The notes under the pieces are model-generated. The model had not been told where the DNA came from, did no database searches, and saw only the letters and a program-made list of their open reading frames with translations. A program made the position numbers and the translations under genes. DNA of 64,000 nt from Pseudomaricurvus alkylphenolicus (GTDB lineage Bacteria > Pseudomonadota > Gammaproteobacteria > Pseudomonadales > Cellvibrionaceae). Shown here in pieces: positions 1 to 64,000 of this stretch. Position 1 is the first letter of the stretch. Each line of letters begins with the position of its first letter. The stretch is taken from positions 1-64,000 of the forward strand of contig NZ_JAAQPI010000014.1 in the NCBI RefSeq assembly GCF_011683955.1, in the 5' to 3' direction.

Positions 1-1
1 C

Positions 2-91
2 GACGAAAAAGTTGAACTGGAAGCTACTACAGAGGGAGTAGAGATTACTCTTTCTTTTCCGAACGACGGGGAGACCATTATTTTTATTTGA
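2..91 (+). CDS. C-terminal end of an unidentified gene entering from the left edge
   Basis: The second forward frame is open from the left edge and reads about 29 residues, ending TEGVEITLSFPNDGETIIFI before a TGA at 89-91. The acidic, beta-strand-like composition looks like a real protein tail. The start and most of the gene lie outside the window. No family can be assigned from so little sequence. Confidence 0.4.
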   Translation, partial: DEKVELEATTEGVEITLSFPNDGETIIFI

Positions 92-192
92 AGGCTAGTT
101 CCTCGGTGCCACTGTAACCACGTTGTCGGCTCCAACTTGAAGGTTGAAATGTGTGCCTACTCGAAAGATAGACTGGCGATCTATCGTTATCC

Positions 193-234
193 GCCCCCGT
201 CACTACAACCACAATGTGGTGTAGTGACGGGGGC
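193..234. repeat. Strong perfect hairpin (15-bp stem) in gene-poor DNA
   Basis: The arms GCCCCCGTCACTACA (193-207) and TGTAGTGACGGGGGC (220-234) are perfect reverse complements. The stem continues inward (CCAC/GTGG) after one unpaired base to a loop of about three bases. No T-run follows on either strand, so it is not a classic intrinsic terminator. It could be a palindromic extragenic element, a recombination-related site or a bidirectional pause site. The 92-546 interval holds no other feature I can support; a reverse frame across 84-440 is open but has no clear homology. Confidence 0.6.
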
Positions 235-546
235 TGCAAGTCCAGAAATTCCGCGGCTTCCAGAGCAGATTTTGGGATGGATTTGGGATTCGGTCTAACT
301 ATACTGGACTCAGATACAACGAAAACGGTTCCAAACGCGGCCACAGCGATAATGTGGATGAGGGATTTCGCCCTTGCCATCGTAACTGGCAAAAAACGGA
401 AACCGCGTCGCTTGACCCAGAGATTCAATAGCGCAAGCAACCTTCGGGTTGTGGGTCATTTCAACAACGCGGCAGCCACTAATGACTCGGAGTCCGTGTC
501 ATCTGATTCCAAGTAAAGCGGTGGCTTGCCATCTAAATTTACGTGG

Positions 547-801
547 TCAATACGCCGCGTATTCCAAAAACGCTATGCGAGTTTTCGCTTGGTCAACCGT
601 GGTCTCGCGAGCACGCCTTTCGATGGTACCGGTAATCCGGTGTCGTTCGTTCAACTCAATCGTCGTCCGACGGTTCCATAATTCTGGCGCGTATCCCCGT
701 GGTGAAGCGTCAAGGAGGTTCATAACCACTTGATTCGGATTTTCTCGAATCATGGACAGAACAGCATCCAAAACTCTCCGATGCTGATCGTCCAGTGTCA
801 T
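547..801 (-). CDS. Possible small hypothetical protein (84 aa)
   Basis: From an ATG at 801-799 the frame reads MTLDDQHRRVLDAVLSMIRE and continues to a stop at 547. The first half looks helical and charged and the composition is plausible, but no family is recognised. The ribosome-binding site is weak. A GTG further upstream (970-972) would extend it to 141 residues, but that extension is rich in Cys and Ser and looks non-coding. It could be chance. Confidence 0.25.
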   Translation of the reverse strand: MTLDDQHRRVLDAVLSMIRENPNQVVMNLLDASPRGYAPELWNRRTTIELNERHRITGTIERRARETTVDQAKTRIAFLEYAAY

Positions 802-1022
802 GTCTATCAACTCGACAACCCTGCGGTTGTCCTTAAAACGCCATACGGAGCAATGGTGCCGTATTCGGGAGCTACTCACTCCACCATTACAGTTCGGGAA
901 ACAACTCGAACAACAGACAGTAAACCGTCTGTAAAACCGCGGCTCGGAACTTTCCGTGGCGTATACATCCACTCAGTCGTCTTCGGATGGCTCTAAAACT
1001 CAATGCGGACTGACTGTGTCAG

Positions 1023-1220
1023 ACCAACGGTTCCGCATGTTTGAAGGAGGTGAACTATTCACCCGTTGGTGGGGCTCTACGAGCCTTGAGAAACTATCGC
1101 AGTGAATTCCTGAACAGAGGAGAAACTGTGTGCCTGAGACCAGGCGTGTCAGGTCGAGGGGAGTGGTGTCCCCAGGCATTTCCGCGTCAGCGGTACCATC
1201 TCGGATCCGATCCGGGAGGT
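1023..1220 (+). ncRNA. Candidate structured RNA / leader upstream of the recombinase gene
   Basis: This roughly 200-nt stretch contains a dense series of perfect stems. ACCAACGG (1023-1030) pairs with CCGTTGGT (1063-1070) and encloses GGTGA/TCACC (1049-1053/1059-1063). These are followed by GGCTC/GAGCC (1073-1077/1081-1085), GCCTG/CAGGC (1132-1136/1141-1145), GGGGA/TCCCC (1158-1162/1169-1173) and an extended stem of 1195-1206 with 1210-1220 built around CGGAT/ATCCG. The recombinase start codon lies 31 nt downstream. A frame of 64 codons crosses the region but looks non-coding. It may be a cis-regulatory leader, a small RNA, or a folded recombination site. No known RNA family is recognised. 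Confidence 0.45.
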
Positions 1221-1251
1221 AGCCACAAACACTAACCGAAGAGACTACACT

Positions 1252-2118
1252 ATGCGCGATCTGGAATACCAACTCAAACAACTGTGCCTTCGTAATCGCG
1301 ATGGCAGTCACAGCACTCAAGCCAACCGGGCAAAGATTCTAAGACTGGTGGCCGATCAGCTCCATGAGATGGGGTATCGGCGCATGGGTGTAAGATCATT
1401 GAAACCGAAACACGTAGACGCGTTGACAACGCGTTGGTTGTCAGAAGAACTGTCGCCGGGGACCATCAAGAATCGTATGAACTGTCTGCGATGGTGGGCC
1501 GACAAGGTAAATCGAGGCAATGTTATTGCGCGCTCGAACGATTACTACGGTATTCCCGACCGGCAACTAGTGAGCCAAAATTCAAAGGCTCAGCTGTTGA
1601 CCGACGACGTATTACAACAGATTGCCGATCCCTATGTGCGGATTAGCCTGGAGCTGCAACAGGCATTTGGGCTGCGACGGGAAGAGGCCATCAAGTTCAT
1701 CCCCGGCTATGCCGATAAAGGCGATCACATTCACCTAAAGGCCAGTTGGACTAAGGGTGGTAAGGAGAGACAAGTACCCATCCTGCACTCATCGCAGCGT
1801 GAAGTGCTGGATCGAGCGCACCGATTGGCCGGTAATCGATCCCTGATACCTGAAGAAAAAACCTACATACAGCAACTGCGGCTGTATGAACGGCAGACCG
1901 CCAAAGCAGGTTTGTCCAGACTTCACGGACTTCGCCACTTTTATATCCAACGACGCTACCAAGCACTCACAGGGTGGGTTCCGCCAGCGATGGGAGGTCC
2001 AACTCGCAATCAGTTGACCACGGAGCAAAGGCGTAGAGATTACGAAGTTCGGCTAATCCTCAGTGTCGAACTCGGTCACAACCGAGTAGAAATCCTCGGT
2101 GTGTATCTCGATCTGTAA
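1252..2118 (+). CDS. Tyrosine recombinase / phage-type integrase
   Basis: This 288-residue protein is a site-specific recombinase that would cut and rejoin DNA through a tyrosine intermediate. Residues about 5-100 form a SAM-like DNA-binding domain and residues 115-288 the catalytic domain. The expected catalytic set is visible: Arg142 in GLRREEA, Lys168 or Lys171 in WTKGGKER, His225 and Arg228 in HGLRHF, His276 in ELGHNR, and Tyr285 in GVYL. It resembles the stand-alone 'integrase domain-containing' proteins with Phage_int_SAM_2-like and Integrase_1-like domains found in proteobacterial accessory regions. The frame is intact, so the enzyme may be active. The ATG at 1252 follows a purine-rich AACCGAAGAGA. 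There is no excisionase or other phage gene beside it. The dense stem-loops just upstream are notable. Confidence 0.9.
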   Translation: MRDLEYQLKQLCLRNRDGSHSTQANRAKILRLVADQLHEMGYRRMGVRSLKPKHVDALTTRWLSEELSPGTIKNRMNCLRWWADKVNRGNVIARSNDYYGIPDRQLVSQNSKAQLLTDDVLQQIADPYVRISLELQQAFGLRREEAIKFIPGYADKGDHIHLKASWTKGGKERQVPILHSSQREVLDRAHRLAGNRSLIPEEKTYIQQLRLYERQTAKAGLSRLHGLRHFYIQRRYQALTGWVPPAMGGPTRNQLTTEQRRRDYEVRLILSVELGHNRVEILGVYLDL

Positions 2119-2612
2119 CGAGCACTCAAACAATTACTGTTCCCAACAGTAATCCATAATGCACTGCCACCTTTGATCCACATTAGCCACAGACAGATCC
2201 CTCAAGCCTGTAGTATAAACAACAATCCTCTCCGTCATCCACCGCTCAGTCACAACACCGGATTGCAAGCAGACAGGCCATTCATGGACCACAATTGAGG
2301 AATGCGATACTTAAAGTGAACTCACAAGGCTCAAGGCCTTCTCACTTGGGTTGACTGGCAATTTTCAATGAATATCAATCCGCCAATATGACGTTGATAA
2401 AACCACTTGTCTTGACGCTGTATTCTTTTCTTCATGACGCGCCGATCTCCCTCAAATTGGGTATCCTCTAGAGTTGCAATATCGCCCTTACGTTCGGATG
2501 CATACATCAAAATGCTGTTATGCACATTATTACAGGTTTCTATGGAACGTCTGGTTAACTGCCAGCGAATTTCAGTGCGCGTTCTCTGAGGGAGTTGGTT
2601 ATACTCGAATGC
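2119..2612. other. Gene-poor interval between recombinase and AraC regulator
   Basis: No convincing gene is seen in these 494 bases. A 64-codon reverse frame at 2331-2525 is open but lacks a recognisable family. Two hairpins are visible: ATTACTGTT/AACAGTAAT (2133-2153), just after the recombinase stop, and AAGGC/GCCTT (2326-2340). The regulator's promoter must lie in the last part of the interval, but no clear -35/-10 pair stands out. Confidence 0.5.
2133..2153. repeat. Perfect 9-bp hairpin just downstream of the recombinase
   Basis: ATTACTGTT (2133-2141) and AACAGTAAT (2145-2153) flank a CCC loop, 15 nt after the recombinase stop codon. There is no T-run, so terminator function is uncertain. 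Its position makes it a candidate core recombination site or an RNA 3' end. Confidence 0.4.
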
Positions 2613-3665
2613 ATGACAGAGATAACACTGAACCAGCCTGTAAAGAGTGAACGGGGTACTGCCTCAAATCGATACATTAGTCAGTACTATCAATTGGCTG
2701 AGGAGAAAGGCCTGGATGCAGACGCCCTGTTGCATCAAGCAGGCCTGTCTCCAGATATTATTGATAAACCTGAAGAAAGGGTGGCGGCGGAAAAACTGGC
2801 GACTGTTCTGGTCAACATATGGGATGCCCTGCAGGACGAAACCGCAGCTTGCTCACCGGTACCCATTCCCCGTGGCAGTTTCTATATGATGGGTAAGCTG
2901 ACGATTCACGAGCAGAATCTGGGTAAGTCGCTGGAGCAAGCCAGGCGCTTCTACACCATGGTGACAAGCGCATTTACCATGGATATCCGCGTGGACGCCG
3001 AGCAAGTGCTGTTCAGCTGCCAGATGCACTATCCGGATGAAGATCCAGACCATCTGTTTGCGGAAATCAACCTGATGAGTTGGCACCGTTACAGTTCCTG
3101 GTTGATAGCCGAAAACATCCCGTTAAGTGAAGTCTTTTTCTCCTACCCCGAACCCGCAGAGGTGAGCGAATACAGCTATCTGTTTCCCGGTAAACATGTT
3201 TTTAACGCCCCCTATATGGGGTTTGCCTTTCACAGGAAATACCTGGATCGTGAAACGGTTCAAAACGCGGCATCGTTGAAAACCTTTATGCGGGCATGTC
3301 CGGTTTTACTGTTTCTTCAACCCAAAACCGATTTCAGCCTGTCGGGCGAATTGCAGCAAATTCTCAAGAAAGGGGTACCCGATGGATTCCCGACCATTGA
3401 GGAAGCGGCGGACCAGCTGCATATGACCAAGCGCACGTTGACTAGAAAACTCAAGGACGAGGGTACATCGTTCCAGAAAATCAAGGATCTGATTCGCCGC
3501 GACAGGGCCATTTACTACCTTACCCGGCAGCCCCTGAGCGTGGGCAAGGTGGCTGAAAAGGTCGGATTCTCAGACCCGGCGGTTTTTGCCCGTGCCTTCA
3601 GGGTATGGACCGGTCTGTCTCCCCGCGATTACCGGGCAAAACACGCCCACAGCGAGCAATCTTAG
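2613..3665 (+). CDS. AraC-family transcriptional regulator (OruR/ArgR-like, arabinose-binding-type N-domain)
   Basis: This 350-residue regulator starts MTEITLNQ. An in-frame TTG at 2595 would add six residues, and neither start has an ideally spaced ribosome-binding site. Residues about 20-205 form the ligand-sensing domain of the kind seen in long AraC proteins with an Arabinose_bd domain. The last 100 residues hold the double helix-turn-helix, visible in TIEEAADQLHMTKRTLTRKL and VGKVAEKVGFSDPAVFARAF, followed by the typical GLSPRDYR ending. It lies 289 bases upstream of, and parallel to, the TonB receptor that opens the hydroxycinnamate cluster. It is the natural candidate activator of that cluster. 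Direct repeats in the intergenic DNA could be its operator. The inducer is unknown; ferulate or its CoA ester is an inference. Confidence 0.9.
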   Translation: MTEITLNQPVKSERGTASNRYISQYYQLAEEKGLDADALLHQAGLSPDIIDKPEERVAAEKLATVLVNIWDALQDETAACSPVPIPRGSFYMMGKLTIHEQNLGKSLEQARRFYTMVTSAFTMDIRVDAEQVLFSCQMHYPDEDPDHLFAEINLMSWHRYSSWLIAENIPLSEVFFSYPEPAEVSEYSYLFPGKHVFNAPYMGFAFHRKYLDRETVQNAASLKTFMRACPVLLFLQPKTDFSLSGELQQILKKGVPDGFPTIEEAADQLHMTKRTLTRKLKDEGTSFQKIKDLIRRDRAIYYLTRQPLSVGKVAEKVGFSDPAVFARAFRVWTGLSPRDYRAKHAHSEQS

Positions 3666-3771
3666 GCTGTAGATGCCGGGCACGAGTCTGGTCGCCTGCT
3701 GCGGGCTGCTACGGGGAATATAGGCACTTAACCTCAACGCTATTCCGCTAAAGTCTATCAACACCCACTTT

Positions 3772-3804
3772 TATGCATAAAATACCTCGTGGCACTTTAT
3801 GCAT
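3772..3804. promoter_or_regulatory. Candidate AraC operator: direct repeat of TATGCAT, 26 bp apart
   Basis: TATGCAT occurs at 3772-3778 and 3798-3804. Both copies sit in near-identical contexts (CACTTTTATGCAT and CACTTTATGCAT). AraC-family proteins typically bind direct repeats spaced by about two to two and a half helical turns. The site lies between the AraC gene and the TonB receptor gene. A leader hairpin, AGGCCC/GGGCCT (3896-3913), follows before the receptor start. Binding is inferred. Confidence 0.45.
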
Positions 3805-3954
3805 GATTTTTAGTCCCTTTTCGCAATTCTGCTCTTTGTCCACCTGACCTATCCTGAACTCAATCCTCGGGGTCATTGCAATATCACCACCGGGGAGGCC
3901 CCAAACAGGGCCTGTTCAAGACAAATAACGACAAATTGGAGAGGAACCCGCAAC

Positions 3955-6234
3955 ATGAAGGCTCAGATATTTGCCAGAAATACGATAGCATCCGCGCTGA
4001 TGACGGTGGTCGGCGGCACAATGACCCCAGCTGTGTCTCAAGCGGCACAAATTGAAGAGGTGATAGTAACCGCGCAGAAGCGCCAGGAGAGCAGCCAGGA
4101 TATCGGCCTGGCCATCACGGCCCTGGACAGCGATCGCCTGATCAACTCAGATGTGAACAACATCCAGGACCTACAGAACATGGCCCCCAGTGTGCAAATC
4201 GGGGAGTCGTTCGGTTTTGCCCAGGTGATGGTGCGCGGAATTGGTACCGACAATCCGTTTGCCGGCGGCGATCCTTCCGTGGGCATGCACTTTGACGGGG
4301 TGGTTACCGGGCAGTCGTCGGCGCAGTTCGGTTCACTGTTTGACATTGACCGCGTCGAGGTATTGCGCGGGCCCCAGGGGACCCTGTACGGTCGCAACAC
4401 CACCGGCGGTTCCGTCAACGTTATTACCAACAAACCCACCGAGGAGCTGTCCGGCTACGCCCGTGCCTCTCTGGGTAATTATGACTTGGTAAAGTTTGAA
4501 GGAGCCATTGCCGGCCCGCTGTCTGACAATGTACAGGCTCGTCTGGCAATTCGTTCCGTCGATCGCGGTGGTTACGGCGAAAATATTGCCGACGGTGGCG
4601 ATATCGATGACGCCGACCAGCAGTCCATCCGCGGGCAGTTGCACTGGGGTATCTCCGATACCATGGATCTGCGCCTGGCCATCGAAACTCATGAAGAGGA
4701 CGATGCCAACTATATCCCCAAGTTTCGGGCTGCCTCCTACGACCCGGCACCGCTGCCGGCGCTGGAGCCGCAGCCAGCGTCCGGTGTGCGGGCATCTGAC
4801 CCCCGCGACATCAATTCCAACGTCAATCTGCAGAACAGACGCGAGCAGAGTTCCTACACGCTGGAATACAACTGGGAAATCAACGAGTCTCTGTCGCTGG
4901 TATCGATCACCAACTACCAGGATTTCGACAAGGTTCCGCAGGCGGATTTCGACATGACCGCCGAGGACTTTTATATCTGGTCCGAGAGCTTTGAGACCGA
5001 GCAGATCAGCGAGGAACTGCGACTCAACTTCGAGGGTGACAAGGTACGCGGCCTGGCGGGTCTGTACTACTACAAAGAAGAGATCTCCTCGGATAACCGT
5101 CTCGACCTGGATCTGGTGCCCCAGTTTGTGATTGATGCCGATCCCGGTCTGAGCGGTTGCGGTTTTGATGACAATGTTTCCAACCAGATTGTGGGGGCGG
5201 CGGTTGAGGATCTATGCTTCCTGTTCCGCGGCACCAGTGACACCGAAGCCTACGCGGCCTTTGCTAACGTTGCCTACGACCTGGCCGAAGACTGGACGCT
5301 GAATCTGGGTGCCCGTTACAGCTACGAAAAGAAAGAGGGTAATACCGACCATTGGACAGCCCCCGGCGCCCCCGTTCTGTCGTTTGCGGATGAAAAGAGT
5401 TTTAACGAGTTTTCGCCCAGTGTCAGACTGGAATGGCACGCGGCTGAAGATGTCATGCTCTACGCCAGCTTTTCCGAGGGTTTCAAAAGCGGCATCTTTT
5501 TGTCCGGTCAGCGTTCACCGGTGTTGGAGCCGGAAATCGTTGACGCCTTCGAAATCGGCCTCAAGGGCGTGTTCCTGGAGCGACAGCTGCAGTTTAACGC
5601 CGCAGCCTTCTACTACGACTTTACCGATCTGCAGCAGGGGCGCAGCGTGCCGGCGGGTTCTTCCGGCTTTACCCTGGTCTATGAAAACGCTGCCTCCGCG
5701 GAAATCGAAGGTGTCGAAGCAGAGTTTACCTGGTTGCCCAACGATAACCTCACCATATTCGGCTCTGCCACCATACTGGACGCTGTTTTTGATGACTATG
5801 TCAGTACCGATCCCTTTGACACGGTCTATCAGCAATTGGGTCTGATCGATGCAAGTGTGGATCTGTCGCAGCAGTTGTCGGGTAACCGCATGGTGCAGTC
5901 TCCGGAATTGTCCTGGACCCTCGGAGCCACTCTGGACTTTATGGTGCCCGGTACCGAGTGGGCCGCTTCCGCCACCGTCTCCGCGTCCTTCAAAGACGAC
6001 ATCTACTTCTCACAATTTAATCACGAGGAGCTGGGTCAGGAAGACGTGACCACGGTCAATGCCAACTTTCTGCTGACCTCCCCGAATGAAAAATGGACAT
6101 TGAATGCCTGGGGCAAAAACCTGACGGACGAAACCCTCTATATGGGTACCTTTATCCTCAACAGCTCCCGCACCAATGCAGGATTTATGGCACCGCCAAA
6201 AACCTACGGTGTAACCCTGGGGTACAGGTTCTGA
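3955..6234 (+). CDS. TonB-dependent outer-membrane receptor (hydroxycinnamate cluster)
   Basis: This 759-residue outer-membrane importer has a signal peptide ending near SQAAQ and a TonB-box-like EEVIVTAQKR at about residues 34-43. The plug domain follows, with the canonical EVLRGPQGTLYGRNTTGGSVNVIT segment split by VNVITNKP. A 22-strand-type barrel ends in aromatic GYRF, the usual outer-membrane assembly signal. AGAGGAACCC precedes the ATG. It is the first gene after the AraC regulator and its stop overlaps the next start (TGATG), so it is probably translated together with the acyl-CoA dehydrogenase. Known members import siderophores, cobalamin, sugars and, increasingly, aromatics. Import of ferulate-type phenylpropanoids or their oligomers is inferred from the neighbours. 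Confidence 0.9.
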   Translation: MKAQIFARNTIASALMTVVGGTMTPAVSQAAQIEEVIVTAQKRQESSQDIGLAITALDSDRLINSDVNNIQDLQNMAPSVQIGESFGFAQVMVRGIGTDNPFAGGDPSVGMHFDGVVTGQSSAQFGSLFDIDRVEVLRGPQGTLYGRNTTGGSVNVITNKPTEELSGYARASLGNYDLVKFEGAIAGPLSDNVQARLAIRSVDRGGYGENIADGGDIDDADQQSIRGQLHWGISDTMDLRLAIETHEEDDANYIPKFRAASYDPAPLPALEPQPASGVRASDPRDINSNVNLQNRREQSSYTLEYNWEINESLSLVSITNYQDFDKVPQADFDMTAEDFYIWSESFETEQISEELRLNFEGDKVRGLAGLYYYKEEISSDNRLDLDLVPQFVIDADPGLSGCGFDDNVSNQIVGAAVEDLCFLFRGTSDTEAYAAFANVAYDLAEDWTLNLGARYSYEKKEGNTDHWTAPGAPVLSFADEKSFNEFSPSVRLEWHAAEDVMLYASFSEGFKSGIFLSGQRSPVLEPEIVDAFEIGLKGVFLERQLQFNAAAFYYDFTDLQQGRSVPAGSSGFTLVYENAASAEIEGVEAEFTWLPNDNLTIFGSATILDAVFDDYVSTDPFDTVYQQLGLIDASVDLSQQLSGNRMVQSPELSWTLGATLDFMVPGTEWAASATVSASFKDDIYFSQFNHEELGQEDVTTVNANFLLTSPNEKWTLNAWGKNLTDETLYMGTFILNSSRTNAGFMAPPKTYGVTLGYRF

Positions 6235-7847
6235 TGAAAGCGTTCCAGGCTCCACTCGACGATATGTTCTTTTGCCTGAAGGCGGTGGCTGACGTTGATC
6301 AGCTGCCCGACTGGGACCAAGACCTGGCAGTGGAAGTAGCGTGTGCCTATGCCAGGTTCGCGGAGCAGGAGCTGGCACCATTGAACTCGGTGGGTGATCG
6401 CGAGGGTTGCCGGCTGGAAGACGGTCAGGTGATCATGCCAGCCGGCTTCCGTACTGCTTATCTGCGCTATTGTCAGGATGGCTGGCAGGGCATGAGTCTG
6501 CCGGAAGCATTTGGCGGTATGGAGCTGTGCAGTGTTATCCAGGCGCTCTGTTTTGAAGTGTTCAGTGGTGCCAACCACAGTTTGGAAATGCTGCTGGCGT
6601 TAACGCCAGGTGCCGCTCGCTTGTTGCTTAAGTACGGCACCACCAAGCAGCAACGGGCCTGGATTGCGCCGCTGGCGAGCGGTGAAATTCTTGCCACCAT
6701 GTGTCTGACCGAACCCGGCGCGGGTTCAGACCTGTCGCGCATTCGCTGTAAGGCGGTGCAGGCTGAAGCCGGTTGGCTTCTCGAAGGCGAGAAGATTTTT
6801 ATCTCCGGTGGTGGACAGGATTTGAGCGAAGGCATTCTGCATCTGGTGCTGGCGCGTACCGGCGACGATGGCTTGCGCGGGCTGTCGCTGTTTGGCTGCC
6901 AGTCTTGGCTCACTGACGGCAGCCCCAATCGTATCAGCGTCGAGCGTCTGGAAGAGAAAATGGGGCTGCACGCCTCGCCAACCTGCCAGCTGCATTTTGA
7001 TGGTGCGCAAGCCGAACTGATTGGCGAGGTCGGGCAAGGGCTGCAGGCCATGTTCTCGATGATGAATCATGCCCGCATCGATGTGGCTTTACAGGGCGTG
7101 GCACACGCGGCCCGGGCTCACGACATTGCCTCGTCTTACGCCGCCGAGCGCCAACAGGGGCGCGATGATTGCGGCAGTCTGATCCGTATCGACCAACACG
7201 CGGATGTTCAGCTAATGCTGGATGAAATGGCAGCACTGACGATGGGTGCCCGTGCCATGGCTTATAAGGTGCTGGTGTTGACTGAGTCGGGTGCACAGCC
7301 ATCGCTGGTCAACTTCCTGACACCGGTGGTCAAGGTGTTTGGCTCCGAGGCGGGTATCCGTGCCGCCTTTCTGGGACAGCAGGTTCTGGGGGGGTATGGT
7401 TATCTGACGGAGTATCAGCTCGATCAGATCTACAGAGATGTCCGAATCACAGCGATCTACGAGGGCACCAATGGCATTCAGGCAAAAACGCTGATCGGTC
7501 GAGAGCTTGGCCGTGAAGGCGCAACGCAGTTTGAAGAACTGATTGCGCAACTCGCGGAAGAAACCAAAGACAATGCAGTTGCCACCTCACTTGAACAATG
7601 GAGACAGGCGAAAGCACTGCTGCTCAGCAAAGAATCGCCTCTCGTTGTTGCCACAGACATGATGGAAATGACGTCCAAGCTTTTGTATATGGCGTTGTGG
7701 TCGAAGTTGTTGCAACAGGTTGAGCACTCACCAAACCCTGAGCGGTACTCGCGGGCAGGCCAATCCGTGCTTAGGCGAGAACTCATCGCAGTGGAATCAA
7801 TTGGCAAGAAGTTAGTCCGTGAGCTGGCTGTTTATACTGAATGTTAG
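6234..7847 (+). CDS. Acyl-CoA dehydrogenase, probable phenylpropanoyl-CoA dehydrogenase (HcaD-like role)
   Basis: This 537-residue flavoenzyme starts at the ATG overlapping the receptor stop; longer in-frame starts would lie inside the receptor gene. The family signature CLTEPGAGSD and the late YEGTNGIQ motif, which carries the catalytic-base glutamate, are both present. The length and C-terminal extension resemble the DmdC-like subgroup (larger than classical 380-residue enzymes). Acyl-CoA dehydrogenases insert a trans-2,3 double bond in a CoA thioester and pass electrons to electron-transfer flavoprotein. In the Acinetobacter hca cluster, HcaD converts phenylpropanoyl-CoA to hydroxycinnamoyl-CoA, next to the same hydratase-lyase, ligase, aldehyde dehydrogenase and MFS genes found here. 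That makes dihydroferuloyl-CoA-type substrates the best guess. Confidence 0.82.
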   Translation: MKAFQAPLDDMFFCLKAVADVDQLPDWDQDLAVEVACAYARFAEQELAPLNSVGDREGCRLEDGQVIMPAGFRTAYLRYCQDGWQGMSLPEAFGGMELCSVIQALCFEVFSGANHSLEMLLALTPGAARLLLKYGTTKQQRAWIAPLASGEILATMCLTEPGAGSDLSRIRCKAVQAEAGWLLEGEKIFISGGGQDLSEGILHLVLARTGDDGLRGLSLFGCQSWLTDGSPNRISVERLEEKMGLHASPTCQLHFDGAQAELIGEVGQGLQAMFSMMNHARIDVALQGVAHAARAHDIASSYAAERQQGRDDCGSLIRIDQHADVQLMLDEMAALTMGARAMAYKVLVLTESGAQPSLVNFLTPVVKVFGSEAGIRAAFLGQQVLGGYGYLTEYQLDQIYRDVRITAIYEGTNGIQAKTLIGRELGREGATQFEELIAQLAEETKDNAVATSLEQWRQAKALLLSKESPLVVATDMMEMTSKLLYMALWSKLLQQVEHSPNPERYSRAGQSVLRRELIAVESIGKKLVRELAVYTEC

Positions 7848-7937
7848 TACAAACTCTTGGAACCAAATATTCGTAAAAAGTACGGATATCCTTGTATTGG
7901 CATAATCACTTTTCAATAACAATACGCAGATAACGAT

Positions 7938-9266
7938 ATGAACGCTGTAGCAGACCCCAAACAGATTCTTGACCACTCACCCATGAACAGCTTCCAGATT
8001 TGTGCGGTGGTGATTTGTATCCTGCTCAATGCGCTGGATGGTTTTGATGTACTGGCGATCAGCTTCGCGTCTCCGGGCATCGCCAGCGAGTGGGGCATCA
8101 ACCGGGCGGCATTGGGTGTCGTCCTTGCCGCCGAACTGGTCGGCATGGCGATTGGCTCTATCACCCTCGGCAATATCGCCGACAGCATCGGACGCCGGCC
8201 AACCATCTTGTGGTGCCTGGTGTTGATGACGGCGGGAATGTATACCTCGTCTCTGGTCAATAGCGTTAACGTTTTGGTGATGACCCGTCTTGTTACCGGC
8301 GTGGGTATCGGCGGTATGCTCGCTTCCACCAATGCCATGACCGCCGAATTTTCCAATGCAAAGTATCGCAGTTTGGCGGTGATGGTGATGGCGACCGGAT
8401 TTCCGCTTGGGGCGATTATAGGCGGTTCTATTTCCACGCAGTTGCTGGCGACATTTGACTGGCGCGCCATTTTTGAATTCGGCGCTTTGTGCACGGGCTT
8501 TTTTATTCTGGTTGTCTGGATCGGTCTGCCTGAGTCTGTGGAGTACCTTGCCACCAGGAGACCGCCACATGCCCTGCAGCGTATTAACAAAACCCTGGAG
8601 CGCATGGGGCACGAAGCTCTGGCGGCTTTGCCTGAGCCTGTTACGGTTGAGAAAAGGGCCAGCTACTCGGTGCTGTTTTCTCCCAAGTACCGCAGCCTGA
8701 CCTTGCTTTTGATGGTCGCGTATTTCATGCACATCATGACGTTCTACTACATTCTGAAATGGATTCCCAAGATCGTCGTGGACATGGGTTATCAGGCCTC
8801 TCTGGCAGGTTCGGTGTTGGTGTGGGCCAACGTGGGGGGTGCCCTGGGTGCCTTGGTGATGGGTATCGTTTCCACCCGCGTACGCCTCAGAAAACTTTTA
8901 ACGGTGATGCTCGTGATCTCTTTCTTTATGGTATCGGTGTTTGGCCTTGGCCATGAGGATCTTGCGGAACTGTCGTTGATTGCCGCCGTCACCGGATTTT
9001 TTACCAACGCCAGTGTGGTGGGTTTTTACGCGCTGATGGCGGCATCTTTCCCGGCCGATGTCAGGGCCAGTGGTACCGGTGTGGTGATTGGTGTCGGCAG
9101 GGGCGGGGCCGCCATGGGGCCGGTTATTGCCGGACTGTTGTTCGTCACCGGCATGGATTTACTGGTGGTATCCATCGTGATGGGGGCGGGTGCCGCCATT
9201 GCCGCCGGAGCAATTTTTTCGCTGCGTCCGGTGCTGAAGCGACACGATATCGCAGCGACTATCTAA
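7938..9266 (+). CDS. MFS transporter, aromatic acid:H+ symporter type (HcaK/PcaK-like)
   Basis: This 442-residue inner-membrane protein has about twelve hydrophobic segments. The first helix carries NALDGFDVLAISFASP, a variant of the DGxD motif characteristic of the aromatic acid:H+ symporter family. The loop after helix 2 carries GNIADSIGRRP, the MFS signature. A charged cytoplasmic loop (about residues 200-250) separates the two halves. It sits between the acyl-CoA dehydrogenase and the aldehyde dehydrogenase on the same strand, so uptake of hydroxycinnamates or related aromatic acids across the inner membrane is the likely job. It would work after the TonB receptor has moved them across the outer membrane. 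The ATG follows AGATAACG with only weak ribosome-binding character. Confidence 0.85.
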   Translation: MNAVADPKQILDHSPMNSFQICAVVICILLNALDGFDVLAISFASPGIASEWGINRAALGVVLAAELVGMAIGSITLGNIADSIGRRPTILWCLVLMTAGMYTSSLVNSVNVLVMTRLVTGVGIGGMLASTNAMTAEFSNAKYRSLAVMVMATGFPLGAIIGGSISTQLLATFDWRAIFEFGALCTGFFILVVWIGLPESVEYLATRRPPHALQRINKTLERMGHEALAALPEPVTVEKRASYSVLFSPKYRSLTLLLMVAYFMHIMTFYYILKWIPKIVVDMGYQASLAGSVLVWANVGGALGALVMGIVSTRVRLRKLLTVMLVISFFMVSVFGLGHEDLAELSLIAAVTGFFTNASVVGFYALMAASFPADVRASGTGVVIGVGRGGAAMGPVIAGLLFVTGMDLLVVSIVMGAGAAIAAGAIFSLRPVLKRHDIAATI

Positions 9267-9285
9267 ATAACGAGGTTAATTGAAG

Positions 9286-10686
9286 ATGGCCAATTTTGAA
9301 CGAAAAAACCCACTGACGGGTGAAGTCGCCAGCAGTGCTGTGGCTATGCAGACTGCAGACATTGCCGGGATTTGTGAGAAAGCCCAGGCGGGTTTTGAGG
9401 CCTGGTCCAAGTTGGGACCCAACGCAAGACGCGCCGTTCTGATGGCGGCTGCGGAAGCTTTGGAATCAAGGCAGGCGGATTTTATCGAGGCGATGGCCAA
9501 TGAAATCGGCGCGACCCAGGGTTGGGCGGGTTTCAACGTTATGCTGGCGACGTCAATGTTACGAGAAGCGGCCAGTATCACCACGCAAATTGGCGGTGAA
9601 GTAATTCCTTCGGACAAGCCCGGTTGTCTGGCTATGGCAGTGCGTGAGCCCGTGGGTGCCATTCTCGGCATTGCTCCCTGGAATGCGCCGGTGATTTTGG
9701 GTGTGCGTGCTGTGGCAACGGCACTGGCCTGTGGAAACTCTGTGATTCTGAAAGCCTCGGAACTCTGCCCGCGAACTCACGAAATCATCATTGAGGCGCT
9801 GGCGGATGCCGGTTTCCCCGAAGGGACAGTTAATGTTGTGACCAATGCCCCCGAAGATGCCGGCGAGGTCGTGGGTGCCCTGATTGATCATCCGGCCGTC
9901 AAGCGTATCAACTTTACCGGATCCACCGAAGTGGGACGGATTATTGCCAAACGCGCCGCTGAACACCTTAAGCCCTGTCTGCTTGAACTGGGTGGCAAGG
10001 CACCTTTGCTGGTCCTGGAAGACGCCGACCTGGACGAGGCGGTCAAGGCCGCATCCTTTGGTGCCTATATGAACCAGGGCCAGATCTGCATGTCCACCGA
10101 GCGTCTGGTGGTGGTTGATGCGGTAGCCGACGCCTTCGCCGCCAAGCTGGCGGAAAAAGTAATGTCTATGCCCTGTGGTGATCCCCGTGAAGGCAATACG
10201 CCGCTGGGTGCCGTTGTCGACATCAAAACCGTTAACAAGGTCAATATGCTGATCGATGACGCGGTGTCCAAAGGTGCCAGCTTGCTGGCGGGCGAGAAGT
10301 CGGACACGGTATTGATGCCGGCCACGCTGATCGACGCTGTAACCCCGGAGATGAATATTTACCGGGAAGAAAGCTTCGGGCCTGTGGTATCCATCATTCG
10401 TGCAAAAGACGAAGCTGATGCGATTCGCATTGCCAATGACAGTGAATATGGGCTCAGCGCCGCGGTCTTTACTGGCGACTGCGCTCGCGGCCTGAAGGTG
10501 GCAAAACAAATACATTCCGGTATCTGCCACGTTAACGGGCCCACCGTGCATGACGAAGCGCAGATGCCATTTGGTGGTGTGGGTGCGTCCGGCTACGGCC
10601 GCTTTGGCGGCAAGGCCGGCATCGACAGCTTTACGGAGTTGCGCTGGATCACCATCGAAACCGAGCCCGGTCACTTTCCAATATAG
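9286..10686 (+). CDS. vdh: Vanillin / aromatic aldehyde dehydrogenase
   Basis: This 466-residue NAD(P)-dependent aldehyde dehydrogenase oxidises an aromatic aldehyde to the acid. The start is the ATG ten bases after CGAGG; a TTG six bases earlier is less well placed. Catalytic residues are visible: Cys268 in GQICMST and Glu234 in LELGG, with the cofactor-binding NFTGSTEVG. The C-terminal MPFGGVGASGYGRFGGK and FTELRWITI are hallmarks of the vanillin / salicylaldehyde dehydrogenase subgroup. Between an aromatic-acid transporter and a hydroxycinnamoyl-CoA hydratase-lyase, its expected substrate is the vanillin or 4-hydroxybenzaldehyde released by the lyase. Exact specificity cannot be read from sequence. 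Confidence 0.88.
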   Translation: MANFERKNPLTGEVASSAVAMQTADIAGICEKAQAGFEAWSKLGPNARRAVLMAAAEALESRQADFIEAMANEIGATQGWAGFNVMLATSMLREAASITTQIGGEVIPSDKPGCLAMAVREPVGAILGIAPWNAPVILGVRAVATALACGNSVILKASELCPRTHEIIIEALADAGFPEGTVNVVTNAPEDAGEVVGALIDHPAVKRINFTGSTEVGRIIAKRAAEHLKPCLLELGGKAPLLVLEDADLDEAVKAASFGAYMNQGQICMSTERLVVVDAVADAFAAKLAEKVMSMPCGDPREGNTPLGAVVDIKTVNKVNMLIDDAVSKGASLLAGEKSDTVLMPATLIDAVTPEMNIYREESFGPVVSIIRAKDEADAIRIANDSEYGLSAAVFTGDCARGLKVAKQIHSGICHVNGPTVHDEAQMPFGGVGASGYGRFGGKAGIDSFTELRWITIETEPGHFPI

Positions 10687-10759
10687 ACTCAGGCCAATGA
10701 ACTATTGGCCCCCTTTAAAAGACTTAAGTGTAAGAACAGTAGACGTGAGGAAAAAGATA

Positions 10760-11599
10760 ATGTCCATACCAGAAGATGAACTGAATACCGTTGCTTTTGA
10801 AGTGATTGATGGAATCGCGTGGGTGAAATACAACCGCCCGGAAAAACGCAACTGCCAGAGCCCCAAGCTCAACCGCCAGATGCTGCGTGTACTCGATGAG
10901 CTGGAATTCAACGATGATGTCGACGTACTGGTGTTAACCGGAGAAGGTGATGCCTTCTGCGCGGGAATGGATTTAAAAGAATATTTCCGTGAAACCGAAG
11001 TGCTCGGAATGGGGGGGGTGCGCAAGTCCCAGCGCGAAGCCTATGGCTGGTGGGAGCGTCTGCGCTGGTACCAGAAGCCCACCATTGCTATGGTCAATGG
11101 CTGGTGTTTTGGCGGCGCCTATGGTCCCTTGTTCTCCTGCGACCTGGCTTTCGCAGCGGACGAGGCTCAGTTTGGCCTGAGCGAAATCAACTGGGGCATT
11201 TTGCCTGGCGGCGGCGCCACCAAGGTGGCCACCAATCTAATGAACTTCCGCAACGCCATGTACCACGCCCTGATGGGCGAAAACCTGTCCGGCAAGGAAG
11301 CAGCGGAACAAGGCCTGGTGAACGAGTCAGTGCCACTGGCGCAGTTGAAGGAACGGGTTATTGAAGTGGCCAAGAACCTGCAAAAGAAAAACCCTGTCGC
11401 ACTCAAGGCCACCAAAGACGTGGTCCGCCGCGTCAGCGAAATGACCTTTGATAACGCCATGGACTACCTGATTCGCGCCCAGGAGGCGGCCAATTCTTTC
11501 GATCCGGTCGGACGCAAGGAAGGCATCAAGCAGTTTATTGATGACAAGACCTACAAACCCGGCCTGGGTGCGTACGACAAATCCAAACAAGCGAGCTGA
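10760..11599 (+). CDS. ech: p-Hydroxycinnamoyl-CoA hydratase/lyase (feruloyl-CoA hydratase-lyase, HCHL)
   Basis: This 279-residue crotonase-fold enzyme hydrates feruloyl- or coumaroyl-CoA and then splits it to an aromatic aldehyde and acetyl-CoA. Sequence characteristic of Pseudomonas HCHL is retained: NRPEKRN, AGMDLKEYFRE, KPTIAMVNGWCFGG, FGLSEINWGI and the closing IDDKTYKPGL. The catalytic glutamate is Glu142 (Glu143 in the P. fluorescens enzyme). The residue corresponding to Ser123 there is glycine here (Gly122), a change near the active site. The ATG at 10760 follows GTGAGGA. The frame is open upstream but that part has no homology. It lies between the aldehyde dehydrogenase and the CoA ligase, the gene set of CoA-dependent non-beta-oxidative ferulate degradation. 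Confidence 0.93.
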   Translation: MSIPEDELNTVAFEVIDGIAWVKYNRPEKRNCQSPKLNRQMLRVLDELEFNDDVDVLVLTGEGDAFCAGMDLKEYFRETEVLGMGGVRKSQREAYGWWERLRWYQKPTIAMVNGWCFGGAYGPLFSCDLAFAADEAQFGLSEINWGILPGGGATKVATNLMNFRNAMYHALMGENLSGKEAAEQGLVNESVPLAQLKERVIEVAKNLQKKNPVALKATKDVVRRVSEMTFDNAMDYLIRAQEAANSFDPVGRKEGIKQFIDDKTYKPGLGAYDKSKQAS

Positions 11600-11607
11600 G
11601 CAAAGCC

Positions 11608-13071
11608 ATGGATTACATAGGTTTTCACGCCGGCCTGCACGCCGACCGCTTGGCGGTGACGGACCTGACCCATGGCCGACAGCTAAGCTACAAGGCGCTG
11701 GATCGTCTGGTGGCCGGCAGCGTCGGTATTTTGCTGGAGCAGGGCGTTACCGAAGGGGATCGGGTCGCCTGCCTGGCGAAAAACCGAGTGGAATTCATAC
11801 TGCTGAACTTTGCCTGCGCACGCCTCGGGGCCATCTTTGTTCCTCTCAACTGGCGCCTGTCTCCAGCGGAGCTGAAGGTGGTGATCGACGACTGTGAACC
11901 CTCTGTGATCTATGCCGACGAACTGGCGCAATCGCTTGAGGTTGAGGCCCAGGATATTGGATCGCTTTACAACAGGGCGTTAAGCATCGATCCAGTGCGG
12001 CCGCAACCCAAGTGCGTCGACCTGACGTCGCTGATGCTCTACACGTCGGGAACCACAGGTAAACCCAAGGGTGTGATGCTCAGTGAACGTAACCTGACGG
12101 AAACGGGCATTAATTTTTCGCTGCTGGGCGAGGTGGATGCGGACAGTCATTTTCTCTGTGAGTCGCCCATGTTTCACATCATTGGCATGGTGACCTCCAT
12201 CAGGCCGGCGTTCCTATTGGGCGCCCATGTGTCTATCTCTGACCGGTTTATTCCCGAGCGTACGTTTTCTCGATTGACCGATCCGGAGATGAGATTTACT
12301 CACTACTTCTGCGTTCCCCAGATGGCGCTCGCCCTGCGCGATGCAGACGGTTTTGATGCGTCGAAGTTGTCGCACATGAAGGCAATCTTTACCGGAGGCG
12401 CGCCGCACCCCGAGGCGCAGATCAGGGACTGGCTCAACGATGGCATCGCCATTGTCGACGGCTATGGCATGAGTGAAATGGGGACCGTCTTTGGTATGCC
12501 GATCGACAGGAATCTGATCGATAAAAAGGCCGGCTGCGTCGGCTTCGGTACCCCGCGTATTCAGGCAAGAATCGTAGACGACAACAATCAACCGGTCCCG
12601 CCAGGGGTGCCGGGTGAGCTGCATCTGAAAGGGGACAATGTCACCCGTGGATACTGGCGTCGGGAAGAGGACTATAAAGCGTCATTTACCGACGACGGCT
12701 GGTTCAAGACCGGAGACGTTCTTACCTGTGACGAAGACGGCTATTACGCTGTCACCGACCGCAAAAAGGATATGTTTATCTCCGGTGGTGAAAACGTCTA
12801 CCCGGTGGAGGTGGAAGCCCAACTGGTGAAGTTCCCGGGTATTGTGGAGCTGGCGGTGATTGGTGTTCCCGACGATAAGTGGGGAGAAGTCGGTTGCCTG
12901 TTCTATGTGCCGGAAGACGATGACATCAGTCTGGAAGAGGTTGAGGCTTACCTGACGTCGCGTTTGGCGAAATACAAAATTCCCAAGCAGGTGCGCAGGC
13001 TGGCGAGTCTTCCCCGTAATGGTGTCGGCAAACTGATGCGGCACGAGTTGCGGAAACTTTACTCCGAATAA
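11608..13071 (+). CDS. fcs: Feruloyl-CoA / hydroxycinnamate-CoA ligase (ANL superfamily)
   Basis: This 487-residue adenylate-forming ligase would activate ferulate or a related acid with ATP and CoA. The phosphate loop YTSGTTGKPKGV is at about residues 144-155. Adenylation motifs GYGMSE and DGWFKTGD and the C-terminal lysine motif RNGVGKLMR follow, so both the large N-domain and the small mobile C-domain are present. It starts only eight bases after the hydratase-lyase stop, indicating one transcript and probable coupling. The length fits feruloyl-CoA synthetases of the Fcs type. Context supports ferulate, coumarate or caffeate; other aryl or acyl acids cannot be excluded by sequence alone. 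Confidence 0.87.
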   Translation: MDYIGFHAGLHADRLAVTDLTHGRQLSYKALDRLVAGSVGILLEQGVTEGDRVACLAKNRVEFILLNFACARLGAIFVPLNWRLSPAELKVVIDDCEPSVIYADELAQSLEVEAQDIGSLYNRALSIDPVRPQPKCVDLTSLMLYTSGTTGKPKGVMLSERNLTETGINFSLLGEVDADSHFLCESPMFHIIGMVTSIRPAFLLGAHVSISDRFIPERTFSRLTDPEMRFTHYFCVPQMALALRDADGFDASKLSHMKAIFTGGAPHPEAQIRDWLNDGIAIVDGYGMSEMGTVFGMPIDRNLIDKKAGCVGFGTPRIQARIVDDNNQPVPPGVPGELHLKGDNVTRGYWRREEDYKASFTDDGWFKTGDVLTCDEDGYYAVTDRKKDMFISGGENVYPVEVEAQLVKFPGIVELAVIGVPDDKWGEVGCLFYVPEDDDISLEEVEAYLTSRLAKYKIPKQVRRLASLPRNGVGKLMRHELRKLYSE

Positions 13072-13087
13072 TTTTGGGAGCATCGAG

Positions 13088-13969
13088 ATGATCAATCCGG
13101 ATACCGTCAAGGCCATAGACGTTCACGTTCACGCGGAGGTTTCCTGCACGGATCCGGAAGATCCGGTGATGGGGAAATTCTTTGATGCCTCCACCAGCTA
13201 CTTCAAGACACCTCGTGAGCGGCCAACGATTCCGGAAACTATCGATTATTACCGCCAACAGAATATGGCATTTTGCCTGTTCACGGTCGACTGCGAAGCC
13301 GGCCTGGGCGCCAAGCGCATTCGCAATGAGGAAATCGCGGAACTGGCCAACGCCAATTCCGACGTGGTGATCCCCTTTGCCTCCATCGATCCCCACAAAG
13401 GTAAGTTCGGTGCCCGTGAGGCCAGGGATCTGGTCGAGAACTGGGGCGTCAAGGGCTTTAAGTTTCATCCACCCATGCAGGATTACGATCCGGCCGATCG
13501 CATCGCCTATCCCATTTACGAAGTCATCGCGGAATACAAACTGCCGGCCATCTTTCACACCGGTCACTCGGGCATGGGGACTGGATTGAAGGGCGGTGGT
13601 GGCATAAAACTGAAATACGGCCAGCCCATGCTGGTGGACGAAGTCGCGGCTGACTTTCCCGATATGAATTTTATTCTCGCGCATCCCAGTTGGCCATGGA
13701 CTGACGAAAGCCTGTCCATGGCGCTGCACAAGGCCAATGTCTATATCGACTTGAGTGGCTGGTCCCCCAAGTATTTTCCCGAGCAGATTATTCGCTACGC
13801 CAATACCCAGCTCAGCCACAAGATGCTGTTTGGCTCTGATTTTCCGTTGATTCGGCCCGATGCCTGGATTGAGGTGGCAAGAAAAGTCGGCTTTAAGGAA
13901 GAGGTACTGAAGAAGATCACCAAGGACAACGCGGTAAAGCTGCTGGGATTGGACAACACATCACAATAA
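13088..13969 (+). CDS. Amidohydrolase-2 (ACMSD-type TIM barrel) of unknown substrate in ferulate operon
   Basis: This 293-residue metal-dependent TIM-barrel protein has the first-strand metal motif DVHVHAE, the mid-barrel KFHPP, FHTGHSG and AHPSWPW segments, and the closing GSDFPL aspartate. It belongs to the Amidohydrolase_2 group, which includes decarboxylases (ACMSD, gamma-resorcylate, 5-carboxyvanillate) and hydrolases. There is no signal peptide, so it is cytoplasmic. GGGAG precedes the ATG, and it lies 17 bases after the ligase and 15 bases before vanA, clearly inside the operon. Its role in a ferulate-to-protocatechuate pathway is not standard. Decarboxylation of a vanillate-type acid or hydrolysis of a ring-cleavage lactone are both possible. 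Confidence 0.75.
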   Translation: MINPDTVKAIDVHVHAEVSCTDPEDPVMGKFFDASTSYFKTPRERPTIPETIDYYRQQNMAFCLFTVDCEAGLGAKRIRNEEIAELANANSDVVIPFASIDPHKGKFGAREARDLVENWGVKGFKFHPPMQDYDPADRIAYPIYEVIAEYKLPAIFHTGHSGMGTGLKGGGGIKLKYGQPMLVDEVAADFPDMNFILAHPSWPWTDESLSMALHKANVYIDLSGWSPKYFPEQIIRYANTQLSHKMLFGSDFPLIRPDAWIEVARKVGFKEEVLKKITKDNAVKLLGLDNTSQ

Positions 13970-13983
13970 TTTCAAGGTATAAC

Positions 13984-15018
13984 ATGTATCTGAAAAACTG
14001 CTGGTACGTAGCCTGTACCCCGGACGAATTCGCCGAAAAACCTCTGGGTCGCAAGATCTGCGGCGAGAACATTGTTTTTTACAGGGGCAAGGGCGGCGAA
14101 GTCGCCGCCGTTGAAGACTATTGCCCCCATCGTGGGGCACCATTTTCCCTGGGGTATATTGAAGACGGTCTGTTAGTGTGTGGCTATCACGGTCTCAAGA
14201 TGGACAGCGATGGCAAGCCCGCTGCCATGCCCGGGCAGCGAACGGATCGATTCCCCTGTATTCGCAGTTACCCGGTGGTTGAGCGTTACGGTTTTGTTTG
14301 GGTCTGGACCGGCAAGGCCGATCAGGCCGACGCATCAAGCATACCAGTCCTGAAATGGGCGGACAGTCCGGACTGGGGCTATGGCGGAGGGCTCTATCAT
14401 ATTCAATGTGATTATCGTTTGATGATCGATAACCTGATGGACCTGACCCATGAGACTTACGTCCATTCCACCAGCATCGGCCAGAAGGAAATTGACGAAG
14501 CGCCGGTGTCCACCGTGGTTGACGGCGAAACGGTTATTACCAGCCGCCATATGGACAACGTCACTGCGCCGCCGTTCTGGCAAATGGCGCTGCGTGCCAA
14601 CGATCTGGCCGATGATGTCGCCGTGGACCGATGGCAGATCTGCCGCTTTACGCCTCCCAGCCATGTTCTGATTGAGGTGGGTGTTGCCCATGCCGGCAGG
14701 GGCGGCATGAATGCCGCTCCGCAATATCGGGCCAACAGCATTGTGGTGGATTTTATTACCCCCGAGACCGAGACCTCCATGTGGTACTTCTGGGGCATGG
14801 CGCGGCAGTTCAAGCCCGCAGACGTTGAGCTGACGGACTCTATCCGAGAAGGACAGGGCAGGATTTTTGCGGAAGACCTGGACATGCTGGAATGCCAGCA
14901 GCGCAATCTCCTGCAGTACCCGGAACGCCGACTGATGAAGCTGAACATCGATGCCGGTGGTGTCCAGTCGCGGCGGATTCTGGATAGACTGATCAAAGCG
15001 GAAAACACCATCACCTGA
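13984..15018 (+). CDS. vanA: Vanillate O-demethylase, oxygenase subunit
   Basis: This 344-residue Rieske non-haem iron oxygenase oxidatively removes the methyl group of vanillate, giving protocatechuate and formaldehyde. Its sequence follows Pseudomonas VanA closely, from the opening NCWYVACTPDE to MIDNLMDLTHETYVH and the closing LNIDAGGVQSRR. The Rieske ligands are Cys47/His49 and Cys66/His69. The mononuclear iron ligands include His156 and His161. AAGG precedes the start, directly after the amidohydrolase. The reductase partner VanB, which supplies electrons, is not adjacent and not elsewhere in the window, so it must be encoded elsewhere or replaced by a generic reductase. The next gene is a LuxR regulator 170 bases on. 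Confidence 0.95.
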   Translation: MYLKNCWYVACTPDEFAEKPLGRKICGENIVFYRGKGGEVAAVEDYCPHRGAPFSLGYIEDGLLVCGYHGLKMDSDGKPAAMPGQRTDRFPCIRSYPVVERYGFVWVWTGKADQADASSIPVLKWADSPDWGYGGGLYHIQCDYRLMIDNLMDLTHETYVHSTSIGQKEIDEAPVSTVVDGETVITSRHMDNVTAPPFWQMALRANDLADDVAVDRWQICRFTPPSHVLIEVGVAHAGRGGMNAAPQYRANSIVVDFITPETETSMWYFWGMARQFKPADVELTDSIREGQGRIFAEDLDMLECQQRNLLQYPERRLMKLNIDAGGVQSRRILDRLIKAENTIT

Positions 15019-15115
15019 ATCAACGCTCAACCAAACTCGCTTATTGTTGCGCATCATCAACACGCAGCCTGTTATGACTGAAGGTACTTAGAAACCCGCG
15101 CTGTCGAGACATGAC

Positions 15116-15144
15116 TTGACAGTGTGGCTCACTTGGGAGATTTT
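15116..15144 (+). promoter_or_regulatory. Possible sigma-70 promoter for the LuxR regulator
   Basis: A perfect -35 hexamer, TTGACA, lies at 15116-15121. After 17 bases comes a weak -10 candidate, GATTTT (15139-15144), in the intergenic DNA between vanA and the LuxR gene. This is the only good -35 in the gap. Activity is inferred. Confidence 0.35.
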
Positions 15145-15188
15145 GGTCCTATGTGTTTCCGGAGGAGTCCCGAACGCCGGGGTTAACT

Positions 15189-16319
15189 ATGTCGGTCGAG
15201 TTTCTGGGGCGGTTTCTGCCTGTCTTTTACAATACCGCTGCACAGCCGGATGCCTGGCAACATGCGCTTGATCAGATCTGCGAAGAAATGCAAGTTGGCA
15301 GTGCCGTGGTGCAAATGCTGGGGCGGGAGGGTGACCACCTGGTGCCGCACTGGAATGCCAGGGATTCAATCTCTACCGCCCGATCCAGCGCCCACGACAG
15401 CCTGGTCAATAACCAGGACAATCCCCGCCTCATCATCCAGGATCCCAACGCGGAGATTCCGGACAGCGGCGTGTATCGAGATGAGGAGAGCCTGGCGCCA
15501 TCGGCATTGCGCTCGCTGCGCGAGAGGCTGCAAGCCATCGGCCTGGGGCGGGCCATCACCCTGGGGCTGCGCTATGATGAAGATCGCAGCCTGTGCCTGA
15601 TTTTGCACCGACGCTGCGATGATGGCCGTGATTTCAATGCCGAGCAGGTGCAACTCCTGCAATTGCTGACGCCCCACCTGAAGCAGACTGTGTCCATGTC
15701 TGAGCAGCTGGGCAATACTCAGCGTAGCGTCGATCATTTGAGCCAGTGTGTGGATCAGCTCGGTACGGGGGTGATGCTGCTAGACGACAAGGGCCACATG
15801 CGCTGGGGCAATGCCATGGCGCGGCGAATGCTTGAGCGATCGTCAAACATCTCCGTTATCAATGGCCGGATTCGTTGTCAATCTACCGAGAATCAACAAA
15901 AACTCACCGATCTGCTGAGTCGGGCCAGCGCGTTCGACCGGGCCGGGCAGCAAGCGGTCACGGTGCTGGGGCAGCCCTGGGACGATCCACTGCACCTGCT
16001 GCTGCGGCGCCTTCCCGGCAGCCCTGCGGCTGGCGGCACCTTGGCGCTGTACCTGTCGGACTCGGTCAGCCAAACTCCGATAGCAGCGGACGATCTGATG
16101 CACCTGTTCAGCCTGACGCCCGCCGAGGCTCATCTGGCTGCCGCCTTGTGCCAGGGCAAGTCCATCAACGACTATGCCGAGGATAAAGGCGTATCCACCG
16201 GCACGGTGCGTATCCACCTCAAAAACCTGTTTGCCAAACTGGGCACCAATCGCCAGCCGGATCTGGTACGCCTGTTGAGCGCTTCCGTTGTGGCCAAAAT
16301 GCACCCGACCCCTCTCTGA
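15189..16319 (+). CDS. LuxR-type helix-turn-helix transcriptional regulator
   Basis: This 376-residue protein ends in a GerE/LuxR DNA-binding domain: LTPAEAHLAAALCQGKSIND then VSTGTVRIHLKNLFAKLGT, the expected four-helix pattern. The preceding 300 residues form a sensor region. Around residue 200 a PAS-like stretch, TGVMLLDDKGHMRWGNAMAR, is visible. There is no response-regulator receiver domain and no obvious acyl-homoserine-lactone domain. The ATG at 15189 lacks a close ribosome-binding site. A GTG at 15153 adds twelve residues, but the nearby GGAGGAG is badly placed for either start. It stands immediately upstream of the serine hydrolase-TonB receptor genes, and a near-perfect palindrome lies between them, so it probably controls that unit. 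Confidence 0.85.
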   Translation: MSVEFLGRFLPVFYNTAAQPDAWQHALDQICEEMQVGSAVVQMLGREGDHLVPHWNARDSISTARSSAHDSLVNNQDNPRLIIQDPNAEIPDSGVYRDEESLAPSALRSLRERLQAIGLGRAITLGLRYDEDRSLCLILHRRCDDGRDFNAEQVQLLQLLTPHLKQTVSMSEQLGNTQRSVDHLSQCVDQLGTGVMLLDDKGHMRWGNAMARRMLERSSNISVINGRIRCQSTENQQKLTDLLSRASAFDRAGQQAVTVLGQPWDDPLHLLLRRLPGSPAAGGTLALYLSDSVSQTPIAADDLMHLFSLTPAEAHLAAALCQGKSINDYAEDKGVSTGTVRIHLKNLFAKLGTNRQPDLVRLLSASVVAKMHPTPL

Positions 16320-16338
16320 TCGGACTTTTTTCACTCCC

Positions 16339-16358
16339 CCTATCCCATTTGGGATAGG
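16339..16358. promoter_or_regulatory. 20-bp palindrome, candidate LuxR-type operator
   Basis: CCTATCCCA and TGGGATAGG are perfect inverted 9-mers separated by TT, starting 20 bases after the LuxR stop and ending 67 bases before the serine-hydrolase ATG. LuxR-family regulators commonly bind 18-20-bp inverted repeats at such positions. No T-run follows, which argues against an intrinsic terminator. Assignment to the adjacent regulator is inference. Confidence 0.5.
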
Positions 16359-16425
16359 ACGCCTTCGCGCTTAGTCACTAGCATTAAGTTTCAGATTGAT
16401 GACGGTGTTTACGGAGTGGTAACGA

Positions 16426-17691
16426 ATGACAAAGCTGTTGATAACCAAGCTGCTTGCATCCAGGCGCATGAGCCTGGCCGGCGGTCTCACCCTGAGCGCT
16501 GTATCGGCGCTGGCCTCGGCGCAAATGCAGCTTAATCCGACGGTGGCCAAAGTGGGGGTCTCCTCCAGTGTGCCGGTGGCGGTACAGAATTTGCGTTGGC
16601 GAATGAACGACGCGGAGGTCAATGCGTTGACCTTCCGCAGCATGAACACGCTGTTTACCACCCGCAGGGTCAGCCGATCCGGGCCGGTTTCCTCCCTGCC
16701 GAGGGAAGATCGTGCGCTCGACTTCAGCTATCGCTTTGAAGGCCGTCGCTATACACCGGAACAGTTTCTGGACCGCACCTACACCAACGCTCTGCTGGTG
16801 ATGAAAAATGGCCGTATTGTCTACGAAAACTATCGCAACAACAGCGGCCCCGATACCCAATTCATGGGCTGGTCCATGACCAAATCCCTGACCGGGCTGC
16901 TGGTGGGCATTGCCTTGTCAGAGGGACGCATTGGCTCCCTGGACGACGACATCACCGATTATCTTCCCGAACTCAAGCCCGGCGCTTACCGGGGTGTCAG
17001 CATCCGCCAGGTATTGCAAATGCGTTCCGGTGTTGACTATGAGGAAAGCTACGAATTCAGCAAGCCCGGAATCGCCGCGCGCAACCACATCACCTCATTG
17101 GTAAAGAATGTCACCCGTTTTGTTGACGCCGCCAGCAACATCAAGCGGGCACACCCGCCGGGCAAAGTGTTCCAATACAAAACCATTGACACGGCGGTGC
17201 TTGGACTGCTGATTGAACGCATCAGCGAAGGCGGCACCCTGGCATCGTACATGACAACCCGGTTGTGGGAGCCCCTGGGGGCCGAGGCCGATGGATTCTT
17301 CATCATGGATGGCGAACCCGGCGTTGGGCGCGAGTTCAGCGGTGCCGGCTTTAATGCGGTGCTGCGTGACTTCGCCAGGGTGGGGCAAATGATGCTGCAG
17401 CAAGGGCAGTTCAACGGTCGGCAAATTGTTCCCAGTGACTGGGTGAGCGCGTCCGTGCGTCCGGCTGGAGAGGAAAAGCAACCAATGGACTACGGCTACC
17501 AGTGGTGGACGTTGTCAAACACACCGGCCTACAGCGCGATTGGTTTGCAAGGACAGTTTATCTTCGTCGACCCGGATACCGATACCGTGGTTGTCAAACT
17601 CAGTCACTTCCCGCCGCAGGATAAAGAAGAGGCGGCATCTCGGGAATCGATTGCGTTCTTTCAGGCCGCGTCCAAATGGCGGGCACAATAA
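16426..17691 (+). CDS. Exported serine hydrolase, class C beta-lactamase / NylB-like fold
   Basis: This 421-residue protein has a charged N-terminus and hydrophobic segment ending in ALASAQ, so it is probably exported. The active-site tetrad SMTK (Ser150, Lys153) matches the SxxK motif of class C beta-lactamases and the esterases derived from them. YGYQWW near the end is typical of 6-aminohexanoate-dimer-hydrolase and esterase relatives. GGAG precedes the ATG. The next gene is a TonB receptor 30 bases on, suggesting the hydrolase trims an ester- or amide-linked compound in the periplasm during uptake. Members of this fold hydrolyse esters, amides and peptides. The substrate here is unknown and antibiotic resistance is not suggested by the context. 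Confidence 0.85.
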   Translation: MTKLLITKLLASRRMSLAGGLTLSAVSALASAQMQLNPTVAKVGVSSSVPVAVQNLRWRMNDAEVNALTFRSMNTLFTTRRVSRSGPVSSLPREDRALDFSYRFEGRRYTPEQFLDRTYTNALLVMKNGRIVYENYRNNSGPDTQFMGWSMTKSLTGLLVGIALSEGRIGSLDDDITDYLPELKPGAYRGVSIRQVLQMRSGVDYEESYEFSKPGIAARNHITSLVKNVTRFVDAASNIKRAHPPGKVFQYKTIDTAVLGLLIERISEGGTLASYMTTRLWEPLGAEADGFFIMDGEPGVGREFSGAGFNAVLRDFARVGQMMLQQGQFNGRQIVPSDWVSASVRPAGEEKQPMDYGYQWWTLSNTPAYSAIGLQGQFIFVDPDTDTVVVKLSHFPPQDKEEAASRESIAFFQAASKWRAQ

Positions 17692-17721
17692 AATAAATCG
17701 CTGAACAGGCGGGAGGGTTTT

Positions 17722-19929
17722 GTGAAAACATCAATGATTATTCTGGGTGGGGTGTTCGGTTGCTGCAGCGCCGCGGCCCTGGGGCAAATAGCCGGATCTG
17801 CGGTGCTGGGCGGTACTGCTGCGGACACCGAACTGGGCGGTTTGCTAGAGGAAATTGTAGTTACGGCACAGCGGCGCGAAGAGAACCTTCTGGACCTGCC
17901 CATGTCGGCCACCGCCTTCAACAGCGAAATGCTGAAGAATCAGGGCGTGGCGAAAATCATGGATCTGCAAACCGCCACGCCTTCACTGTCGATTACTGAT
18001 ACAGGGCCAACCCTGAGCGTGAATATTCGTGGCATAGGAATCGCCACCAATACGCCCAACATCACCGCCGGTGTGGCTACCTACGTAGACGGTCTGTTCC
18101 AGCCACCGATAGTGCAATCGAGCAGCTTTTATGATATCGAGACTGTTGAGGTGCTGCGTGGTCCCCAGGGCACCTTTGTCGGCAATAATTCCACCGGTGG
18201 AGCAATCTTTATCAACACCCGCAATCCAAATCTGGATGGCTTCGGCGGCCACGCGGAAATGTCCGTTGGCAATTACAGCAATCTGGGTTTCGACGGTGCG
18301 GTGAATATACCCGTAAGCGATGATCTGGCGTTTCGCCTGGCCGGTTTCAGCCGCGATCGTGAAAGCTTCTACGACGATGTTGGTCCCTTCGACAACGAGG
18401 TTGGCAAGCTCGAAGAATACAGTGGACGGCTCGGTATTCTCTGGAGTCCCGGCGACGTCGAACTGCTGTTCAAGGCTCAGACCAATCACCGCGATACCGG
18501 CGGTTATCCGACCCGCCCGGTCCCCGGCACCGCGTACAGCGACTATCGCATCGACAAGGATTTTACCCTCGCCTTCGATGAAAAAGTGGCCTATGAAGAC
18601 GAAGGCGATATGTACAGCCTTGAAGTCAACTACGAACTTGGCAACGGAGTGATACTGCGCTCCCTCAGCGGCTACCAGGATAAGGAAATCATCAACCTGT
18701 CGGACGTGGATGCCACCATGGCGCCGCTGATGGCCAACGGCGACATTGACGAAGACTACTTTGCCAATGAAACGCAATTGAGTCAGGAGATCAACATCAT
18801 TTCGCCCACCGACGGCAAGTTTGATTGGGTGTTGGGCGGGTACTACCAGAAAACCGATATCGACATCGAGATCACCGATACCCAGGGCGGTTTTCCAACG
18901 GACATCATCGGCGGTAACCAACGCGAGGTCACCGGACTGTTTGCCCAGGGCAACTATGAATTCATGCCCTCCTGGGAGGTGCAACTGGGGGTGCGTCATT
19001 CCACCTATGAGGTTGAGGGTGAGGGGGGCATTTTGGTGGGGCGGGGTATTCCCGGGTTTCCCCCCGGTGGTTTGCAGGTGGCGGATCTCGCCGGGCAATA
19101 CGACGATAAGCGCACCACCGGTAAACTGGCCTTAAACTGGCATGTTGATGGCGGCTTGGTGTACGCACAAGTCTCTACCGGCTACAAGCCCGGTGGCTTT
19201 AACTCCACCACCTCACAGTTCGACGCCGAAGATGTGACCAGCTATGAACTCGGCTGGAAATTCAGCGCGCTGGATGACCGTGTGCGCACCCAGTTAACGG
19301 CGTTCTACAACGATTATCGCGATTTCCAGTTCGCCGTGCTGGAGCCTTCAACCGGGGTCGAGGGCTCGGAGAATATCGCCGATATGACCATCAAGGGGCT
19401 GGAGGCCCAACTGCAGGCTCGGTTCGGTAACTGGTCTCTGAGTGCCAATGTCGGGTATACCCAGTCAGACCTGCCGTCGCAGACCTTTGTCAATGTGCGC
19501 CGCCTGCCCGGCACCACACTGGGGCCACAGTGTCCGGCGGGCGTACCTTCCATGCCGCCACTGTGCTTTGATTATGGTGATTTTGTGCAGAGTACATCCG
19601 GTGGCGATGCCCTGTTTGCGCCTGAATGGACCTACAACCTCTCGATCGGCTACGACCACGACCTCGGCAATGGTCTGCTGCTGACGCCGCGGTTTAACTA
19701 CGCGCACGTCGATGAGCAATACACCTATCTGGCGTACTCCTCTGAATCGGACACCCTGCAGAGCCGCGACCTGATCAGCGCATCACTGACCCTGACCGAT
19801 GAACGCTGGCGGCTGGAGCTCTACGGTACCAATCTGAGCAACGAGAAATACGTTTCCGGCCAGTTTTTGACCACCGAGTTTCAGGGCGCTCCCCGGGAAT
19901 ACGGAGTTCGTCTGGGCGTCAATTTCTAG
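17722..19929 (+). CDS. TonB-dependent outer-membrane receptor (LuxR/serine hydrolase unit)
   Basis: This 735-residue receptor starts at a GTG preceded by GGGAGGG. A hydrophobic leader is followed by the TonB-box-like LEEIVVTAQRR (about residues 46-56). The plug contains VEVLRGPQGTFVGNNSTGGAIFINT, a variant in which tyrosine-glycine-arginine of the usual TLYGRN is replaced. The barrel ends in LGVNF. It follows an exported serine hydrolase and precedes a lipoprotein amidohydrolase. An intrinsic terminator lies between receptor and amidohydrolase. The ligand is unknown; a small ester- or amide-linked aromatic is suggested by context. Confidence 0.9.
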   Translation: MKTSMIILGGVFGCCSAAALGQIAGSAVLGGTAADTELGGLLEEIVVTAQRREENLLDLPMSATAFNSEMLKNQGVAKIMDLQTATPSLSITDTGPTLSVNIRGIGIATNTPNITAGVATYVDGLFQPPIVQSSSFYDIETVEVLRGPQGTFVGNNSTGGAIFINTRNPNLDGFGGHAEMSVGNYSNLGFDGAVNIPVSDDLAFRLAGFSRDRESFYDDVGPFDNEVGKLEEYSGRLGILWSPGDVELLFKAQTNHRDTGGYPTRPVPGTAYSDYRIDKDFTLAFDEKVAYEDEGDMYSLEVNYELGNGVILRSLSGYQDKEIINLSDVDATMAPLMANGDIDEDYFANETQLSQEINIISPTDGKFDWVLGGYYQKTDIDIEITDTQGGFPTDIIGGNQREVTGLFAQGNYEFMPSWEVQLGVRHSTYEVEGEGGILVGRGIPGFPPGGLQVADLAGQYDDKRTTGKLALNWHVDGGLVYAQVSTGYKPGGFNSTTSQFDAEDVTSYELGWKFSALDDRVRTQLTAFYNDYRDFQFAVLEPSTGVEGSENIADMTIKGLEAQLQARFGNWSLSANVGYTQSDLPSQTFVNVRRLPGTTLGPQCPAGVPSMPPLCFDYGDFVQSTSGGDALFAPEWTYNLSIGYDHDLGNGLLLTPRFNYAHVDEQYTYLAYSSESDTLQSRDLISASLTLTDERWRLELYGTNLSNEKYVSGQFLTTEFQGAPREYGVRLGVNF

Positions 19930-19961
19930 AGCCTTCTGTTTCTATCCGCTTTCTCTCCTTT

Positions 19962-19994
19962 GCCGGTTCATGCAAGGTGCACCGGCTTTTTTTT
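19962..19994 (+). terminator. Rho-independent terminator after the TonB receptor
   Basis: GCCGGT (19962-19967) and ACCGGC (19981-19986) form a GC-rich stem followed by eight T residues. It lies 33 bases after the receptor stop and just upstream of the lipoprotein amidohydrolase, so at least part of the upstream transcript ends here. Confidence 0.8.
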
Positions 19995-20024
19995 CTGCGT
20001 TGAGATTTGGAGTCAGGTAATCAC

Positions 20025-21764
20025 ATGAGTTTATTTCCCTCCCGCGCCCTGTTGGTCGCAATAGGGTTGATGTTGTCGTTGACGGGCTGCATGGTCCCGG
20101 AGCGTAACTTTAACGCCGCTACCGTTTTTGTGGGCGGCAGGATCTATACCGCGGATGCCGAGGCCCGCGAAGCGCAAGCGGTGGCCGTGCGCGATGGCAC
20201 CATCGTCTATGTGGGTTATGAGCAGGGAATAGCACCCTGGTTGCCACAGGCCAAAGAAATTGTGCCGTTGCAAGGGGCAACACTGCTGCCGGGTTTGATT
20301 GACGGTCATACCCATCCGGGCATTCTCTCATTGTTTGCCTCCACCGATTTAATCGCCGCGCCGGATCCGCAACCCGACAAGTTGCTGGCGTGGCTAAAGG
20401 ACTATGCCGAGCACAACCCGGCCGTTCCCTTTATTATTGCCGGCTTCTGGCGCACCGGCGATTTTGGCATCGGCGGTCCCCACAAAGACATGATCGATCA
20501 GTATATATCCGACCGACCGGTAGCCCTGATGGACGACTCCGGCCACAGTATGTGGCTGAACAGCAAGGCGCTGGAGTTGATCGGCGTCGATGAGAGCACG
20601 CCCGACCCGGCGCCGGGACTGGCCTTCTTCGCCCGGGATGAGCACAATAATCCCACGGGCTGGGTCAAGGAGTTCGCCAGCGCGCCGGTTCAGGAGCACA
20701 TTCTCAAACCCAGGAACCCGGCCTTGTTTGAACGCAATCTGGAGAAGTTTCTCGGTTATCTCTCCAGCCAGGGAGTAACCGCGCTCTACGATGGCGGCAA
20801 TCTTTGGTTGCACGACAGTGTGTACCCTGTGTTGGCCAAGCTGGATCAGGAGGGCCGCCTGCCCCTGCACTACGAAGGTACGGTGCACGTTCATCTGCCC
20901 GAACAAATTGAGCTCGCCATCGAGGAACTCAAGCGCTTGCGGCGTTTGTACGGCAGCGAACGGTTGCGTTTCAATACCATCAAGATTCACTTTGACGGTG
21001 TGCATGAGATACGCACTTCGGCCGTACTGGAGGCGTTCGCGGGAGACCCGCACAACCGCGGTGGCACCCTGGTCAGTCAAGAGCGCCTGGCCCGCTTCAT
21101 GCAAGAGCTTGAGCGAGAAAAAATGGACCTGCATCTCCACGTTGTCGGTGACCGGGCCACCCGTGTCGCTCTGGATGCCTACGAGTCCGTGCGTCAGCCC
21201 GACTGGCAATATCCGCGACTGACGCTGTGCCACCTGGAGCTGGTCAACGATGACGACATAGCCCGTTTTAAGGAGCTGGGGGTGGTTGCCAATTTCACGC
21301 CCCATTGGTTTGGCGACTTGTTTCAGGGCGGCGACGAGACGCTGGGGGTGCGTAATAATGAAAAAATGCGGGCAAAATCCTTTTTTGAGGCCGGTGCTCT
21401 GGTGAGTTTTTCCAGTGACGTCGTGGCGCCTACAGAAATGACGCGCGCCAATCCCTTTCTGGGCATGCAAGTCGGCATCAATCGGCAAGAACCCGAAGGC
21501 GGGCCCGACGCACGCATCATGTCGCCGGTGCAAGAGCGCCTGACCCTGGAGCAACTACTCCAGGGCTATACCGCAAACGCTGCCCACCAGCTGCGACTTG
21601 GCGACCGGATGGGTTCTATAGCGGTGGGTAAACAGGCAGATCTGGTCATTGTGGAGGGCGATCTGATAACCCGCGATGCCTATGACATCGCCAATACCCG
21701 GGTACTTAAAACCATGTCAAACGGTGTCTGGGTTTACCAAGACAATTCGGCAATCAACCAATAA
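20025..21764 (+). CDS. YtcJ-like amidohydrolase (Amidohydrolase_3), predicted lipoprotein
   Basis: This 579-residue protein begins with a lipoprotein signal peptide, with the lipobox LTGC at about residues 20-23. Its body therefore sits on the periplasmic face of a membrane. The N-terminal composite beta domain (VGGRIYTADAEAREAQAVAVRDG) and the metal motif DGHTHPG are typical of Amidohydrolase_3/YtcJ proteins. The closing IAVGKQADLVIVEGDLI is the family's C-terminal hallmark. The ATG follows GGAGTCAGG. Family members hydrolyse amides, carbamates or formamides, but few have defined substrates. It is followed twelve bases later by a Tat-exported DUF3237 protein, pointing to a shared envelope step. 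Confidence 0.85.
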   Translation: MSLFPSRALLVAIGLMLSLTGCMVPERNFNAATVFVGGRIYTADAEAREAQAVAVRDGTIVYVGYEQGIAPWLPQAKEIVPLQGATLLPGLIDGHTHPGILSLFASTDLIAAPDPQPDKLLAWLKDYAEHNPAVPFIIAGFWRTGDFGIGGPHKDMIDQYISDRPVALMDDSGHSMWLNSKALELIGVDESTPDPAPGLAFFARDEHNNPTGWVKEFASAPVQEHILKPRNPALFERNLEKFLGYLSSQGVTALYDGGNLWLHDSVYPVLAKLDQEGRLPLHYEGTVHVHLPEQIELAIEELKRLRRLYGSERLRFNTIKIHFDGVHEIRTSAVLEAFAGDPHNRGGTLVSQERLARFMQELEREKMDLHLHVVGDRATRVALDAYESVRQPDWQYPRLTLCHLELVNDDDIARFKELGVVANFTPHWFGDLFQGGDETLGVRNNEKMRAKSFFEAGALVSFSSDVVAPTEMTRANPFLGMQVGINRQEPEGGPDARIMSPVQERLTLEQLLQGYTANAAHQLRLGDRMGSIAVGKQADLVIVEGDLITRDAYDIANTRVLKTMSNGVWVYQDNSAINQ

Positions 21765-21775
21765 AGGTGATGAGA

Positions 21776-22357
21776 ATGAACACAAAGCTGTCAAGAAGAA
21801 CCGCCCTGATGGGCATGGCCGGCGCGCTGGGAAGTGCAGGCTTGGCCAGAGCAACGCCCTCATCGTCAAACACGGGCAAGGGCAATTCGCATCGCATTGA
21901 GGCAGAGCAAGTATTGCAAATTCACGTGCAGCTGGGGGAGACGGAGGATATGGGCAGCGGCGCCGATGGCCACCGCATTAATTACCCGATTATCGGCGGG
22001 CACTTCCAGGGCCAGGGGCTGAAGGGCGTTGTTGTTCCCGGTGGCGCGGATATGTCCGTCGAGCGCAACGATGGCGTCACGCTGATTGAAGCCTTGTACC
22101 GGCTGAGGACCGACGACAATCAAGTCATCATCATTCACAACCCCGGTGTGTGGCGTCCCAACCAATCCGGCCTGCAGAAATTGAAGAACGGGCAAGCGTT
22201 GCTGGAAGAGGACTACTACTGCCTGACCACACCAAGCTTCAAAACACCGCCCGGGAAATACAACTGGCTCACCCAGAGTATTTTCGTGGGCACCATCGAT
22301 GACATCAATGACTATGGTGTACTGATTGGTTGTTATCGTATGTCCATTCAGGGCTGA
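21776..22357 (+). CDS. Tat-exported DUF3237-type protein
   Basis: This 193-residue protein has a twin-arginine signal (LSRRTALMGMAGALGSAG) and then a compact beta-rich domain. The domain contains RINYPIIGGHFQGQGLKGVVVPGGAD, typical of DUF3237 barrels, and closes with the YGVLIGCYR strand. The ATG at 21776 is eight bases after AAAGG; GTG and ATG codons just upstream are alternatives. The function of DUF3237 is not established. Export across the membrane in folded form and its position after the lipoprotein amidohydrolase suggest a periplasmic substrate-handling role. The 3' end overlaps the convergent glutathione-transferase gene by ten bases. Confidence 0.8.
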   Translation: MNTKLSRRTALMGMAGALGSAGLARATPSSSNTGKGNSHRIEAEQVLQIHVQLGETEDMGSGADGHRINYPIIGGHFQGQGLKGVVVPGGADMSVERNDGVTLIEALYRLRTDDNQVIIIHNPGVWRPNQSGLQKLKNGQALLEEDYYCLTTPSFKTPPGKYNWLTQSIFVGTIDDINDYGVLIGCYRMSIQG

Positions 22358-23442
22358 GCTTGTTCAGTCTGTCGTTGTGATGAAAGCCTTGCTCCCGGCC
22401 ACTGAGTCACCGCCTGATCAAGCGCCGGGAGTTCACCCAGTCGGCGGTAATAGCGTTGCAGCCCTTCATCGTCATCGTTCTGCCACAGCGCACTCATATT
22501 CAGATCGTCAAGCCGCATAAGCTCCAATCCCCAGAAGTAGTCGGCCAGCGTGGGGCTGTCTGCAAACAGGAACTGATGGCGGGAACTGGACAATCGAGCA
22601 TTCAATCCTGTCAATATCGCCGCTATTTTTTCCATGGTCTGCCCCATTGAGGCATCGTCGAACAACTCGTAGGCCGCCGATTTCTCTTTGTCGCGTTTGG
22701 CTCGATAGGCCGCCGACAAGAGTGGCTCATCGGCGTACTCCTGCATCAGGGTTTCGCAACGTTCGACTTTTTTCATGGAAAACACATTGTAACTGCTATC
22801 GCCTGCGCCCGAATCCCTGTCGATCTTGTGCGCAAGAATCGGGTAATTGGGAAAATCGTCGATGACATCCAACTCCAGGCTGATGGCCTCGGTGTGATCC
22901 GATGGCAAGAGTCTTTCCGCGTAAATCGGGGCCCGCTCGATCAATGCCATGCAAATGCGTCTGGAATCGATCAGCACCCTCTCCGAAGAGGCGTCCAATA
23001 GCGTCGGTACCACACAGGCATCACAGCCAGTGTTGAGCACGGAGGTTGATCCGGTATGTTGATCCGCAAGTCGATAACCAAGGGATTGGCATGCGTGGGC
23101 CCGCAAACGCACGTAGTGCGGATGGTAGGTGTCGCCGGCAAAGATATTCATCTGGTGTGAAATATAGGGTTGCTGCAGGGCGCAAAGCACGGTTCGTACC
23201 TTCTGCGAACAGATCGAGTTGGCCGCATGAAACAGGTGCAAGGGCGAGGGCTGATTCGTGGCAGCGGCCGAGCCTGTTCCCCTGGTCTTGCCAGGCAGGG
23301 ACGTTCCGGGAAAGGCATGCGATAGCGCCGCCAGCATTTCTGTGAAGTTAACCGCAGTTGTCGTTTCCAAGTGAATACCTCGAGTTGGGGGCTGTTTCGG
23401 CTCGTCGCCCAGCGCGGCGGCGAGCAGCCAATATACTGGCAT
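22348..23442 (-). CDS. Glutathione S-transferase family protein, PcpC/LinD-like
   Basis: This protein of up to 364 residues has a thioredoxin-fold domain opening with LHLFHAANSICSQKVRTVL. The ICSQK active-site pattern recalls tetrachlorohydroquinone dehalogenase PcpC (SICSMK) and LinD, and zeta-class maleylacetoacetate isomerases. The helical C-domain (from about residue 170) ends in a typical LADYFWGLELMRL segment. The start is uncertain. ATG at 23442 follows GAGGG, but a TTG near 23370 preceded by GAGGT would remove some 24 residues with no GST homology. It is transcribed against its neighbours and divergently from the VOC gene. Possible roles are glutathione-dependent reductive dehalogenation, ether cleavage or isomerisation of a ring-cleavage product. 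Confidence 0.75.
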   Translation of the reverse strand: MPVYWLLAAALGDEPKQPPTRGIHLETTTAVNFTEMLAALSHAFPGTSLPGKTRGTGSAAATNQPSPLHLFHAANSICSQKVRTVLCALQQPYISHQMNIFAGDTYHPHYVRLRAHACQSLGYRLADQHTGSTSVLNTGCDACVVPTLLDASSERVLIDSRRICMALIERAPIYAERLLPSDHTEAISLELDVIDDFPNYPILAHKIDRDSGAGDSSYNVFSMKKVERCETLMQEYADEPLLSAAYRAKRDKEKSAAYELFDDASMGQTMEKIAAILTGLNARLSSSRHQFLFADSPTLADYFWGLELMRLDDLNMSALWQNDDDEGLQRYYRRLGELPALDQAVTQWPGARLSSQRQTEQAQP

Positions 23443-23624
23443 TGAACCCTCAGTGCCGATGTCAAAAATCCGGTTTTGATAGCAAACCGTTATCGCGGTG
23501 ATTGACGGCACCACTGATGATCAACTGTTGATATCAACAGGTGCTTTGCAACATCTCCCCTTCAATAGCGCCGCTGGCATACTAAGACACATCAACACTT
23601 TCCCATCAATCCGGAGAACACATT

Positions 23625-24197
23625 ATGTCAGCGATACCAAAATTCTCTCATGTGGTTTTTCAAACGCCTCAGGGCGAAGCAATGAGAAACTGGTACAGCA
23701 CGGTGCTCGATGGCCGGGTGGTATTTTCCGATGACGTACTCAGCTTTGTCACCTATGACGAGGAGCATCATCGCATTGCGCTGATACACCCCCCCGTCGC
23801 CATGGACAGAAAAACAGAGACCACCGCCGCCGCCCACCACACGGCATTTACCTTTGCCAATATTGATGAACTCATCGAACGTTACGAGCTGCTGCGAGAC
23901 AAGGACATTCTGCCCGCCGTTTGTATCTGCCATGGTATTACGACTTCCATGTACTACAAGGATCCGGACGGCAATTTTGTCGAGATGCAGATCGATACCT
24001 TCGAAAATCCAGACGACGCCACTGCCTATATGCAAGGGCCTTACTACGAAGAAGATTCGGTGGGCCCTGCGTTTGATCCCGAGGAGCTGGTCAAGCGCCG
24101 TCGCGAGGGTGCCTCGGAGAAGGAACTCGGCGACAGAGAAACCTGGAGACACTCGGGCCTTGGCAATCCTCTGGAAATCCTTATGGGCCCCCGATAA
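23625..24197 (+). CDS. VOC-superfamily protein, single-module extradiol-dioxygenase-like
   Basis: This 190-residue protein has one vicinal-oxygen-chelate module. The three expected metal ligands are visible: His in KFSHVVF, His in AAHHTAF and Glu in GNFVEMQID. DPDGNFVEMQ is a standard VOC closing motif. The C-terminal 60 residues (charged, KRRREGASEKEL) extend beyond the module. GGAG lies nine bases upstream of the ATG. It heads the forward run that continues with a SnoaL-like protein, the molybdenum enzyme and a second VOC protein, so dioxygenase, isomerase or lyase action on an aromatic intermediate is likely. Sequence does not separate these options. Confidence 0.8.
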   Translation: MSAIPKFSHVVFQTPQGEAMRNWYSTVLDGRVVFSDDVLSFVTYDEEHHRIALIHPPVAMDRKTETTAAAHHTAFTFANIDELIERYELLRDKDILPAVCICHGITTSMYYKDPDGNFVEMQIDTFENPDDATAYMQGPYYEEDSVGPAFDPEELVKRRREGASEKELGDRETWRHSGLGNPLEILMGPR

Positions 24198-24230
24198 CCC
24201 GAACCACCAGCACAGAAGGGAGAATTGAAG

Positions 24231-24677
24231 TTGCAACACTCAAGCATTCATGCGCCGGCACCTGAGCCTGTGAAGTTCGCGTGTCAGGCGTTGTCAATCG
24301 CCTTCGTCAATGCCGTCGATCAGCGTGACTACAAGAGAGCGCTCAGTGTATTCACTGAAGATGCGGTATTCGAGCGCTGGGATTCGGTCTTCCAGGGCAA
24401 GACGGAGATCGGAGCCATGCTCAACGCCCGGGATGTCAATGCCCAGACGCGCCACCTGTGTACCAACTTTGAGATCACGCAGTCACCCCAGGCAACAACG
24501 TCGGCCAGTGGTCTGAGCCTGTTCCTGTTTTACAAGCAATCCGGAAGCGTCAGCGAGCAGCCCTTGTCCACCGGGGGCGCGGCAATGGTCGGGGAGTTTC
24601 ACGATCACTATCAACTGACGGACGGCGGCTGGCGCATTGTCCGGCGTAAGGTCGTGCCCGTTTTCACGGCTGATTAA
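24231..24677 (+). CDS. SnoaL-like / NTF2-fold small protein
   Basis: This protein of about 148 residues has the alpha+beta cone-fold pattern. An amphipathic helix (ALSIAFVNAVDQRDYKRALSVF) is followed by TEDAVFERWDSVFQGKTEI and a final YQLTDGGWRIVRRKV strand. This is characteristic of SnoaL_4 proteins, which include small isomerases, cyclases and dehydratases and non-catalytic partners. The start is a TTG eight bases after AAGGGAG; another TTG six bases earlier is possible. It lies between the VOC protein and the molybdenum subunit, in the same direction. The substrate is unknown. Confidence 0.75.
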   Translation: MQHSSIHAPAPEPVKFACQALSIAFVNAVDQRDYKRALSVFTEDAVFERWDSVFQGKTEIGAMLNARDVNAQTRHLCTNFEITQSPQATTSASGLSLFLFYKQSGSVSEQPLSTGGAAMVGEFHDHYQLTDGGWRIVRRKVVPVFTAD

Positions 24678-24757
24678 GTCATCGGACTCATCTGCAGTCG
24701 GGGCAGTCCGCCCCTGCCACTGTTGACAACCTGTTACTCGAGCACAGAGGTCGAATA

Positions 24758-27751
24758 ATGATCCAAATGAAAAGAACACTGCTGAAGGGCATCTTATACG
24801 GCACGACACTGGCCATCCGACAGGGGTTGAAGTCCAATCCGCCCGCTATCAAGCAAGCGGGTAATACGGATTGTATCGCCCAGATCATGCTTAAAGACAC
24901 CAGCATTGGCCGTTACTATGTGTTCAAAGACGGGCGCATGGTCGAAACCAAATCCGGCCTCTACGCTGGTCAGCCTCAAGTCAGTCTCGTGTTCCAGGAT
25001 GTTGATACCGCGCTTGGATTCCTGTCATTGAATGCCGACTATCATTCGATAGTTCACGACGCAAAGAACTTCAAGGCGGCTGTACTTGGTGACAGTAAAC
25101 TGAGTGTGTGGTTTATGCAGTTGATGAACCTGATTGTCGCCGGTAACCCGCAAATGGGCACCCCTATGCCCGATGGCAGTACGCGTTTTACCACCAATAC
25201 CAATGGTGGCCCGATGTTCGTCTACGTCAAGGATGACAAGATTCTGAGGATGACGCCGATTGACTTCGACGACGAAGACGCGCAGAGCTGGACAATCGAG
25301 GCCCGTGGTAAGAAATTCACACCTCTGAGACAGGGGGTTATCAATCCACATGCCCAGGGACTGAAGTCAACGGTCTACTCCGACAAGCGCATCCTTTACC
25401 CCATGAAGCGCGTTGATTTTGATCCCAACGGTGAGCGCAATCCTCAAAATCGTGGCAAGTCGGGCTACGAGCGTATCAGCTGGGAAGAGGCCACCGACAT
25501 CGTCGCCAACGAAATAAAACGACAGAAGAAAGTGCATGGCCCGGGCGCCATCGCCATGGCGTTTGGATCGCATCACCAGTGGGGAAACGTGGGCTACTAT
25601 CTGTCGGCGTTGCTACGGTTTGGCAATATGATTGGTTTTACCCGTGTAGTGCCCAACCCGGACAGCTGGGAAGGCTGGTACTGGGGGGCGACCCATCATT
25701 TCGGCAACAGCATGCGAGTAGGCATTCCCGGTCACTATGGTTTGGTGGAGGATTGCCTTAAAGAAGCGGAAATGATTGTGTTCTGGTCCAGTGACCCGGA
25801 ATCCACCAACGGCTATGCCAGCGGACTCGAGGGAACACAGCGACGCTTCTGGGCCAAAGAGTTGGGCATCGATTTTGTACACATTGATCCCAACCTCAAT
25901 GCAACCGCTCAACTCTACGGAGGGCGCTGGATTCCCGTCAAGCCTGGTACCGACCCTGCGCTGGCGATTGCGATTATGAATGTTTGGGTCAACGAGGGCC
26001 TCTACGACAAAGACTACGTCGACGGTCGTACGACCGGATTTGAGCAATGGAAGGCCTACTTGCTGGGCGAAGATGATGGCGTACCCAAAACACCGGAATG
26101 GCAAGAGCCCGAAACCGGCGTCAAAGCGCATGTGGTACGAGCGCTGGCACGGGCCTGGGGCAACAAAAAGACCTATCTGGCGGCCGGCGGGCTGGGTACC
26201 GGTTTTGGCGGAGCCTGCCGTAATGCCACGGGCAGTCAATGGGCCCGCAACATGATCTTGATGATGGCGATGCAGGGCTGGGGCAAGCCCGGTGTCAACT
26301 TCGGTAATCTGCAGGCCGGAACACCATTGGATCACTATTTCTACTTCCCCGGATACGCCGAAGGCGGCATCTCCGGAGAGCTGAATTTTACCGCGTGTGC
26401 CGTGAATAACTACCAGCGCATGCCCCACGTCCTGAGCATGAACCCGGTTAAGCAAATGATCCCGCGCCAGCGCCTTGCCGACGCCATTGTCGACGGCAAG
26501 GCGACCGGCTATCTCTGGGACGGTTCGTCGGCGGAGGCGCAGTTTGCGCCATTCCAATACCCGATGCCGGGCTACTCGCCGGTGCACATGATCTACCGCT
26601 ATGGTTCCTCCAGTTTTGGCACGGTCGCCAACTCGGATCGATGGGTGGACATGTATCGTCACGATTCCCTTGAGTGTGTTGTCAACCAGTCCATCTGGAT
26701 GGAAGGCGAAGCCCACTTTGCCGATATCATTCTGCCGGCCTGTACCTCGTTCGAACGCCATGATATCAGTGACTGGGGCAACTCCGGCGGTTACATTCAT
26801 CACAATACCGATCAGCTTAACCATCGCACGGTGGTATTTCAGCACAAGTGCATCGAACCACTGGGGGAGTCCAAGTCCGACTACCAGATTTTTACGGAAA
26901 TCCTCAACAAACTCGGTCTCGGGGCTATGTTTACCGAGGGATGTTCCGAGCTCGATTGGTGCAAGCGCGTATTCGAATCCTCGGATCTGCCAAAATACAC
27001 CAGCTGGAAGAAGTTTCTCAAAAAAGGCTACCACGTGATTGCACCGCCGCCGGAAAACCTGCGCACACCGGCCTACTTCCGCTGGTTTGCGGAAGATCGT
27101 CATAAAGATGTTCCCGAGCCTTTGCCGCTGCCGTCGCAATGGGCCGACGAGGCCGGCAAGGGGCTGCAGACCCCGTCCGGAAAAATTGAGTTTGTCGCCA
27201 CCACGATACAAAGGGGAGATCCCGACAATCCGGAGCGACCGGCCCTGAACCGCTATGTACCCTCTTGGGAGGGGATGCGCACGCAGGAACTGGTGGACAA
27301 ATATCCGCTGCAGCTGATCACCTCACATTCACGCTATACCTTTCACACCTATGGTGACGCCAAGGACAGTACCATCAATGACATCGCTGACCACAGGGTA
27401 TGCATAGACGGCTACTACTACTGGATTTTGCGTATCAACCCTGCTGATGCCAAGGCTCGTGGCTTGCGGCACCACGACCTGGTGCGGGTTCACAATGACC
27501 GGGGCAGCGTTATCTGTGCCATTGATGTATCGCCGCTGATGGCGCCAGGCACACTCAAAAGCTGGGAATCCTGCGCGGAAGTGGATCTCTTTGAAGATCC
27601 GCGATTTGGCAGAGTGGATCGCGGAGGATCGCTGAATCTTCTGACGCCGCAACGCCCGCAGGTGAAAAATACCGAGGGTATGGGTAGCAACTCTTGTCTG
27701 GTTGAGGTCGAAAAGTGGACCTACGCCAACGAAGAATTGATAAGAGCATAG
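24758..27751 (+). CDS. Transhydroxylase/resorcinol-hydroxylase-type molybdopterin subunit with N-terminal SCP2-like domain
   Basis: This 997-residue molybdenum enzyme subunit is about 120 residues longer than Pelobacter transhydroxylase alpha (around 875). Residues about 30-125 resemble an SCP2 sterol-carrier domain (YYVFKDGRMVE, PQVSLVFQDVDTALGFL). The rest follows the DMSO-reductase fold but has no N-terminal CxxC iron-sulfur motif, as in pyrogallol-phloroglucinol transhydroxylase. His272, Asp302, Ser303 and Trp304 have the same spacing as the His144/Asp174/Ser175(Mo ligand)/Trp176 that I recall for that enzyme. There is no Tat signal, so it is cytoplasmic. AGAGG precedes the ATG. The iron-sulfur subunit follows at once. 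Relatives move hydroxyl groups between polyphenols (pyrogallol, 1,2,3,5-tetrahydroxybenzene) or hydroxylate resorcinol. The substrate here is unproven. Confidence 0.85.
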   Translation: MIQMKRTLLKGILYGTTLAIRQGLKSNPPAIKQAGNTDCIAQIMLKDTSIGRYYVFKDGRMVETKSGLYAGQPQVSLVFQDVDTALGFLSLNADYHSIVHDAKNFKAAVLGDSKLSVWFMQLMNLIVAGNPQMGTPMPDGSTRFTTNTNGGPMFVYVKDDKILRMTPIDFDDEDAQSWTIEARGKKFTPLRQGVINPHAQGLKSTVYSDKRILYPMKRVDFDPNGERNPQNRGKSGYERISWEEATDIVANEIKRQKKVHGPGAIAMAFGSHHQWGNVGYYLSALLRFGNMIGFTRVVPNPDSWEGWYWGATHHFGNSMRVGIPGHYGLVEDCLKEAEMIVFWSSDPESTNGYASGLEGTQRRFWAKELGIDFVHIDPNLNATAQLYGGRWIPVKPGTDPALAIAIMNVWVNEGLYDKDYVDGRTTGFEQWKAYLLGEDDGVPKTPEWQEPETGVKAHVVRALARAWGNKKTYLAAGGLGTGFGGACRNATGSQWARNMILMMAMQGWGKPGVNFGNLQAGTPLDHYFYFPGYAEGGISGELNFTACAVNNYQRMPHVLSMNPVKQMIPRQRLADAIVDGKATGYLWDGSSAEAQFAPFQYPMPGYSPVHMIYRYGSSSFGTVANSDRWVDMYRHDSLECVVNQSIWMEGEAHFADIILPACTSFERHDISDWGNSGGYIHHNTDQLNHRTVVFQHKCIEPLGESKSDYQIFTEILNKLGLGAMFTEGCSELDWCKRVFESSDLPKYTSWKKFLKKGYHVIAPPPENLRTPAYFRWFAEDRHKDVPEPLPLPSQWADEAGKGLQTPSGKIEFVATTIQRGDPDNPERPALNRYVPSWEGMRTQELVDKYPLQLITSHSRYTFHTYGDAKDSTINDIADHRVCIDGYYYWILRINPADAKARGLRHHDLVRVHNDRGSVICAIDVSPLMAPGTLKSWESCAEVDLFEDPRFGRVDRGGSLNLLTPQRPQVKNTEGMGSNSCLVEVEKWTYANEELIRA

Positions 27752-27760
27752 GTGGCCAAC

Positions 27761-28606
27761 ATGCAAAAGTGGAATCTGATCATCGATGTGGCGAAGTGCG
27801 AGAATTGCCACAACTGTACCTTGTCAAGCAAGGACGAACACGAAGGCAATGACTTTCCCGGCTACGCCGCCGCGCAGCCGCGCCACGGCGCTGAGTGGAT
27901 AAAAATCAAGCGCAGGGTTCGAGGTGAGGGCACCATGGTTGAGGCCAACTACCAACCCACCATGTGTAATCACTGCGACGACGCACCCTGCCTGGCCGCA
28001 GGTGTTGACGGCGCGGTGAGAAAGCGCGACGACGGCATTGTGATCATAGATCCGGACAAGGCCAAAGGCCGTAAGGATCTGGTGGAGACTTGCCCCTACA
28101 ACGCCATTCACTGGAATGAAGAATTGCAACTGCCTCAAGTCTGGATCTTTGATGCTCACCTGCTGGATCAGGGTTGGAAGGCGCCTCGTTGCCAACAGTC
28201 CTGCCCGACCAAGGCGATAGAAGCCGTGAAGATCACCGATGGGCAAATGAATGCCCGGGTGGCAAGGGAAAAACTGCGAGTCTTGCGGCCGGAGTTCGAG
28301 GCAAAACCAAGAGTCTACTACAAAAATCTGCACCTGATGGACACGGAATTTCTGGGGGGCAGTGTGCAGTGCCGGATCAATGATCAGATCGAATGTATTG
28401 AGGGCGCTGAAGTCAAATTACTGCGTGATAATTGCGAACTGGCAAAGGTGATGACTGATGTATTCGGCGATTTCAAATTTGATGGACTGGAACCCGGCAG
28501 TAAAGATTACACTCTGAAAGTCAGTCATCCGAGCTATGGTTCGGCGTCGGTAACAGCAGATCTTCCCAACAGCCGTTACATTGACAACATCCTGCTCGAG
28601 CCCTGA
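27761..28606 (+). CDS. Transhydroxylase-type iron-sulfur (beta) subunit with transthyretin-like C-domain
   Basis: This 281-residue electron-transfer subunit starts MQKWNLIIDVAKC, five bases after AGGTGG; a GTG nine bases earlier is an alternative. Residues 1-190 form a two-fold ferredoxin unit with CENCHNC, CNHCDDAPC, ETCPYN and CQQSC. The tail from about residue 205 (GGSVQCRIND to YIDNILLEP) is a seven-strand carboxypeptidase-regulatory/prealbumin-like domain, as in Pelobacter AthS. KPRVYYKNL marks the junction. Relative to AthS as I remember it, the fourth Cys of the first motif is Ser and the later CTMC pair is missing (VWIFD), so only two of three [4Fe-4S] clusters seem possible. It forms a pair with the molybdenum subunit and is followed eleven bases later by the extradiol enzyme. 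Confidence 0.85.
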   Translation: MQKWNLIIDVAKCENCHNCTLSSKDEHEGNDFPGYAAAQPRHGAEWIKIKRRVRGEGTMVEANYQPTMCNHCDDAPCLAAGVDGAVRKRDDGIVIIDPDKAKGRKDLVETCPYNAIHWNEELQLPQVWIFDAHLLDQGWKAPRCQQSCPTKAIEAVKITDGQMNARVAREKLRVLRPEFEAKPRVYYKNLHLMDTEFLGGSVQCRINDQIECIEGAEVKLLRDNCELAKVMTDVFGDFKFDGLEPGSKDYTLKVSHPSYGSASVTADLPNSRYIDNILLEP

Positions 28607-28616
28607 GGAAAACAAC

Positions 28617-29552
28617 ATGTCAGTACAGTTTCTCAAACACGTGGCATTGACAATACCACATGAAGACAGTGATCGCGCGATCGACTTTTACGGCGCCTTC
28701 GGATTGCAGGTGCGACGCGGATCTGAACGGATTTCGTTTACCTGCAGCGGGCGTCGTTACGAATCCCTGCTGTTGCTTCCCGGTGACGGTGGCAAGAAAC
28801 TCCATCATATTGCCATGGGAACCAATTCAGAAGGTCTGGCAGACATTCGGCGAAATATGGAGAACTTTGGCCTGTGCAACGAAACCGCGCCGCCGGGTTT
28901 CAGTTCGCAGGTTGACGATGTCTGGTGCCGGAGCCCACAAGGGTTCCTGTTTCACATCAGCGTTTGTGAGCGGGAGCGAGAAGTAACACCGGAGCAACCA
29001 TTCCTGATCAATTCTCCCGGTCACTACAATCGCATCAATGGTGGAGCGCTGCCACCAAAATCCGAACTGCCGACAGTACGCCCACGAAAACTGGGGCACA
29101 GTTTGTTGTTTACACCAGACCTGAACAAGAGCATCGAATTTCTTATACAGGTGCTGGGCATGCGCCTGTCAGATCGCTCTCAGGACGTTGTGGCATTTCT
29201 GCACTGTCAGGGAGGAAGCGATCACCACGTCATCGCCTTGGCGCAGTCAACCGCCATTGGTTTTCATCACGCCAGTTTTATGGTGGCAACGCCGGATGAA
29301 GTGGGTCGCGGTGGGCAACAGATGGCGCAACAGGGTTATGAAAAAGGCTGGGGCTTTGGAAGACACGCCATCGGTTCGAATTTCTTTCACTATGTCCAGG
29401 ACCCTTGGGGCAGTTTTATCGAGTATTATGCCGACATCGACTACATCGACAACAGTGACACCTGGGAAGCCAAAAACTGGCCGCTGGAAGATTCACTGTT
29501 TACCTGGGGACCAAACCCGCCAGAAGATTTTGTTCACAACTACGAGGCGTAG
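28617..29552 (+). CDS. Two-module type I extradiol dioxygenase-like protein (VOC)
   Basis: This 311-residue protein consists of two VOC modules, the architecture of 2,3-dihydroxybiphenyl and catechol 2,3-dioxygenases. The N-terminal module begins LKHVALTIPHED. The C-terminal module, from about residue 160, carries the likely iron ligands: His in LGHSLLF, His in GFHHASF and Glu in FIEYYAD. HYVQDPWGSFIEY matches the family's C-terminal signature. GAGG precedes the ATG. It sits directly after the molybdenum enzyme and before a fumarylacetoacetase-family hydrolase. The three steps of hydroxyl rearrangement, meta ring opening and C-C hydrolysis would make a coherent pathway. The order is inferred from gene context. 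Confidence 0.85.
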   Translation: MSVQFLKHVALTIPHEDSDRAIDFYGAFGLQVRRGSERISFTCSGRRYESLLLLPGDGGKKLHHIAMGTNSEGLADIRRNMENFGLCNETAPPGFSSQVDDVWCRSPQGFLFHISVCEREREVTPEQPFLINSPGHYNRINGGALPPKSELPTVRPRKLGHSLLFTPDLNKSIEFLIQVLGMRLSDRSQDVVAFLHCQGGSDHHVIALAQSTAIGFHHASFMVATPDEVGRGGQQMAQQGYEKGWGFGRHAIGSNFFHYVQDPWGSFIEYYADIDYIDNSDTWEAKNWPLEDSLFTWGPNPPEDFVHNYEA

Positions 29553-29608
29553 CGGATGCCTGCACAGGGTAACCGCAAAAGCCGAATGCAATCGCCAGGA
29601 GACTTATT

Positions 29609-30481
29609 ATGAAATTGGTTCGATTTATCGCTGACAACGGCCCGCGTACGGGAGTGGTTGTAGCAGCCGGAGAAAATGCGAACGGCGGCATTGTCGATTT
29701 GCTTCAGGCAAAGGCCGAATACACCGATATTATGGAGATCATCAACGCCGGACAACCAGCGCTGGAATCCTTGAACAGCGCGGCTGCTGATTGCCCACCG
29801 CACTATCGTCTTGAAGACGTCACGTTGTTGGCGCCCATCGTCAAGCCCGGCAAGTTTCTTGCGATTGGCATGAACTATAAGAAGCATCAACAAGAGGCGG
29901 CCAGGCTGGGTGTGCAGGAGCAGACCAAACAAGTGTGGTTCAACAAGCAGACCAGCTGCATTACTGGCCCTTACGCCGACATCGATCCGGGGGTGACCGA
30001 AAAGCTGGACTATGAGGTGGAGCTCGGCGTGGTGATTGGCAAGCCAGCGAAGGGCGTCAGCAAGGAACATGCCCGCGAGCATATCTTCGGGTATTTTGTT
30101 GTCAATGATGTGTCTGCGCGCGATTGGCAGTTCCATACGCCGACCTTTACCATGGGCAAATCGTTTGATACCCATGGCCCCATGGGCCCCTGGATTGTCA
30201 CGGCTGACGAAATCGATGATCCGCAAAACCTGGGTTTGCGCTGTATCGTCAACGGTGAGGTTCGCCAGTCCAACAACACCTCACAAATGGTGCATGACAT
30301 TGATTCGCAGATAGAGTACCTGTCAACGGCTTTCACATTGGAGTCAGGCGACCTGATTGCTACCGGCACGCCTGAAGGCGTCGGTGTGGCAATGGAGCCG
30401 GCTGTCTTCCTTCAGCCGGGTGATGTCGTGCGCTGCGAAATCGACGCGATAGGTGCTATTGAAAACAAAGTTAAGATCTAA
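29609..30481 (+). CDS. Fumarylacetoacetate hydrolase (FAH)-family protein
   Basis: This 290-residue enzyme has the FAH C-terminal domain, with LAIGMNYKKHQQEA marking its opening. The acidic metal-binding cluster DYEVELGVVIG, VNDVSARDWQ, KSFDTHGPMGPW and TGTPEGVG follow. The residue set matches acylpyruvate hydrolases, 2-hydroxyhepta-2,4-diene-1,7-dioate isomerases and C-C hydrolases. AGGAG precedes the ATG. As the last gene of the run, it most likely hydrolyses or isomerises the ring-fission product of the upstream extradiol enzyme. A strong terminator follows 48 bases after the stop. Confidence 0.9.
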   Translation: MKLVRFIADNGPRTGVVVAAGENANGGIVDLLQAKAEYTDIMEIINAGQPALESLNSAAADCPPHYRLEDVTLLAPIVKPGKFLAIGMNYKKHQQEAARLGVQEQTKQVWFNKQTSCITGPYADIDPGVTEKLDYEVELGVVIGKPAKGVSKEHAREHIFGYFVVNDVSARDWQFHTPTFTMGKSFDTHGPMGPWIVTADEIDDPQNLGLRCIVNGEVRQSNNTSQMVHDIDSQIEYLSTAFTLESGDLIATGTPEGVGVAMEPAVFLQPGDVVRCEIDAIGAIENKVKI

Positions 30482-30528
30482 ATCCACTAAGGATTCAGTC
30501 GAACATCTAAGGGCGTAGCCGCACGCCG

Positions 30529-30557
30529 AAGGGGTCTCATTGAATGAGGCCCCTTTT
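30529..30557. terminator. Bidirectional terminator between converging operons
   Basis: AAGGGGTCTCATT (30529-30541) pairs with AATGAGGCCCCTT (30543-30555), with a few of the innermost bases forming the loop. The hairpin is flanked by A's on the left and TTTT on the right, so it can act on both strands. It separates the forward FAH gene from the reverse molybdenum hydroxylase genes. Confidence 0.8.
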
Positions 30558-30582
30558 GCTTATGCTTATCAATAGGGCCACA

Positions 30583-32799
30583 TCAAACCAATAGCAGGCC
30601 ATGCTTCGAAAGCGGGAAGTCCCGATAACGTTTGCCGGTTGCTCGATATAACGCATTAAGTACGGCGGGTGCCGCGACGGCAATGGTCGGCTCTCCTACG
30701 CCTCCCCAGGTATCAGCACGGCTCTCCATGATAATGGTTTCGACCTCGGGCGTCTGGGCCATGCGCATGGACGGGTAGGTGTCAAAGTTGTGCTGTTCAA
30801 TACGGCCGCCTTTGACGGTACATGCCTGCATGAACAAGGCTGACAGACCAAAGACGAATGAACCGGATACCTGACGTCGAATCTGCGCGGGATTGACAGC
30901 ATAGCCACAGTCCGTGGCCGCAACGATGCGATGTATCTTGACCCGATTACCCTCGGACACTGAGAGTTCGCAGGCGGCCGCGACGTAACTGCCATAAGCA
31001 TGTGCCTGGGCCAGGCCACGGTATCTGTCTTCTGGCGCCGATTGATCCCAGCCAATGCGATCAGCGACCGCATCCAGTACGGCTCGATGGTTGGGGTGCT
31101 CATGCATGTGCTCGCGACGAAAACGGTAAGGGTCCTTGCCGGCGGCCTCAGCCAGTTCATCCATAAAACACTCCAGAAACAGGGCATTTTGATTGATGTT
31201 GACACCTCGCCAGAAGCCGGGCGGCACATGGGAGTTGCGCATTACATAGTCGATCAGCAGCGAGGGAATGCCGTAGCCAATGCTGGCATCACCACCGCGG
31301 TTCAAGCCCTGAAAGACGAAGGGGTCTTTATGGTTGAAGCGGGCATAGAGCTGGGGTCTGGCACCGGCCAGAATCGACTGGCCGCACAGCCGCATTCGCA
31401 GCCCCTGCAATTGACCCTGGTTGCTTATAGCCGCTTGCAACTTGCAATGCATTACCGGGTGGTAGCGGCTGTGAGTCATGTCTTCTTCGCGTGACCAGAG
31501 CAGCTTGACGGGCCGACCGGGAACTTGTCTGGCAATCTGAACGGCCTGGCTGAGAAAGTCATCGTCATAATGCCCCCTGCGGCCGAACCCGCCACCGATA
31601 ATCAGTTTATGGACTTCGCATTGAGCGGGCGGCAGTTCCGAGGCTCTGACGACCTCCTGAAATGCTTTCTCGCCATCTTGTGTGGGTACCCATGCCTCAC
31701 AACGGTGACCATCGTAAAAGACGGTGGCGTTCATGGGTTCCATCGGCGCTTGCGTCTGGTGGGGATAGGCGTAAACCGCCTCCAGCATCTGCTCAGTATT
31801 GTCGAACATACGCTCGGGATCACCGTTGCGGTTGCCGACAACGGCGTCTTCCGACGACAACCCCTCCCTCAGCATAGCGTCGACGGCATCGCTGGTTTGC
31901 GTGGCATTGGGGCCTTCGTCCCATTGGATATCAAGGTTGTCGAGTGCCTTGTTGGCCCGCCACCAAGTGTCGGCTACCACGGCAATCGCATCATCACCAA
32001 TCGTCACCACCTTTTCGATGCCACGTTGCTGTAATACATTTGCTGAACGGTAGCTCTTTAGCCGACCCCCAAAAACCGGACATCTCCGCACGGAGGCATT
32101 TAACATATCCGGCAACCGTACATCAGCTCCATAGACTTGTTTGCCATTGACTTTGTCGCCTGTGTCGAGTCGTTTCAGAGGCTTGCCAATAATCTTCCAG
32201 TCTGCTGGTGACTTGAGCACCAAGCTGTCAAAATTGAACTCCTTCGGTTGGATGTCTTGCGCAAGTCTTGCCGCTTCTTCCGCAACTTCACCGTAGCGAA
32301 ACCGGCGTCCAGAGGGCGCGTGAATAATGACGCCGTTATTCGCGCGACAGTCTCCCCTGTGAACCCTTAATCGTTTTGCAGCGGCCAGTACAAGCAACTC
32401 ACGAGCGATGGCTCCGCCTTTACGTACGTATTCGTGGGAGTCACGAATCCCGTGGCTTCCAAAGGTACCAAAAGCGCCCCAGGGGCGACCGCGTTTCGCA
32501 CTTTCTCCTGGGGTGGGGAATTCGGTTACGATCTTCGACCAATCGCACTCAAGCTCTTCCGCCACCAGTTGCGCCAGTCCTGTGAGTGTGCCCTGGCCCA
32601 TCTCCGAGCGAGCAATACGTATTAACACCGTGTCATCGGATCGAACCACCACCCAGGCATTGACTTCATCGCTCCGAATATTGCCGGTTTCCGTGGCGTT
32701 GGCTGCAGTGGGAATGGCAACGCCGATTGCCAACCCGCTGCAGGCGAGAGCCGATCGGGCAAGAAACACGCGTCGGCTGATTTTGACTTCCGCTTTCAT
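30583..32799 (-). CDS. Molybdenum hydroxylase large subunit, isoquinoline 1-oxidoreductase beta (IorB)-like
   Basis: This 738-residue protein of the xanthine-dehydrogenase superfamily has the molybdenum-binding subunit in the short IorB arrangement. The Tat signal ISRRVFLARSALACSGLAIG directs export of the folded protein. GGGFGRRG, the cofactor-binding loop, and GGVGEPT, which carries the catalytic glutamate, are present. AAGGAG lies six bases before the ATG at 32799; the reading frame is open further upstream without homology. The gene is ten bases downstream of the [2Fe-2S] subunit. Relatives hydroxylate N-heterocycles or oxidise aldehydes in the periplasm. No c-type cytochrome partner gene is adjacent. 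The substrate is unknown. Confidence 0.87.
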   Translation of the reverse strand: MKAEVKISRRVFLARSALACSGLAIGVAIPTAANATETGNIRSDEVNAWVVVRSDDTVLIRIARSEMGQGTLTGLAQLVAEELECDWSKIVTEFPTPGESAKRGRPWGAFGTFGSHGIRDSHEYVRKGGAIARELLVLAAAKRLRVHRGDCRANNGVIIHAPSGRRFRYGEVAEEAARLAQDIQPKEFNFDSLVLKSPADWKIIGKPLKRLDTGDKVNGKQVYGADVRLPDMLNASVRRCPVFGGRLKSYRSANVLQQRGIEKVVTIGDDAIAVVADTWWRANKALDNLDIQWDEGPNATQTSDAVDAMLREGLSSEDAVVGNRNGDPERMFDNTEQMLEAVYAYPHQTQAPMEPMNATVFYDGHRCEAWVPTQDGEKAFQEVVRASELPPAQCEVHKLIIGGGFGRRGHYDDDFLSQAVQIARQVPGRPVKLLWSREEDMTHSRYHPVMHCKLQAAISNQGQLQGLRMRLCGQSILAGARPQLYARFNHKDPFVFQGLNRGGDASIGYGIPSLLIDYVMRNSHVPPGFWRGVNINQNALFLECFMDELAEAAGKDPYRFRREHMHEHPNHRAVLDAVADRIGWDQSAPEDRYRGLAQAHAYGSYVAAACELSVSEGNRVKIHRIVAATDCGYAVNPAQIRRQVSGSFVFGLSALFMQACTVKGGRIEQHNFDTYPSMRMAQTPEVETIIMESRADTWGGVGEPTIAVAAPAVLNALYRATGKRYRDFPLSKHGLLLV

Positions 32800-32809
32800 G
32801 GTTGGCTCC

Positions 32810-33265
32810 TTAGTCTTGATCGGCGGCGGCAAGATGTATGGCTTGGCGAACTTCTTGAAAAGTACCACAGCGACAAATATTGGTAATCTGATCGTCAATG
32901 TCTGCGTCGGACGGAGAAGGGGTTGTCTCCAGCAACGCCACAGTGGCCATAATCATTCCTGACTGACAATAGCCGCATTGAGGGGCGTCGGCTTCGATCC
33001 ATGCCCGTTGTATTTTGTGTAACTTGCCGCTCCTTTCCAGGCCTTCGATGGTGGTTATTTTTTTACCGGAGGCTGCGGCAATCGGGAAAACGCAGGATCG
33101 CAATGCAATTCCGTCCACCTGTACCGTACAGGCTCCGCATTGTGCTTTACCACAACCATACTTTGTGCCTGTCAGGCTAAGTTGTTCCCGTAATACCCAC
33201 AGCAGTGGCGTGTCGGGTTCAACATCAAGGGAGTACTCTTTGTCGTTGACGGTCAGACGGATCAT
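32810..33265 (-). CDS. [2Fe-2S] subunit of molybdenum hydroxylase, IorA-like
   Basis: This 151-residue electron-transfer subunit has a plant-ferredoxin-type cluster motif ([16 protein letters not shown]) and a second helical-domain cluster (QCGYCQSGM with NICRCGT). This is the standard small subunit of xanthine-oxidase-family enzymes. AAGGAG precedes the ATG. An in-frame extension upstream is not homologous and is rejected. It is the first gene of the two-gene reverse unit, with 274 bases separating it from the divergent TonB receptor. There is no Tat signal of its own, so it is probably carried out together with the large subunit. Confidence 0.9.
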
Positions 33266-33539
33266 GGTTTCTCCTTGTGAAGGTGGGGAAAAAACAGCCG
33301 GAAATTCAGGGCGAGGATACTGGAAATTTGCTGCCGGAGGAAAGCAATTTCTGCGATAGAATTTTGGCATCAAAACGCCATGATCAATATCTTGTTTGCC
33401 TGCAGGCATTGGAGATAAAGTGTGGCACACACGGAAAAGAAAACCGTAAAAAAACGCTGCTTTAACTGCCTACAATTATAAGTACTGGTGTTGTTATATC
33501 GCGGCTATTCAATAACAAAACTTTCGGACGGAGAGAATG

Positions 33540-35933
33540 ATGAAAACAAGCCGACGCTACCCAACGAAGCATTTTCCCTTATCGATGTTAACCCTGTCGC
33601 TAATGCTCGCCAATCACAGTCATGTCGTCGCCGAGGATGAGCTCTTTTCGCTTGAGGAAATAGTGGTTACCGCACAACGCAAGGAAGAAGGTCTGCAAGA
33701 CGCCGCCATTGCCATCGATGTGGCAACGGGAGAAGACTTGGTGGAGGCAGGCATCACGGACATGGCTCGGCTCGAGGAATTATCTCCGGGACTGACTATC
33801 CAGCCGACCAGCAACGGTAATCTGATCTTTATCCGGGGCGTGGGCAATTTCACTGTGACAGCCAACAGCGATCCTGCTTCGGCCTTTAACTACGATGGCG
33901 TCTATGTTGCGCGACCCACTTCCTCCACTGGGGTCTTCTACGATCTTGACCGGGTGGAAATTCTGAAGGGCCCCCAGGGTACTCTTTACGGGAGGAATGC
34001 CACGGGTGGCGCGATTAACGTGATACCTACTCGCCCGCAACTGGGAGAGACCGGTGGCTATCTGACAGCCAGCGTGGGTACACTCGATGGCGTGGACGCT
34101 GATGCAGTAACCGTCGAGGGTGCGGTCAATGTCTCCCTCAATGACGCCAATGCGGTGCGATTGTCAGGCAGTTATGTTGACCAGGACCCGACCTTTGAGG
34201 ACGGTACCAACGACAATGAGACACAAGCTCTGCGCATGCAGTGGTTGTCCGAAGTGTCCCCGGACTTGACGGTAAGGGTATCCGGTGACTATGCACGTAA
34301 AGATGATGTGGGTACCAGCGTGACTTACTTGGGGCGATACGCCTTTAACCCCTATCTTGATCAATATGCTTATATTCCCTCTGGTTTATCAGAGTCTGAA
34401 GGGCTTTATTCGGACCAGGCGCAAGCGTTCCGTCAGCAGCAACTCGCGGGACCTTCAGGGCGTTTGGGAGACACCCTTGATCACTTTCCTTTTCAGGACA
34501 ATCAGTATTACGGTTTGCATGCTGAAATTGAATACGAAACCGATCTGGGTACAGTAACGCTGCAGCCCGCCTGGCGAAAGTCTGAGCTGGATTATCTGTC
34601 TTCGGCGGCGGCGTTCCTTTATCGCCAGAAACAAAGCGATGAACAATTCAGCTTCGAAGCCCGAATTGCCGGTACTCGCGGCATTGTAGATTATATTGTC
34701 GGTGCTTATTACTACGAAGACTCCACGGAACTGGATACTTCCTTGACGCTGTCAGCGGTAACTTCCTTTTTGGATACCGACTACAGCACAGAATCCTATG
34801 CGACTTTCGCGCGCCTGACGGCCAATATCACGGAGGACTTCCGCCTGGTAGCCGCCGTTCGATATACGGAAGACAACAAAGAAACCGACGACAATGTGGT
34901 AGGCGGATCAATCATCTGTACCACATTAACGCTTGGTATTCCGTGTTTCGATGCACCGTTGTTCCCGCTGGTGGACTCGCCTGATGATATACCCTTTCCG
35001 TTTCCGGCAACCGGCATGCCGCCGGTGCCAGTTGGTGAGAGAGCCATCGCCATACGCAATGAAACCCACATCGACGATGACCTCAGTAACGATAAGGTAA
35101 CCTATCGCCTCGGTGTTGAATACAATCTGGCCGAACAGTCACTGTTGTACGCCAGTGTTGAAACCGGTTATCGCTCGGGTGGATTTAACAGCGGTGCCAT
35201 CGGGTTTGAATCATTTGATCCGGAATACATCACGGCTTTTACCCTGGGCTCCAAGAACCGCTTGTACGATGATCGTCTGCAGTTGAATCTGGAGGCGTTC
35301 TACTGGGAATACGAGGACCAGCAGGTTTCCCACGTTGGTCTTGATGCCGCCGGTCGCACCACTAACATTACCGAGAATATTGGCAAGTCGGAGATTCGCG
35401 GGATAGAGATTGAAACCAAGTTTCTGCTCACGCCAGATACCCTGCTCAGCGCAGATGTTCACTACCTGGACGCGGAGAACACCGCCTTCGAATATCAGAA
35501 CCCGGACGTCGGGCTGCCACCCAACGTAGGGTGTGATATGTCACTGGCAGAGGGCGGAGGCTTTTGGGACATCGACTGTACAGGAAAACCGGCTTTCAAC
35601 TCACCCAAGTGGACGGTTAACCTGGGCGTTGAGCAAAGCTTTACCGTATTCAAGGATTTTGAACTCACAGCCAGCCTTGATTCTCAATACAAGAGCGGCA
35701 GCTATTCGGGCTTCAACTACTTGAAAGAGCAGTATCGGGAGTCATTCTGGTTAACCAATGCCAGTCTGAAACTGACCAACGCTGATGAAAGCTGGTCAGT
35801 CTCCGCCTATGTCCGCAATATTGAAGGGGACAGAACGCCTAACTACATCTCTGCCACTCCTGTGCTAAATTACTTGGTTAGTGGTGTGAGTTTACCCAGG
35901 AACTACGGCCTCAGATTTTTCTACCAGTTCTAG
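33540..35933 (+). CDS. TonB-dependent outer-membrane receptor (divergent from IorAB-type genes)
   Basis: This receptor of about 797 residues has two tandem ATGs (33537, 33540), the second better spaced from GGAG. A signal peptide (MLTLSLMLANHSHVVA) is followed by the TonB-box-like LEEIVVTAQRKEE. The canonical plug segment VEILKGPQGTLYGRNATGGAINVI and a large barrel ending FFYQF follow. It is divergent from the IorAB-type oxidoreductase and followed by an alpha/beta hydrolase. It may import that enzyme's substrate; this is inference. Confidence 0.9.
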   Translation: MKTSRRYPTKHFPLSMLTLSLMLANHSHVVAEDELFSLEEIVVTAQRKEEGLQDAAIAIDVATGEDLVEAGITDMARLEELSPGLTIQPTSNGNLIFIRGVGNFTVTANSDPASAFNYDGVYVARPTSSTGVFYDLDRVEILKGPQGTLYGRNATGGAINVIPTRPQLGETGGYLTASVGTLDGVDADAVTVEGAVNVSLNDANAVRLSGSYVDQDPTFEDGTNDNETQALRMQWLSEVSPDLTVRVSGDYARKDDVGTSVTYLGRYAFNPYLDQYAYIPSGLSESEGLYSDQAQAFRQQQLAGPSGRLGDTLDHFPFQDNQYYGLHAEIEYETDLGTVTLQPAWRKSELDYLSSAAAFLYRQKQSDEQFSFEARIAGTRGIVDYIVGAYYYEDSTELDTSLTLSAVTSFLDTDYSTESYATFARLTANITEDFRLVAAVRYTEDNKETDDNVVGGSIICTTLTLGIPCFDAPLFPLVDSPDDIPFPFPATGMPPVPVGERAIAIRNETHIDDDLSNDKVTYRLGVEYNLAEQSLLYASVETGYRSGGFNSGAIGFESFDPEYITAFTLGSKNRLYDDRLQLNLEAFYWEYEDQQVSHVGLDAAGRTTNITENIGKSEIRGIEIETKFLLTPDTLLSADVHYLDAENTAFEYQNPDVGLPPNVGCDMSLAEGGGFWDIDCTGKPAFNSPKWTVNLGVEQSFTVFKDFELTASLDSQYKSGSYSGFNYLKEQYRESFWLTNASLKLTNADESWSVSAYVRNIEGDRTPNYISATPVLNYLVSGVSLPRNYGLRFFYQF

Positions 35934-35957
35934 CCGAGGCGGAAAGCAGCCACACGG

Positions 35958-35986
35958 ACGATGGCGGCGCTTGGCGCCGCCATCGT
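35958..35986. repeat. Perfect 13-bp hairpin between receptor and alpha/beta hydrolase
   Basis: ACGATGGCGGCGC (35958-35970) and GCGCCGCCATCGT (35974-35986) flank a TTG loop. It begins 25 bases after the receptor stop. There is no T-run, so it may be a stabilising 3' hairpin or a Rho-linked attenuator. It argues that the downstream gene starts at 36012 and not at the upstream in-frame ATG (35961) inside the hairpin. Confidence 0.6.
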
Positions 35987-36011
35987 GGTTAAACCCGAAA
36001 AAGCGAGTGTT

Positions 36012-36878
36012 ATGAAAAGCAGCCAAATTAAAGCCAATCTCTTTTCCTGTCTGTCGGGGCGCTGGGCAGTGGCGCAGGACCATGCCATCCCTGGCGCGCC
36101 TTTGATCGTCGCCATCCATGGCGGCTCCTATACATCGGAGTATTTTGATGTGCGGGGCTATTCCCTTTTTGATCGCGCCAGCGCACTGGGGTTGCCAATC
36201 ATTGGTCCCGACCGCCCGGGCTACGGCATGAGCATCAAACTCGAAGACGCCAGGTCTGACATTCAAGGGCAGGCCGCCTATTTGCTCAAGGCGCTGGAGC
36301 AAGCCTGGCAGCTATACGGCAATGATTGCCCCGGCATGGTGATCATCGCGCATTCCATCGGCGCGGCGATAGCGCTCACCATTGCCGCCGACAACCGGAC
36401 CCTGCCCCTGTTGGGCGTGGCCGTATCGGGTGTGGGGCTGAGAACACCGGCACACTTTGTTGAGGCCTGGGAAAATCTGCCCGGCACCTCGGTGGTGGAA
36501 ATGTCGGCGGAACTCAAGGACGACGTGATGTTTGGTCCCTGCGGCAGCTTTACCAGTGATATGCCAATGGCCAGCCATCGTGCCGATTCGACCGCGCTGC
36601 GAGCGGAATTGCTGGACATCGTCGGCGGATGGTCAGGCAGGGCCAGAGAGGTGCTCGGCAAAATATCAGTGCCGGTGCACTATCGACAGGCGGACGCTGA
36701 TAAGCTCTGGATCGTTGATCAGAATGAGGTAACGCAATTTGCCCAGGCACTGACCAGCGCCCCCCGGGTCGATGCGCAACTGGTCGACAATACCGGTCAT
36801 TGCATGGACTTTCACCGTGTCGGTGCCGCGCTGCAGGTTCAGCAATTGGGCTTTGCGCTTCAGTGTGCCATTGCCTAA
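36012..36878 (+). CDS. Alpha/beta-hydrolase fold protein
   Basis: This 288-residue hydrolase starts MKSSQIKANL. The oxyanion-hole region is IVAIHGGSY. The nucleophile elbow IIAHSIGAAIAL carries the catalytic serine, and the late NTGHCMDFH supplies the histidine. There is no signal peptide, so it is cytoplasmic. It lies between a TonB receptor and a Tat-exported amidohydrolase on the same strand. Family members include esterases, lactonases and C-C hydrolases of meta-cleavage pathways (MhpC/BphD), any of which would fit the aromatic context. The specific reaction cannot be read from sequence. Confidence 0.8.
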   Translation: MKSSQIKANLFSCLSGRWAVAQDHAIPGAPLIVAIHGGSYTSEYFDVRGYSLFDRASALGLPIIGPDRPGYGMSIKLEDARSDIQGQAAYLLKALEQAWQLYGNDCPGMVIIAHSIGAAIALTIAADNRTLPLLGVAVSGVGLRTPAHFVEAWENLPGTSVVEMSAELKDDVMFGPCGSFTSDMPMASHRADSTALRAELLDIVGGWSGRAREVLGKISVPVHYRQADADKLWIVDQNEVTQFAQALTSAPRVDAQLVDNTGHCMDFHRVGAALQVQQLGFALQCAIA

Positions 36879-36943
36879 GCGCATCTGATTCTTCTCTTTA
36901 ATCATTTTTCGGTTCCCCGTAGAGACTCGTGGAGTAGATAGCT

Positions 36944-38050
36944 ATGTCTGGAATAAAGCGACGTGACTTCGTCGGCGGTGCCGCTGCCGCAGCATTGCTG
37001 GCAACGGGGTACGGCACGCGAGCAAATCAGGCAGCCGTAAAGGTACGCACCATTGCTACAGAAGAAGCCTATGCTCCCCAGGCCTATTTTGAAGAATTCC
37101 TGAAGAAGGCCAAACGCGACGACACTATGGTCACGCGCTATCTGAAGATGTATTACGAGAAGCCACAAGTCGTCAAGCAGCTCAGCAATATTGAGGTTCG
37201 CTTGGCCGATATGGATCAACACGGTATCGATATGCAACTGTTGGGCATGACGGCACCTGGCGTCCAGGTATTTGATGCTGATCTTGGCACAGATCTGGCC
37301 GCGCAGACCAACGACGAAATCTCCGCAATCATGCGTCGCTATCCGGGCCGGTTTGCCGGTCTGGCGGCCGTGGCACCGCAGTCTCCGCAAAGGGCGGCGC
37401 TGGAAATTGAACGGGCGATGGGTCAGCTTGGGTTCAGCGGGATTATTATCAATTCGCACACCAACGGAGAGTTTCTCGACCACCCCAAATTCGAGCCGAT
37501 ACTGCAGGCGGCCACCCAACACCAAGCGCCTGTCTATTTACATCCGACCTTCCCCCCCGACTCCATGATAAACGCTTACAGTGATTACGGAATGATGGGA
37601 GCACTGTGGGGCTTTCAGGCAGAGTGTTCCTTGCACGTCACTCGAATGATTCTCTCAGGTGTGTTTGACCGCTACCCGGGGCTTACCATGGTGTTGGGTC
37701 ATATGGGAGAGGGATTGCCCTATTGGCTGGGTCGAATGGACAATCGTTACCAGAATATTCTGCGTCGCGGGGGGTTGGCACCGCTGGGAATGACCCGTCT
37801 GAAACGTTTGCCGAGTGACTATTTCCGCAGCAATTTTTACGTGACAACCAGTGGCATGAACTGGCTTCCGCCGCTGCAATACTGCCTCGACTTGCTTGGG
37901 CCGGATCGGGTGATGTTTGCTATTGATTACCCTTTTGAACGCACAGCTGATGCGACTGGCTTCTTGAAGGCCGCTCAAGAAAATATCTCAGCACAGGCGT
38001 TTGCCAAGATAGCCCACCGCAATGCCGAGTCGCTATTCAAGCTCGGTTAG
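36944..38050 (+). CDS. Tat-exported amidohydrolase-2, dihydroxybenzoate/gamma-resorcylate decarboxylase-like
   Basis: This 368-residue protein has a twin-arginine leader (IKRRDFVGGAAAAALLATG), followed by a TIM barrel resembling the non-oxidative hydroxybenzoate decarboxylases. The first-strand motif is TEEAYAP (Glu40, Ala42), the fungal 2,3-dihydroxybenzoate decarboxylase pattern EEA and not the EEH of gamma-resorcylate decarboxylase. The remaining ligands are visible in YLHPTFPP, VLGHMGEGLP and FAIDYPFE. GGAG precedes the ATG. Export is unusual because characterised relatives are cytoplasmic. It may decarboxylate or hydrolyse a phenolic acid or ester in the periplasm. It sits between an alpha/beta hydrolase and an MDR oxidoreductase. 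Confidence 0.82.
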   Translation: MSGIKRRDFVGGAAAAALLATGYGTRANQAAVKVRTIATEEAYAPQAYFEEFLKKAKRDDTMVTRYLKMYYEKPQVVKQLSNIEVRLADMDQHGIDMQLLGMTAPGVQVFDADLGTDLAAQTNDEISAIMRRYPGRFAGLAAVAPQSPQRAALEIERAMGQLGFSGIIINSHTNGEFLDHPKFEPILQAATQHQAPVYLHPTFPPDSMINAYSDYGMMGALWGFQAECSLHVTRMILSGVFDRYPGLTMVLGHMGEGLPYWLGRMDNRYQNILRRGGLAPLGMTRLKRLPSDYFRSNFYVTTSGMNWLPPLQYCLDLLGPDRVMFAIDYPFERTADATGFLKAAQENISAQAFAKIAHRNAESLFKLG

Positions 38051-38115
38051 AGCGGTGATTGCTGTAGAGGATTTCCGGATCACCTGTCGTATCAATACCA
38101 GAGTCAGAGTTTGTT

Positions 38116-39075
38116 ATGTCCGTGATGAAAGCTGCAATTGTCAGTGAGTTTTGCCGTCCCCCTGCCCTGGGGGAGTTCGAGATTCCCGAGGCGCGGGAAG
38201 ATGAAGTCATCGTCTCGGTGGAGGCCGCCGCGCTCAGCCAGTTGGTGCGTCTGCAAGCCTCTGGCAAGCATTACTCCAGCGGTCAGCCTCCTTTTGTACC
38301 GGGTGCCGATGGTGTCGGGCGACTGCAAAACGGGCAGCGGGTTTACTTCGCTTTTCCCCGGGCGCCAGTGGGTGCCATGGCAGAGCAGGTGGCTGTCAAA
38401 CGGACGCACATTGTCGAACTGCCGCACAAACTCGACGGCGTGACCGCTGCCGCCATAGCCAATCCGGGTATGTCATCCTGGGCAGCGCTGGTCTCGCAGT
38501 GTCGATTTCGCGCCGATGAGACTGTGCTGATTAATGGCGCCACCGGAGCATCGGGCAAGCTGGCCATAAGTATTGCCCGCCACCTCGGAGCCGCACGAGT
38601 CATCGCTACCGGTCGTAATCCGGATCACCGGGAGGCCATGCTGGCATTGGGGGCCGATGATTATCTGCTAACCACCGACGGTGCACGCTTTGAACAGCAG
38701 CTGAAGGGAGAATTTGAACGCGGCGTGGACGTGGTGTTGGACTACTTGTGGGGAGCGCCGGCCGAAGCCATTCTGCAAGCGGCTACAGGCAAAGGGCCCG
38801 GCAATCCAGAACGTCGTATCCGCTTTGTCAATATCGGTGCCCTGGGCGGTTTGAATATTACTCTACCGGCGGCGGTGGTGCGCAGCAGTCGCCTGGAGAT
38901 TATCGGCAGTGGTCTGGGCAGTGTACACATGGCAGATCTGATCCAGGCCATTGCCGGTGTAATGCAGGCTGTCGATAACGCAGGGCTGAGTATAGATACC
39001 CACGCGGTGAACATTGATCACGTGGAAGAGGCGTGGAGCACGTCGTTCCCTGGCCGGACGGTGTTTACCATTTGA
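38116..39075 (+). CDS. Medium-chain dehydrogenase/reductase, quinone-oxidoreductase-like
   Basis: This 319-residue protein has a GroES-like N-domain and a Rossmann C-domain with the nucleotide-binding motif INGATGASGKLAIS (about residues 140-153). It lacks the catalytic-zinc Cys/His set, so it belongs to the zinc-free quinone oxidoreductase / enoyl reductase branch and probably uses NADPH. It is in line with the Tat amidohydrolase gene, 65 bases away. The ribosome-binding site is weak. Likely work is reduction of a quinone or an activated double bond formed during phenolic degradation, inferred from context. Confidence 0.82.
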   Translation: MSVMKAAIVSEFCRPPALGEFEIPEAREDEVIVSVEAAALSQLVRLQASGKHYSSGQPPFVPGADGVGRLQNGQRVYFAFPRAPVGAMAEQVAVKRTHIVELPHKLDGVTAAAIANPGMSSWAALVSQCRFRADETVLINGATGASGKLAISIARHLGAARVIATGRNPDHREAMLALGADDYLLTTDGARFEQQLKGEFERGVDVVLDYLWGAPAEAILQAATGKGPGNPERRIRFVNIGALGGLNITLPAAVVRSSRLEIIGSGLGSVHMADLIQAIAGVMQAVDNAGLSIDTHAVNIDHVEEAWSTSFPGRTVFTI

Positions 39076-39112
39076 GATCCGACAATCGCCAGCGCAACAA
39101 TGGTGTTCCCTT

Positions 39113-39964
39113 TCAGTAAATTTCCGGAGAAAATCTGTGGCGAGCACATGCTCGTTCCTCCAGCACTGCACCATAGCTGTCAAAGTAGCAAAGCTGGCTG
39201 TATGTGCTGATAATACTCGCGATAGCGCCTTCGCTTTTCAACTGTAGTAAATGGCTGTTGAATTCCTCCGCCATGGCACTGGTTTTTGCCCCGAGGGAAA
39301 CCCGGGAAAACACGGGCAGAATGGTAAACGCGGGCAGGCTCTTCAAAATACTGATGTGATGCGCCACAAAAAGCTCTGCTGCAGCCGGCAAGAGCATATC
39401 CGGATGGCCTGCGACAACGTCAATGCGGCGGCTCATTAGAGCCTTGATGGCGTACAGCATTTTATTGTATTGGTAAAGGCGGCTGAAATTGCGAAACAAG
39501 GGTGAAGTACGGACAGTGGGAGAGTGTCGCAGGATACCGATACGCTTGCTGTTGGGATGTTCGATTTCGGCCAGGGCCGTGGGCTCACTGCGCAGTGTTA
39601 TCAGTATGTCGTTGCTGCGGTAGAAAGGGGTTTCGCCAATCAGTAAGTAAGCGGTATCCGACCGCTGCGGTTTGTCGACGGTTGACAGGTAAACCGACGC
39701 GTCGATCCGCCCTGCGGTGATGCCGTCATTGAGACGCTTTAACGGCATTGGTCGAAAGGAATAGCGGTGCCCCATGCGCTGCAACACCGCTTTGAAAATG
39801 TCCACATGAATGCCCCGATACTTCCCCCTTTCAAGGTAGGCCCAGGGGCGGCTTTCGTACACGCCAACAACCAGTGGCGTTTGAGCCGGGCTGGCGAAGG
39901 AGCCCTGGCAGGACAGTAGCAGCAATCCCGCCATAGCTCGCCGCATTCCCGATCGCAGTCTCAT
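39113..39964 (-). CDS. Periplasmic solute-binding protein, amino-acid-type (SBP_bac_3-like)
   Basis: This 283-residue protein has an N-terminal signal (MAGLLLLSCQGSFASPA). A type II binding-protein fold follows: LVVGVYESRPWAYLERGKYRGIHVDIFKAVLQRMG, the opening beta-alpha unit, and later GILRHSPTVRTSPLF and SRRIDVVAGHPDML. Stand-alone members without an ABC permease often act as sensors or have lost transport function, and no permease or ATPase gene is nearby. The ATG at 39964 was chosen because the signal peptide starts there. It is encoded 23 bases after a SnoaL-like gene, probably one transcript. Confidence 0.78.
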   Translation of the reverse strand: MRLRSGMRRAMAGLLLLSCQGSFASPAQTPLVVGVYESRPWAYLERGKYRGIHVDIFKAVLQRMGHRYSFRPMPLKRLNDGITAGRIDASVYLSTVDKPQRSDTAYLLIGETPFYRSNDILITLRSEPTALAEIEHPNSKRIGILRHSPTVRTSPLFRNFSRLYQYNKMLYAIKALMSRRIDVVAGHPDMLLPAAAELFVAHHISILKSLPAFTILPVFSRVSLGAKTSAMAEEFNSHLLQLKSEGAIASIISTYSQLCYFDSYGAVLEERACARHRFSPEIY

Positions 39965-39987
39965 GGTTCGGGCCGGGCTGCCAGCGC

Positions 39988-40608
39988 CTAGTCCAGATTG
40001 TTGATCCAGTGGCGACATTGGGCATGTAATTGTGCTTCCTCCTCACTGTATGCGGTGATCAGTTGGGGATCGCACGTCACCCCTCTGACGGCGAACCACC
40101 AGTAGAGGTATTTCGCCTGCGGGGGAAAGTCTTTAACGACCTCGTCGTTCCAGGGCAGAGTCGCGCCAGGCGCAGGAGTGTTGGGGTTTATCACGTCTTT
40201 GTCATAAACAGCGGTTCTGTTGACGATTCTCCAGACATTATTGCGTTTTTCCACACGGTCGAAGAATCTGAAGTGCCCTTCAAAATCAAACCACACCCCT
40301 TCAAAATGGTCTCGAATCAGCAACACGGCGTTGCAACGGCTGAATCCCCGTGCGCCATTGGTTTCGATCCAGTTGTTGCAGATCAGGTGCTTCATGTGCA
40401 TGCCCAGAGGACGATTTTCCGCCATTTCCTTCGAGCGTGATAAGAAAGTTTCGGCGGGAGCCTGAATCCAGGATATACGAATGTCGGCGCCGTCGTGGAA
40501 GCACTCTGACAGCGCCTCCCAGTCATCGCTGTCGCGGGCCAGCGCCCAGCGGAACACCAGCTCCTCGATAAGGCGCCTGTCTTGCAGTTGTTGGTCCGGG
40601 TAATCCAT
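39988..40608 (-). CDS. SnoaL/NTF2-like protein
   Basis: This 206-residue protein opens with the helix DRRLIEELVFRWALARDSDDWEALSECFHDGADI, typical of SnoaL_4 domains and also reminiscent of ring-hydroxylating dioxygenase beta subunits. The beta sheet includes GFSRCNAVLLIRDHFEGVWFDFEGHFRFFDRVEKRNNVWRIVNRTAVYDKD, split here by name only. The C-terminal 60 residues are extra. It is the first gene of a reverse pair with the binding protein and is divergent from the MFS gene. It may be an isomerase or dehydratase acting on a phenolic intermediate, or a partner subunit. No catalytic residue is diagnostic. Confidence 0.7.
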   Translation of the reverse strand: MDYPDQQLQDRRLIEELVFRWALARDSDDWEALSECFHDGADIRISWIQAPAETFLSRSKEMAENRPLGMHMKHLICNNWIETNGARGFSRCNAVLLIRDHFEGVWFDFEGHFRFFDRVEKRNNVWRIVNRTAVYDKDVINPNTPAPGATLPWNDEVVKDFPPQAKYLYWWFAVRGVTCDPQLITAYSEEEAQLHAQCRHWINNLD

Positions 40609-40841
40609 AGTGAGACTCCATTGATGGTCTGATAGTGAAATGATAGGAATCCGCGGCGTTGTTCAGCAGATGACAAAATGCCGTCATTGATAGTGGTTTG
40701 TTATCTGCGCAGTGGTGATCAATATTGGTTATCTCGGAGAACGTTTTCGGATCTATTGGAATCGATGGCTGTCGCATAGGATCTACAGGGTCACCTATTA
40801 AGATTTAGACAGAAACATTGAAGGGGAGTGCTGAAACACCA

Positions 40842-42071
40842 ATGGTTACCGCTACTGCTGATATGAGGGTACAAAACGAGCTACAAACCCACTCCGTGCC
40901 GCTGTTTGCCACGTTTGTAGGTCTGCTTTTTTCGGTGGGAACCCTGGTGGTGTACTCATTCGGTGTCTTTTTTCAGCCTCTGCAGTCGGAATTCGGTTGG
41001 GCCAGAAGTGAAATTGCGGGTGCTCTGTCAATCTCCCAATTGGGATTGGTAGTGGCCGGCCCAATTCACGGTCTGCTTATCGATCGCTTTGGTGCGCGCC
41101 TGCTGTTGCCACTATCCATACTGGGTTTGGGGATAACCATGGCGTCTCTCTACTGGTTGAGCGGATCCATCTATCACCTCTATGGCTGTTTCCTGCTGAT
41201 GACGATGCTGGGGGCAACGGCTTCGCCATTGGGCTATTCAAGAATTATCGTGGATCGCTTTGATCGCCATCGTGGCTTGGCGCTGGGGATTGCACTTTCG
41301 GCGGTGGGTGTTGGCGCAATGCTGTTTCCGCTCTCCGTCCAGTATCTGATCGACACTCTCGGCTGGCGCAGTGCGTATCTGGCGATTGGCATCGCAGGGC
41401 TGGTTCCGCTGTTGTTCTGCCCGCTTATGTTCCGACCCGCAAATGACGCGCACGACAGTTGCTCAACGTCCGTGCAAGCGAAGCCTGCAGGCCCGACTGT
41501 ACCGGCAGGCAAGCGAACTTTCGCTCTGCTGGGTCTTATTTTCACGGCAATGGGTACGATCACCGTCGGTGTATACGCGCATTTTATTCCCATGTTAACC
41601 GATCGCGGGATGGGGGCGGAACAGGCGGCAATGTTCACCGGTCTGGTCGGTGTGGCGGTTATTGTCAGCCGCGGCTTTATCGGATGGGTGGTGGACAATG
41701 TACACGCACCTTTGGTTCTGGCAATTATCGCTGGAGGTATTGCACTCGCGTGTACGCTGATGAACATGCAGCTGGGTCCCCTGGCCATTGCTCTGGTGGC
41801 TGTACTGCTTGGCCTAGGCCTAGGGGCAGAGATGGACCTCTTGTCATTTCTGGTCAGTCGCTACTGGTCTCCACAGTTATTTGGAACCATCTACGGGCCT
41901 CTGTTCGGTATTTTTTCTATTGGCACGGCAGCAGGGCCCTTGTTTATTGGTATGGCTTATGACCATTGGGGCAACTACCAAGTGGCGTTGGTCGGCGCGA
42001 TACTTATCGCCGCGCTGATTGTGATCTTGTGTAGATTACTGCCGCGTTACTCAACCGATGAATCTGCATAG
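40842..42071 (+). CDS. MFS transporter, monocarboxylate/OFA-like
   Basis: This 409-residue integral membrane protein has about twelve hydrophobic segments. The first helix reads FATFVGLLFSVGTLVVYSFGVFF. GPIHGLLIDRFGARL after helix 2 is the MFS loop motif. The arrangement resembles the oxalate:formate / monocarboxylate transporter branch. The ATG at 40842 is taken as start, with a GGGGAG upstream at longer spacing than ideal; a TTG at 40818 is possible. It faces away from the SnoaL gene and precedes a TonB receptor in the same direction, so it may be the inner-membrane half of the same uptake route. The substrate is unknown. Confidence 0.83.
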   Translation: MVTATADMRVQNELQTHSVPLFATFVGLLFSVGTLVVYSFGVFFQPLQSEFGWARSEIAGALSISQLGLVVAGPIHGLLIDRFGARLLLPLSILGLGITMASLYWLSGSIYHLYGCFLLMTMLGATASPLGYSRIIVDRFDRHRGLALGIALSAVGVGAMLFPLSVQYLIDTLGWRSAYLAIGIAGLVPLLFCPLMFRPANDAHDSCSTSVQAKPAGPTVPAGKRTFALLGLIFTAMGTITVGVYAHFIPMLTDRGMGAEQAAMFTGLVGVAVIVSRGFIGWVVDNVHAPLVLAIIAGGIALACTLMNMQLGPLAIALVAVLLGLGLGAEMDLLSFLVSRYWSPQLFGTIYGPLFGIFSIGTAAGPLFIGMAYDHWGNYQVALVGAILIAALIVILCRLLPRYSTDESA

Positions 42072-42162
42072 GAGCGACATAGCGGCGAGGGTGTTGTCGG
42101 CGATGGCTTTTGCATTGACATAATAATCATTAAAGAATCAATAACAGAAGGAGGAATGTGAA

Positions 42163-44388
42163 ATGAAACACATGTTCAGAAAACCGCTGGCAGCTGCACT
42201 GGCGGCTTTAATGTCACCGCTGGCCATAGTCTCTCTAGACGCGACAGCCGTCATGCTTGAGGAAATTACAGTAACGGCACAGAAACGAGACGAAACTCTG
42301 TCCGACGTGCCGATTTCCATTTCAGTGATGAGTCAGGATGGGTTGGACAACTATCAGGTGGATGACCTCTTCGATGTGGCAAACTTCGTTCCCGGAATGG
42401 TCTTCAGTCGGGCGCCTGATGACGGTTTGGTACTGAGTTTTCGAGGCGTGGCGAGTGTGTCGCGAAACCAGGCCTATGAACAAGCCGTCGGTGTTTTTCT
42501 CGATGGCGTTTTCTTCGGCAAGGGGCGCCTGTATTCCGCTGGCATCTATGATCTTGAGCGCACTGAAATGATCATGGGTACGCAAAGCACATTGCTGGGT
42601 AAGAACACCAGTGTCGGCGCCATCAGCTTGGTCACTAAGAAGCCCGGAGATGAATTTGGTGGTTACGCTCAGTTCTCGGCATCGGAACACGGTGGCTACT
42701 CAGTAAAGGGTGCAGTAGACATTCCTGCGTCGGAGCGCGTCAAATTCCGGCTGGCGGGCTACTACTCCGAACTGGAAGGCGCCACCAAGAACATCGAGAC
42801 CGGCAATAACGTACCCATTGACGATAATTATTCGCTGCGCTTTTCTACTCGCTGGGACGTGAGTGATGATGTCGGCGTGGATTTTATGTTCCAGACCGGG
42901 CAAGACAATAAGACCGGAGATACCTTCCAGATTGATGCTGACCCCAATGGGCTGGCGGCGGCATTGGGCATAGGGGATCTGAAGCTGGATGACAAGGTCA
43001 GCAAGTCTACCGCCTTTGGTCCGGGTGGTGGTGACAGTTCTCACGATACCGACAGTCAGATTGCGAACCTGGTCGTCACCTGGGATCTGGCCAACCACCA
43101 GATCACCTCCCAGAGTACCTACGCCAGCTACGATCTCGCGTTCTTCGATGACGTTGATCTGCAACCGGGGGATTATCTTTCCTTTATTCGCGAGGAAGAA
43201 TATTCGCAATTCAGTCAGGAGTTTCGTATCGCCTCCACCAATGGCGAAACGTTGGACTATATGGCGGGCATCTACTATTTCAGCAGTGACTGGGAGTCTG
43301 AGGAGGTATCTTTCTGGGGTTATCCAGGTAATCCACCGGTTGCCGTCGGACCGCTGGTGCCGGGTGATTTGTTCAATGGGCCGATCTTTAACACCATTGA
43401 ACAAGATGTGGAGTATCTGGCCATGTTTGTCAGTGGCACCTGGCACATCAGTGAACAGTTGCGGTTGGCTGCTGGTCTGCGCTACGCCGAGGAAGAGAAA
43501 GACGCGGTGATGGCTCGTTCGCCCATTGAGCCGGCAACCCCGGCGCAGGGCAGCTTGTTTGCTCCCTACACCTTTTGGAATACGGTAGCCAACCCTCCGT
43601 TTGCGGCAACGCCCCTGCATTACTCGGAATATATGCTGAACGGCAACCTGAATCTGCAATATGATCTGACTCCGGATTCGATGCTGTATGCCTCTTATGG
43701 TAATGGCACCAAAACCGGTGGGTTTGCAGAGTCCAATACTATCGCGAGCGGGAATCCGGAGTTGGAGGCGAGACTGGACGCCGAGACCGTTGATAACTAC
43801 GAAATCGGTCTCAAATCCACGCTGCTGGGCGGCGCGGCGCAGCTCAATGTTGCTCTTTTCTATATCGATATTGCCGACCTGCAGAAAACGCTGTTCACGG
43901 GCACTGAATTTGTAACCGGCAACGCCGATGCCGATTCATCAGGTGTGGATATTTCCGGAAACTGGCGGGTCAATGAACAGTGGTCAATAAATGCCGGTGC
44001 CGTATACGCCGATGCAAAGGAGAAAGAGTCCGGTCTCAAACTTGATATCGCACCGCAATGGACAGCCAACCTCGGCTTGCAACTGGATTACGCCATATCC
44101 AGCAATCTGTTGTTCGGACTGAGTGGCAACCTTCGCTACCGCAGCGGCCAGTACAGCCAGCCAAAGGAGGGCATACCGGAAGGTGACAGCCTGACAACCC
44201 TGGATGTAACCGCCTCCCTGTCCAGCGCCGACGAAACCTGGAAGTTGTCCCTGATCGGTCGCAATGTCAACAATGATATTGCACAGGAGTTTGGTTATCC
44301 CTTTACCCATCCCGCCGCATCGGGGGTAGTGAGTTCCGCGTCCAATGCTCTTCGAACCTACCTTGTGCAGTTTACCTACAATTTTTGA
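42163..44388 (+). CDS. TonB-dependent outer-membrane receptor with divergent plug motif
   Basis: This 741-residue receptor has AAGGAGG seven bases before the ATG. The leader MKHMFRKPLAAALAALMSPLAI is followed by the TonB-box-like LEEITVTAQKRDE. The plug segment reads MIMGTQSTLLGKNTSVGAIS, against EVLRGPQGTLYGRNATGGAI in the other receptors here, so it belongs to a different branch. The barrel ends FTYNF. An intrinsic terminator follows before the Rieske gene. It lies downstream of an MFS gene, suggesting tandem outer- and inner-membrane uptake. Confidence 0.9.
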   Translation: MKHMFRKPLAAALAALMSPLAIVSLDATAVMLEEITVTAQKRDETLSDVPISISVMSQDGLDNYQVDDLFDVANFVPGMVFSRAPDDGLVLSFRGVASVSRNQAYEQAVGVFLDGVFFGKGRLYSAGIYDLERTEMIMGTQSTLLGKNTSVGAISLVTKKPGDEFGGYAQFSASEHGGYSVKGAVDIPASERVKFRLAGYYSELEGATKNIETGNNVPIDDNYSLRFSTRWDVSDDVGVDFMFQTGQDNKTGDTFQIDADPNGLAAALGIGDLKLDDKVSKSTAFGPGGGDSSHDTDSQIANLVVTWDLANHQITSQSTYASYDLAFFDDVDLQPGDYLSFIREEEYSQFSQEFRIASTNGETLDYMAGIYYFSSDWESEEVSFWGYPGNPPVAVGPLVPGDLFNGPIFNTIEQDVEYLAMFVSGTWHISEQLRLAAGLRYAEEEKDAVMARSPIEPATPAQGSLFAPYTFWNTVANPPFAATPLHYSEYMLNGNLNLQYDLTPDSMLYASYGNGTKTGGFAESNTIASGNPELEARLDAETVDNYEIGLKSTLLGGAAQLNVALFYIDIADLQKTLFTGTEFVTGNADADSSGVDISGNWRVNEQWSINAGAVYADAKEKESGLKLDIAPQWTANLGLQLDYAISSNLLFGLSGNLRYRSGQYSQPKEGIPEGDSLTTLDVTASLSSADETWKLSLIGRNVNNDIAQEFGYPFTHPAASGVVSSASNALRTYLVQFTYNF

Positions 44389-44438
44389 GTGTCGATATCG
44401 AAATCGACGCGATGACCGATTTCTCTCTGCGACTGATT

Positions 44439-44462
44439 GCCTCCTTCGGGAGGCATTTTTTT
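44439..44462 (+). terminator. Rho-independent terminator after the TonB receptor
   Basis: GCCTCC and GGAGGC (44439-44444 / 44449-44454) flank a stable TTCG tetraloop and are followed by A and seven T residues. It lies 51 bases after the receptor stop and 40 bases before the Rieske gene start. Confidence 0.88.
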
Positions 44463-44501
44463 AGACACGACCTTTTTTATTTCAATCCAAAGGGGATTGC
44501 T

Positions 44502-45539
44502 ATGTTTGTCAGAAATAGCTGGTATGTTATTGGTGGGTCAGATGAAGTGACAACAACTCCATTAGCCAGAAAAATCTTGGGAGATTCCGTGGTGATTTAT
44601 CGGAACCTCAGCGGCCGCCCAGTGGCTTTGGAAGATCGTTGCCCTCACCGGCATCTTCCGCTCTCAATGGGAACTGTTCAGGGTGACGAAATTCGTTGTG
44701 GCTATCACGGGATGAAATTTGATGCCTCCGGAGAATGCGTTGAGGTACCGAATCAAGACAATATTCCCAACAAAGCCTGCGTTCGGGCTTATCCAGTGGA
44801 AGAGCGATTTGGCTGGATATGGATTTGGACGGGCGATAAAGACGAGGCGGACGTGTCGCTAATTCCAGATTTCTCCGTAATGTCTCGACCGGACCGAAAA
44901 TCGGTAGGAAAGACTAACTATGTCAAGGCAAATTATCAGTTGGTGACTGATAATCTGATGGACCTTAGTCATGTGGCCTTTGTTCACACAACAACCATTG
45001 GCAACAATGAAATGGGCGAAAAAGGAAGCATGAGATTGACACCCACAGAAGCTGGTGTCCGAGTAGTACGTCATATCAACGACGTACCTCCTCCGCCAAC
45101 ATACCTTCGTACCAAACAACTGCCAATCGGAAAAAATATCGATCGCTGGAATGTTATCGAATTTATGGCGCCTTGTTTCATCATAATCCACGTAGGGGGA
45201 AAGGTGGCTGGCTGTGGTGCGTTGGATGGCGACTATGAGGGGGGATTGAATATGTGGGTGTGTAATGCCATGACTCCAGAAACTGAAACCAGTACACATT
45301 ACTTCTGGGCATCCGTCAGAGAGTTCGCTTTGGATAGCACAGAAGTAGATGACCTGTTATTTTCCAATGTTAGTGAAGCATTCGAAGAAGACAGAGTCGT
45401 TCTCGAGACTCAACAGCGTGTTATTGCCGAGTGTGGTGATTCTTGGTCTTCAGCTCTTAAGGCGGATGCAGGATGCTTGCAGGCGCGTCGGGTAGTGGAT
45501 CGGCTCCTGCGGGAAGAACGTCATAAAACGGAACAATAG
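44502..45539 (+). CDS. VanA-like Rieske oxygenase (aromatic O-demethylase / hydroxylase)
   Basis: This 345-residue Rieske non-haem iron oxygenase has AAGGGGA before the ATG. The Rieske ligands are Cys47/His49 and Cys66/His69, in the same positions as in VanA. NLMDLSHVAFVH supplies iron ligands His157 and His162. The length and single-subunit architecture fit vanillate-demethylase-type enzymes. It has diverged clearly from the vanA at 14 kb (for instance SMRLTPTEAGVRVVRH in place of the VanA region), so the substrate probably differs. No reductase gene is adjacent. A terminator stands just upstream, so it needs its own promoter. Its codons look more A/T-rich than those of its neighbours. Confidence 0.88.
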   Translation: MFVRNSWYVIGGSDEVTTTPLARKILGDSVVIYRNLSGRPVALEDRCPHRHLPLSMGTVQGDEIRCGYHGMKFDASGECVEVPNQDNIPNKACVRAYPVEERFGWIWIWTGDKDEADVSLIPDFSVMSRPDRKSVGKTNYVKANYQLVTDNLMDLSHVAFVHTTTIGNNEMGEKGSMRLTPTEAGVRVVRHINDVPPPPTYLRTKQLPIGKNIDRWNVIEFMAPCFIIIHVGGKVAGCGALDGDYEGGLNMWVCNAMTPETETSTHYFWASVREFALDSTEVDDLLFSNVSEAFEEDRVVLETQQRVIAECGDSWSSALKADAGCLQARRVVDRLLREERHKTEQ

Positions 45540-45544
45540 TCAAA

Positions 45545-45568
45545 GCGGCATACTTATTGGTATGCCGC
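45545..45568. terminator. Hairpin between converging Rieske and TonB receptor genes
   Basis: GCGGCATAC (45545-45553) and GTATGCCGC (45560-45568) form a perfect 9-bp stem with a six-base loop, starting five bases after the Rieske stop. T-runs are short on both strands, so termination is plausible but not certain. Confidence 0.55.
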
Positions 45569-45593
45569 CCTGCCGTTAATCCAATGAAACTAG

Positions 45594-47774
45594 CTAAAAC
45601 TTGTAGCCCAGGGTGGCACCATAGGTTGCTGGTTCCTGCAACGTCGCCGTGCGCATATGGCCCAGCGCAGCAGAGCCCACGTTGATATGTGAGATAATAT
45701 CGTCATTGCCCAGATTTCTTCCCCATAGGTTGATTGACCAGCGGTCGTCGTGGGTTTTCAAGACGACATTGGCGTTGATCACAAAGGTTTCGTCCTGATG
45801 GGCGATATCCTCCTGGAACTCATTAAACCAGCGTTCTGTCGTATAGATACCCTGCAGCTTGAACTTGGCCGACCAGTTGGAGGAGATGTCCAGCTCGTAT
45901 TGAAGCGACAGATCAGTATTCAGCTCTGGAGTGTTAGGCAAACTATTGCCCTTGAGATTGACATCGACTCCGGGTTCGAAAGTGGTGTTCTGCGTTTGGA
46001 AGTCATTGAACTGGGAATCGATGTAAGCAATATTGAGCTGTGCGGTCAGGCCCTGGGTCAGGCGCGCGATGGATTCAAACTCCAATCCCTGCGTCTCCGC
46101 CTCAGCGGCGTTAACCGTAACCAAAGTACCATTGATCGGCCGCTGGACCTGCAGATCTTCAATGGTGGCGTGGAAAACAGTCGCGTTAATCTGCAGGCGA
46201 TCGTCCCACCACTGGCTCTTCATGCCAATTTCGTAACTCTGAATGTATTCCGGGTCAACGGGGGCACCGGCATTACCAACGTTCATGACACCGGTTTTAT
46301 AGCCCCGGGATGCGGTTGCATAAAAGAAAAGGTCATTGGCGGGTGTGTATTCCACGGTGAACGTCGGTGTCCAGGCATCCCATGTTTGATGGCGGTCAAT
46401 GGGAAGCACGACAGGTGGCAGTTGAAAGGGAGGTCCGGGTGGGATAGTAAAGCCGGTATCGGATTTCTCATCTTCGCTATAACGCAGCCCTGCATTGATG
46501 GACCATTGTTGATTGAGGTCCCAGGTAGAGTTGACAAATGCCGCCCAAGACTCGCTTTCTTGCGATCCCTCAAACTGGATCAGCGGTCGCCCTGCCGCGA
46601 GATGTCCGAGAGAGCCAGGTAGGTACTGGCCCGCGTCTATGTCTTCGGAAAAATAGTAAAGTCCAAACATTGTGGAGTGCCGTTCGCCGATCCAGGTCAG
46701 TTGCAACTCCTCGCTGTATTGGGTTGAACTCTCGTGATTGTCACTCTCGAGCAAAACAACGGGAGTGCCATTAAGGTCAATGGTCCCGGTGCGATCCATA
46801 TCCAGATAGTTGGAGAGCGACTTCAGCGACAGGTTCTCACTCAAGTCCCAGATTAGCTCCAGTGTATAGCTGTCAATTTCCTTGGTTGCACGTATATCAA
46901 CTTCGGAGTTCAAGTCTCGGGTGTCGTGGGCGATGCTGCCGCCCATGGCGATTTCGGGCACGGCCACCTCGGGATTGCCACCCCCGAGCATGTGGAACGC
47001 GCCGCTACCGTCGTCGGATTCGTAGTGGGTGGCAGAGAGAAAGGCAGAAAAGACGTCACTGCCGATGAAACTCAATCCCAGCCGGAAGCTTTCATCGTTG
47101 GTGTCATCAAGATCCTTCCCGGTTGGCAGGTTTTCGCCAAAGCCATCGCGGTCTTGAGTACGAAACGCAATTCGCCCGAGTAGAGCGTTGTCGATCAGAG
47201 TCCCGCTCAGAGCACCTTGTAATTCCATCAGGTTATAGTTGCCTGCAGTCACTTTGGCATACCCCTCAAACTCCTCGGTAGGCCGTTTGCTCATCACATT
47301 TAGTGACCCGCCGGTGGCATTGCGGCCATAGAGTGAGCCTTGCGGTCCACGCAGTACTTCGATGCGTTCGAGGTCGTAGAAGCTGCTGATTTGCGCCGCC
47401 GGGCGTGATACCACTGCACCATCGACGTGAAACGCGACACTCGGTTCTCCGCCGGAGGCGAAGTTGGTGAGGCCGATACCTCGGATATAAACTCGCGCTG
47501 TTCCGAGCGCCGTGGAGACCTGAAGGCTGGGCGCCTGCGATTGCAAGTCAAGTACCGAGGTTATACGTTCTTCAGCAAGTTCCTCTCCAGCCAGGGACGT
47601 GACTGAAACGGCTGCGTCCTGCAAGCTCTCTTCGCGTTTCTGTGCAGTAACGATTATCTCCTCTAGCCTCAGAGTGCTTTCGGCTGTCACAGTTGCTGGT
47701 ATCGACAAAGCGATAGATAGAGGCAGTAGCGCCAGGGACCTTGAATGCGGCCAGGAGCATCGGAGTTTGTTCAT
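45594..47774 (-). CDS. TonB-dependent outer-membrane receptor (divergent from LysR regulator)
   Basis: This 726-residue receptor has GGGAGAG five bases before its ATG at 47774. The signal sequence (LALLPLSIALSIPATVTA) is followed by LEEIIVTAQKREES. The plug has the canonical IEVLRGPQGSLYGRNATGGSLNVM. The barrel ends LGYKF. Overall it is close in style to the receptor of the hydroxycinnamate cluster (both have SVAFHVDG/SVGMHFDG plug segments). It is transcribed away from the LysR gene, with repeated operator-like sites in the 359-base gap, so LysR control is likely. Confidence 0.9.
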   Translation of the reverse strand: MNKLRCSWPHSRSLALLPLSIALSIPATVTAESTLRLEEIIVTAQKREESLQDAAVSVTSLAGEELAEERITSVLDLQSQAPSLQVSTALGTARVYIRGIGLTNFASGGEPSVAFHVDGAVVSRPAAQISSFYDLERIEVLRGPQGSLYGRNATGGSLNVMSKRPTEEFEGYAKVTAGNYNLMELQGALSGTLIDNALLGRIAFRTQDRDGFGENLPTGKDLDDTNDESFRLGLSFIGSDVFSAFLSATHYESDDGSGAFHMLGGGNPEVAVPEIAMGGSIAHDTRDLNSEVDIRATKEIDSYTLELIWDLSENLSLKSLSNYLDMDRTGTIDLNGTPVVLLESDNHESSTQYSEELQLTWIGERHSTMFGLYYFSEDIDAGQYLPGSLGHLAAGRPLIQFEGSQESESWAAFVNSTWDLNQQWSINAGLRYSEDEKSDTGFTIPPGPPFQLPPVVLPIDRHQTWDAWTPTFTVEYTPANDLFFYATASRGYKTGVMNVGNAGAPVDPEYIQSYEIGMKSQWWDDRLQINATVFHATIEDLQVQRPINGTLVTVNAAEAETQGLEFESIARLTQGLTAQLNIAYIDSQFNDFQTQNTTFEPGVDVNLKGNSLPNTPELNTDLSLQYELDISSNWSAKFKLQGIYTTERWFNEFQEDIAHQDETFVINANVVLKTHDDRWSINLWGRNLGNDDIISHINVGSAALGHMRTATLQEPATYGATLGYKF

Positions 47775-47952
47775 TGTACTCTCCCATCGGAATTCCTTAT
47801 TGTGTTTTGAGCGGCGATCAATTGACATCACCTGCTCTCTTGTACTACATCGGGCATTGAAATTAGTGCTCTGCGCTATTTGGGATTGCGCAAGGTTAAT
47901 GTAGTAAGCGCTTCGGACTCCGTTAAGATGTCAATATCAGGATCACGATATC

Positions 47953-48059
47953 ATTTTTCAATCGCAAGGCTATCGACACTCAGTAATATTTCAATAGCGC
48001 GGTAAATATGACCCGCCAGTCGCACCGAAAAATCAGAACGGGTTGCTATTTTCAATAGC
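47953..48059. promoter_or_regulatory. Candidate LysR operator region with three repeated sites
   Basis: Three related sequences occur in the divergent gap: ATTTTTCAATCGC (47953-47965), ATATTTCAATAGC (47986-47998) and ATTTTCAATAGC (48048-48059). The last lies in a perfect palindrome, TGCTATT-TTC-AATAGCA (48044-48060). The first two are 33 bases apart, about three helical turns. LysR regulators bind such interrupted palindromes next to their own gene and the divergent target. The rest of the 47775-48133 gap holds no gene. Confidence 0.55.
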
Positions 48060-48133
48060 ATCGATATTAGAGTGTTGCCATGTGATAGAAATCGGCTACA
48101 ATTTTTTGATATCGATAACAATCAGGAATCGCC

Positions 48134-49042
48134 ATGAAACTCAATCAGGTACGCGACCTTATCGCTGTCGCCGAACGCGGTAGCCTGCGCTCAGCGGCTC
48201 GATACCTTGGTGTAGCACAGCCCGCCATTACTCGCAGCATCCGAGAATTGGAAAAAGAACTGGATGTCACTTTGTTTGAAAGGCTGCCAAAGGGCGTGGT
48301 TCTGACCCCCATGGGAGAGATTTTTCTGCAGCGAGCCAAGGCGGCACAATGTGAACTGGATCGTGCTAAAGAGGAATTGCATCAGTATAAGGGGGGCTCT
48401 GGAGGCAAGGTGTCGGTGTGTTTGTCCACTGCTTCACACATTGCTTTGTTGCACAACACATTGGAACCTTTTCGCTCCCGCTACCGTGAAGCCTTACTGG
48501 ATATTACGGAAGGTTTGTTCGCGAGCGCGGAAGCCGGCCTGAAAGGGGGAGAACTGGATCTCTATGTTGGCCCGCTGTCGGAGGACAAAGTATCCAGCGA
48601 ATTCATCGTCGAAAAATTGCTGGATAACGAGAGAGTCGTTTTCTGCCGCAAGGGACACGCATTGGCCGATTCCGATTCTCTGGGGGACTTGTGCGACGCT
48701 GATTGGATATCCACTGCAGTTACCCTTCGAGCAGATGCCGAGCTTTCGCCACTGTTCCAAAAATACGGTTTCAAAACTCCGAGAATTGCTCTCTATGCCC
48801 ATTCAGCCTTGACAATGATGACGGCTGCGGCTGGTTCAGACCTGTTGACCATGCTGCCAAAACAGTGGGTGCAGTTTTCCTGGGCCCAAAGTCTGTTACA
48901 TCGTATTAAGGTCAAAGAGCACCTTGAGGCACCGGCCATGTATATGGTCAGAAGGGCAAGCCTGCCACTGACACCTGCGGCGGAGTACTTCGGTGATATG
49001 ATACGCCGAGCGAGTGTCGCCTTGGAGGCGAGTGCCGTATGA
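48134..49042 (+). CDS. LysR-family transcriptional regulator
   Basis: This 302-residue protein has an N-terminal winged helix-turn-helix (LNQVRDLIAVAERGSLRSAARYLGVAQPAITRSIRELE). A linker helix and a two-lobed substrate-binding domain (about residues 90-295) follow, the usual LysR architecture and length. AGGAA lies before the ATG. It is divergent from a TonB receptor and followed by a lipoprotein amidohydrolase whose gene may be cotranscribed. Sequence repeats in the divergent gap are the probable operator. The inducer is unknown. Confidence 0.92.
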   Translation: MKLNQVRDLIAVAERGSLRSAARYLGVAQPAITRSIRELEKELDVTLFERLPKGVVLTPMGEIFLQRAKAAQCELDRAKEELHQYKGGSGGKVSVCLSTASHIALLHNTLEPFRSRYREALLDITEGLFASAEAGLKGGELDLYVGPLSEDKVSSEFIVEKLLDNERVVFCRKGHALADSDSLGDLCDADWISTAVTLRADAELSPLFQKYGFKTPRIALYAHSALTMMTAAAGSDLLTMLPKQWVQFSWAQSLLHRIKVKEHLEAPAMYMVRRASLPLTPAAEYFGDMIRRASVALEASAV

Positions 49043-49166
49043 TAACAAACGGCTATCAATAGCGGCAAAGTGCTGTCTTGTCGAGATCCGCAGTCGGGTT
49101 GTATTGTCTGTAGTCAAGCTGTTGCACGCGATGCGACCTACCGACTCATCAAGCGGGTTATTTTCT

Positions 49167-50729
49167 ATGATATTCCGATTGTCTTCACTTTTCGGACGCC
49201 ATACGACGTTCATTTTTGTTCTAGTGCTGCCGGTCCTGCATTTAGCGGGGTGTTCCAGGCCGACGCCAGACGCCAACACGGCTCAGATGTTTTCGAACGT
49301 CCAGAATTCGAACTCTACATCGCTGGTGCTGGAGCGGATTAACGTCGTCGACGTTAGAAATGGATCGGTGCTTGAAGAACAAACGGTGGTCATTGCTGGC
49401 GGTAGCATTCGCTCTATTCAACCAAGCCACACGGTCAGTGGCCTCAAGGGGCAGCGCATAGATGCTGACGGCAAATACCTGATTCCGGGCTTCAACGACA
49501 TGCACGCGCACGTGTTATCCTCTGAAGATCCCGAACGCAGCCTGTCACTGATGTTAGCGCATGGCGTCACCGGTTTTCGACAGATGAGCGCGAGTGAGTC
49601 GCTGTTGCAACAGCGCTTGCGGAACGGGCGCTATCTGTCAAAAAACCAGGCACCGGATCTACTGGCAATGTCCGGTCCTATTGTCACCCGCCTGACAGTA
49701 AGAACAAAACAGCAGGCCCTGCAGGAGGTCGAGCGGCAGGAGGCATTGGGCGCGGACTTTATCAAGGTCGTGGACAGCAGCCCGGAGTCACTGGTTGCTT
49801 TACTGAAGGCTGCCAAGGCTCGCAGTATTCCCGTCGCGGGCCACCTGCCGGAATCCGTCAATGAGACCCTGGCGGCGAATATTGGCATGAAGTCGATTGA
49901 ACATCTGGGGCCGAGGAGCAGCGTGGTGATGGGCTGCTCGAATCTCGAAGAGGCGCTGCGTGAGAAAATTGCCAACAATCCTCACAGCGGTCCGCCCGAG
50001 TTACCCGCCTGGTTGGCGTCATTGATCAAGCCCCTCACAGATCGCATGTTCCGAAAAATTGTGGTCAACCCCTACATCGTGTCTACGCCGACTGATTTCG
50101 ACATCATGAACCGCATTCTTACATCATTCGATGAACAGAAATGTGTCCAATTTGCACAACAGCTGGCGTTGCAGGATACCTGGCAAGTACCGACTCTGGT
50201 TCGCATTCGTACCATGTCTTATGGCGGCGATGCCGATTACCGATCGAGTCCGGATCTGCGTTTTGTGTCGTCCGAAACCCTTGCGAGCTGGAACTCGGTT
50301 GCCGACGAGTTTACTTCAGAGCTGTCGAGTGAACAGAGAGCCACGCTGGAACAGTTTTTCGAATTGCAGGCAATCATCACGGCAATCCTCGCCGAGCAGG
50401 GTGTGAAAATGCTGGCCGGTAGCGACGTCGGCGGCGGCTGGCTGGTTCCAGGTATCAGCCTTCATGAAGAATTCGATCTTCTGGATGCGGCGGGTGTCCA
50501 GCCGCTACGGGTGTTGAAGATGGCCACAGCTGATGCAGCGGCTTTCCTGGAGCTGGGTGACGAGCTGGGGCTGGTGGAGGTTGGCAAGCGTGCAAACTTG
50601 GTGTTACTTGATCGCAATCCATTGCAACGTGTGAGCAACTTGCATGGTGTCCATGCAGTTATTCGAGCGGGTAACTATTATGATCGGGATGAACTCCAGC
50701 GTCTGAAAGTATCCGCACAATACCGCTAA
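49167..50729 (+). CDS. Lipoprotein amidohydrolase (imidazolonepropionase-like)
   Basis: This protein of about 520 residues starts MIFRLSSLFGRHTT. It has a lipoprotein signal (FVLVLPVLHLAGC), so it is periplasmic and membrane-anchored. The metal motif FNDMHAHV, the AGHLPESV strand and LAGSDVGGGWLVPGISLHEE match the Amidohydrolase_1 family of imidazolonepropionase- and prolidase-like proteins. The closing LVEVGKRANLVLLDRNPL is the family's C-terminal barrel. The start is uncertain, with no good ribosome-binding site at any upstream ATG. It follows the LysR gene, and a small membrane protein gene follows four bases after the stop. The substrate is unknown. Confidence 0.82.
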   Translation: MIFRLSSLFGRHTTFIFVLVLPVLHLAGCSRPTPDANTAQMFSNVQNSNSTSLVLERINVVDVRNGSVLEEQTVVIAGGSIRSIQPSHTVSGLKGQRIDADGKYLIPGFNDMHAHVLSSEDPERSLSLMLAHGVTGFRQMSASESLLQQRLRNGRYLSKNQAPDLLAMSGPIVTRLTVRTKQQALQEVERQEALGADFIKVVDSSPESLVALLKAAKARSIPVAGHLPESVNETLAANIGMKSIEHLGPRSSVVMGCSNLEEALREKIANNPHSGPPELPAWLASLIKPLTDRMFRKIVVNPYIVSTPTDFDIMNRILTSFDEQKCVQFAQQLALQDTWQVPTLVRIRTMSYGGDADYRSSPDLRFVSSETLASWNSVADEFTSELSSEQRATLEQFFELQAIITAILAEQGVKMLAGSDVGGGWLVPGISLHEEFDLLDAAGVQPLRVLKMATADAAAFLELGDELGLVEVGKRANLVLLDRNPLQRVSNLHGVHAVIRAGNYYDRDELQRLKVSAQYR

Positions 50730-50733
50730 TCGC

Positions 50734-51030
50734 GTGCGACTGTTTGATGATGACAACAGGAACACAAGCGTGATTTCGGTTTGTGAAAAATACTACTTTG
50801 TGGTGCTTCAGGTTGTGATGATGTCCGCCATTATTTCACTGGTTCTGACTTTGACAGGCAACGGCGACAGTGGTCTGTTCTTCTCTGCGTGGATGCAGGC
50901 CTGGGGAACAGCTTTCTGGGTTGCTTTGCCCAGTATTTTTATCGCCACGCCGATAGCCCGTCGGGTTTCGTCACTTCTAATTTCAACCCGAGTCACCATC
51001 CAAAACAGATTGCGCGCAAGAAAGAGTTGA
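50734..51030 (+). CDS. Small two-helix membrane protein, DUF2798-like
   Basis: This 98-residue protein starts at a GTG four bases after the amidohydrolase stop. Two hydrophobic segments are seen (YFVVLQVVMMSAIISLVLTL and AWGTAFWVALPSIFIATPIA), with a basic tail after IARRVSSLL. The pattern of Gly/Trp in the second helix resembles DUF2798 proteins, whose function is not known. The tight spacing suggests coexpression with the amidohydrolase. The start is tentative because no strong ribosome-binding site is visible. Confidence 0.6.
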   Translation: MRLFDDDNRNTSVISVCEKYYFVVLQVVMMSAIISLVLTLTGNGDSGLFFSAWMQAWGTAFWVALPSIFIATPIARRVSSLLISTRVTIQNRLRARKS

Positions 51031-51082
51031 TTGACTCTGCTCATACACAATTCAATCTATCGCTGACTTTAAGGCATTTACC

Positions 51083-53755
51083 ATGACACATGCAGCTATT
51101 GAAAATCCCCACGACACCGATGACATCGCTCTGGAAAACGGTGAGTGGATAGACGCTATCGACTCCGTGCGGCGTGAACAGGGCGAGCATCGCAGCCGGG
51201 AGATTCTCAGGCTGTTACAAAACCACCTGCTGACCCAGGGCGTCAGTCTATCCGAGGCCACACTCAATACCCCATACCGCAACACCATTCCGCCGCACCA
51301 GCAGCCGGCCTATCCCGGTGACAGGGAGCTGGAGCAGAAAATTGAAAATATTATCCGCTGGAATGCCATGGCCATGGTGCTCGGTGCCAACGACAACGGT
51401 TCGGGCGTCGGCGGTCATATCGCCACCTATCAGTCCGTCGCCACTGCTCTGGAGGTGGGTTTTCATCACTGGTTTAGGGCGCGCAGCGACAACTACGGCG
51501 GAGATATCCTGATGGTTCAAGCGCACGCCGCGCCGGGCATCTATGCGCGTGCCTATCTGGAGGGCCGACTGACCGCAACACAGCTGCAACACTTCCGCCG
51601 TGAACTGCAGCAAGGCGGTGGTCTGCCCTCGTATCCGCATCCTCGCCGGTTGCCTGACTTCTGGCAGCTGCCGAGCGCTTCCATGGGGCTGTCAACCCCC
51701 TCGGCTATCTATCAGGCGCGTTTTATGAAATACCTCCAAAACCGCGGCCTGAAACCCGACAACGGCGGCAAGGTCTGGTGCTTTATCGGCGACGGCGAAT
51801 CGGACGAGCCTGAGGTATTGGGAACCATTAACATGGCCGTGCGTGAAGATCTGGACAATCTGGTCATGGTGGTTAACTGTAACTTGCAGCGACTCGATGG
51901 TCCCGTGCGGGGCAATGGCAAGATCATTCAGGAACTCGAGCGCAGTTACCGTGGCTCCGGCTGGGATGTGATCAAAGTCATTTGGGGCGGGGAGTGGGAT
52001 GAGTTGTTTGCCCGCGATCACGACGGTGTATTACAAGCTCGCATGGACCGCGCGGTGGATGGAGACTATCAATTCTATACCGTTTCCGACGGTACCACGG
52101 TGCGTGAACACTGGATTGACGGTGATCGACGACTGGCACAGCTGATGCAGACACTCAGCGACGATGAAATCCGGGTGATTCGGCGAGGGGGCCACGACCG
52201 TAAAAAGCTCTACGCGGCCTTTGAGCGGGCGGCGAAGAGTACGGGTCGCCCGACGGCGGTACTGATCAAAACAGTCAAGGGCGATGGCTTGGGCGCGGCG
52301 GCTGAGGGGCAGAATACTGCCCATCAGAAAAAGCAGCTCAGTGAAGAGGAGCGCATTGCCATTGGCAGGCGCTTCGGTATTCCCCTGAGCGATGAGCAAA
52401 TGGCACGAGCCGAACTCTACAAACCTGAATCGGACAGCCCGGAGGCCCAGTATCTGCACCAGCAGCGACAACGCCTGGACGGCTATCTGCCCTCGCGTGT
52501 GGTCAGTGAACAGCGTCTGCAGGCACCCGCCTTGTCTCAGTTCAAGGCCGCCATAGAAGGCAGCAAGCGCGAACAATCCACCACCATGGCCTTTGTACGT
52601 ATGCTGGCAACGCTGCTGAAGGACAAGGCCATCGGGCGTCACATGGTTCCCATTGTGCCCGATGAGGCGCGAACTTTTGGTATGGAGTCTCTCTTCAAGC
52701 AGTTTGGTATCTATTCCAGCGAAGGACAAAAATACAAACCCGTCGATGCCTCCACGTTGTTGCCGTACAGAGAAGCCAAAGACGGGCAACTGCTGCAAGA
52801 AGGCATTTGTGAAGCCGGTGCCATGGCCTCGTTCCTGGCGGCGGGCACGGCTTATGCCAACTTTGGTGTGCCGATGATCCCGTTTTACATTTTCTATTCG
52901 ATTTTTGGCTTTCAGCGCGTCGGCGATATGATTTGGTCCTGCGCCGACGCCATGGCAAAGGGGTTCTTGATGGGAGCCACAGCCGGTCGTACCACGCTCA
53001 ATGGCGAGGGTTTGCAGCATCAGGATGGGCACTCTCATGTGCTCGCCTCGACGATACCAAACCTGCGCAGCTACGACCCGGCTTTCGCCTATGAGCTGGC
53101 GGTGATCGTGCGGGACGGCATCGAGCGTATGTACTACAAGGATGAAAATATCTTCTACTACCTGACCCTGTATAACCAGAACTATGAGATGCCCGCGATG
53201 CCAAGTGGTGTGGAAGAGGGCATCATCAACGGCATGTATCGCTTTTCTGAGGACAGTGATGAGGGTTACAAGGTTCATCTGTTGGGCAGTGGCAGCCTGA
53301 TGCAGGAGGTGCTGGCGGCAGTGCGGATTCTCAAACAATACCACTGTAGCGTGGATGTCTGGAGCGTGACCAGTTATACCGAATTGCAGCGTCAGGCCCA
53401 ACAGGTCGAACGTCAGAATCTGTTGGCGCCTGATCGGCGTGAACGCAATTACATCGAGCGGGTGATGTCTGAGGAGGAGGGCATAGTGGTTGCCTGCAGT
53501 GACTACATGAAGTCTCTTGCCAACGGCATTTCCCGCTGGTTCACGCAGTCATTTACCGCGTTGGGGACTGATGGGTTTGGCCTCAGCGAATCTCGACCCG
53601 ACCTGCGCCGTCACTTTGAGGTGGACGCCAATTATATCGCCTGGGCAGCTTTGACCAGTCTCTTTAACAAGGGCGAGTTGGCGCAGGAGGCGCTCGAGCG
53701 TGCGCGACAGGATCTCAATATTCCCAGACAAAAGCAGGATCCGAGTTCGTTATGA
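51083..53755 (+). CDS. aceE: Pyruvate dehydrogenase E1 component (homodimeric type)
   Basis: This 890-residue thiamine-diphosphate enzyme decarboxylates pyruvate and reductively acetylates the lipoyl group of E2. The length is close to E. coli AceE (887). Expected motifs are present: HIATYQSVATALEVG near the N-terminus, the cofactor loop IGDGESDEPE to VNCNLQ, and FGMESLFKQFGIY and GEGLQHQDGHSHV in the C-terminal half. AAGG lies eight bases before the ATG. The E2 gene follows 67 bases later. No E3 (lpd) gene is adjacent. It could be the main pyruvate dehydrogenase, or a second 2-oxoacid dehydrogenase copy (MdeB-like) serving catabolism. Confidence 0.92.
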   Translation: MTHAAIENPHDTDDIALENGEWIDAIDSVRREQGEHRSREILRLLQNHLLTQGVSLSEATLNTPYRNTIPPHQQPAYPGDRELEQKIENIIRWNAMAMVLGANDNGSGVGGHIATYQSVATALEVGFHHWFRARSDNYGGDILMVQAHAAPGIYARAYLEGRLTATQLQHFRRELQQGGGLPSYPHPRRLPDFWQLPSASMGLSTPSAIYQARFMKYLQNRGLKPDNGGKVWCFIGDGESDEPEVLGTINMAVREDLDNLVMVVNCNLQRLDGPVRGNGKIIQELERSYRGSGWDVIKVIWGGEWDELFARDHDGVLQARMDRAVDGDYQFYTVSDGTTVREHWIDGDRRLAQLMQTLSDDEIRVIRRGGHDRKKLYAAFERAAKSTGRPTAVLIKTVKGDGLGAAAEGQNTAHQKKQLSEEERIAIGRRFGIPLSDEQMARAELYKPESDSPEAQYLHQQRQRLDGYLPSRVVSEQRLQAPALSQFKAAIEGSKREQSTTMAFVRMLATLLKDKAIGRHMVPIVPDEARTFGMESLFKQFGIYSSEGQKYKPVDASTLLPYREAKDGQLLQEGICEAGAMASFLAAGTAYANFGVPMIPFYIFYSIFGFQRVGDMIWSCADAMAKGFLMGATAGRTTLNGEGLQHQDGHSHVLASTIPNLRSYDPAFAYELAVIVRDGIERMYYKDENIFYYLTLYNQNYEMPAMPSGVEEGIINGMYRFSEDSDEGYKVHLLGSGSLMQEVLAAVRILKQYHCSVDVWSVTSYTELQRQAQQVERQNLLAPDRRERNYIERVMSEEEGIVVACSDYMKSLANGISRWFTQSFTALGTDGFGLSESRPDLRRHFEVDANYIAWAALTSLFNKGELAQEALERARQDLNIPRQKQDPSSL

Positions 53756-53822
53756 ATGTGTTCAACGCATCCGCGCAGCGTTTCTTATTGTTCCCAGGTT
53801 TTTGATGAGGTGGAAACACACA

Positions 53823-55109
53823 ATGACAACTCAAACGGTATGTATGCCCGAATTGGATGGTGGTGGAGAGGTCATAGAATTTTGCGCCGAGGTCGGTCAA
53901 CTGGTGACGGAAGGCGACTCGCTAATGGTGCTGGAGTCGGACAAGGCCTCAATTGAAGTCCCCTCACCGGCTAACGGCACCGTTTCACAGTGGCTGGTTG
54001 AAATTGGTACGCAAATTGTATCCGGTGCGCCCCTGTTGGAGTTGCAGCCACTTGGCAGCGGTGCTGACGCATCGACGTGTGATCAGGACACACTACTACC
54101 TTTGGAGTCCAAACCGGCTCCCGAGCCAGAGACTGCCCCTTCCCCTGGCGACACGACTGACTCTGCAACCGCATTCCCGGTTGCCACCAGCGCGGTAGTA
54201 AGCGCCCATATCAACGCCGGCCCGGCGGTCCGAAAGCTGGCTCGGGAATTGGGTATACAGCTGGCGGACGTCGAGGCGCCCGGTTCGGGAGAGCGGCTGC
54301 GCAAGGAACACCTGAAGGCACATGTCAAGCAACGTTTGTCGCAACGGCCGGCCGCTCCGAATGAGGCTTGCGGGAGTGTGCCGCCAATGCCCCTGGAAGA
54401 TTATGTGCGTTACGGCGATATTGAACACAAGGATCTGACCAATATCGCCAAGGCTACGGTGGTGCACATGACCCGCTGTTGGCTCAATATTCCACACGTT
54501 ACTTTGTTTGATGAGGTGAACATTGACGCCGTTGAGAACTTCCGCAAGTCGGTCGATCCCCAGTCTTTGGGCTTACCCCGCCATCCCACATTATTGCCAT
54601 TTATTATCGCAGTGGTAGCAAGGGCGCTGAGACATTTTCCGCAGTTTAACGTTGCCCTGGACGAAAAAAACGAACAGGTGATACAGAAATCCTATGTTAA
54701 TATCGGTTTCGCGGTAGACTCGCCTGCGGGTCTGCTGGTGCCAGTCATTCGCGAGGCGGATAAAAAGAGCATTCGGGAACTGGCACTGGAGATCACGGCG
54801 CTGGGCGAAAAAGCCAGGGAGCGCAAACTCAGCCCCGCCGATATGCAAGGAGGCTGCTTTACCGTTTCCAGCATGGGACCGATGGGTGGGACCGGTTTTA
54901 CTCCCATCATCAACGGCCCCGAAGTGGCCATACTCGGGATTGCCAAAGCCAGCGTCAAACCGGTTTGGGACGGTGAGCGGTTTGTTCCCGTCAAACAGCT
55001 GCCACTGTGCCTGTCGTTTGATCATCGTGCCATCAATGGTGGGGATGCGGGACGATTTATGGCATTTGTTAACGATGCCCTGTGTGATATACGACGGCTG
55101 TTGTTGTAA
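53823..55109 (+). CDS. aceF: Dihydrolipoyl acetyltransferase E2, single lipoyl domain
   Basis: This 428-residue acyltransferase has one lipoyl domain (residues 1-78, lipoyl-lysine Lys41 in ESDKASIEV), an Ala/Pro-rich linker and a peripheral-subunit-binding domain (about 133-170: AVRKLARELGIQLADV). A catalytic domain from about residue 200 ends in LSFDHRAINGGDAGRF, with active-site His401. E. coli AceF has three lipoyl domains and about 630 residues, so this is a short form. The ATG follows GAGGTGG at slightly long spacing; an ATG 15 bases earlier is possible, and longer frames overlap aceE. It forms an operon with the upstream E1. Confidence 0.9.
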   Translation: MTTQTVCMPELDGGGEVIEFCAEVGQLVTEGDSLMVLESDKASIEVPSPANGTVSQWLVEIGTQIVSGAPLLELQPLGSGADASTCDQDTLLPLESKPAPEPETAPSPGDTTDSATAFPVATSAVVSAHINAGPAVRKLARELGIQLADVEAPGSGERLRKEHLKAHVKQRLSQRPAAPNEACGSVPPMPLEDYVRYGDIEHKDLTNIAKATVVHMTRCWLNIPHVTLFDEVNIDAVENFRKSVDPQSLGLPRHPTLLPFIIAVVARALRHFPQFNVALDEKNEQVIQKSYVNIGFAVDSPAGLLVPVIREADKKSIRELALEITALGEKARERKLSPADMQGGCFTVSSMGPMGGTGFTPIINGPEVAILGIAKASVKPVWDGERFVPVKQLPLCLSFDHRAINGGDAGRFMAFVNDALCDIRRLLL

Positions 55110-55426
55110 TCGGTGCCTTTGAGATAGTTGACTTGTCGGTACAAGCCGATGTGTTCTTCTATTCCCGCGATCATTGCGGTGCACGTGATCAGCGTGAGAC
55201 CTGCGCCATTGCTGAATGAGGCATTAAGGCAATGGTGAATCGCGGGGGAGTTAGCTCTCATAAGCAGGTCACTTCTTTCCTATCACAAATTGAGATACAT
55301 CGTATCAAACAAATCCATTTCCCTCGTACCCCAGGGTTCCGTAGCCTAGTTCCCGTCAGCCTTCCGGCGGAAAGTGTCTACAACTAAGTCTGACCAGTGA
55401 ACTGGTTCATATCAGAGGGAGTAACG
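55110..55426. other. Intergenic interval between E2 and sulfatase
   Basis: No gene is supported in these 317 bases. No strong terminator hairpin with a T-run is visible after the E2 gene. The sulfatase promoter should lie here, but no convincing -35/-10 pair was picked out. Confidence 0.5.
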
Positions 55427-57007
55427 GTGAAGATCTTTGCATACGTCCTGTTGGCTTTGACCGTAAGTCAGGTCGGGGCGACACAATTACGCCCCAATGT
55501 TCTGCTTGTGGTTGCTGATGACCTGGGATACACCGATCTGGGTAGTTTCGGGGGGGAGATCAGTACTCCTAACCTCGATAGCTTGGCAACCAACGGCATG
55601 CGTTTTAGCAGCTTTTATACAGCCCCGACTTGTTCGCCCACACGCGCCATGCTGCTTACGGGAGCCGATAATCATCTGGTCGGGCTGGGCACCATGCGCG
55701 AGGCCATGGCCGACAATCAGCGTGGGAAACCGGGGTATGAGGGGCATCTTAACGATCGTGCTGCTTCACTGCCCCGAGCATTCGCCGACGCAGGCTATCG
55801 AACATTAATGACGGGGAAGTGGCATTTGGGGCACAAAAAAGAACACAGTCCTGCGGCCCGTGGATTTACTCATAGTTTTGCGCTCCTGGATGGTGGTGCG
55901 GGCCACTTCAGTGATCTTGGGATCGACAAGCAACATGCAAGCTATCGAGAAAATGGAGAATTTGCCAAACTGCCGGATGATTTCTACTCTTCGCGTTTCT
56001 ACACTGACAAGATGATCGACTATATTGAAACAGGTCGTGATTCGGGAAAACCATTCTTTGCTTATCTTGCGTATACCGCGCCCCACTGGCCCCTGCAGGC
56101 TAAGAAGAGCACCATTAAGAAATACTCGGGGGTATATCAACGTGGATACGACGACATCCGCAGTGAGCGTATGGCACGCGCCATAAATCTGGGTGTTATG
56201 CCTGTTGGCGGCTCTGCGTCTTTGCCCCTGAACGGCGAGAGAGATTGGCGACAGTTGAGTGAAGACCAAAAAAGGACTTCAGCCCGGAAAATGGAAATTT
56301 ATGCCGCAATGGTTGACGACATGGATGCAAACTTTGGCAGACTGGTCGAATATCTAAAGTCTACAGACCAGTTTGATAATACCATCATATTCTTTATGTC
56401 AGATAACGGTGCGGAAGGTGCGACCATAGAAAGCGAATACCCTTTTCTTACCAAGCACGCTGAAACTTGCTGTGATAACAGCTATGCCAACCTCGGAAAT
56501 TCTGATTCGTACATATTTTATGGCGCCGGCTGGGCGCGAGCTTCTGTCGGAAACTCGCGTGATTACAAAGGTCGTACCACAGAGGGAGGCATTAGATCAC
56601 CAGCGTTTATTCACTACCGCGGAATAAATGGCGCGGGCTCTGTGTCAAACCGCTTTTTCACCGTGAAAGACGTACTGCCGACCCTCATGCAGCTATCAGA
56701 CGTCAATATTCCCCAGGGCTTCGAGGTGCCCGTCGAGGGACGCTCTATATGGCGTCCGCAATTGAGTGCCGCTGAAATGGGTTGGGAGTTTGTCGGTGGA
56801 CGTGCCTATCGTAAAGGAAACTGGAAGCTTGTGTCGACAACTGCGCGACACGGTGGTGACAACAGTTGGCGCTTGTACAATCTGCATAAAGATCCTGGAG
56901 AGCAAAAGAATCTTGCAAGTGAGCATCCGAGAATATTTCAGGAAATGGTGAAATTGTTCGAGGCTTATGAGGATAAAGCAGGCATCGTTTATCCCGATAA
57001 CAAATAG
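55427..57007 (+). CDS. Exported type I sulfatase
   Basis: This 526-residue sulfatase starts at a GTG six bases after GAGGGAG; an upstream GTG adds ten residues without support. The signal peptide MKIFAYVLLALTVSQVGA directs export. The formylglycine motif is CSPTRAMLLTG (Cys69), the C-x-P-x-R consensus needing a maturation enzyme. DDLGYTD (Asp31/32), GKWHLG and MSDNGAEG provide the metal and substrate residues. FGly sulfatases hydrolyse sulfate esters of sugars, phenols or steroids. Near a rhamnose-type utilisation locus, a sulfated algal sugar such as those in ulvan or fucoidan is an attractive but unproven substrate. No maturase gene is in the window. Confidence 0.92.
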   Translation: MKIFAYVLLALTVSQVGATQLRPNVLLVVADDLGYTDLGSFGGEISTPNLDSLATNGMRFSSFYTAPTCSPTRAMLLTGADNHLVGLGTMREAMADNQRGKPGYEGHLNDRAASLPRAFADAGYRTLMTGKWHLGHKKEHSPAARGFTHSFALLDGGAGHFSDLGIDKQHASYRENGEFAKLPDDFYSSRFYTDKMIDYIETGRDSGKPFFAYLAYTAPHWPLQAKKSTIKKYSGVYQRGYDDIRSERMARAINLGVMPVGGSASLPLNGERDWRQLSEDQKRTSARKMEIYAAMVDDMDANFGRLVEYLKSTDQFDNTIIFFMSDNGAEGATIESEYPFLTKHAETCCDNSYANLGNSDSYIFYGAGWARASVGNSRDYKGRTTEGGIRSPAFIHYRGINGAGSVSNRFFTVKDVLPTLMQLSDVNIPQGFEVPVEGRSIWRPQLSAAEMGWEFVGGRAYRKGNWKLVSTTARHGGDNSWRLYNLHKDPGEQKNLASEHPRIFQEMVKLFEAYEDKAGIVYPDNK

Positions 57008-57101
57008 TCAAGCAGGAAGGGGCTGCATGGTAACAATGTCAATGACTATACCAGTGACTATGCAGCAATAGCCTGCTAATAAAAAACAGGAGTACGGCCC
57101 A

Positions 57102-57680
57102 TTGAGTTTACCCAAAATCCACCGCGTTGTGACAGGCCACGATGCCAACGGTAACGCCATAGTCGTTCACAATGGAGATCTGCCTCGTGTGAAGGAGATC
57201 GCGGCCATACCGGGCACCGTCTTTCACGAGGTGTGGAGTACCAAGGCCAATGCATCGGTCGACAACGGTGAAGATCCCACGCTGGGGCCGCTGGTACTGC
57301 CGCCGCCAGCAGCAGGCACTCGCATTCGCTTTGTGGATATTCCTCCGGATACCCGCGAGTTTCTCGAAAATGGTGCTGCCAAAATGAACGATGCTTTTGC
57401 CCAGATTGGTGATGTTTCTGCCTCGACGGTCAAACGGAATTCACCACACCCCCTGATGCATCGCACCGAGTCGATTGACTATGGTTTGGTAATTGAGGGC
57501 GAAGTCACCTTGATACTGGACACGGAAGAAGTACTGTTAACACCCGGAAGTGTCGTTGTTCAAAGGGGCACCAATCACGCCTGGGCCAATCGCACCGAGG
57601 CTGTTGCACGTATGGCGTTTGTGCTGATTGACGGAACCTATGATCCCGGTATCGCTCGTTCCCTGGCAGCGAAAGGCTGA
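57102..57680 (+). CDS. Cupin-domain protein
   Basis: This 192-residue protein has a C-terminal cupin barrel: PHPLMHRTESIDYGLVIEGE is the first cupin motif and PGSVVVQRGTNHAWANR the second. The N-terminal 90 residues form an extra beta-rich region. The start is a TTG (57102) about a dozen bases after AGGAG. Such proteins often act as small isomerases, dioxygenases or ligand-binding proteins, and close relatives are annotated only as cupin proteins. It follows the sulfatase and converges with the DeoR gene. The function is not known. Confidence 0.78.
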   Translation: MSLPKIHRVVTGHDANGNAIVVHNGDLPRVKEIAAIPGTVFHEVWSTKANASVDNGEDPTLGPLVLPPPAAGTRIRFVDIPPDTREFLENGAAKMNDAFAQIGDVSASTVKRNSPHPLMHRTESIDYGLVIEGEVTLILDTEEVLLTPGSVVVQRGTNHAWANRTEAVARMAFVLIDGTYDPGIARSLAAKG

Positions 57681-57750
57681 TCGGAATTCCGAGTGGTTTG
57701 TTCAACAGGCTGGGACTGGAATCTCGCGCGCTCCATGTGAATCAATGCGG

Positions 57751-58545
57751 CTATTTATCGGCAGCTTCGGCAATCAAGACCTGAATTCCATGCGAGCTAA
57801 ACAGATCCAGCATGGCTTCGTCAGCATTGCTGTCCGTAATCAGAATGTCGACTTCGGACAACGGGCTGAAAATAAATTTGCTGCGTTTACCCAATTTGGA
57901 ACTGTCCGCAAGAATAATGAGTTGATCGGCTTGCTTTCGCAGCTTTTGTTCCGCGCGAATCAATAGCGGGTCGGATTCCATTACGCCGTAATCTCCGATA
58001 CCCGGTGTGCCCATGAACATCTTGCTGCCGTGGTAATACTGAATGGTGTCGCTTTCAAAGGCGCTCAGAATAATGCCCTGCTTGCGGTAGATTTCACCGC
58101 CGGGGAGTGTGATTTGATTGTTGCTGTTGTCAGACAGCTCTTGCGCCAACACAAACGAGTTGGTCAGAATATTCAGTTGCCTGTCGGCCAGGAACTCTCC
58201 CATCATAAAAGTGGAGCTGCCCCCGTTGATAATGATGGATTCACCGTCTTCGCACAGTTCTACCGCTTTTTGGGCGATCAGACGTTTAACGTCGGTTTGT
58301 ACTTCCTTGTCGGCGAGAAATGCTGAGCCCGACAGATGTTGCCGCTTGGCCTTATGTTCTGTATTGGGCAGAGCCTCTGCGCCGCCTCGGATTTTTCGTA
58401 ACTGCTTTGCTCGCGACATTTTGATCAAGTCGCGTCGAATCGTCGCTTCTGACGAGTTCAGTTGAGTTGACAGGCTGCGGACACTGGCGAATTGCTGCTC
58501 ATCAAGGATATCCAGGATGAGTCGCTGCCTCTGTTTTTCCAGCAT
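57751..58545 (-). CDS. DeoR-family transcriptional regulator
   Basis: This 264-residue regulator has an N-terminal helix-turn-helix (QRLILDILDEQQFASVRSLSTQLNSSEATIRRDL). The DeoR/GlpR sensor domain carries IINGGSSTFMMGEFL and ILADSSKLGKRSKF. DeoR repressors bind phosphorylated sugar intermediates. It starts at the ATG at 58545; an in-frame ATG 54 bases upstream is less likely. It is the third gene of the reverse run permease-kinase-regulator. The phased AATCA repeats upstream of the divergent aldolase gene are a plausible operator, so it probably represses both sides of the locus. Confidence 0.9.
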   Translation of the reverse strand: MLEKQRQRLILDILDEQQFASVRSLSTQLNSSEATIRRDLIKMSRAKQLRKIRGGAEALPNTEHKAKRQHLSGSAFLADKEVQTDVKRLIAQKAVELCEDGESIIINGGSSTFMMGEFLADRQLNILTNSFVLAQELSDNSNNQITLPGGEIYRKQGIILSAFESDTIQYYHGSKMFMGTPGIGDYGVMESDPLLIRAEQKLRKQADQLIILADSSKLGKRSKFIFSPLSEVDILITDSNADEAMLDLFSSHGIQVLIAEAADK

Positions 58546-58714
58546 TGGCGTTTCCCGACTGTTGCTGTCTGTGATTGGTTTGCTGATGATGTTACCCATT
58601 TTTAAACAAATTTGCAGTAACTTGACGACATTTGACTGTTTTTCGATCAGCTCGAATCAGTTGTAAGCCAGAGGGCTGATGAACATCGCATTCAGGGGGG
58701 TGAGTATTGGTTGA

Positions 58715-60154
58715 TCATTCCTTCAGTGTGATGCCCATACCCATTTCCTCCATTTCGTGAATCAAACGCTGACGCCACCTGGTGCGATATTCCGTCAAGC
58801 CGGGAATGGTCGTTGATGCCGCGGAAACCAACTTCAGATCCATGGCTTCTGGCATTGGCTGTGTCAACATATAAGCGCCAGACACCGTACCGGTCAGATC
58901 GTGAGAAGTGAGCAGAGGTTGTTGTGGTCGCAGACTGGCCAACAGCGTTGGCAGGTGAGGATTCCTTAAATACGCGCCTTCAAGAACGATGGTGTTGCTC
59001 GCGTGGACCAAATCCAACTGCAGGTCGATCATCAATGCCAAATACAAGGAAATCATCGCAGAAACCGGCAGGCTGCCAGGTGGCCAGCCTCCCACCCGCC
59101 CCCGATGTTGTGGGAAGGGGCCGGTCCCCGTCACCCACGAGGGGAAACAATAGCTGCCTTGCCGTATCAATCGAGTGATATGGGAAAGGTCATAGGGTTC
59201 ATCAATACTGCCGTTCAAGTGTTGGCACAACAGCTCCGCTTCTCGCCCTGCCATAAACCGTGAACAAACGATGGGATCACCATCGGCGTCCACATTCATC
59301 AGCATATCCCGCTGTTCATCAAGCCTGTAAGGCTCCGCATCGCTGAGTTTTGCGCTATTCATGGCAATACACCAGGTGCCGGTCGACAGCACGGTGAAAG
59401 TATGTTGTTTCAGCGCGGCTTTGTAGCGATAGTAGCTGGCGTTACTGTCGTGAATACCCGTGAATACTTGGCAATTTGGCGGCAGTCCGGTCAATTTACT
59501 TACGCCGTCGCTGATAGGTCCTAAGGTATCAGAGGCCGCTTTCAGGGGCGGCAACAGCCGCCGCCATCCCTCGTTGTGTACCAACGAGGACCATTGACGA
59601 TGATGGGGGTCCCAAAGATCCGTGTGGCAGCCCAGCGAGGTGACTTCCGAACAGCGATTGCCGCACAGACGCCAGGCCCAATATTGCGGGTAGGTGAGGA
59701 TATCGGTTGCCCGTTGAAATTCGTCTTCAAAGTGGCACTGCATCCAGAACAATTGTTTGCCCAGATTCAAACCCGCCGGCAACCGTGGCGAAGCGGTCTC
59801 GGTAAATTGGGGGCGAGCCTGATCATATTCATCTTGCAGGTTGTCCACACCGTCAAATTCGTAGTCCATCACCGGTAATACCAGACCGTCACCCGTCGGC
59901 TGCTTACGGTTAATCAGTGCAGCGGTGGCCCCGTGAGTGGTGATCACGATGGCATCAATGGCGTACAACTTACTCCAGTTTCTCAGGCCCTCCAGCAACC
60001 ACTCCCAGATCGCGCTGGTATCATAGTGAGGATAGGGGCCATCCGCTAACACATGATTGGCCCTGACCCGGGCATGCAAGGTATCAGTCAATGAACTCTT
60101 GAGGTGCAGTTTGATATGAGTCTTGCCGATGTCGAGTATGGCAACATGATTCAT
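58715..60154 (-). CDS. FGGY-family carbohydrate kinase (rhamnulokinase/fuculokinase-like)
   Basis: This 479-residue kinase has the two actin-like domains of the FGGY family. AILDIGKTHIKLHL is the N-terminal phosphate-binding strand, ITTHGATAALI comes next, and GIHDSNASYYRY and LSTGTWCIAMN form the second ATP-binding strand. It would phosphorylate a ketosugar at C1. Its ATG overlaps the permease stop by four bases (ATGA), showing translational coupling. Together with a class II aldolase/dehydrogenase and a DeoR regulator this points to L-rhamnulose or L-fuculose. The kinase alone does not distinguish them. The frame is intact. Confidence 0.85.
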   Translation of the reverse strand: MNHVAILDIGKTHIKLHLKSSLTDTLHARVRANHVLADGPYPHYDTSAIWEWLLEGLRNWSKLYAIDAIVITTHGATAALINRKQPTGDGLVLPVMDYEFDGVDNLQDEYDQARPQFTETASPRLPAGLNLGKQLFWMQCHFEDEFQRATDILTYPQYWAWRLCGNRCSEVTSLGCHTDLWDPHHRQWSSLVHNEGWRRLLPPLKAASDTLGPISDGVSKLTGLPPNCQVFTGIHDSNASYYRYKAALKQHTFTVLSTGTWCIAMNSAKLSDAEPYRLDEQRDMLMNVDADGDPIVCSRFMAGREAELLCQHLNGSIDEPYDLSHITRLIRQGSYCFPSWVTGTGPFPQHRGRVGGWPPGSLPVSAMISLYLALMIDLQLDLVHASNTIVLEGAYLRNPHLPTLLASLRPQQPLLTSHDLTGTVSGAYMLTQPMPEAMDLKLVSAASTTIPGLTEYRTRWRQRLIHEMEEMGMGITLKE

Positions 60155-61824
60155 AGGGCGGAAACCACTTCAGATTCGTTGGCGCTGCCTGGTTCGCGTT
60201 TGATCATCCAGATGGCCGCACTGATAAAGTAAGATATCGTTGGCAGTAACAGCCAAAACTTAAAGCGCTCTAGATCTCCGTTATTGTAAACGTATGCAGT
60301 GGCGCCTGCGCAGGTTAATAGCGACAGCATTGCAGCCACGCCGGCGAGAGAATATGTGCCTTTCTCTGAGCTTATCTCTCCTTTCTTTTCATTCAAGTAT
60401 CGTTTCTCGGCTTGTTGACGTTCATGCTCAGCGGCTTCCAGATTGGCCGCTGCCCGGCCATAGTACTTTCTGGCTCCGAAGGCGGCAGCCAAGGCGAGAT
60501 AGAGTAGGGTTGTTGTCGCCCAGACGGGAAGCAACAGGAAAAACAGGTGCACATGCAGATGCTGATTCAGCAGCCAGGCGGTAGCCAGGCTTGCCAGCCA
60601 TGACAGCAGGGCGGCCATATTCAGGGATTGACCACGATAGTGTGACCAGTAGCGGGTGAGCCCCAGCGGCCTGAATAGCCAATGTTCGGTCACGATCACG
60701 GCACCCACCGGGACGAGTATCAGTCCCATCAAGCCCACAAAATCCATCAGTTTCGAAAACACAAAGGGAAAGCAGGCAATGATGGTGGTCACAACACCTG
60801 CCAGCGCGGTTACTTTGGTGCGGCTCCAGTTGGGGTTCAACGACTGAAAGGCCAGTCCGGCGCGATAGATAGTGGGGTTGGACGTTGTCCACCCGGCGAT
60901 AATCACTGCAATAATGCCGCTGGCGCCCAGTGCCTGGAAAGCGACCGCACCAGCGTCCAGCTGCGTAATGTTACTCTTTAGCATCAGTGCGGCGCCGGCT
61001 CCCATAACGCCGGCGCAGATCCAGGCCATATAGTGACCTATAAACATTCCCAAAACCGAGAAGTAACCGTAGCGTGCCTTGCAGGCAAAACGCAGAACCG
61101 TCATGTCCGACATGCCACCATGCATGGCCAGGTTACAGATCCAGGCAAAGGCCGCCACATGCCAGAAACCGATGCCAGTGTCGCCTTCGATCCAAATGTA
61201 GCGGTCGGCGATGGCGATAAAACCGGTGTCGTCACCGCTGACAGAGGCGACCTGGTATAACTGTGGGTACATGGCGAGCGCACCGGCGATAAACATCAAA
61301 ATCATCCAAGGGGCGCAGACTTCGGCAAACTGCGCTACCCGGGCAAACCCCTGGGTGGCAATGGCGACCACCACCGCACCCACCGCCAGAGCCACCGCGA
61401 CAAAACCGACGCTGGTGGGGTACCAGGTCACCTGTGCGGGGATGTCAAACAAAATGCGCACGGCGGAGGCCGATACGGTGATCATGGCGCCGGCCAAAAT
61501 GCAAAACAGGACGCCGTTGGCGACGCTATAGAGCTTGACCAGATGGCCACCGCAAATGCGATAGAGGTAGGCGTACAGCGTCAGCCGGGTCTCAGTCGCA
61601 ATGGGAGCACAGACAAGCCCCCAGGTCAGTACCGCCATCAGGTTACCCAGTAACAGCCCCCAGAGAATGTCTCCCGTCCCAACTCCCCAGGCCACAAACA
61701 TGGCCCCTATGACGAATTCGGTGCCTGCGACATGTTCCCCGGCATAGCTGGCTGCGAAATAGCGTGCAGGTTGCAGTTGTTCGGGGGCCACAGGCGCCAT
61801 TTCAAACTCATGGTGATCAGACAT
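60151..61824 (-). CDS. NCS1-like (purine-cytosine permease family) transporter
   Basis: This 557-residue integral membrane protein has about twelve hydrophobic segments. GTEFVIGAMFVAWGVGTGD in the first helices and GWTTSNPTIYRAGLAFQSLNPNWSR in the middle are characteristic of the NCS1 family, which imports nucleobases, hydantoins and vitamins. A charged coiled stretch (EAAEHERQQAEKRYLNEKKGE) precedes the last two helices. It is the first gene of the permease-kinase-DeoR operon and is divergent from the aldolase gene. In this position a sugar or deoxysugar would be the expected cargo, which would be unusual for the family. Confidence 0.82.
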   Translation of the reverse strand: MSDHHEFEMAPVAPEQLQPARYFAASYAGEHVAGTEFVIGAMFVAWGVGTGDILWGLLLGNLMAVLTWGLVCAPIATETRLTLYAYLYRICGGHLVKLYSVANGVLFCILAGAMITVSASAVRILFDIPAQVTWYPTSVGFVAVALAVGAVVVAIATQGFARVAQFAEVCAPWMILMFIAGALAMYPQLYQVASVSGDDTGFIAIADRYIWIEGDTGIGFWHVAAFAWICNLAMHGGMSDMTVLRFACKARYGYFSVLGMFIGHYMAWICAGVMGAGAALMLKSNITQLDAGAVAFQALGASGIIAVIIAGWTTSNPTIYRAGLAFQSLNPNWSRTKVTALAGVVTTIIACFPFVFSKLMDFVGLMGLILVPVGAVIVTEHWLFRPLGLTRYWSHYRGQSLNMAALLSWLASLATAWLLNQHLHVHLFFLLLPVWATTTLLYLALAAAFGARKYYGRAAANLEAAEHERQQAEKRYLNEKKGEISSEKGTYSLAGVAAMLSLLTCAGATAYVYNNGDLERFKFWLLLPTISYFISAAIWMIKREPGSANESEVVSAL

Positions 61825-61934
61825 CTGGATTCCTCTGAGGCGCTCTCATGGGGAGGCCCGCTGTTGTGTTTATTGGCGAGTTTCGAGAAAGAAGGGTACT
61901 TCTCTATGACTGTATATGCAATAAATATATTGAA

Positions 61935-61986
61935 AATGATCATTAATGCCTGTATAAATAATCATATTCAATCATAACCAATCAAA
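61935..61986. promoter_or_regulatory. Candidate DeoR operator: palindrome plus 10-bp phased direct repeats
   Basis: In the divergent gap between permease and aldolase genes, AATGATCATT (61935-61944) is a perfect palindrome. ATCATA occurs at 61961 and 61971 and ATCAAA at 61981, exactly ten bases apart on one helix face. DeoR-type repressors often bind short repeated units. The whole gap (61825-62003) is A/T-rich and holds no gene. Confidence 0.5.
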
Positions 61987-62003
61987 TAGTCTGGTGTTTA
62001 AAC

Positions 62004-64000
62004 ATGATTTCAATGCTTGAAAGTCTCTGGTGCGATGACACGGCCAGTTCGATGACGGCCCCGGAGCAATTGCAGTATCGCTCCAACTTGCTGGGTTCCG
62101 ACCTGCGCATCACCAATTACGGTGGCGGCAATACCTCGGCCAAAATCGCCACCAACGACATACTCAACGGCGAATCCACTCGGGTACTCTGGGTAAAAGG
62201 TTCAGGGGGGGACCTGGGCTCCATTGACCTGTCGGGCTTTGCAACGCTGTATATGGACAAGCTGCAACAACTTAAGTCCCTCTACCGGGGGCTGGAGCAC
62301 GAAGATGAAATGGTGGGCTACCTGCCCCATTGCACCTTCAACCTGAACGGCCGCGCCGCCAGCATTGATACCCCTCTGCACGCCTACATTCCTCACGATC
62401 ATGTTGATCACATGCACCCGGATGCGGTCATTGCCCTTGCCTGCACCAAAGACAGCCGTGCCCTGACCGAAGAGATCTTTGGCGGTGAATTGGGGTGGTT
62501 GCCATGGCAGCGCCCCGGCTATGATCTCGGCCTGAAACTGGAGAGCTTGTGCCTCGAGCGCCCGGATATCAAAGGTATCGTCCTCGAAGGACACGGCCTG
62601 TTCACTTGGGGGGATACATCAAAATCCTGTTATCTGAACACTCTGAAGGTCATTCAAAAGGCGGCTGATTGGTTGGAAAACAACAACACCAGGGTGGCGT
62701 TTGGGGGGGCGGCGTATGACAACGCCTTGTCGGCGTCGGAACGCGAGGCCGTGGCCGTCAAACTTATGCCACTGATTCGAGGCAAGATATCCAGCGATCA
62801 ACGTAAGATCGGTCATTTCAACCAGTCTGACGAAGTGTTAACGTTCGTTAACGCCAACGATTTGCATTCATTGGCGGCGCTGGGCACTTCCTGCCCGGAT
62901 CATTTTCTGCGTACAAAAATACGTCCGCTGGTACTGGATTTTAATCCGGCAGTCGACGATTTGGCTCTGGAACTGGATCGTTGCGCTGAGGGGCTGGATC
63001 AGCAGCTGGAGGCTTATCGGGCCGACTACGCAGCCTACTATCATCGCTGTCGGCGCGACAACAGTCCCGCCATACGTGACGCGAACGCCGTAGTTTATCT
63101 GGTTCCGGGTGTGGGAATGATCACCTTCGCTAAAGACAAGGCCACAGCCCGTATTGCCGGCGAGTTTTATGTCAATGCGATCAATGTGATGCGGGAAGCC
63201 AATGGTGTAAGCGAGTACATCGGTCTGGACGAGCAAGAGGCCTTCGACATCGAATATTGGCTGCTGGAAGAAGCCAAGTTGCAGCGCATGCCCACGCCCA
63301 AGTCCCTGGCCGGCCAAGTGGCTTTTATCACCGGTGGGGCGGGTGGCATAGGCAAGGCCACTGCGCGTCGCTTCCTTGATGAGGGTGCTTGTGTTGTGTT
63401 GGCTGACATCGACACGGAAGCGTTGTCAAGCGCAGAACAGGAGCTCGCCGCCGAGTATAGTCCGGACGTGGTGACTACAGTGCGCTGTGACGTGACCTCT
63501 GAAACCAGTGTCAGTGCGGCCATGGCCTCCAGCGCCATCGCCTTTGGTGGCATTGATATCGTTGTTTCCAATGCCGGTATTGCCAGCTCCGCGGCATTGG
63601 AAGACACCAGTCTTGAACTCTGGAATCGAAATATCAATATTCTCACCACGGGATACTTTATCGTCAGTCGAGAAGCGTTCAAATTGCTGAAAGCGCAGAA
63701 CATCGGCGGTTCCTATGTGTTTATCGCCAGTAAGAACGCCCTTGTGGCTTCACCCAATGCCTCCGCATATTGCACCGCCAAAGCGGCGGAGGTTCAGTTG
63801 GCTCGCTCCGTGGCGCTGGAAGGTGCACCGCTGGGCATACGCTGTAACGTGGTTAATCCCGACGCGGTGTTGCGAGGGTCCAAAATCTGGACGGGTAAAT
63901 GGCGAGAGGAGCGCGCTGCTGCCTATAATATGGATCACCAAGAACTGGAGGAGCACTATCGCAATCGCAGCCTGCTTAAGCGCAACGTCTTCCCACAAGA
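62004..64000 (+). CDS. Bifunctional class II aldolase / short-chain dehydrogenase (rhamnulose-1-phosphate aldolase type), cut by window end
   Basis: The first 665 codons are present and the frame is still open at the right edge. Residues about 20-430 form a class II aldolase-like domain: NYGGGNTSAK near the start, HAYIPHDHVDHMHPDAV with zinc-binding histidines, and LEGHGLFTWGD. From about residue 437 a Rossmann domain begins (VAFITGGAGGIGKATA), followed by VVSNAGIASS and a Ser plus YCTAK active site. The fusion is the known rhamnulose-1-phosphate aldolase/lactaldehyde dehydrogenase type. It is divergent from permease and kinase. The ribosome-binding site at ATG 62004 is poor; ATG 62013 is an alternative. 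A fucose-type substrate is possible. Confidence 0.88.
   Translation, partial: MISMLESLWCDDTASSMTAPEQLQYRSNLLGSDLRITNYGGGNTSAKIATNDILNGESTRVLWVKGSGGDLGSIDLSGFATLYMDKLQQLKSLYRGLEHEDEMVGYLPHCTFNLNGRAASIDTPLHAYIPHDHVDHMHPDAVIALACTKDSRALTEEIFGGELGWLPWQRPGYDLGLKLESLCLERPDIKGIVLEGHGLFTWGDTSKSCYLNTLKVIQKAADWLENNNTRVAFGGAAYDNALSASEREAVAVKLMPLIRGKISSDQRKIGHFNQSDEVLTFVNANDLHSLAALGTSCPDHFLRTKIRPLVLDFNPAVDDLALELDRCAEGLDQQLEAYRADYAAYYHRCRRDNSPAIRDANAVVYLVPGVGMITFAKDKATARIAGEFYVNAINVMREANGVSEYIGLDEQEAFDIEYWLLEEAKLQRMPTPKSLAGQVAFITGGAGGIGKATARRFLDEGACVVLADIDTEALSSAEQELAAEYSPDVVTTVRCDVTSETSVSAAMASSAIAFGGIDIVVSNAGIASSAALEDTSLELWNRNINILTTGYFIVSREAFKLLKAQNIGGSYVFIASKNALVASPNASAYCTAKAAEVQLARSVALEGAPLGIRCNVVNPDAVLRGSKIWTGKWREERAAAYNMDHQELEEHYRNRSLLKRNVFPQ

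Follow-up and report, generated by a model that had tools for sequence, protein, structure and literature searches.

What might an SCP2-like domain contribute at the front of a molybdenum enzyme, and does its presence say anything about the substrate? A gene in the window, by which we mean the whole 64,000-nucleotide stretch of Pseudomaricurvus alkylphenolicus DNA analysed here, raises this question, since its product appears to join such a domain to an enzyme of the pyrogallol-phloroglucinol transhydroxylase (TH) type. As far as the sequences can tell, the SCP2 fusion marks one branch of this enzyme family, with a putatively altered active site and altered iron-sulphur wiring. The large-subunit features are as follows.

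24758..25159, + strand: SCP2 domain, residues 1-134 (helix 2-26, then alpha/beta SCP2 fold; AlphaFold, Foldseek, VIA)
25181..27751, + strand: Mo-bis-MGD transhydroxylase-type part, residues 142-997 and stop codon (4v4c_A, Pfam, full-length model)
25571..25573, + strand: H272, equivalent of TH H144 (invariant in 36/36)
25598..25600, + strand: Y281, equivalent of TH R153 (alignment to TH)
25661..25669, + strand: D302-S303-W304, equivalents of TH D174, S175 and W176 (invariant in 36/36)
26354..26356, + strand: Y533, equivalent of TH Y404 (invariant in 36/36)

The N-terminal SCP2 domain

The AlphaFold model of residues 1-134 adopts the alpha/beta SCP2 fold with a pLDDT of 89.9, and solved SCP2 structures top both the Foldseek and the VIA match lists for this segment, that of UbiJ being the first Foldseek match. 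The first-pass annotation, which had read the first ~125 residues as an SCP2 domain and called for a structure prediction, is thus borne out. The profile comparison that it also proposed went the other way: in a Pfam scan the window N-terminus gave no match to the SCP2 profile PF02036 up to an E-value of 10, and at E<=1 the profile matched 6 of 36 family N-termini. Pfam's sole match on this segment, a Choline_bind_2 repeat (E 0.078), was judged to be due to chance, and a profile search of PDB sequences returned two unrelated chains (E 0.091 and 0.82).

The nearest relatives found for the domain are five stand-alone SCP2-like proteins of 118-168 aa (L118, L119, L131, L132 and L133) from other genomes in the window's order. 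With hhalign, the N-terminal domain reached a probability of 99.5 against the alignment of these five and 4.5 against nine collected SCP2 proteins, whose alignment is poor; the stand-alone proteins themselves scored 34.3 against this same poor nine-row alignment. Among the five stand-alone homologues scanned, L131 alone passed the PF02036 cut-off. Because the nine-row alignment is poor, the assignment was made from the fold and from L131, and a chance likeness to SCP2 is ruled out by the predicted fold and its recurrence across relatives. The stand-alone genes adjoin unrelated genes, with an HU-like gene, recognised by eye, next to L118 and L132.

SCP2 folds bind lipids, and membrane docking or hydrophobic-ligand binding would be the natural reading of the modelled domain. 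Across 36 proteins the hydrophobic moments of the helices varied widely (best 18-residue value per protein 0.25-0.69) and pointed to no strong membrane helix; the window's best stretch, residues 19-36, reaches past the predicted helix.

The catalytic part and its active site

The large subunit aligns with that of TH (4v4c_A) over residues 142-989 at 947.6 bits, and the full-length model matches the same chain with a TM-score of 0.92 by target length. Its Mo part contains PF21423, PF00384 and PF01568, the first at 98.9 bits against a cut-off of 27, which places it among pyrogallol hydroxytransferase large subunits (TH/PgtL, AhtL). All five TH residues that were checked (His, Asp, Ser, Trp and Tyr) are kept in the window and are invariant in 36 of 36 family members, so that the transhydroxylase-type active site recognised earlier from the spacing of its His, Asp, Ser and Trp stands. 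We take H144, D174, S175 and Y404 of TH to be catalytic, S175 being presumably the Mo ligand.

The sole change seen in sequence near the catalytic residues concerns Arg153 of TH, which we assume to be a pocket residue beside the catalytic region, its role being unsure. It is Tyr in the window, and among the 36 family members the position is occupied by Tyr (25) or Trp (11). Arg or Lys was found there in nine close unfused genes and Trp or Tyr in all fused proteins read; the basic-to-aromatic change tracks the fusion, including in later loci from two further phylum samples.

The small subunit and its lost cluster ligands

27752..28606, + strand: small FeS subunit, 284 aa, transhydroxylase-small type (4v4c_B 238.7 bits; PF13247 69.1 bits)
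27827..27829, + strand: S26 of the small subunit, replacing the TH cluster ligand C23 (alignment to TH)
28142..28153, + strand: W131-I-F-D134 of the small subunit, replacing the TH ligand pair C126-x-x-C129 (alignment to TH)

The small subunit of TH presumably carries three [4Fe-4S] clusters. Its twelve cluster cysteines compare with nine in the window, where equivalents of C23, C126 and C129 are missing; the C-terminal stretch of the window's small subunit is weakly similar to a carboxypeptidase-regulatory domain (PF13620, 30.2 bits, below the cut-off of 32.3). Of 66 small-subunit rows, 53 have lost the ligands at TH positions 126 and 129, whereas 12 loci and TH keep them. In 30 of 95 rows the small subunit was unread: 18 of these are among the 83 fused rows (window, L002, L007 and 80 loci), and the other 12 are L143-L154, which were read at a later stage. 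In L068 non-Cys residues stand at the first three ligand positions, which a wrong start or a misalignment probably explains. The loss belongs to the Tyr-153 subclade, the window included.

Spread of the fusion

Most of the SCP2 domain is present in 78 of the best 80 of at least 566 relatives, a proportion that overstates the fused share because the best were chosen and one of the two search patterns lay inside the SCP2 domain; other genome samples, including the two further phylum samples, give a fairer view. The fused proteins form one clade with an SH-aLRT of 99 in a quick IQ-TREE search, in which this was the only support measure and the outgroup branch is long. Aestuariicella hydrocarbonica has a protein 90% identical to the window's, and no relative was found in viral contigs. 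The survey across genomes that had been suggested thus finds the fusion widespread in very diverse bacteria, hence not a one-off. As anaerobes carry it too, to judge from Moorella, Dehalococcoidia and Desulfobacula records, the fusion alone is no mark of aerobic use. Our literature search returned no paper joining SCP2 and transhydroxylase, an absence that weighs little given the many subscription papers outside its scope.

Gene neighbourhood

23625..24197, + strand: single-domain VOC protein, upstream (PF00903)
24225..24677, + strand: SnoaL_4-like protein, upstream (PF13577)
28617..29552, + strand: two-domain VOC extradiol-dioxygenase-like protein (PF00903; PDB 3b59)
29609..30481, + strand: FAA-hydrolase-family (fumarylacetoacetate) protein, candidate ring-fission product hydrolase (PF01557, 234.4 bits)

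The window lies within an extensive catabolic island that includes TonB receptors, a CoA ligase, an acyl-CoA dehydrogenase and VanA-type oxygenases. Beside the candidate ring hydroxylase lie both a dioxygenase-like gene, whose product matches PDB 3b59 and homoprotocatechuate/catechol 2,3-dioxygenases mainly over its C-terminal half, and an FAA-family hydrolase gene, and at the level of sequence these immediate neighbours resemble single-ring meta-cleavage enzymes. Members of the fused clade in Paraburkholderia and Pseudomonas records also lie beside dioxygenase-like and FAA-hydrolase-like genes, and in the Rhizobium and Ensifer records the accompanying genes are FAA-hydrolase-like.

Neighbours of either kind accompany 37 of 53 cluster-lost rows versus none of the 12 twelve-Cys rows, a count in which many of the 37 are near relatives (Paraburkholderia and kin) and in which the window and L002 were scored as lacking neighbours, though both have both kinds. 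The labels come from BLAST to two window genes (28/80 and 40/80 loci) and from clusters named by eye rather than by Pfam (VOC, FAA hydrolase, CoA ligase), over flanks of unequal length. Since dioxygenase genes are not expected in anaerobes, the contrast may only reflect lineage.

Resorcinol hydroxylase carries out a net oxidation, and we take its rhLS neighbourhood to include genes of a PDH-type complex. Of the 110 sequences searched, three (L175, L020 and L024) have PDH-type E1a/E1b genes next to the fused gene, an arrangement that by analogy would fit a net oxidation of the resorcinol-hydroxylase kind there. In the window no PDH-type gene is present among the directly neighbouring genes scanned. 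At a distance of 23 kb from the large-subunit gene there is an AceE-type E1/E2 pair. The idea that the AceE-type gene at 51083 is part of a hydroxybenzoquinone dehydrogenase found no support: its product scores 958.7 bits against pyruvate dehydrogenase E1 of E. coli, and the genome has four genes of this type in all. A literature search on hydroxybenzoquinone/hydroxyhydroquinone dehydrogenase found no paper, again with many subscription papers outside its scope and hence with little weight.

Proposed function and alternative readings

We tentatively favour, with slightly less than even confidence, a membrane-docked Mo ring hydroxylase/transhydroxylase that feeds meta-cleavage and whose SCP2 domain holds a quinone or lipid. 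The complex, probably cytosolic, would be a Mo-bis-MGD enzyme of two subunits acting on a small polyhydroxylated phenol, with this protein as the larger one; the Mo site would add a ring hydroxyl without O2, giving a vicinal diol for the neighbouring dioxygenase to cleave, and the FAA hydrolase would break down the product. The SCP2 domain may dock the enzyme on the membrane and hold a lipophilic ligand, most likely a quinone as the electron acceptor required by a net hydroxylation but not by a redox-neutral transhydroxylation. In the window's branch, one small-subunit [4Fe-4S] cluster would have been given up after the fusion, and the enzyme recruited into O2-dependent ring cleavage. The further idea that the added domain points to a substrate larger than pyrogallol found no support, since the catalytic set is intact, the neighbours resemble enzymes of single-ring cleavage and the change from Arg153 to Tyr is uninformative on size.

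A true redox-neutral transhydroxylase, moving a hydroxyl between two polyphenols and merely tethered by SCP2 near a membrane or partner, seems to us rather unlikely. In its favour, all five checked TH residues are kept, and the loss of the ligands of one of three clusters would be costless if no electrons leave the enzyme. With one cluster gone, the passage of electrons out by way of the small subunit should be impaired, a loss that suits such an enzyme at least as well as ours. However, position 153 is consistently unlike that of the unfused relatives read, and the PDH-type genes beside three fused loci suggest net oxidation there. It appears quite improbable that SCP2 captures a hydrophobic substrate (an alkyl-polyphenol or meroterpenoid) and passes it to the Mo site; the lipid binding of SCP2 folds in general, the catabolic island and the 90% identical protein of A. 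hydrocarbonica would suit this, but the sharing of the fusion by very diverse bacteria argues against one special lipophilic substrate, and the adjoining genes resemble those of single-ring meta-cleavage. We give an equally low probability to a ligand-free, structural SCP2 fold serving dimerisation or subunit contact. The domain does evolve fast, with a mean pairwise identity of 38% versus 64% for the Mo part (630 pairs), yet position-specific conservation persists (R52, K103 and G111 are invariant in 36 rows and eight further positions nearly so) and the domain is kept throughout the clade in the tree.

An extension of the membrane-docked hydroxylase reading, more speculative and in our view rather doubtful, is that SCP2 is a quinone-loading and membrane-docking module replacing the usual membrane subunit of the DMSO-reductase family, and that the proteobacterial branch is an oxygen-adapted supplier for aerobic meta-cleavage. 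A quinone beside the Mo subunit could take the electrons of an O2-independent phenol hydroxylation, making a complete iron-sulphur wire unnecessary, and the branch with the dropped cluster might then be a line that adapted to oxygen within a family of anaerobic enzymes.

Transhydroxylase-type enzymes are known mainly from anaerobes fermenting tannin phenols, and the SCP2-bearing clade extends to Paraburkholderia, Pseudomonas, Rhizobium and Ensifer records. The SCP2 domain, residue 153 and the small-subunit Cys set are three marks by which family genes fall into groups open to testing, and they could help to put right database labels of 'pyrogallol hydroxytransferase'. Removal of a single domain would also give direct experimental access to the route by which electrons leave a hydroxylase of two subunits that has no membrane anchor.

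Comparison with known systems

TH is, like the window's enzyme, a two-subunit Mo enzyme (51% identity in structural alignment), and its small subunit aligns with the window's over most of its length; it lacks the N-terminal SCP2 domain and has R153 where the window has Tyr. Besides TH, the nearest characterised enzyme is RhLS, the resorcinol hydroxylase of Azoarcus anaerobius (Darley et al. 2007, as cited in PMC10100899); PMC10100899 groups RhL with TH/PgtL among the Ser-ligand enzymes and names an RhL/PgtL family. The gene surroundings would differ, since the window's gene adjoins dioxygenase-like and FAA-hydrolase genes instead of PDH-type genes. SCP2 domains with the same predicted fold as the window's occur in UbiJ, the alkylsulfatases SdsA1 and Pisa1, and human MFE-2. 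That of UbiJ is a proposed binder of ubiquinone precursors and has been modelled on a membrane (PMC9499169). The stand-alone SCP2-like proteins, of which L132 and L133 align less closely, are unfused, unlike the window's domain. That SCP2 can share a chain with a catabolic enzyme is already known from the alkylsulfatases, although there the SCP2 match sits close to the C-terminus (about residues 530-660, chains of about 630), whereas in the window the domain precedes the Mo enzyme.

The fused subunit and its neighbours

The first-pass annotation had described an SCP2-like domain joined to a transhydroxylase-type molybdenum subunit, and the fusion was borne out. When the large subunit was compared with PDB sequences, that of pyrogallol-phloroglucinol transhydroxylase (TH; 4v4c, chain A) aligned with residues 142-989 at 947.6 bits, followed by DMSO reductase at 224.7 bits, and PF21423, the Pfam domain of the TH family, scored 98.9 bits (cut-off 27). 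A single-domain VOC gene and a SnoaL-like gene lie upstream, and the genes that follow are:

24758-27751, + strand: SCP2-fused large subunit, ORF of 997 aa
27752-28606, next ORF: matching TH-type small subunit (4v4c, chain B, 238.7 bits)
28617-29552, downstream of the small-subunit ORF: two-domain VOC extradiol-dioxygenase-like protein (sequence similarity)
29609-30481, downstream of the VOC gene: FAA-family hydrolase (sequence similarity)

Inspection by eye revealed no signal peptide or twin-arginine motif, and no membrane-subunit gene adjoining the pair was seen among the genes scanned.

The stretch 3955-50729 is a dense catabolic island with five TonB receptors, a CoA ligase, an ECH, an aldehyde dehydrogenase, an acyl-CoA dehydrogenase, two VanA-type Rieske oxygenases, four amidohydrolase-family genes and two MFS transporters. 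By eye, 30583-33430 (- strand) holds a second apparent molybdenum enzyme beside the fused one, a xanthine-oxidase/isoquinoline-oxidoreductase-like large subunit with a 2Fe-2S small-subunit gene. Within an aromatic-catabolism island there are also, at 51083-55109, an E1 gene of the AceE type of pyruvate dehydrogenase and an E2 gene; this E1 is one of four AceE-type E1 genes in the genome, 62, 52 and 50% identical to the others, a surprising number of copies. A second SCP2-fused pair in this genome (L179, 7979-14109 of G000:C11, also L002) is 58% identical and comes with a divergent VOC dioxygenase-like gene of its own (60% to that of the window) and an FAA-hydrolase-like gene.

Active site

Through the alignment with 4v4c chain A, H272, D302, S303, W304 and Y533 correspond to H144, D174, S175, W176 and Y404 of TH, and each is invariant in 36 of 36 members, so that the His/Asp/Ser/Trp set claimed to be TH-like is indeed so. 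We take H144, D174, S175 and Y404 to be catalytic positions, as reportedly assigned in the TH crystal-structure paper. Arg153 of TH is replaced by Y281 (Tyr in 25 and Trp in 11 of the 36). The predicted full-length model had a pLDDT of 81.9 and a pTM of 0.84, with several active-site stretches below 50. Of the earlier interpretation, the SCP2 domain and the transhydroxylase-type active site stand, but the larger substrate is not implied.

Distribution of the fusion

The survey across genomes that had been proposed found the fusion to be widespread. A scan of genome contigs, from which the best 80 of at least 566 relatives were taken (a set biased towards fused forms), showed most of the SCP2 domain in 78 of 80, L024 and L066 having its second half only. 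These best 80 include a 90% identical relative in Aestuariicella hydrocarbonica, records of Rhizobium, Ensifer, Mesorhizobium, Paraburkholderia, Caballeronia, Pseudomonas, Moorella and Desulfobacula, and Dehalococcoidia and actinobacterial MAGs. The window's genome falls into one genus group with G002, where the match occupies the contig and position of the Aestuariicella hydrocarbonica one (G493/L015). Less biased samples, each named after the record at its centre, gave the following counts.

Genomes with matches in the group samples
Window's class: 3/369 (E<=1e-60); two fused genes in the window's genome, one in G1088, one 32% unfused relative
Phylum of a Deltaproteobacteria MAG (L070): 5/247 (1e-100); 3 fused, 4 lacking the domain at 48-56% identity (L151 among them, truncated at the end of its contig), 4 at 37%
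Moorella's phylum: 8/199; 4 fused, 3 unfused at 49-50%, 5 unfused at 37-40%
Phylum of a Dehalococcoidia MAG: 2/201; 1 fused, 2 unfused at 47-49%, 3 unfused at 36-38%
Family of a Rhodocyclales MAG: 12/249; 14/18 rows with the domain, starting no later than its first third, the others being L161 (starts at residue 72), L165 (truncated at the end of its contig), L171 (latter part of a split gene) and L172 (38% unfused relative)

One genome has two fused large-subunit genes about 10 kb apart (L173, 7403-11290, and L174, 1014-4022, of G1208:C1), each followed by an ECH-like gene.

Changes that accompany the fusion

Judged by alignment, two further changes track the SCP2 fusion, and the family splits cleanly in three: unfused genes with Arg or Lys at position 153 (TH numbering), fused genes with Trp and twelve small-subunit cysteines, and fused genes with Tyr and lost cluster ligands. 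Besides TH itself with Arg, all nine close unfused genes that were read have Lys or Arg there (L146, L147, L148, L151, L182, L183, L191, L193 and L194; L151, its front end cut, is only putatively unfused). Trp or Tyr stands there in all the fused genes that were read. The loci from the Moorella and Dehalococcoidia phyla were fetched after the pattern was first seen, and they agree with it. Distant unfused relatives (L149, L150, L152, L184-L187, L196 and L197; about 32-37% identity) have all twelve cysteines and other residues at TH Y152 and R153, mostly also at Y404, and are possibly a separate branch.

The TH small subunit has twelve cluster cysteines, which we assign by the DmsB/NarH ferredoxin pattern to three clusters, with the sets 13/16/19/149, 23/126/129/145 and 68/71/76/109. 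Among 66 aligned small subunits, TH included, C126 and C129 are both gone in 53 (window, L002, L007 and 50 loci), where Trp and Asp stand in their place (in L024, Trp and Glu). C23 is also gone in 50 of these 53 and C145 in a few, all losses falling within one assigned set save in L068, which is probably misaligned. The other 12 and TH keep all twelve. Trp153 accompanies 12/12 of the keepers other than TH, and Tyr153 52/53 of the losers, L056 (Trp) being the exception. The loci fetched later conform: wherever the small subunit could be read, it has kept all twelve cysteines if its gene partner is unfused or of Trp type, and has lost the 126/129 pair if the partner is of Tyr type. C23 is kept with C126/C129 lost in L073, L075, L085 and L162-L165, intermediate sets that may reflect the steps by which the cluster was successively lost. 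The split is unexpectedly clean, and we found no description of it in the literature searched by enzyme and domain names.

In a tree of the molybdenum part (49 rows, 42 fused), all 42 fused rows fell on one side of a branch (SH-aLRT 99), with TH and unfused kin outside. Since distant unfused rows served as outgroup, this topology means a single gain of the domain; because the outgroup branch is long, the domain may instead have been lost on the TH side. Within the fused clade, the rows with Tyr153 and lost ligands, L056 included, form a 31-row branch (SH-aLRT 100). The fused domain has its closest relatives in small stand-alone SCP2-like proteins (L118 1456-1854, L119 1459-1854, L131 1492-1908, L132 1501-1857 and L133 1381-1887), adjoined, by eye, by an HU-like gene in L118 and L132.

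Scripted scoring found a VOC-dioxygenase-like or FAA-hydrolase-like flanking gene in 37/53 cluster-lost rows against 0/12 twelve-cysteine rows, a contrast in which lineage and way of life are confounding factors, with many close relatives among the 37; the window and L002 were scored neighbour-less in this count, yet both have the two kinds. Genes judged by eye to be CoA-ligase-like are present in 31 loci.

Possible role of the SCP2 domain

Hydroxylation with oxygen drawn from water leaves two electrons for which the enzyme needs an outlet; TH, which shifts a hydroxyl between two phenols, has no such need. The first structural match of the window's SCP2 domain is the UbiJ domain, a proposed ubiquinone-precursor binder modelled at the membrane (PMC9499169). 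The domain could supply the molybdenum hydroxylase with membrane contact and with a quinone to take up the electrons of hydroxylation, a reading that we prefer tentatively, giving it slightly less than an even chance. For this reading, the missing cluster ligands of the window's branch cut both ways: their loss may be an adaptation to oxygen, or it may mean that electrons no longer leave via the small subunit, the reaction being neutral or the acceptor reached directly.

Comparison with resorcinol hydroxylase

PMC10100899, which names an "RhL/PgtL family", lists the resorcinol hydroxylase subunit RhL as a cytoplasmic, Ser-ligated protein that turns resorcinol into hydroxyhydroquinone during anaerobic respiration. 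PDH-type E1a and E1b genes were found near fused genes in 3/110 sequences searched (L175, L020 and L024). In L175 (1175-12128 of G1198:C3), PDH-type E1a, E1b, E2 and E3 lie directly upstream of the SCP2-fused pair, which is followed by hydroxyisobutyrate-dehydrogenase-type and ECH-type genes, with Pfam confirming the whole row, making it a candidate resorcinol-hydroxylase cluster. Similar gene content is said to have been described by Darley et al. in 2007 at the resorcinol hydroxylase/hydroxybenzoquinone dehydrogenase locus of Azoarcus anaerobius. If this is right, resorcinol hydroxylases would belong in the SCP2-bearing clade, L175 and the Azoarcus anaerobius rhLS locus being alike in their PDH-type genes.
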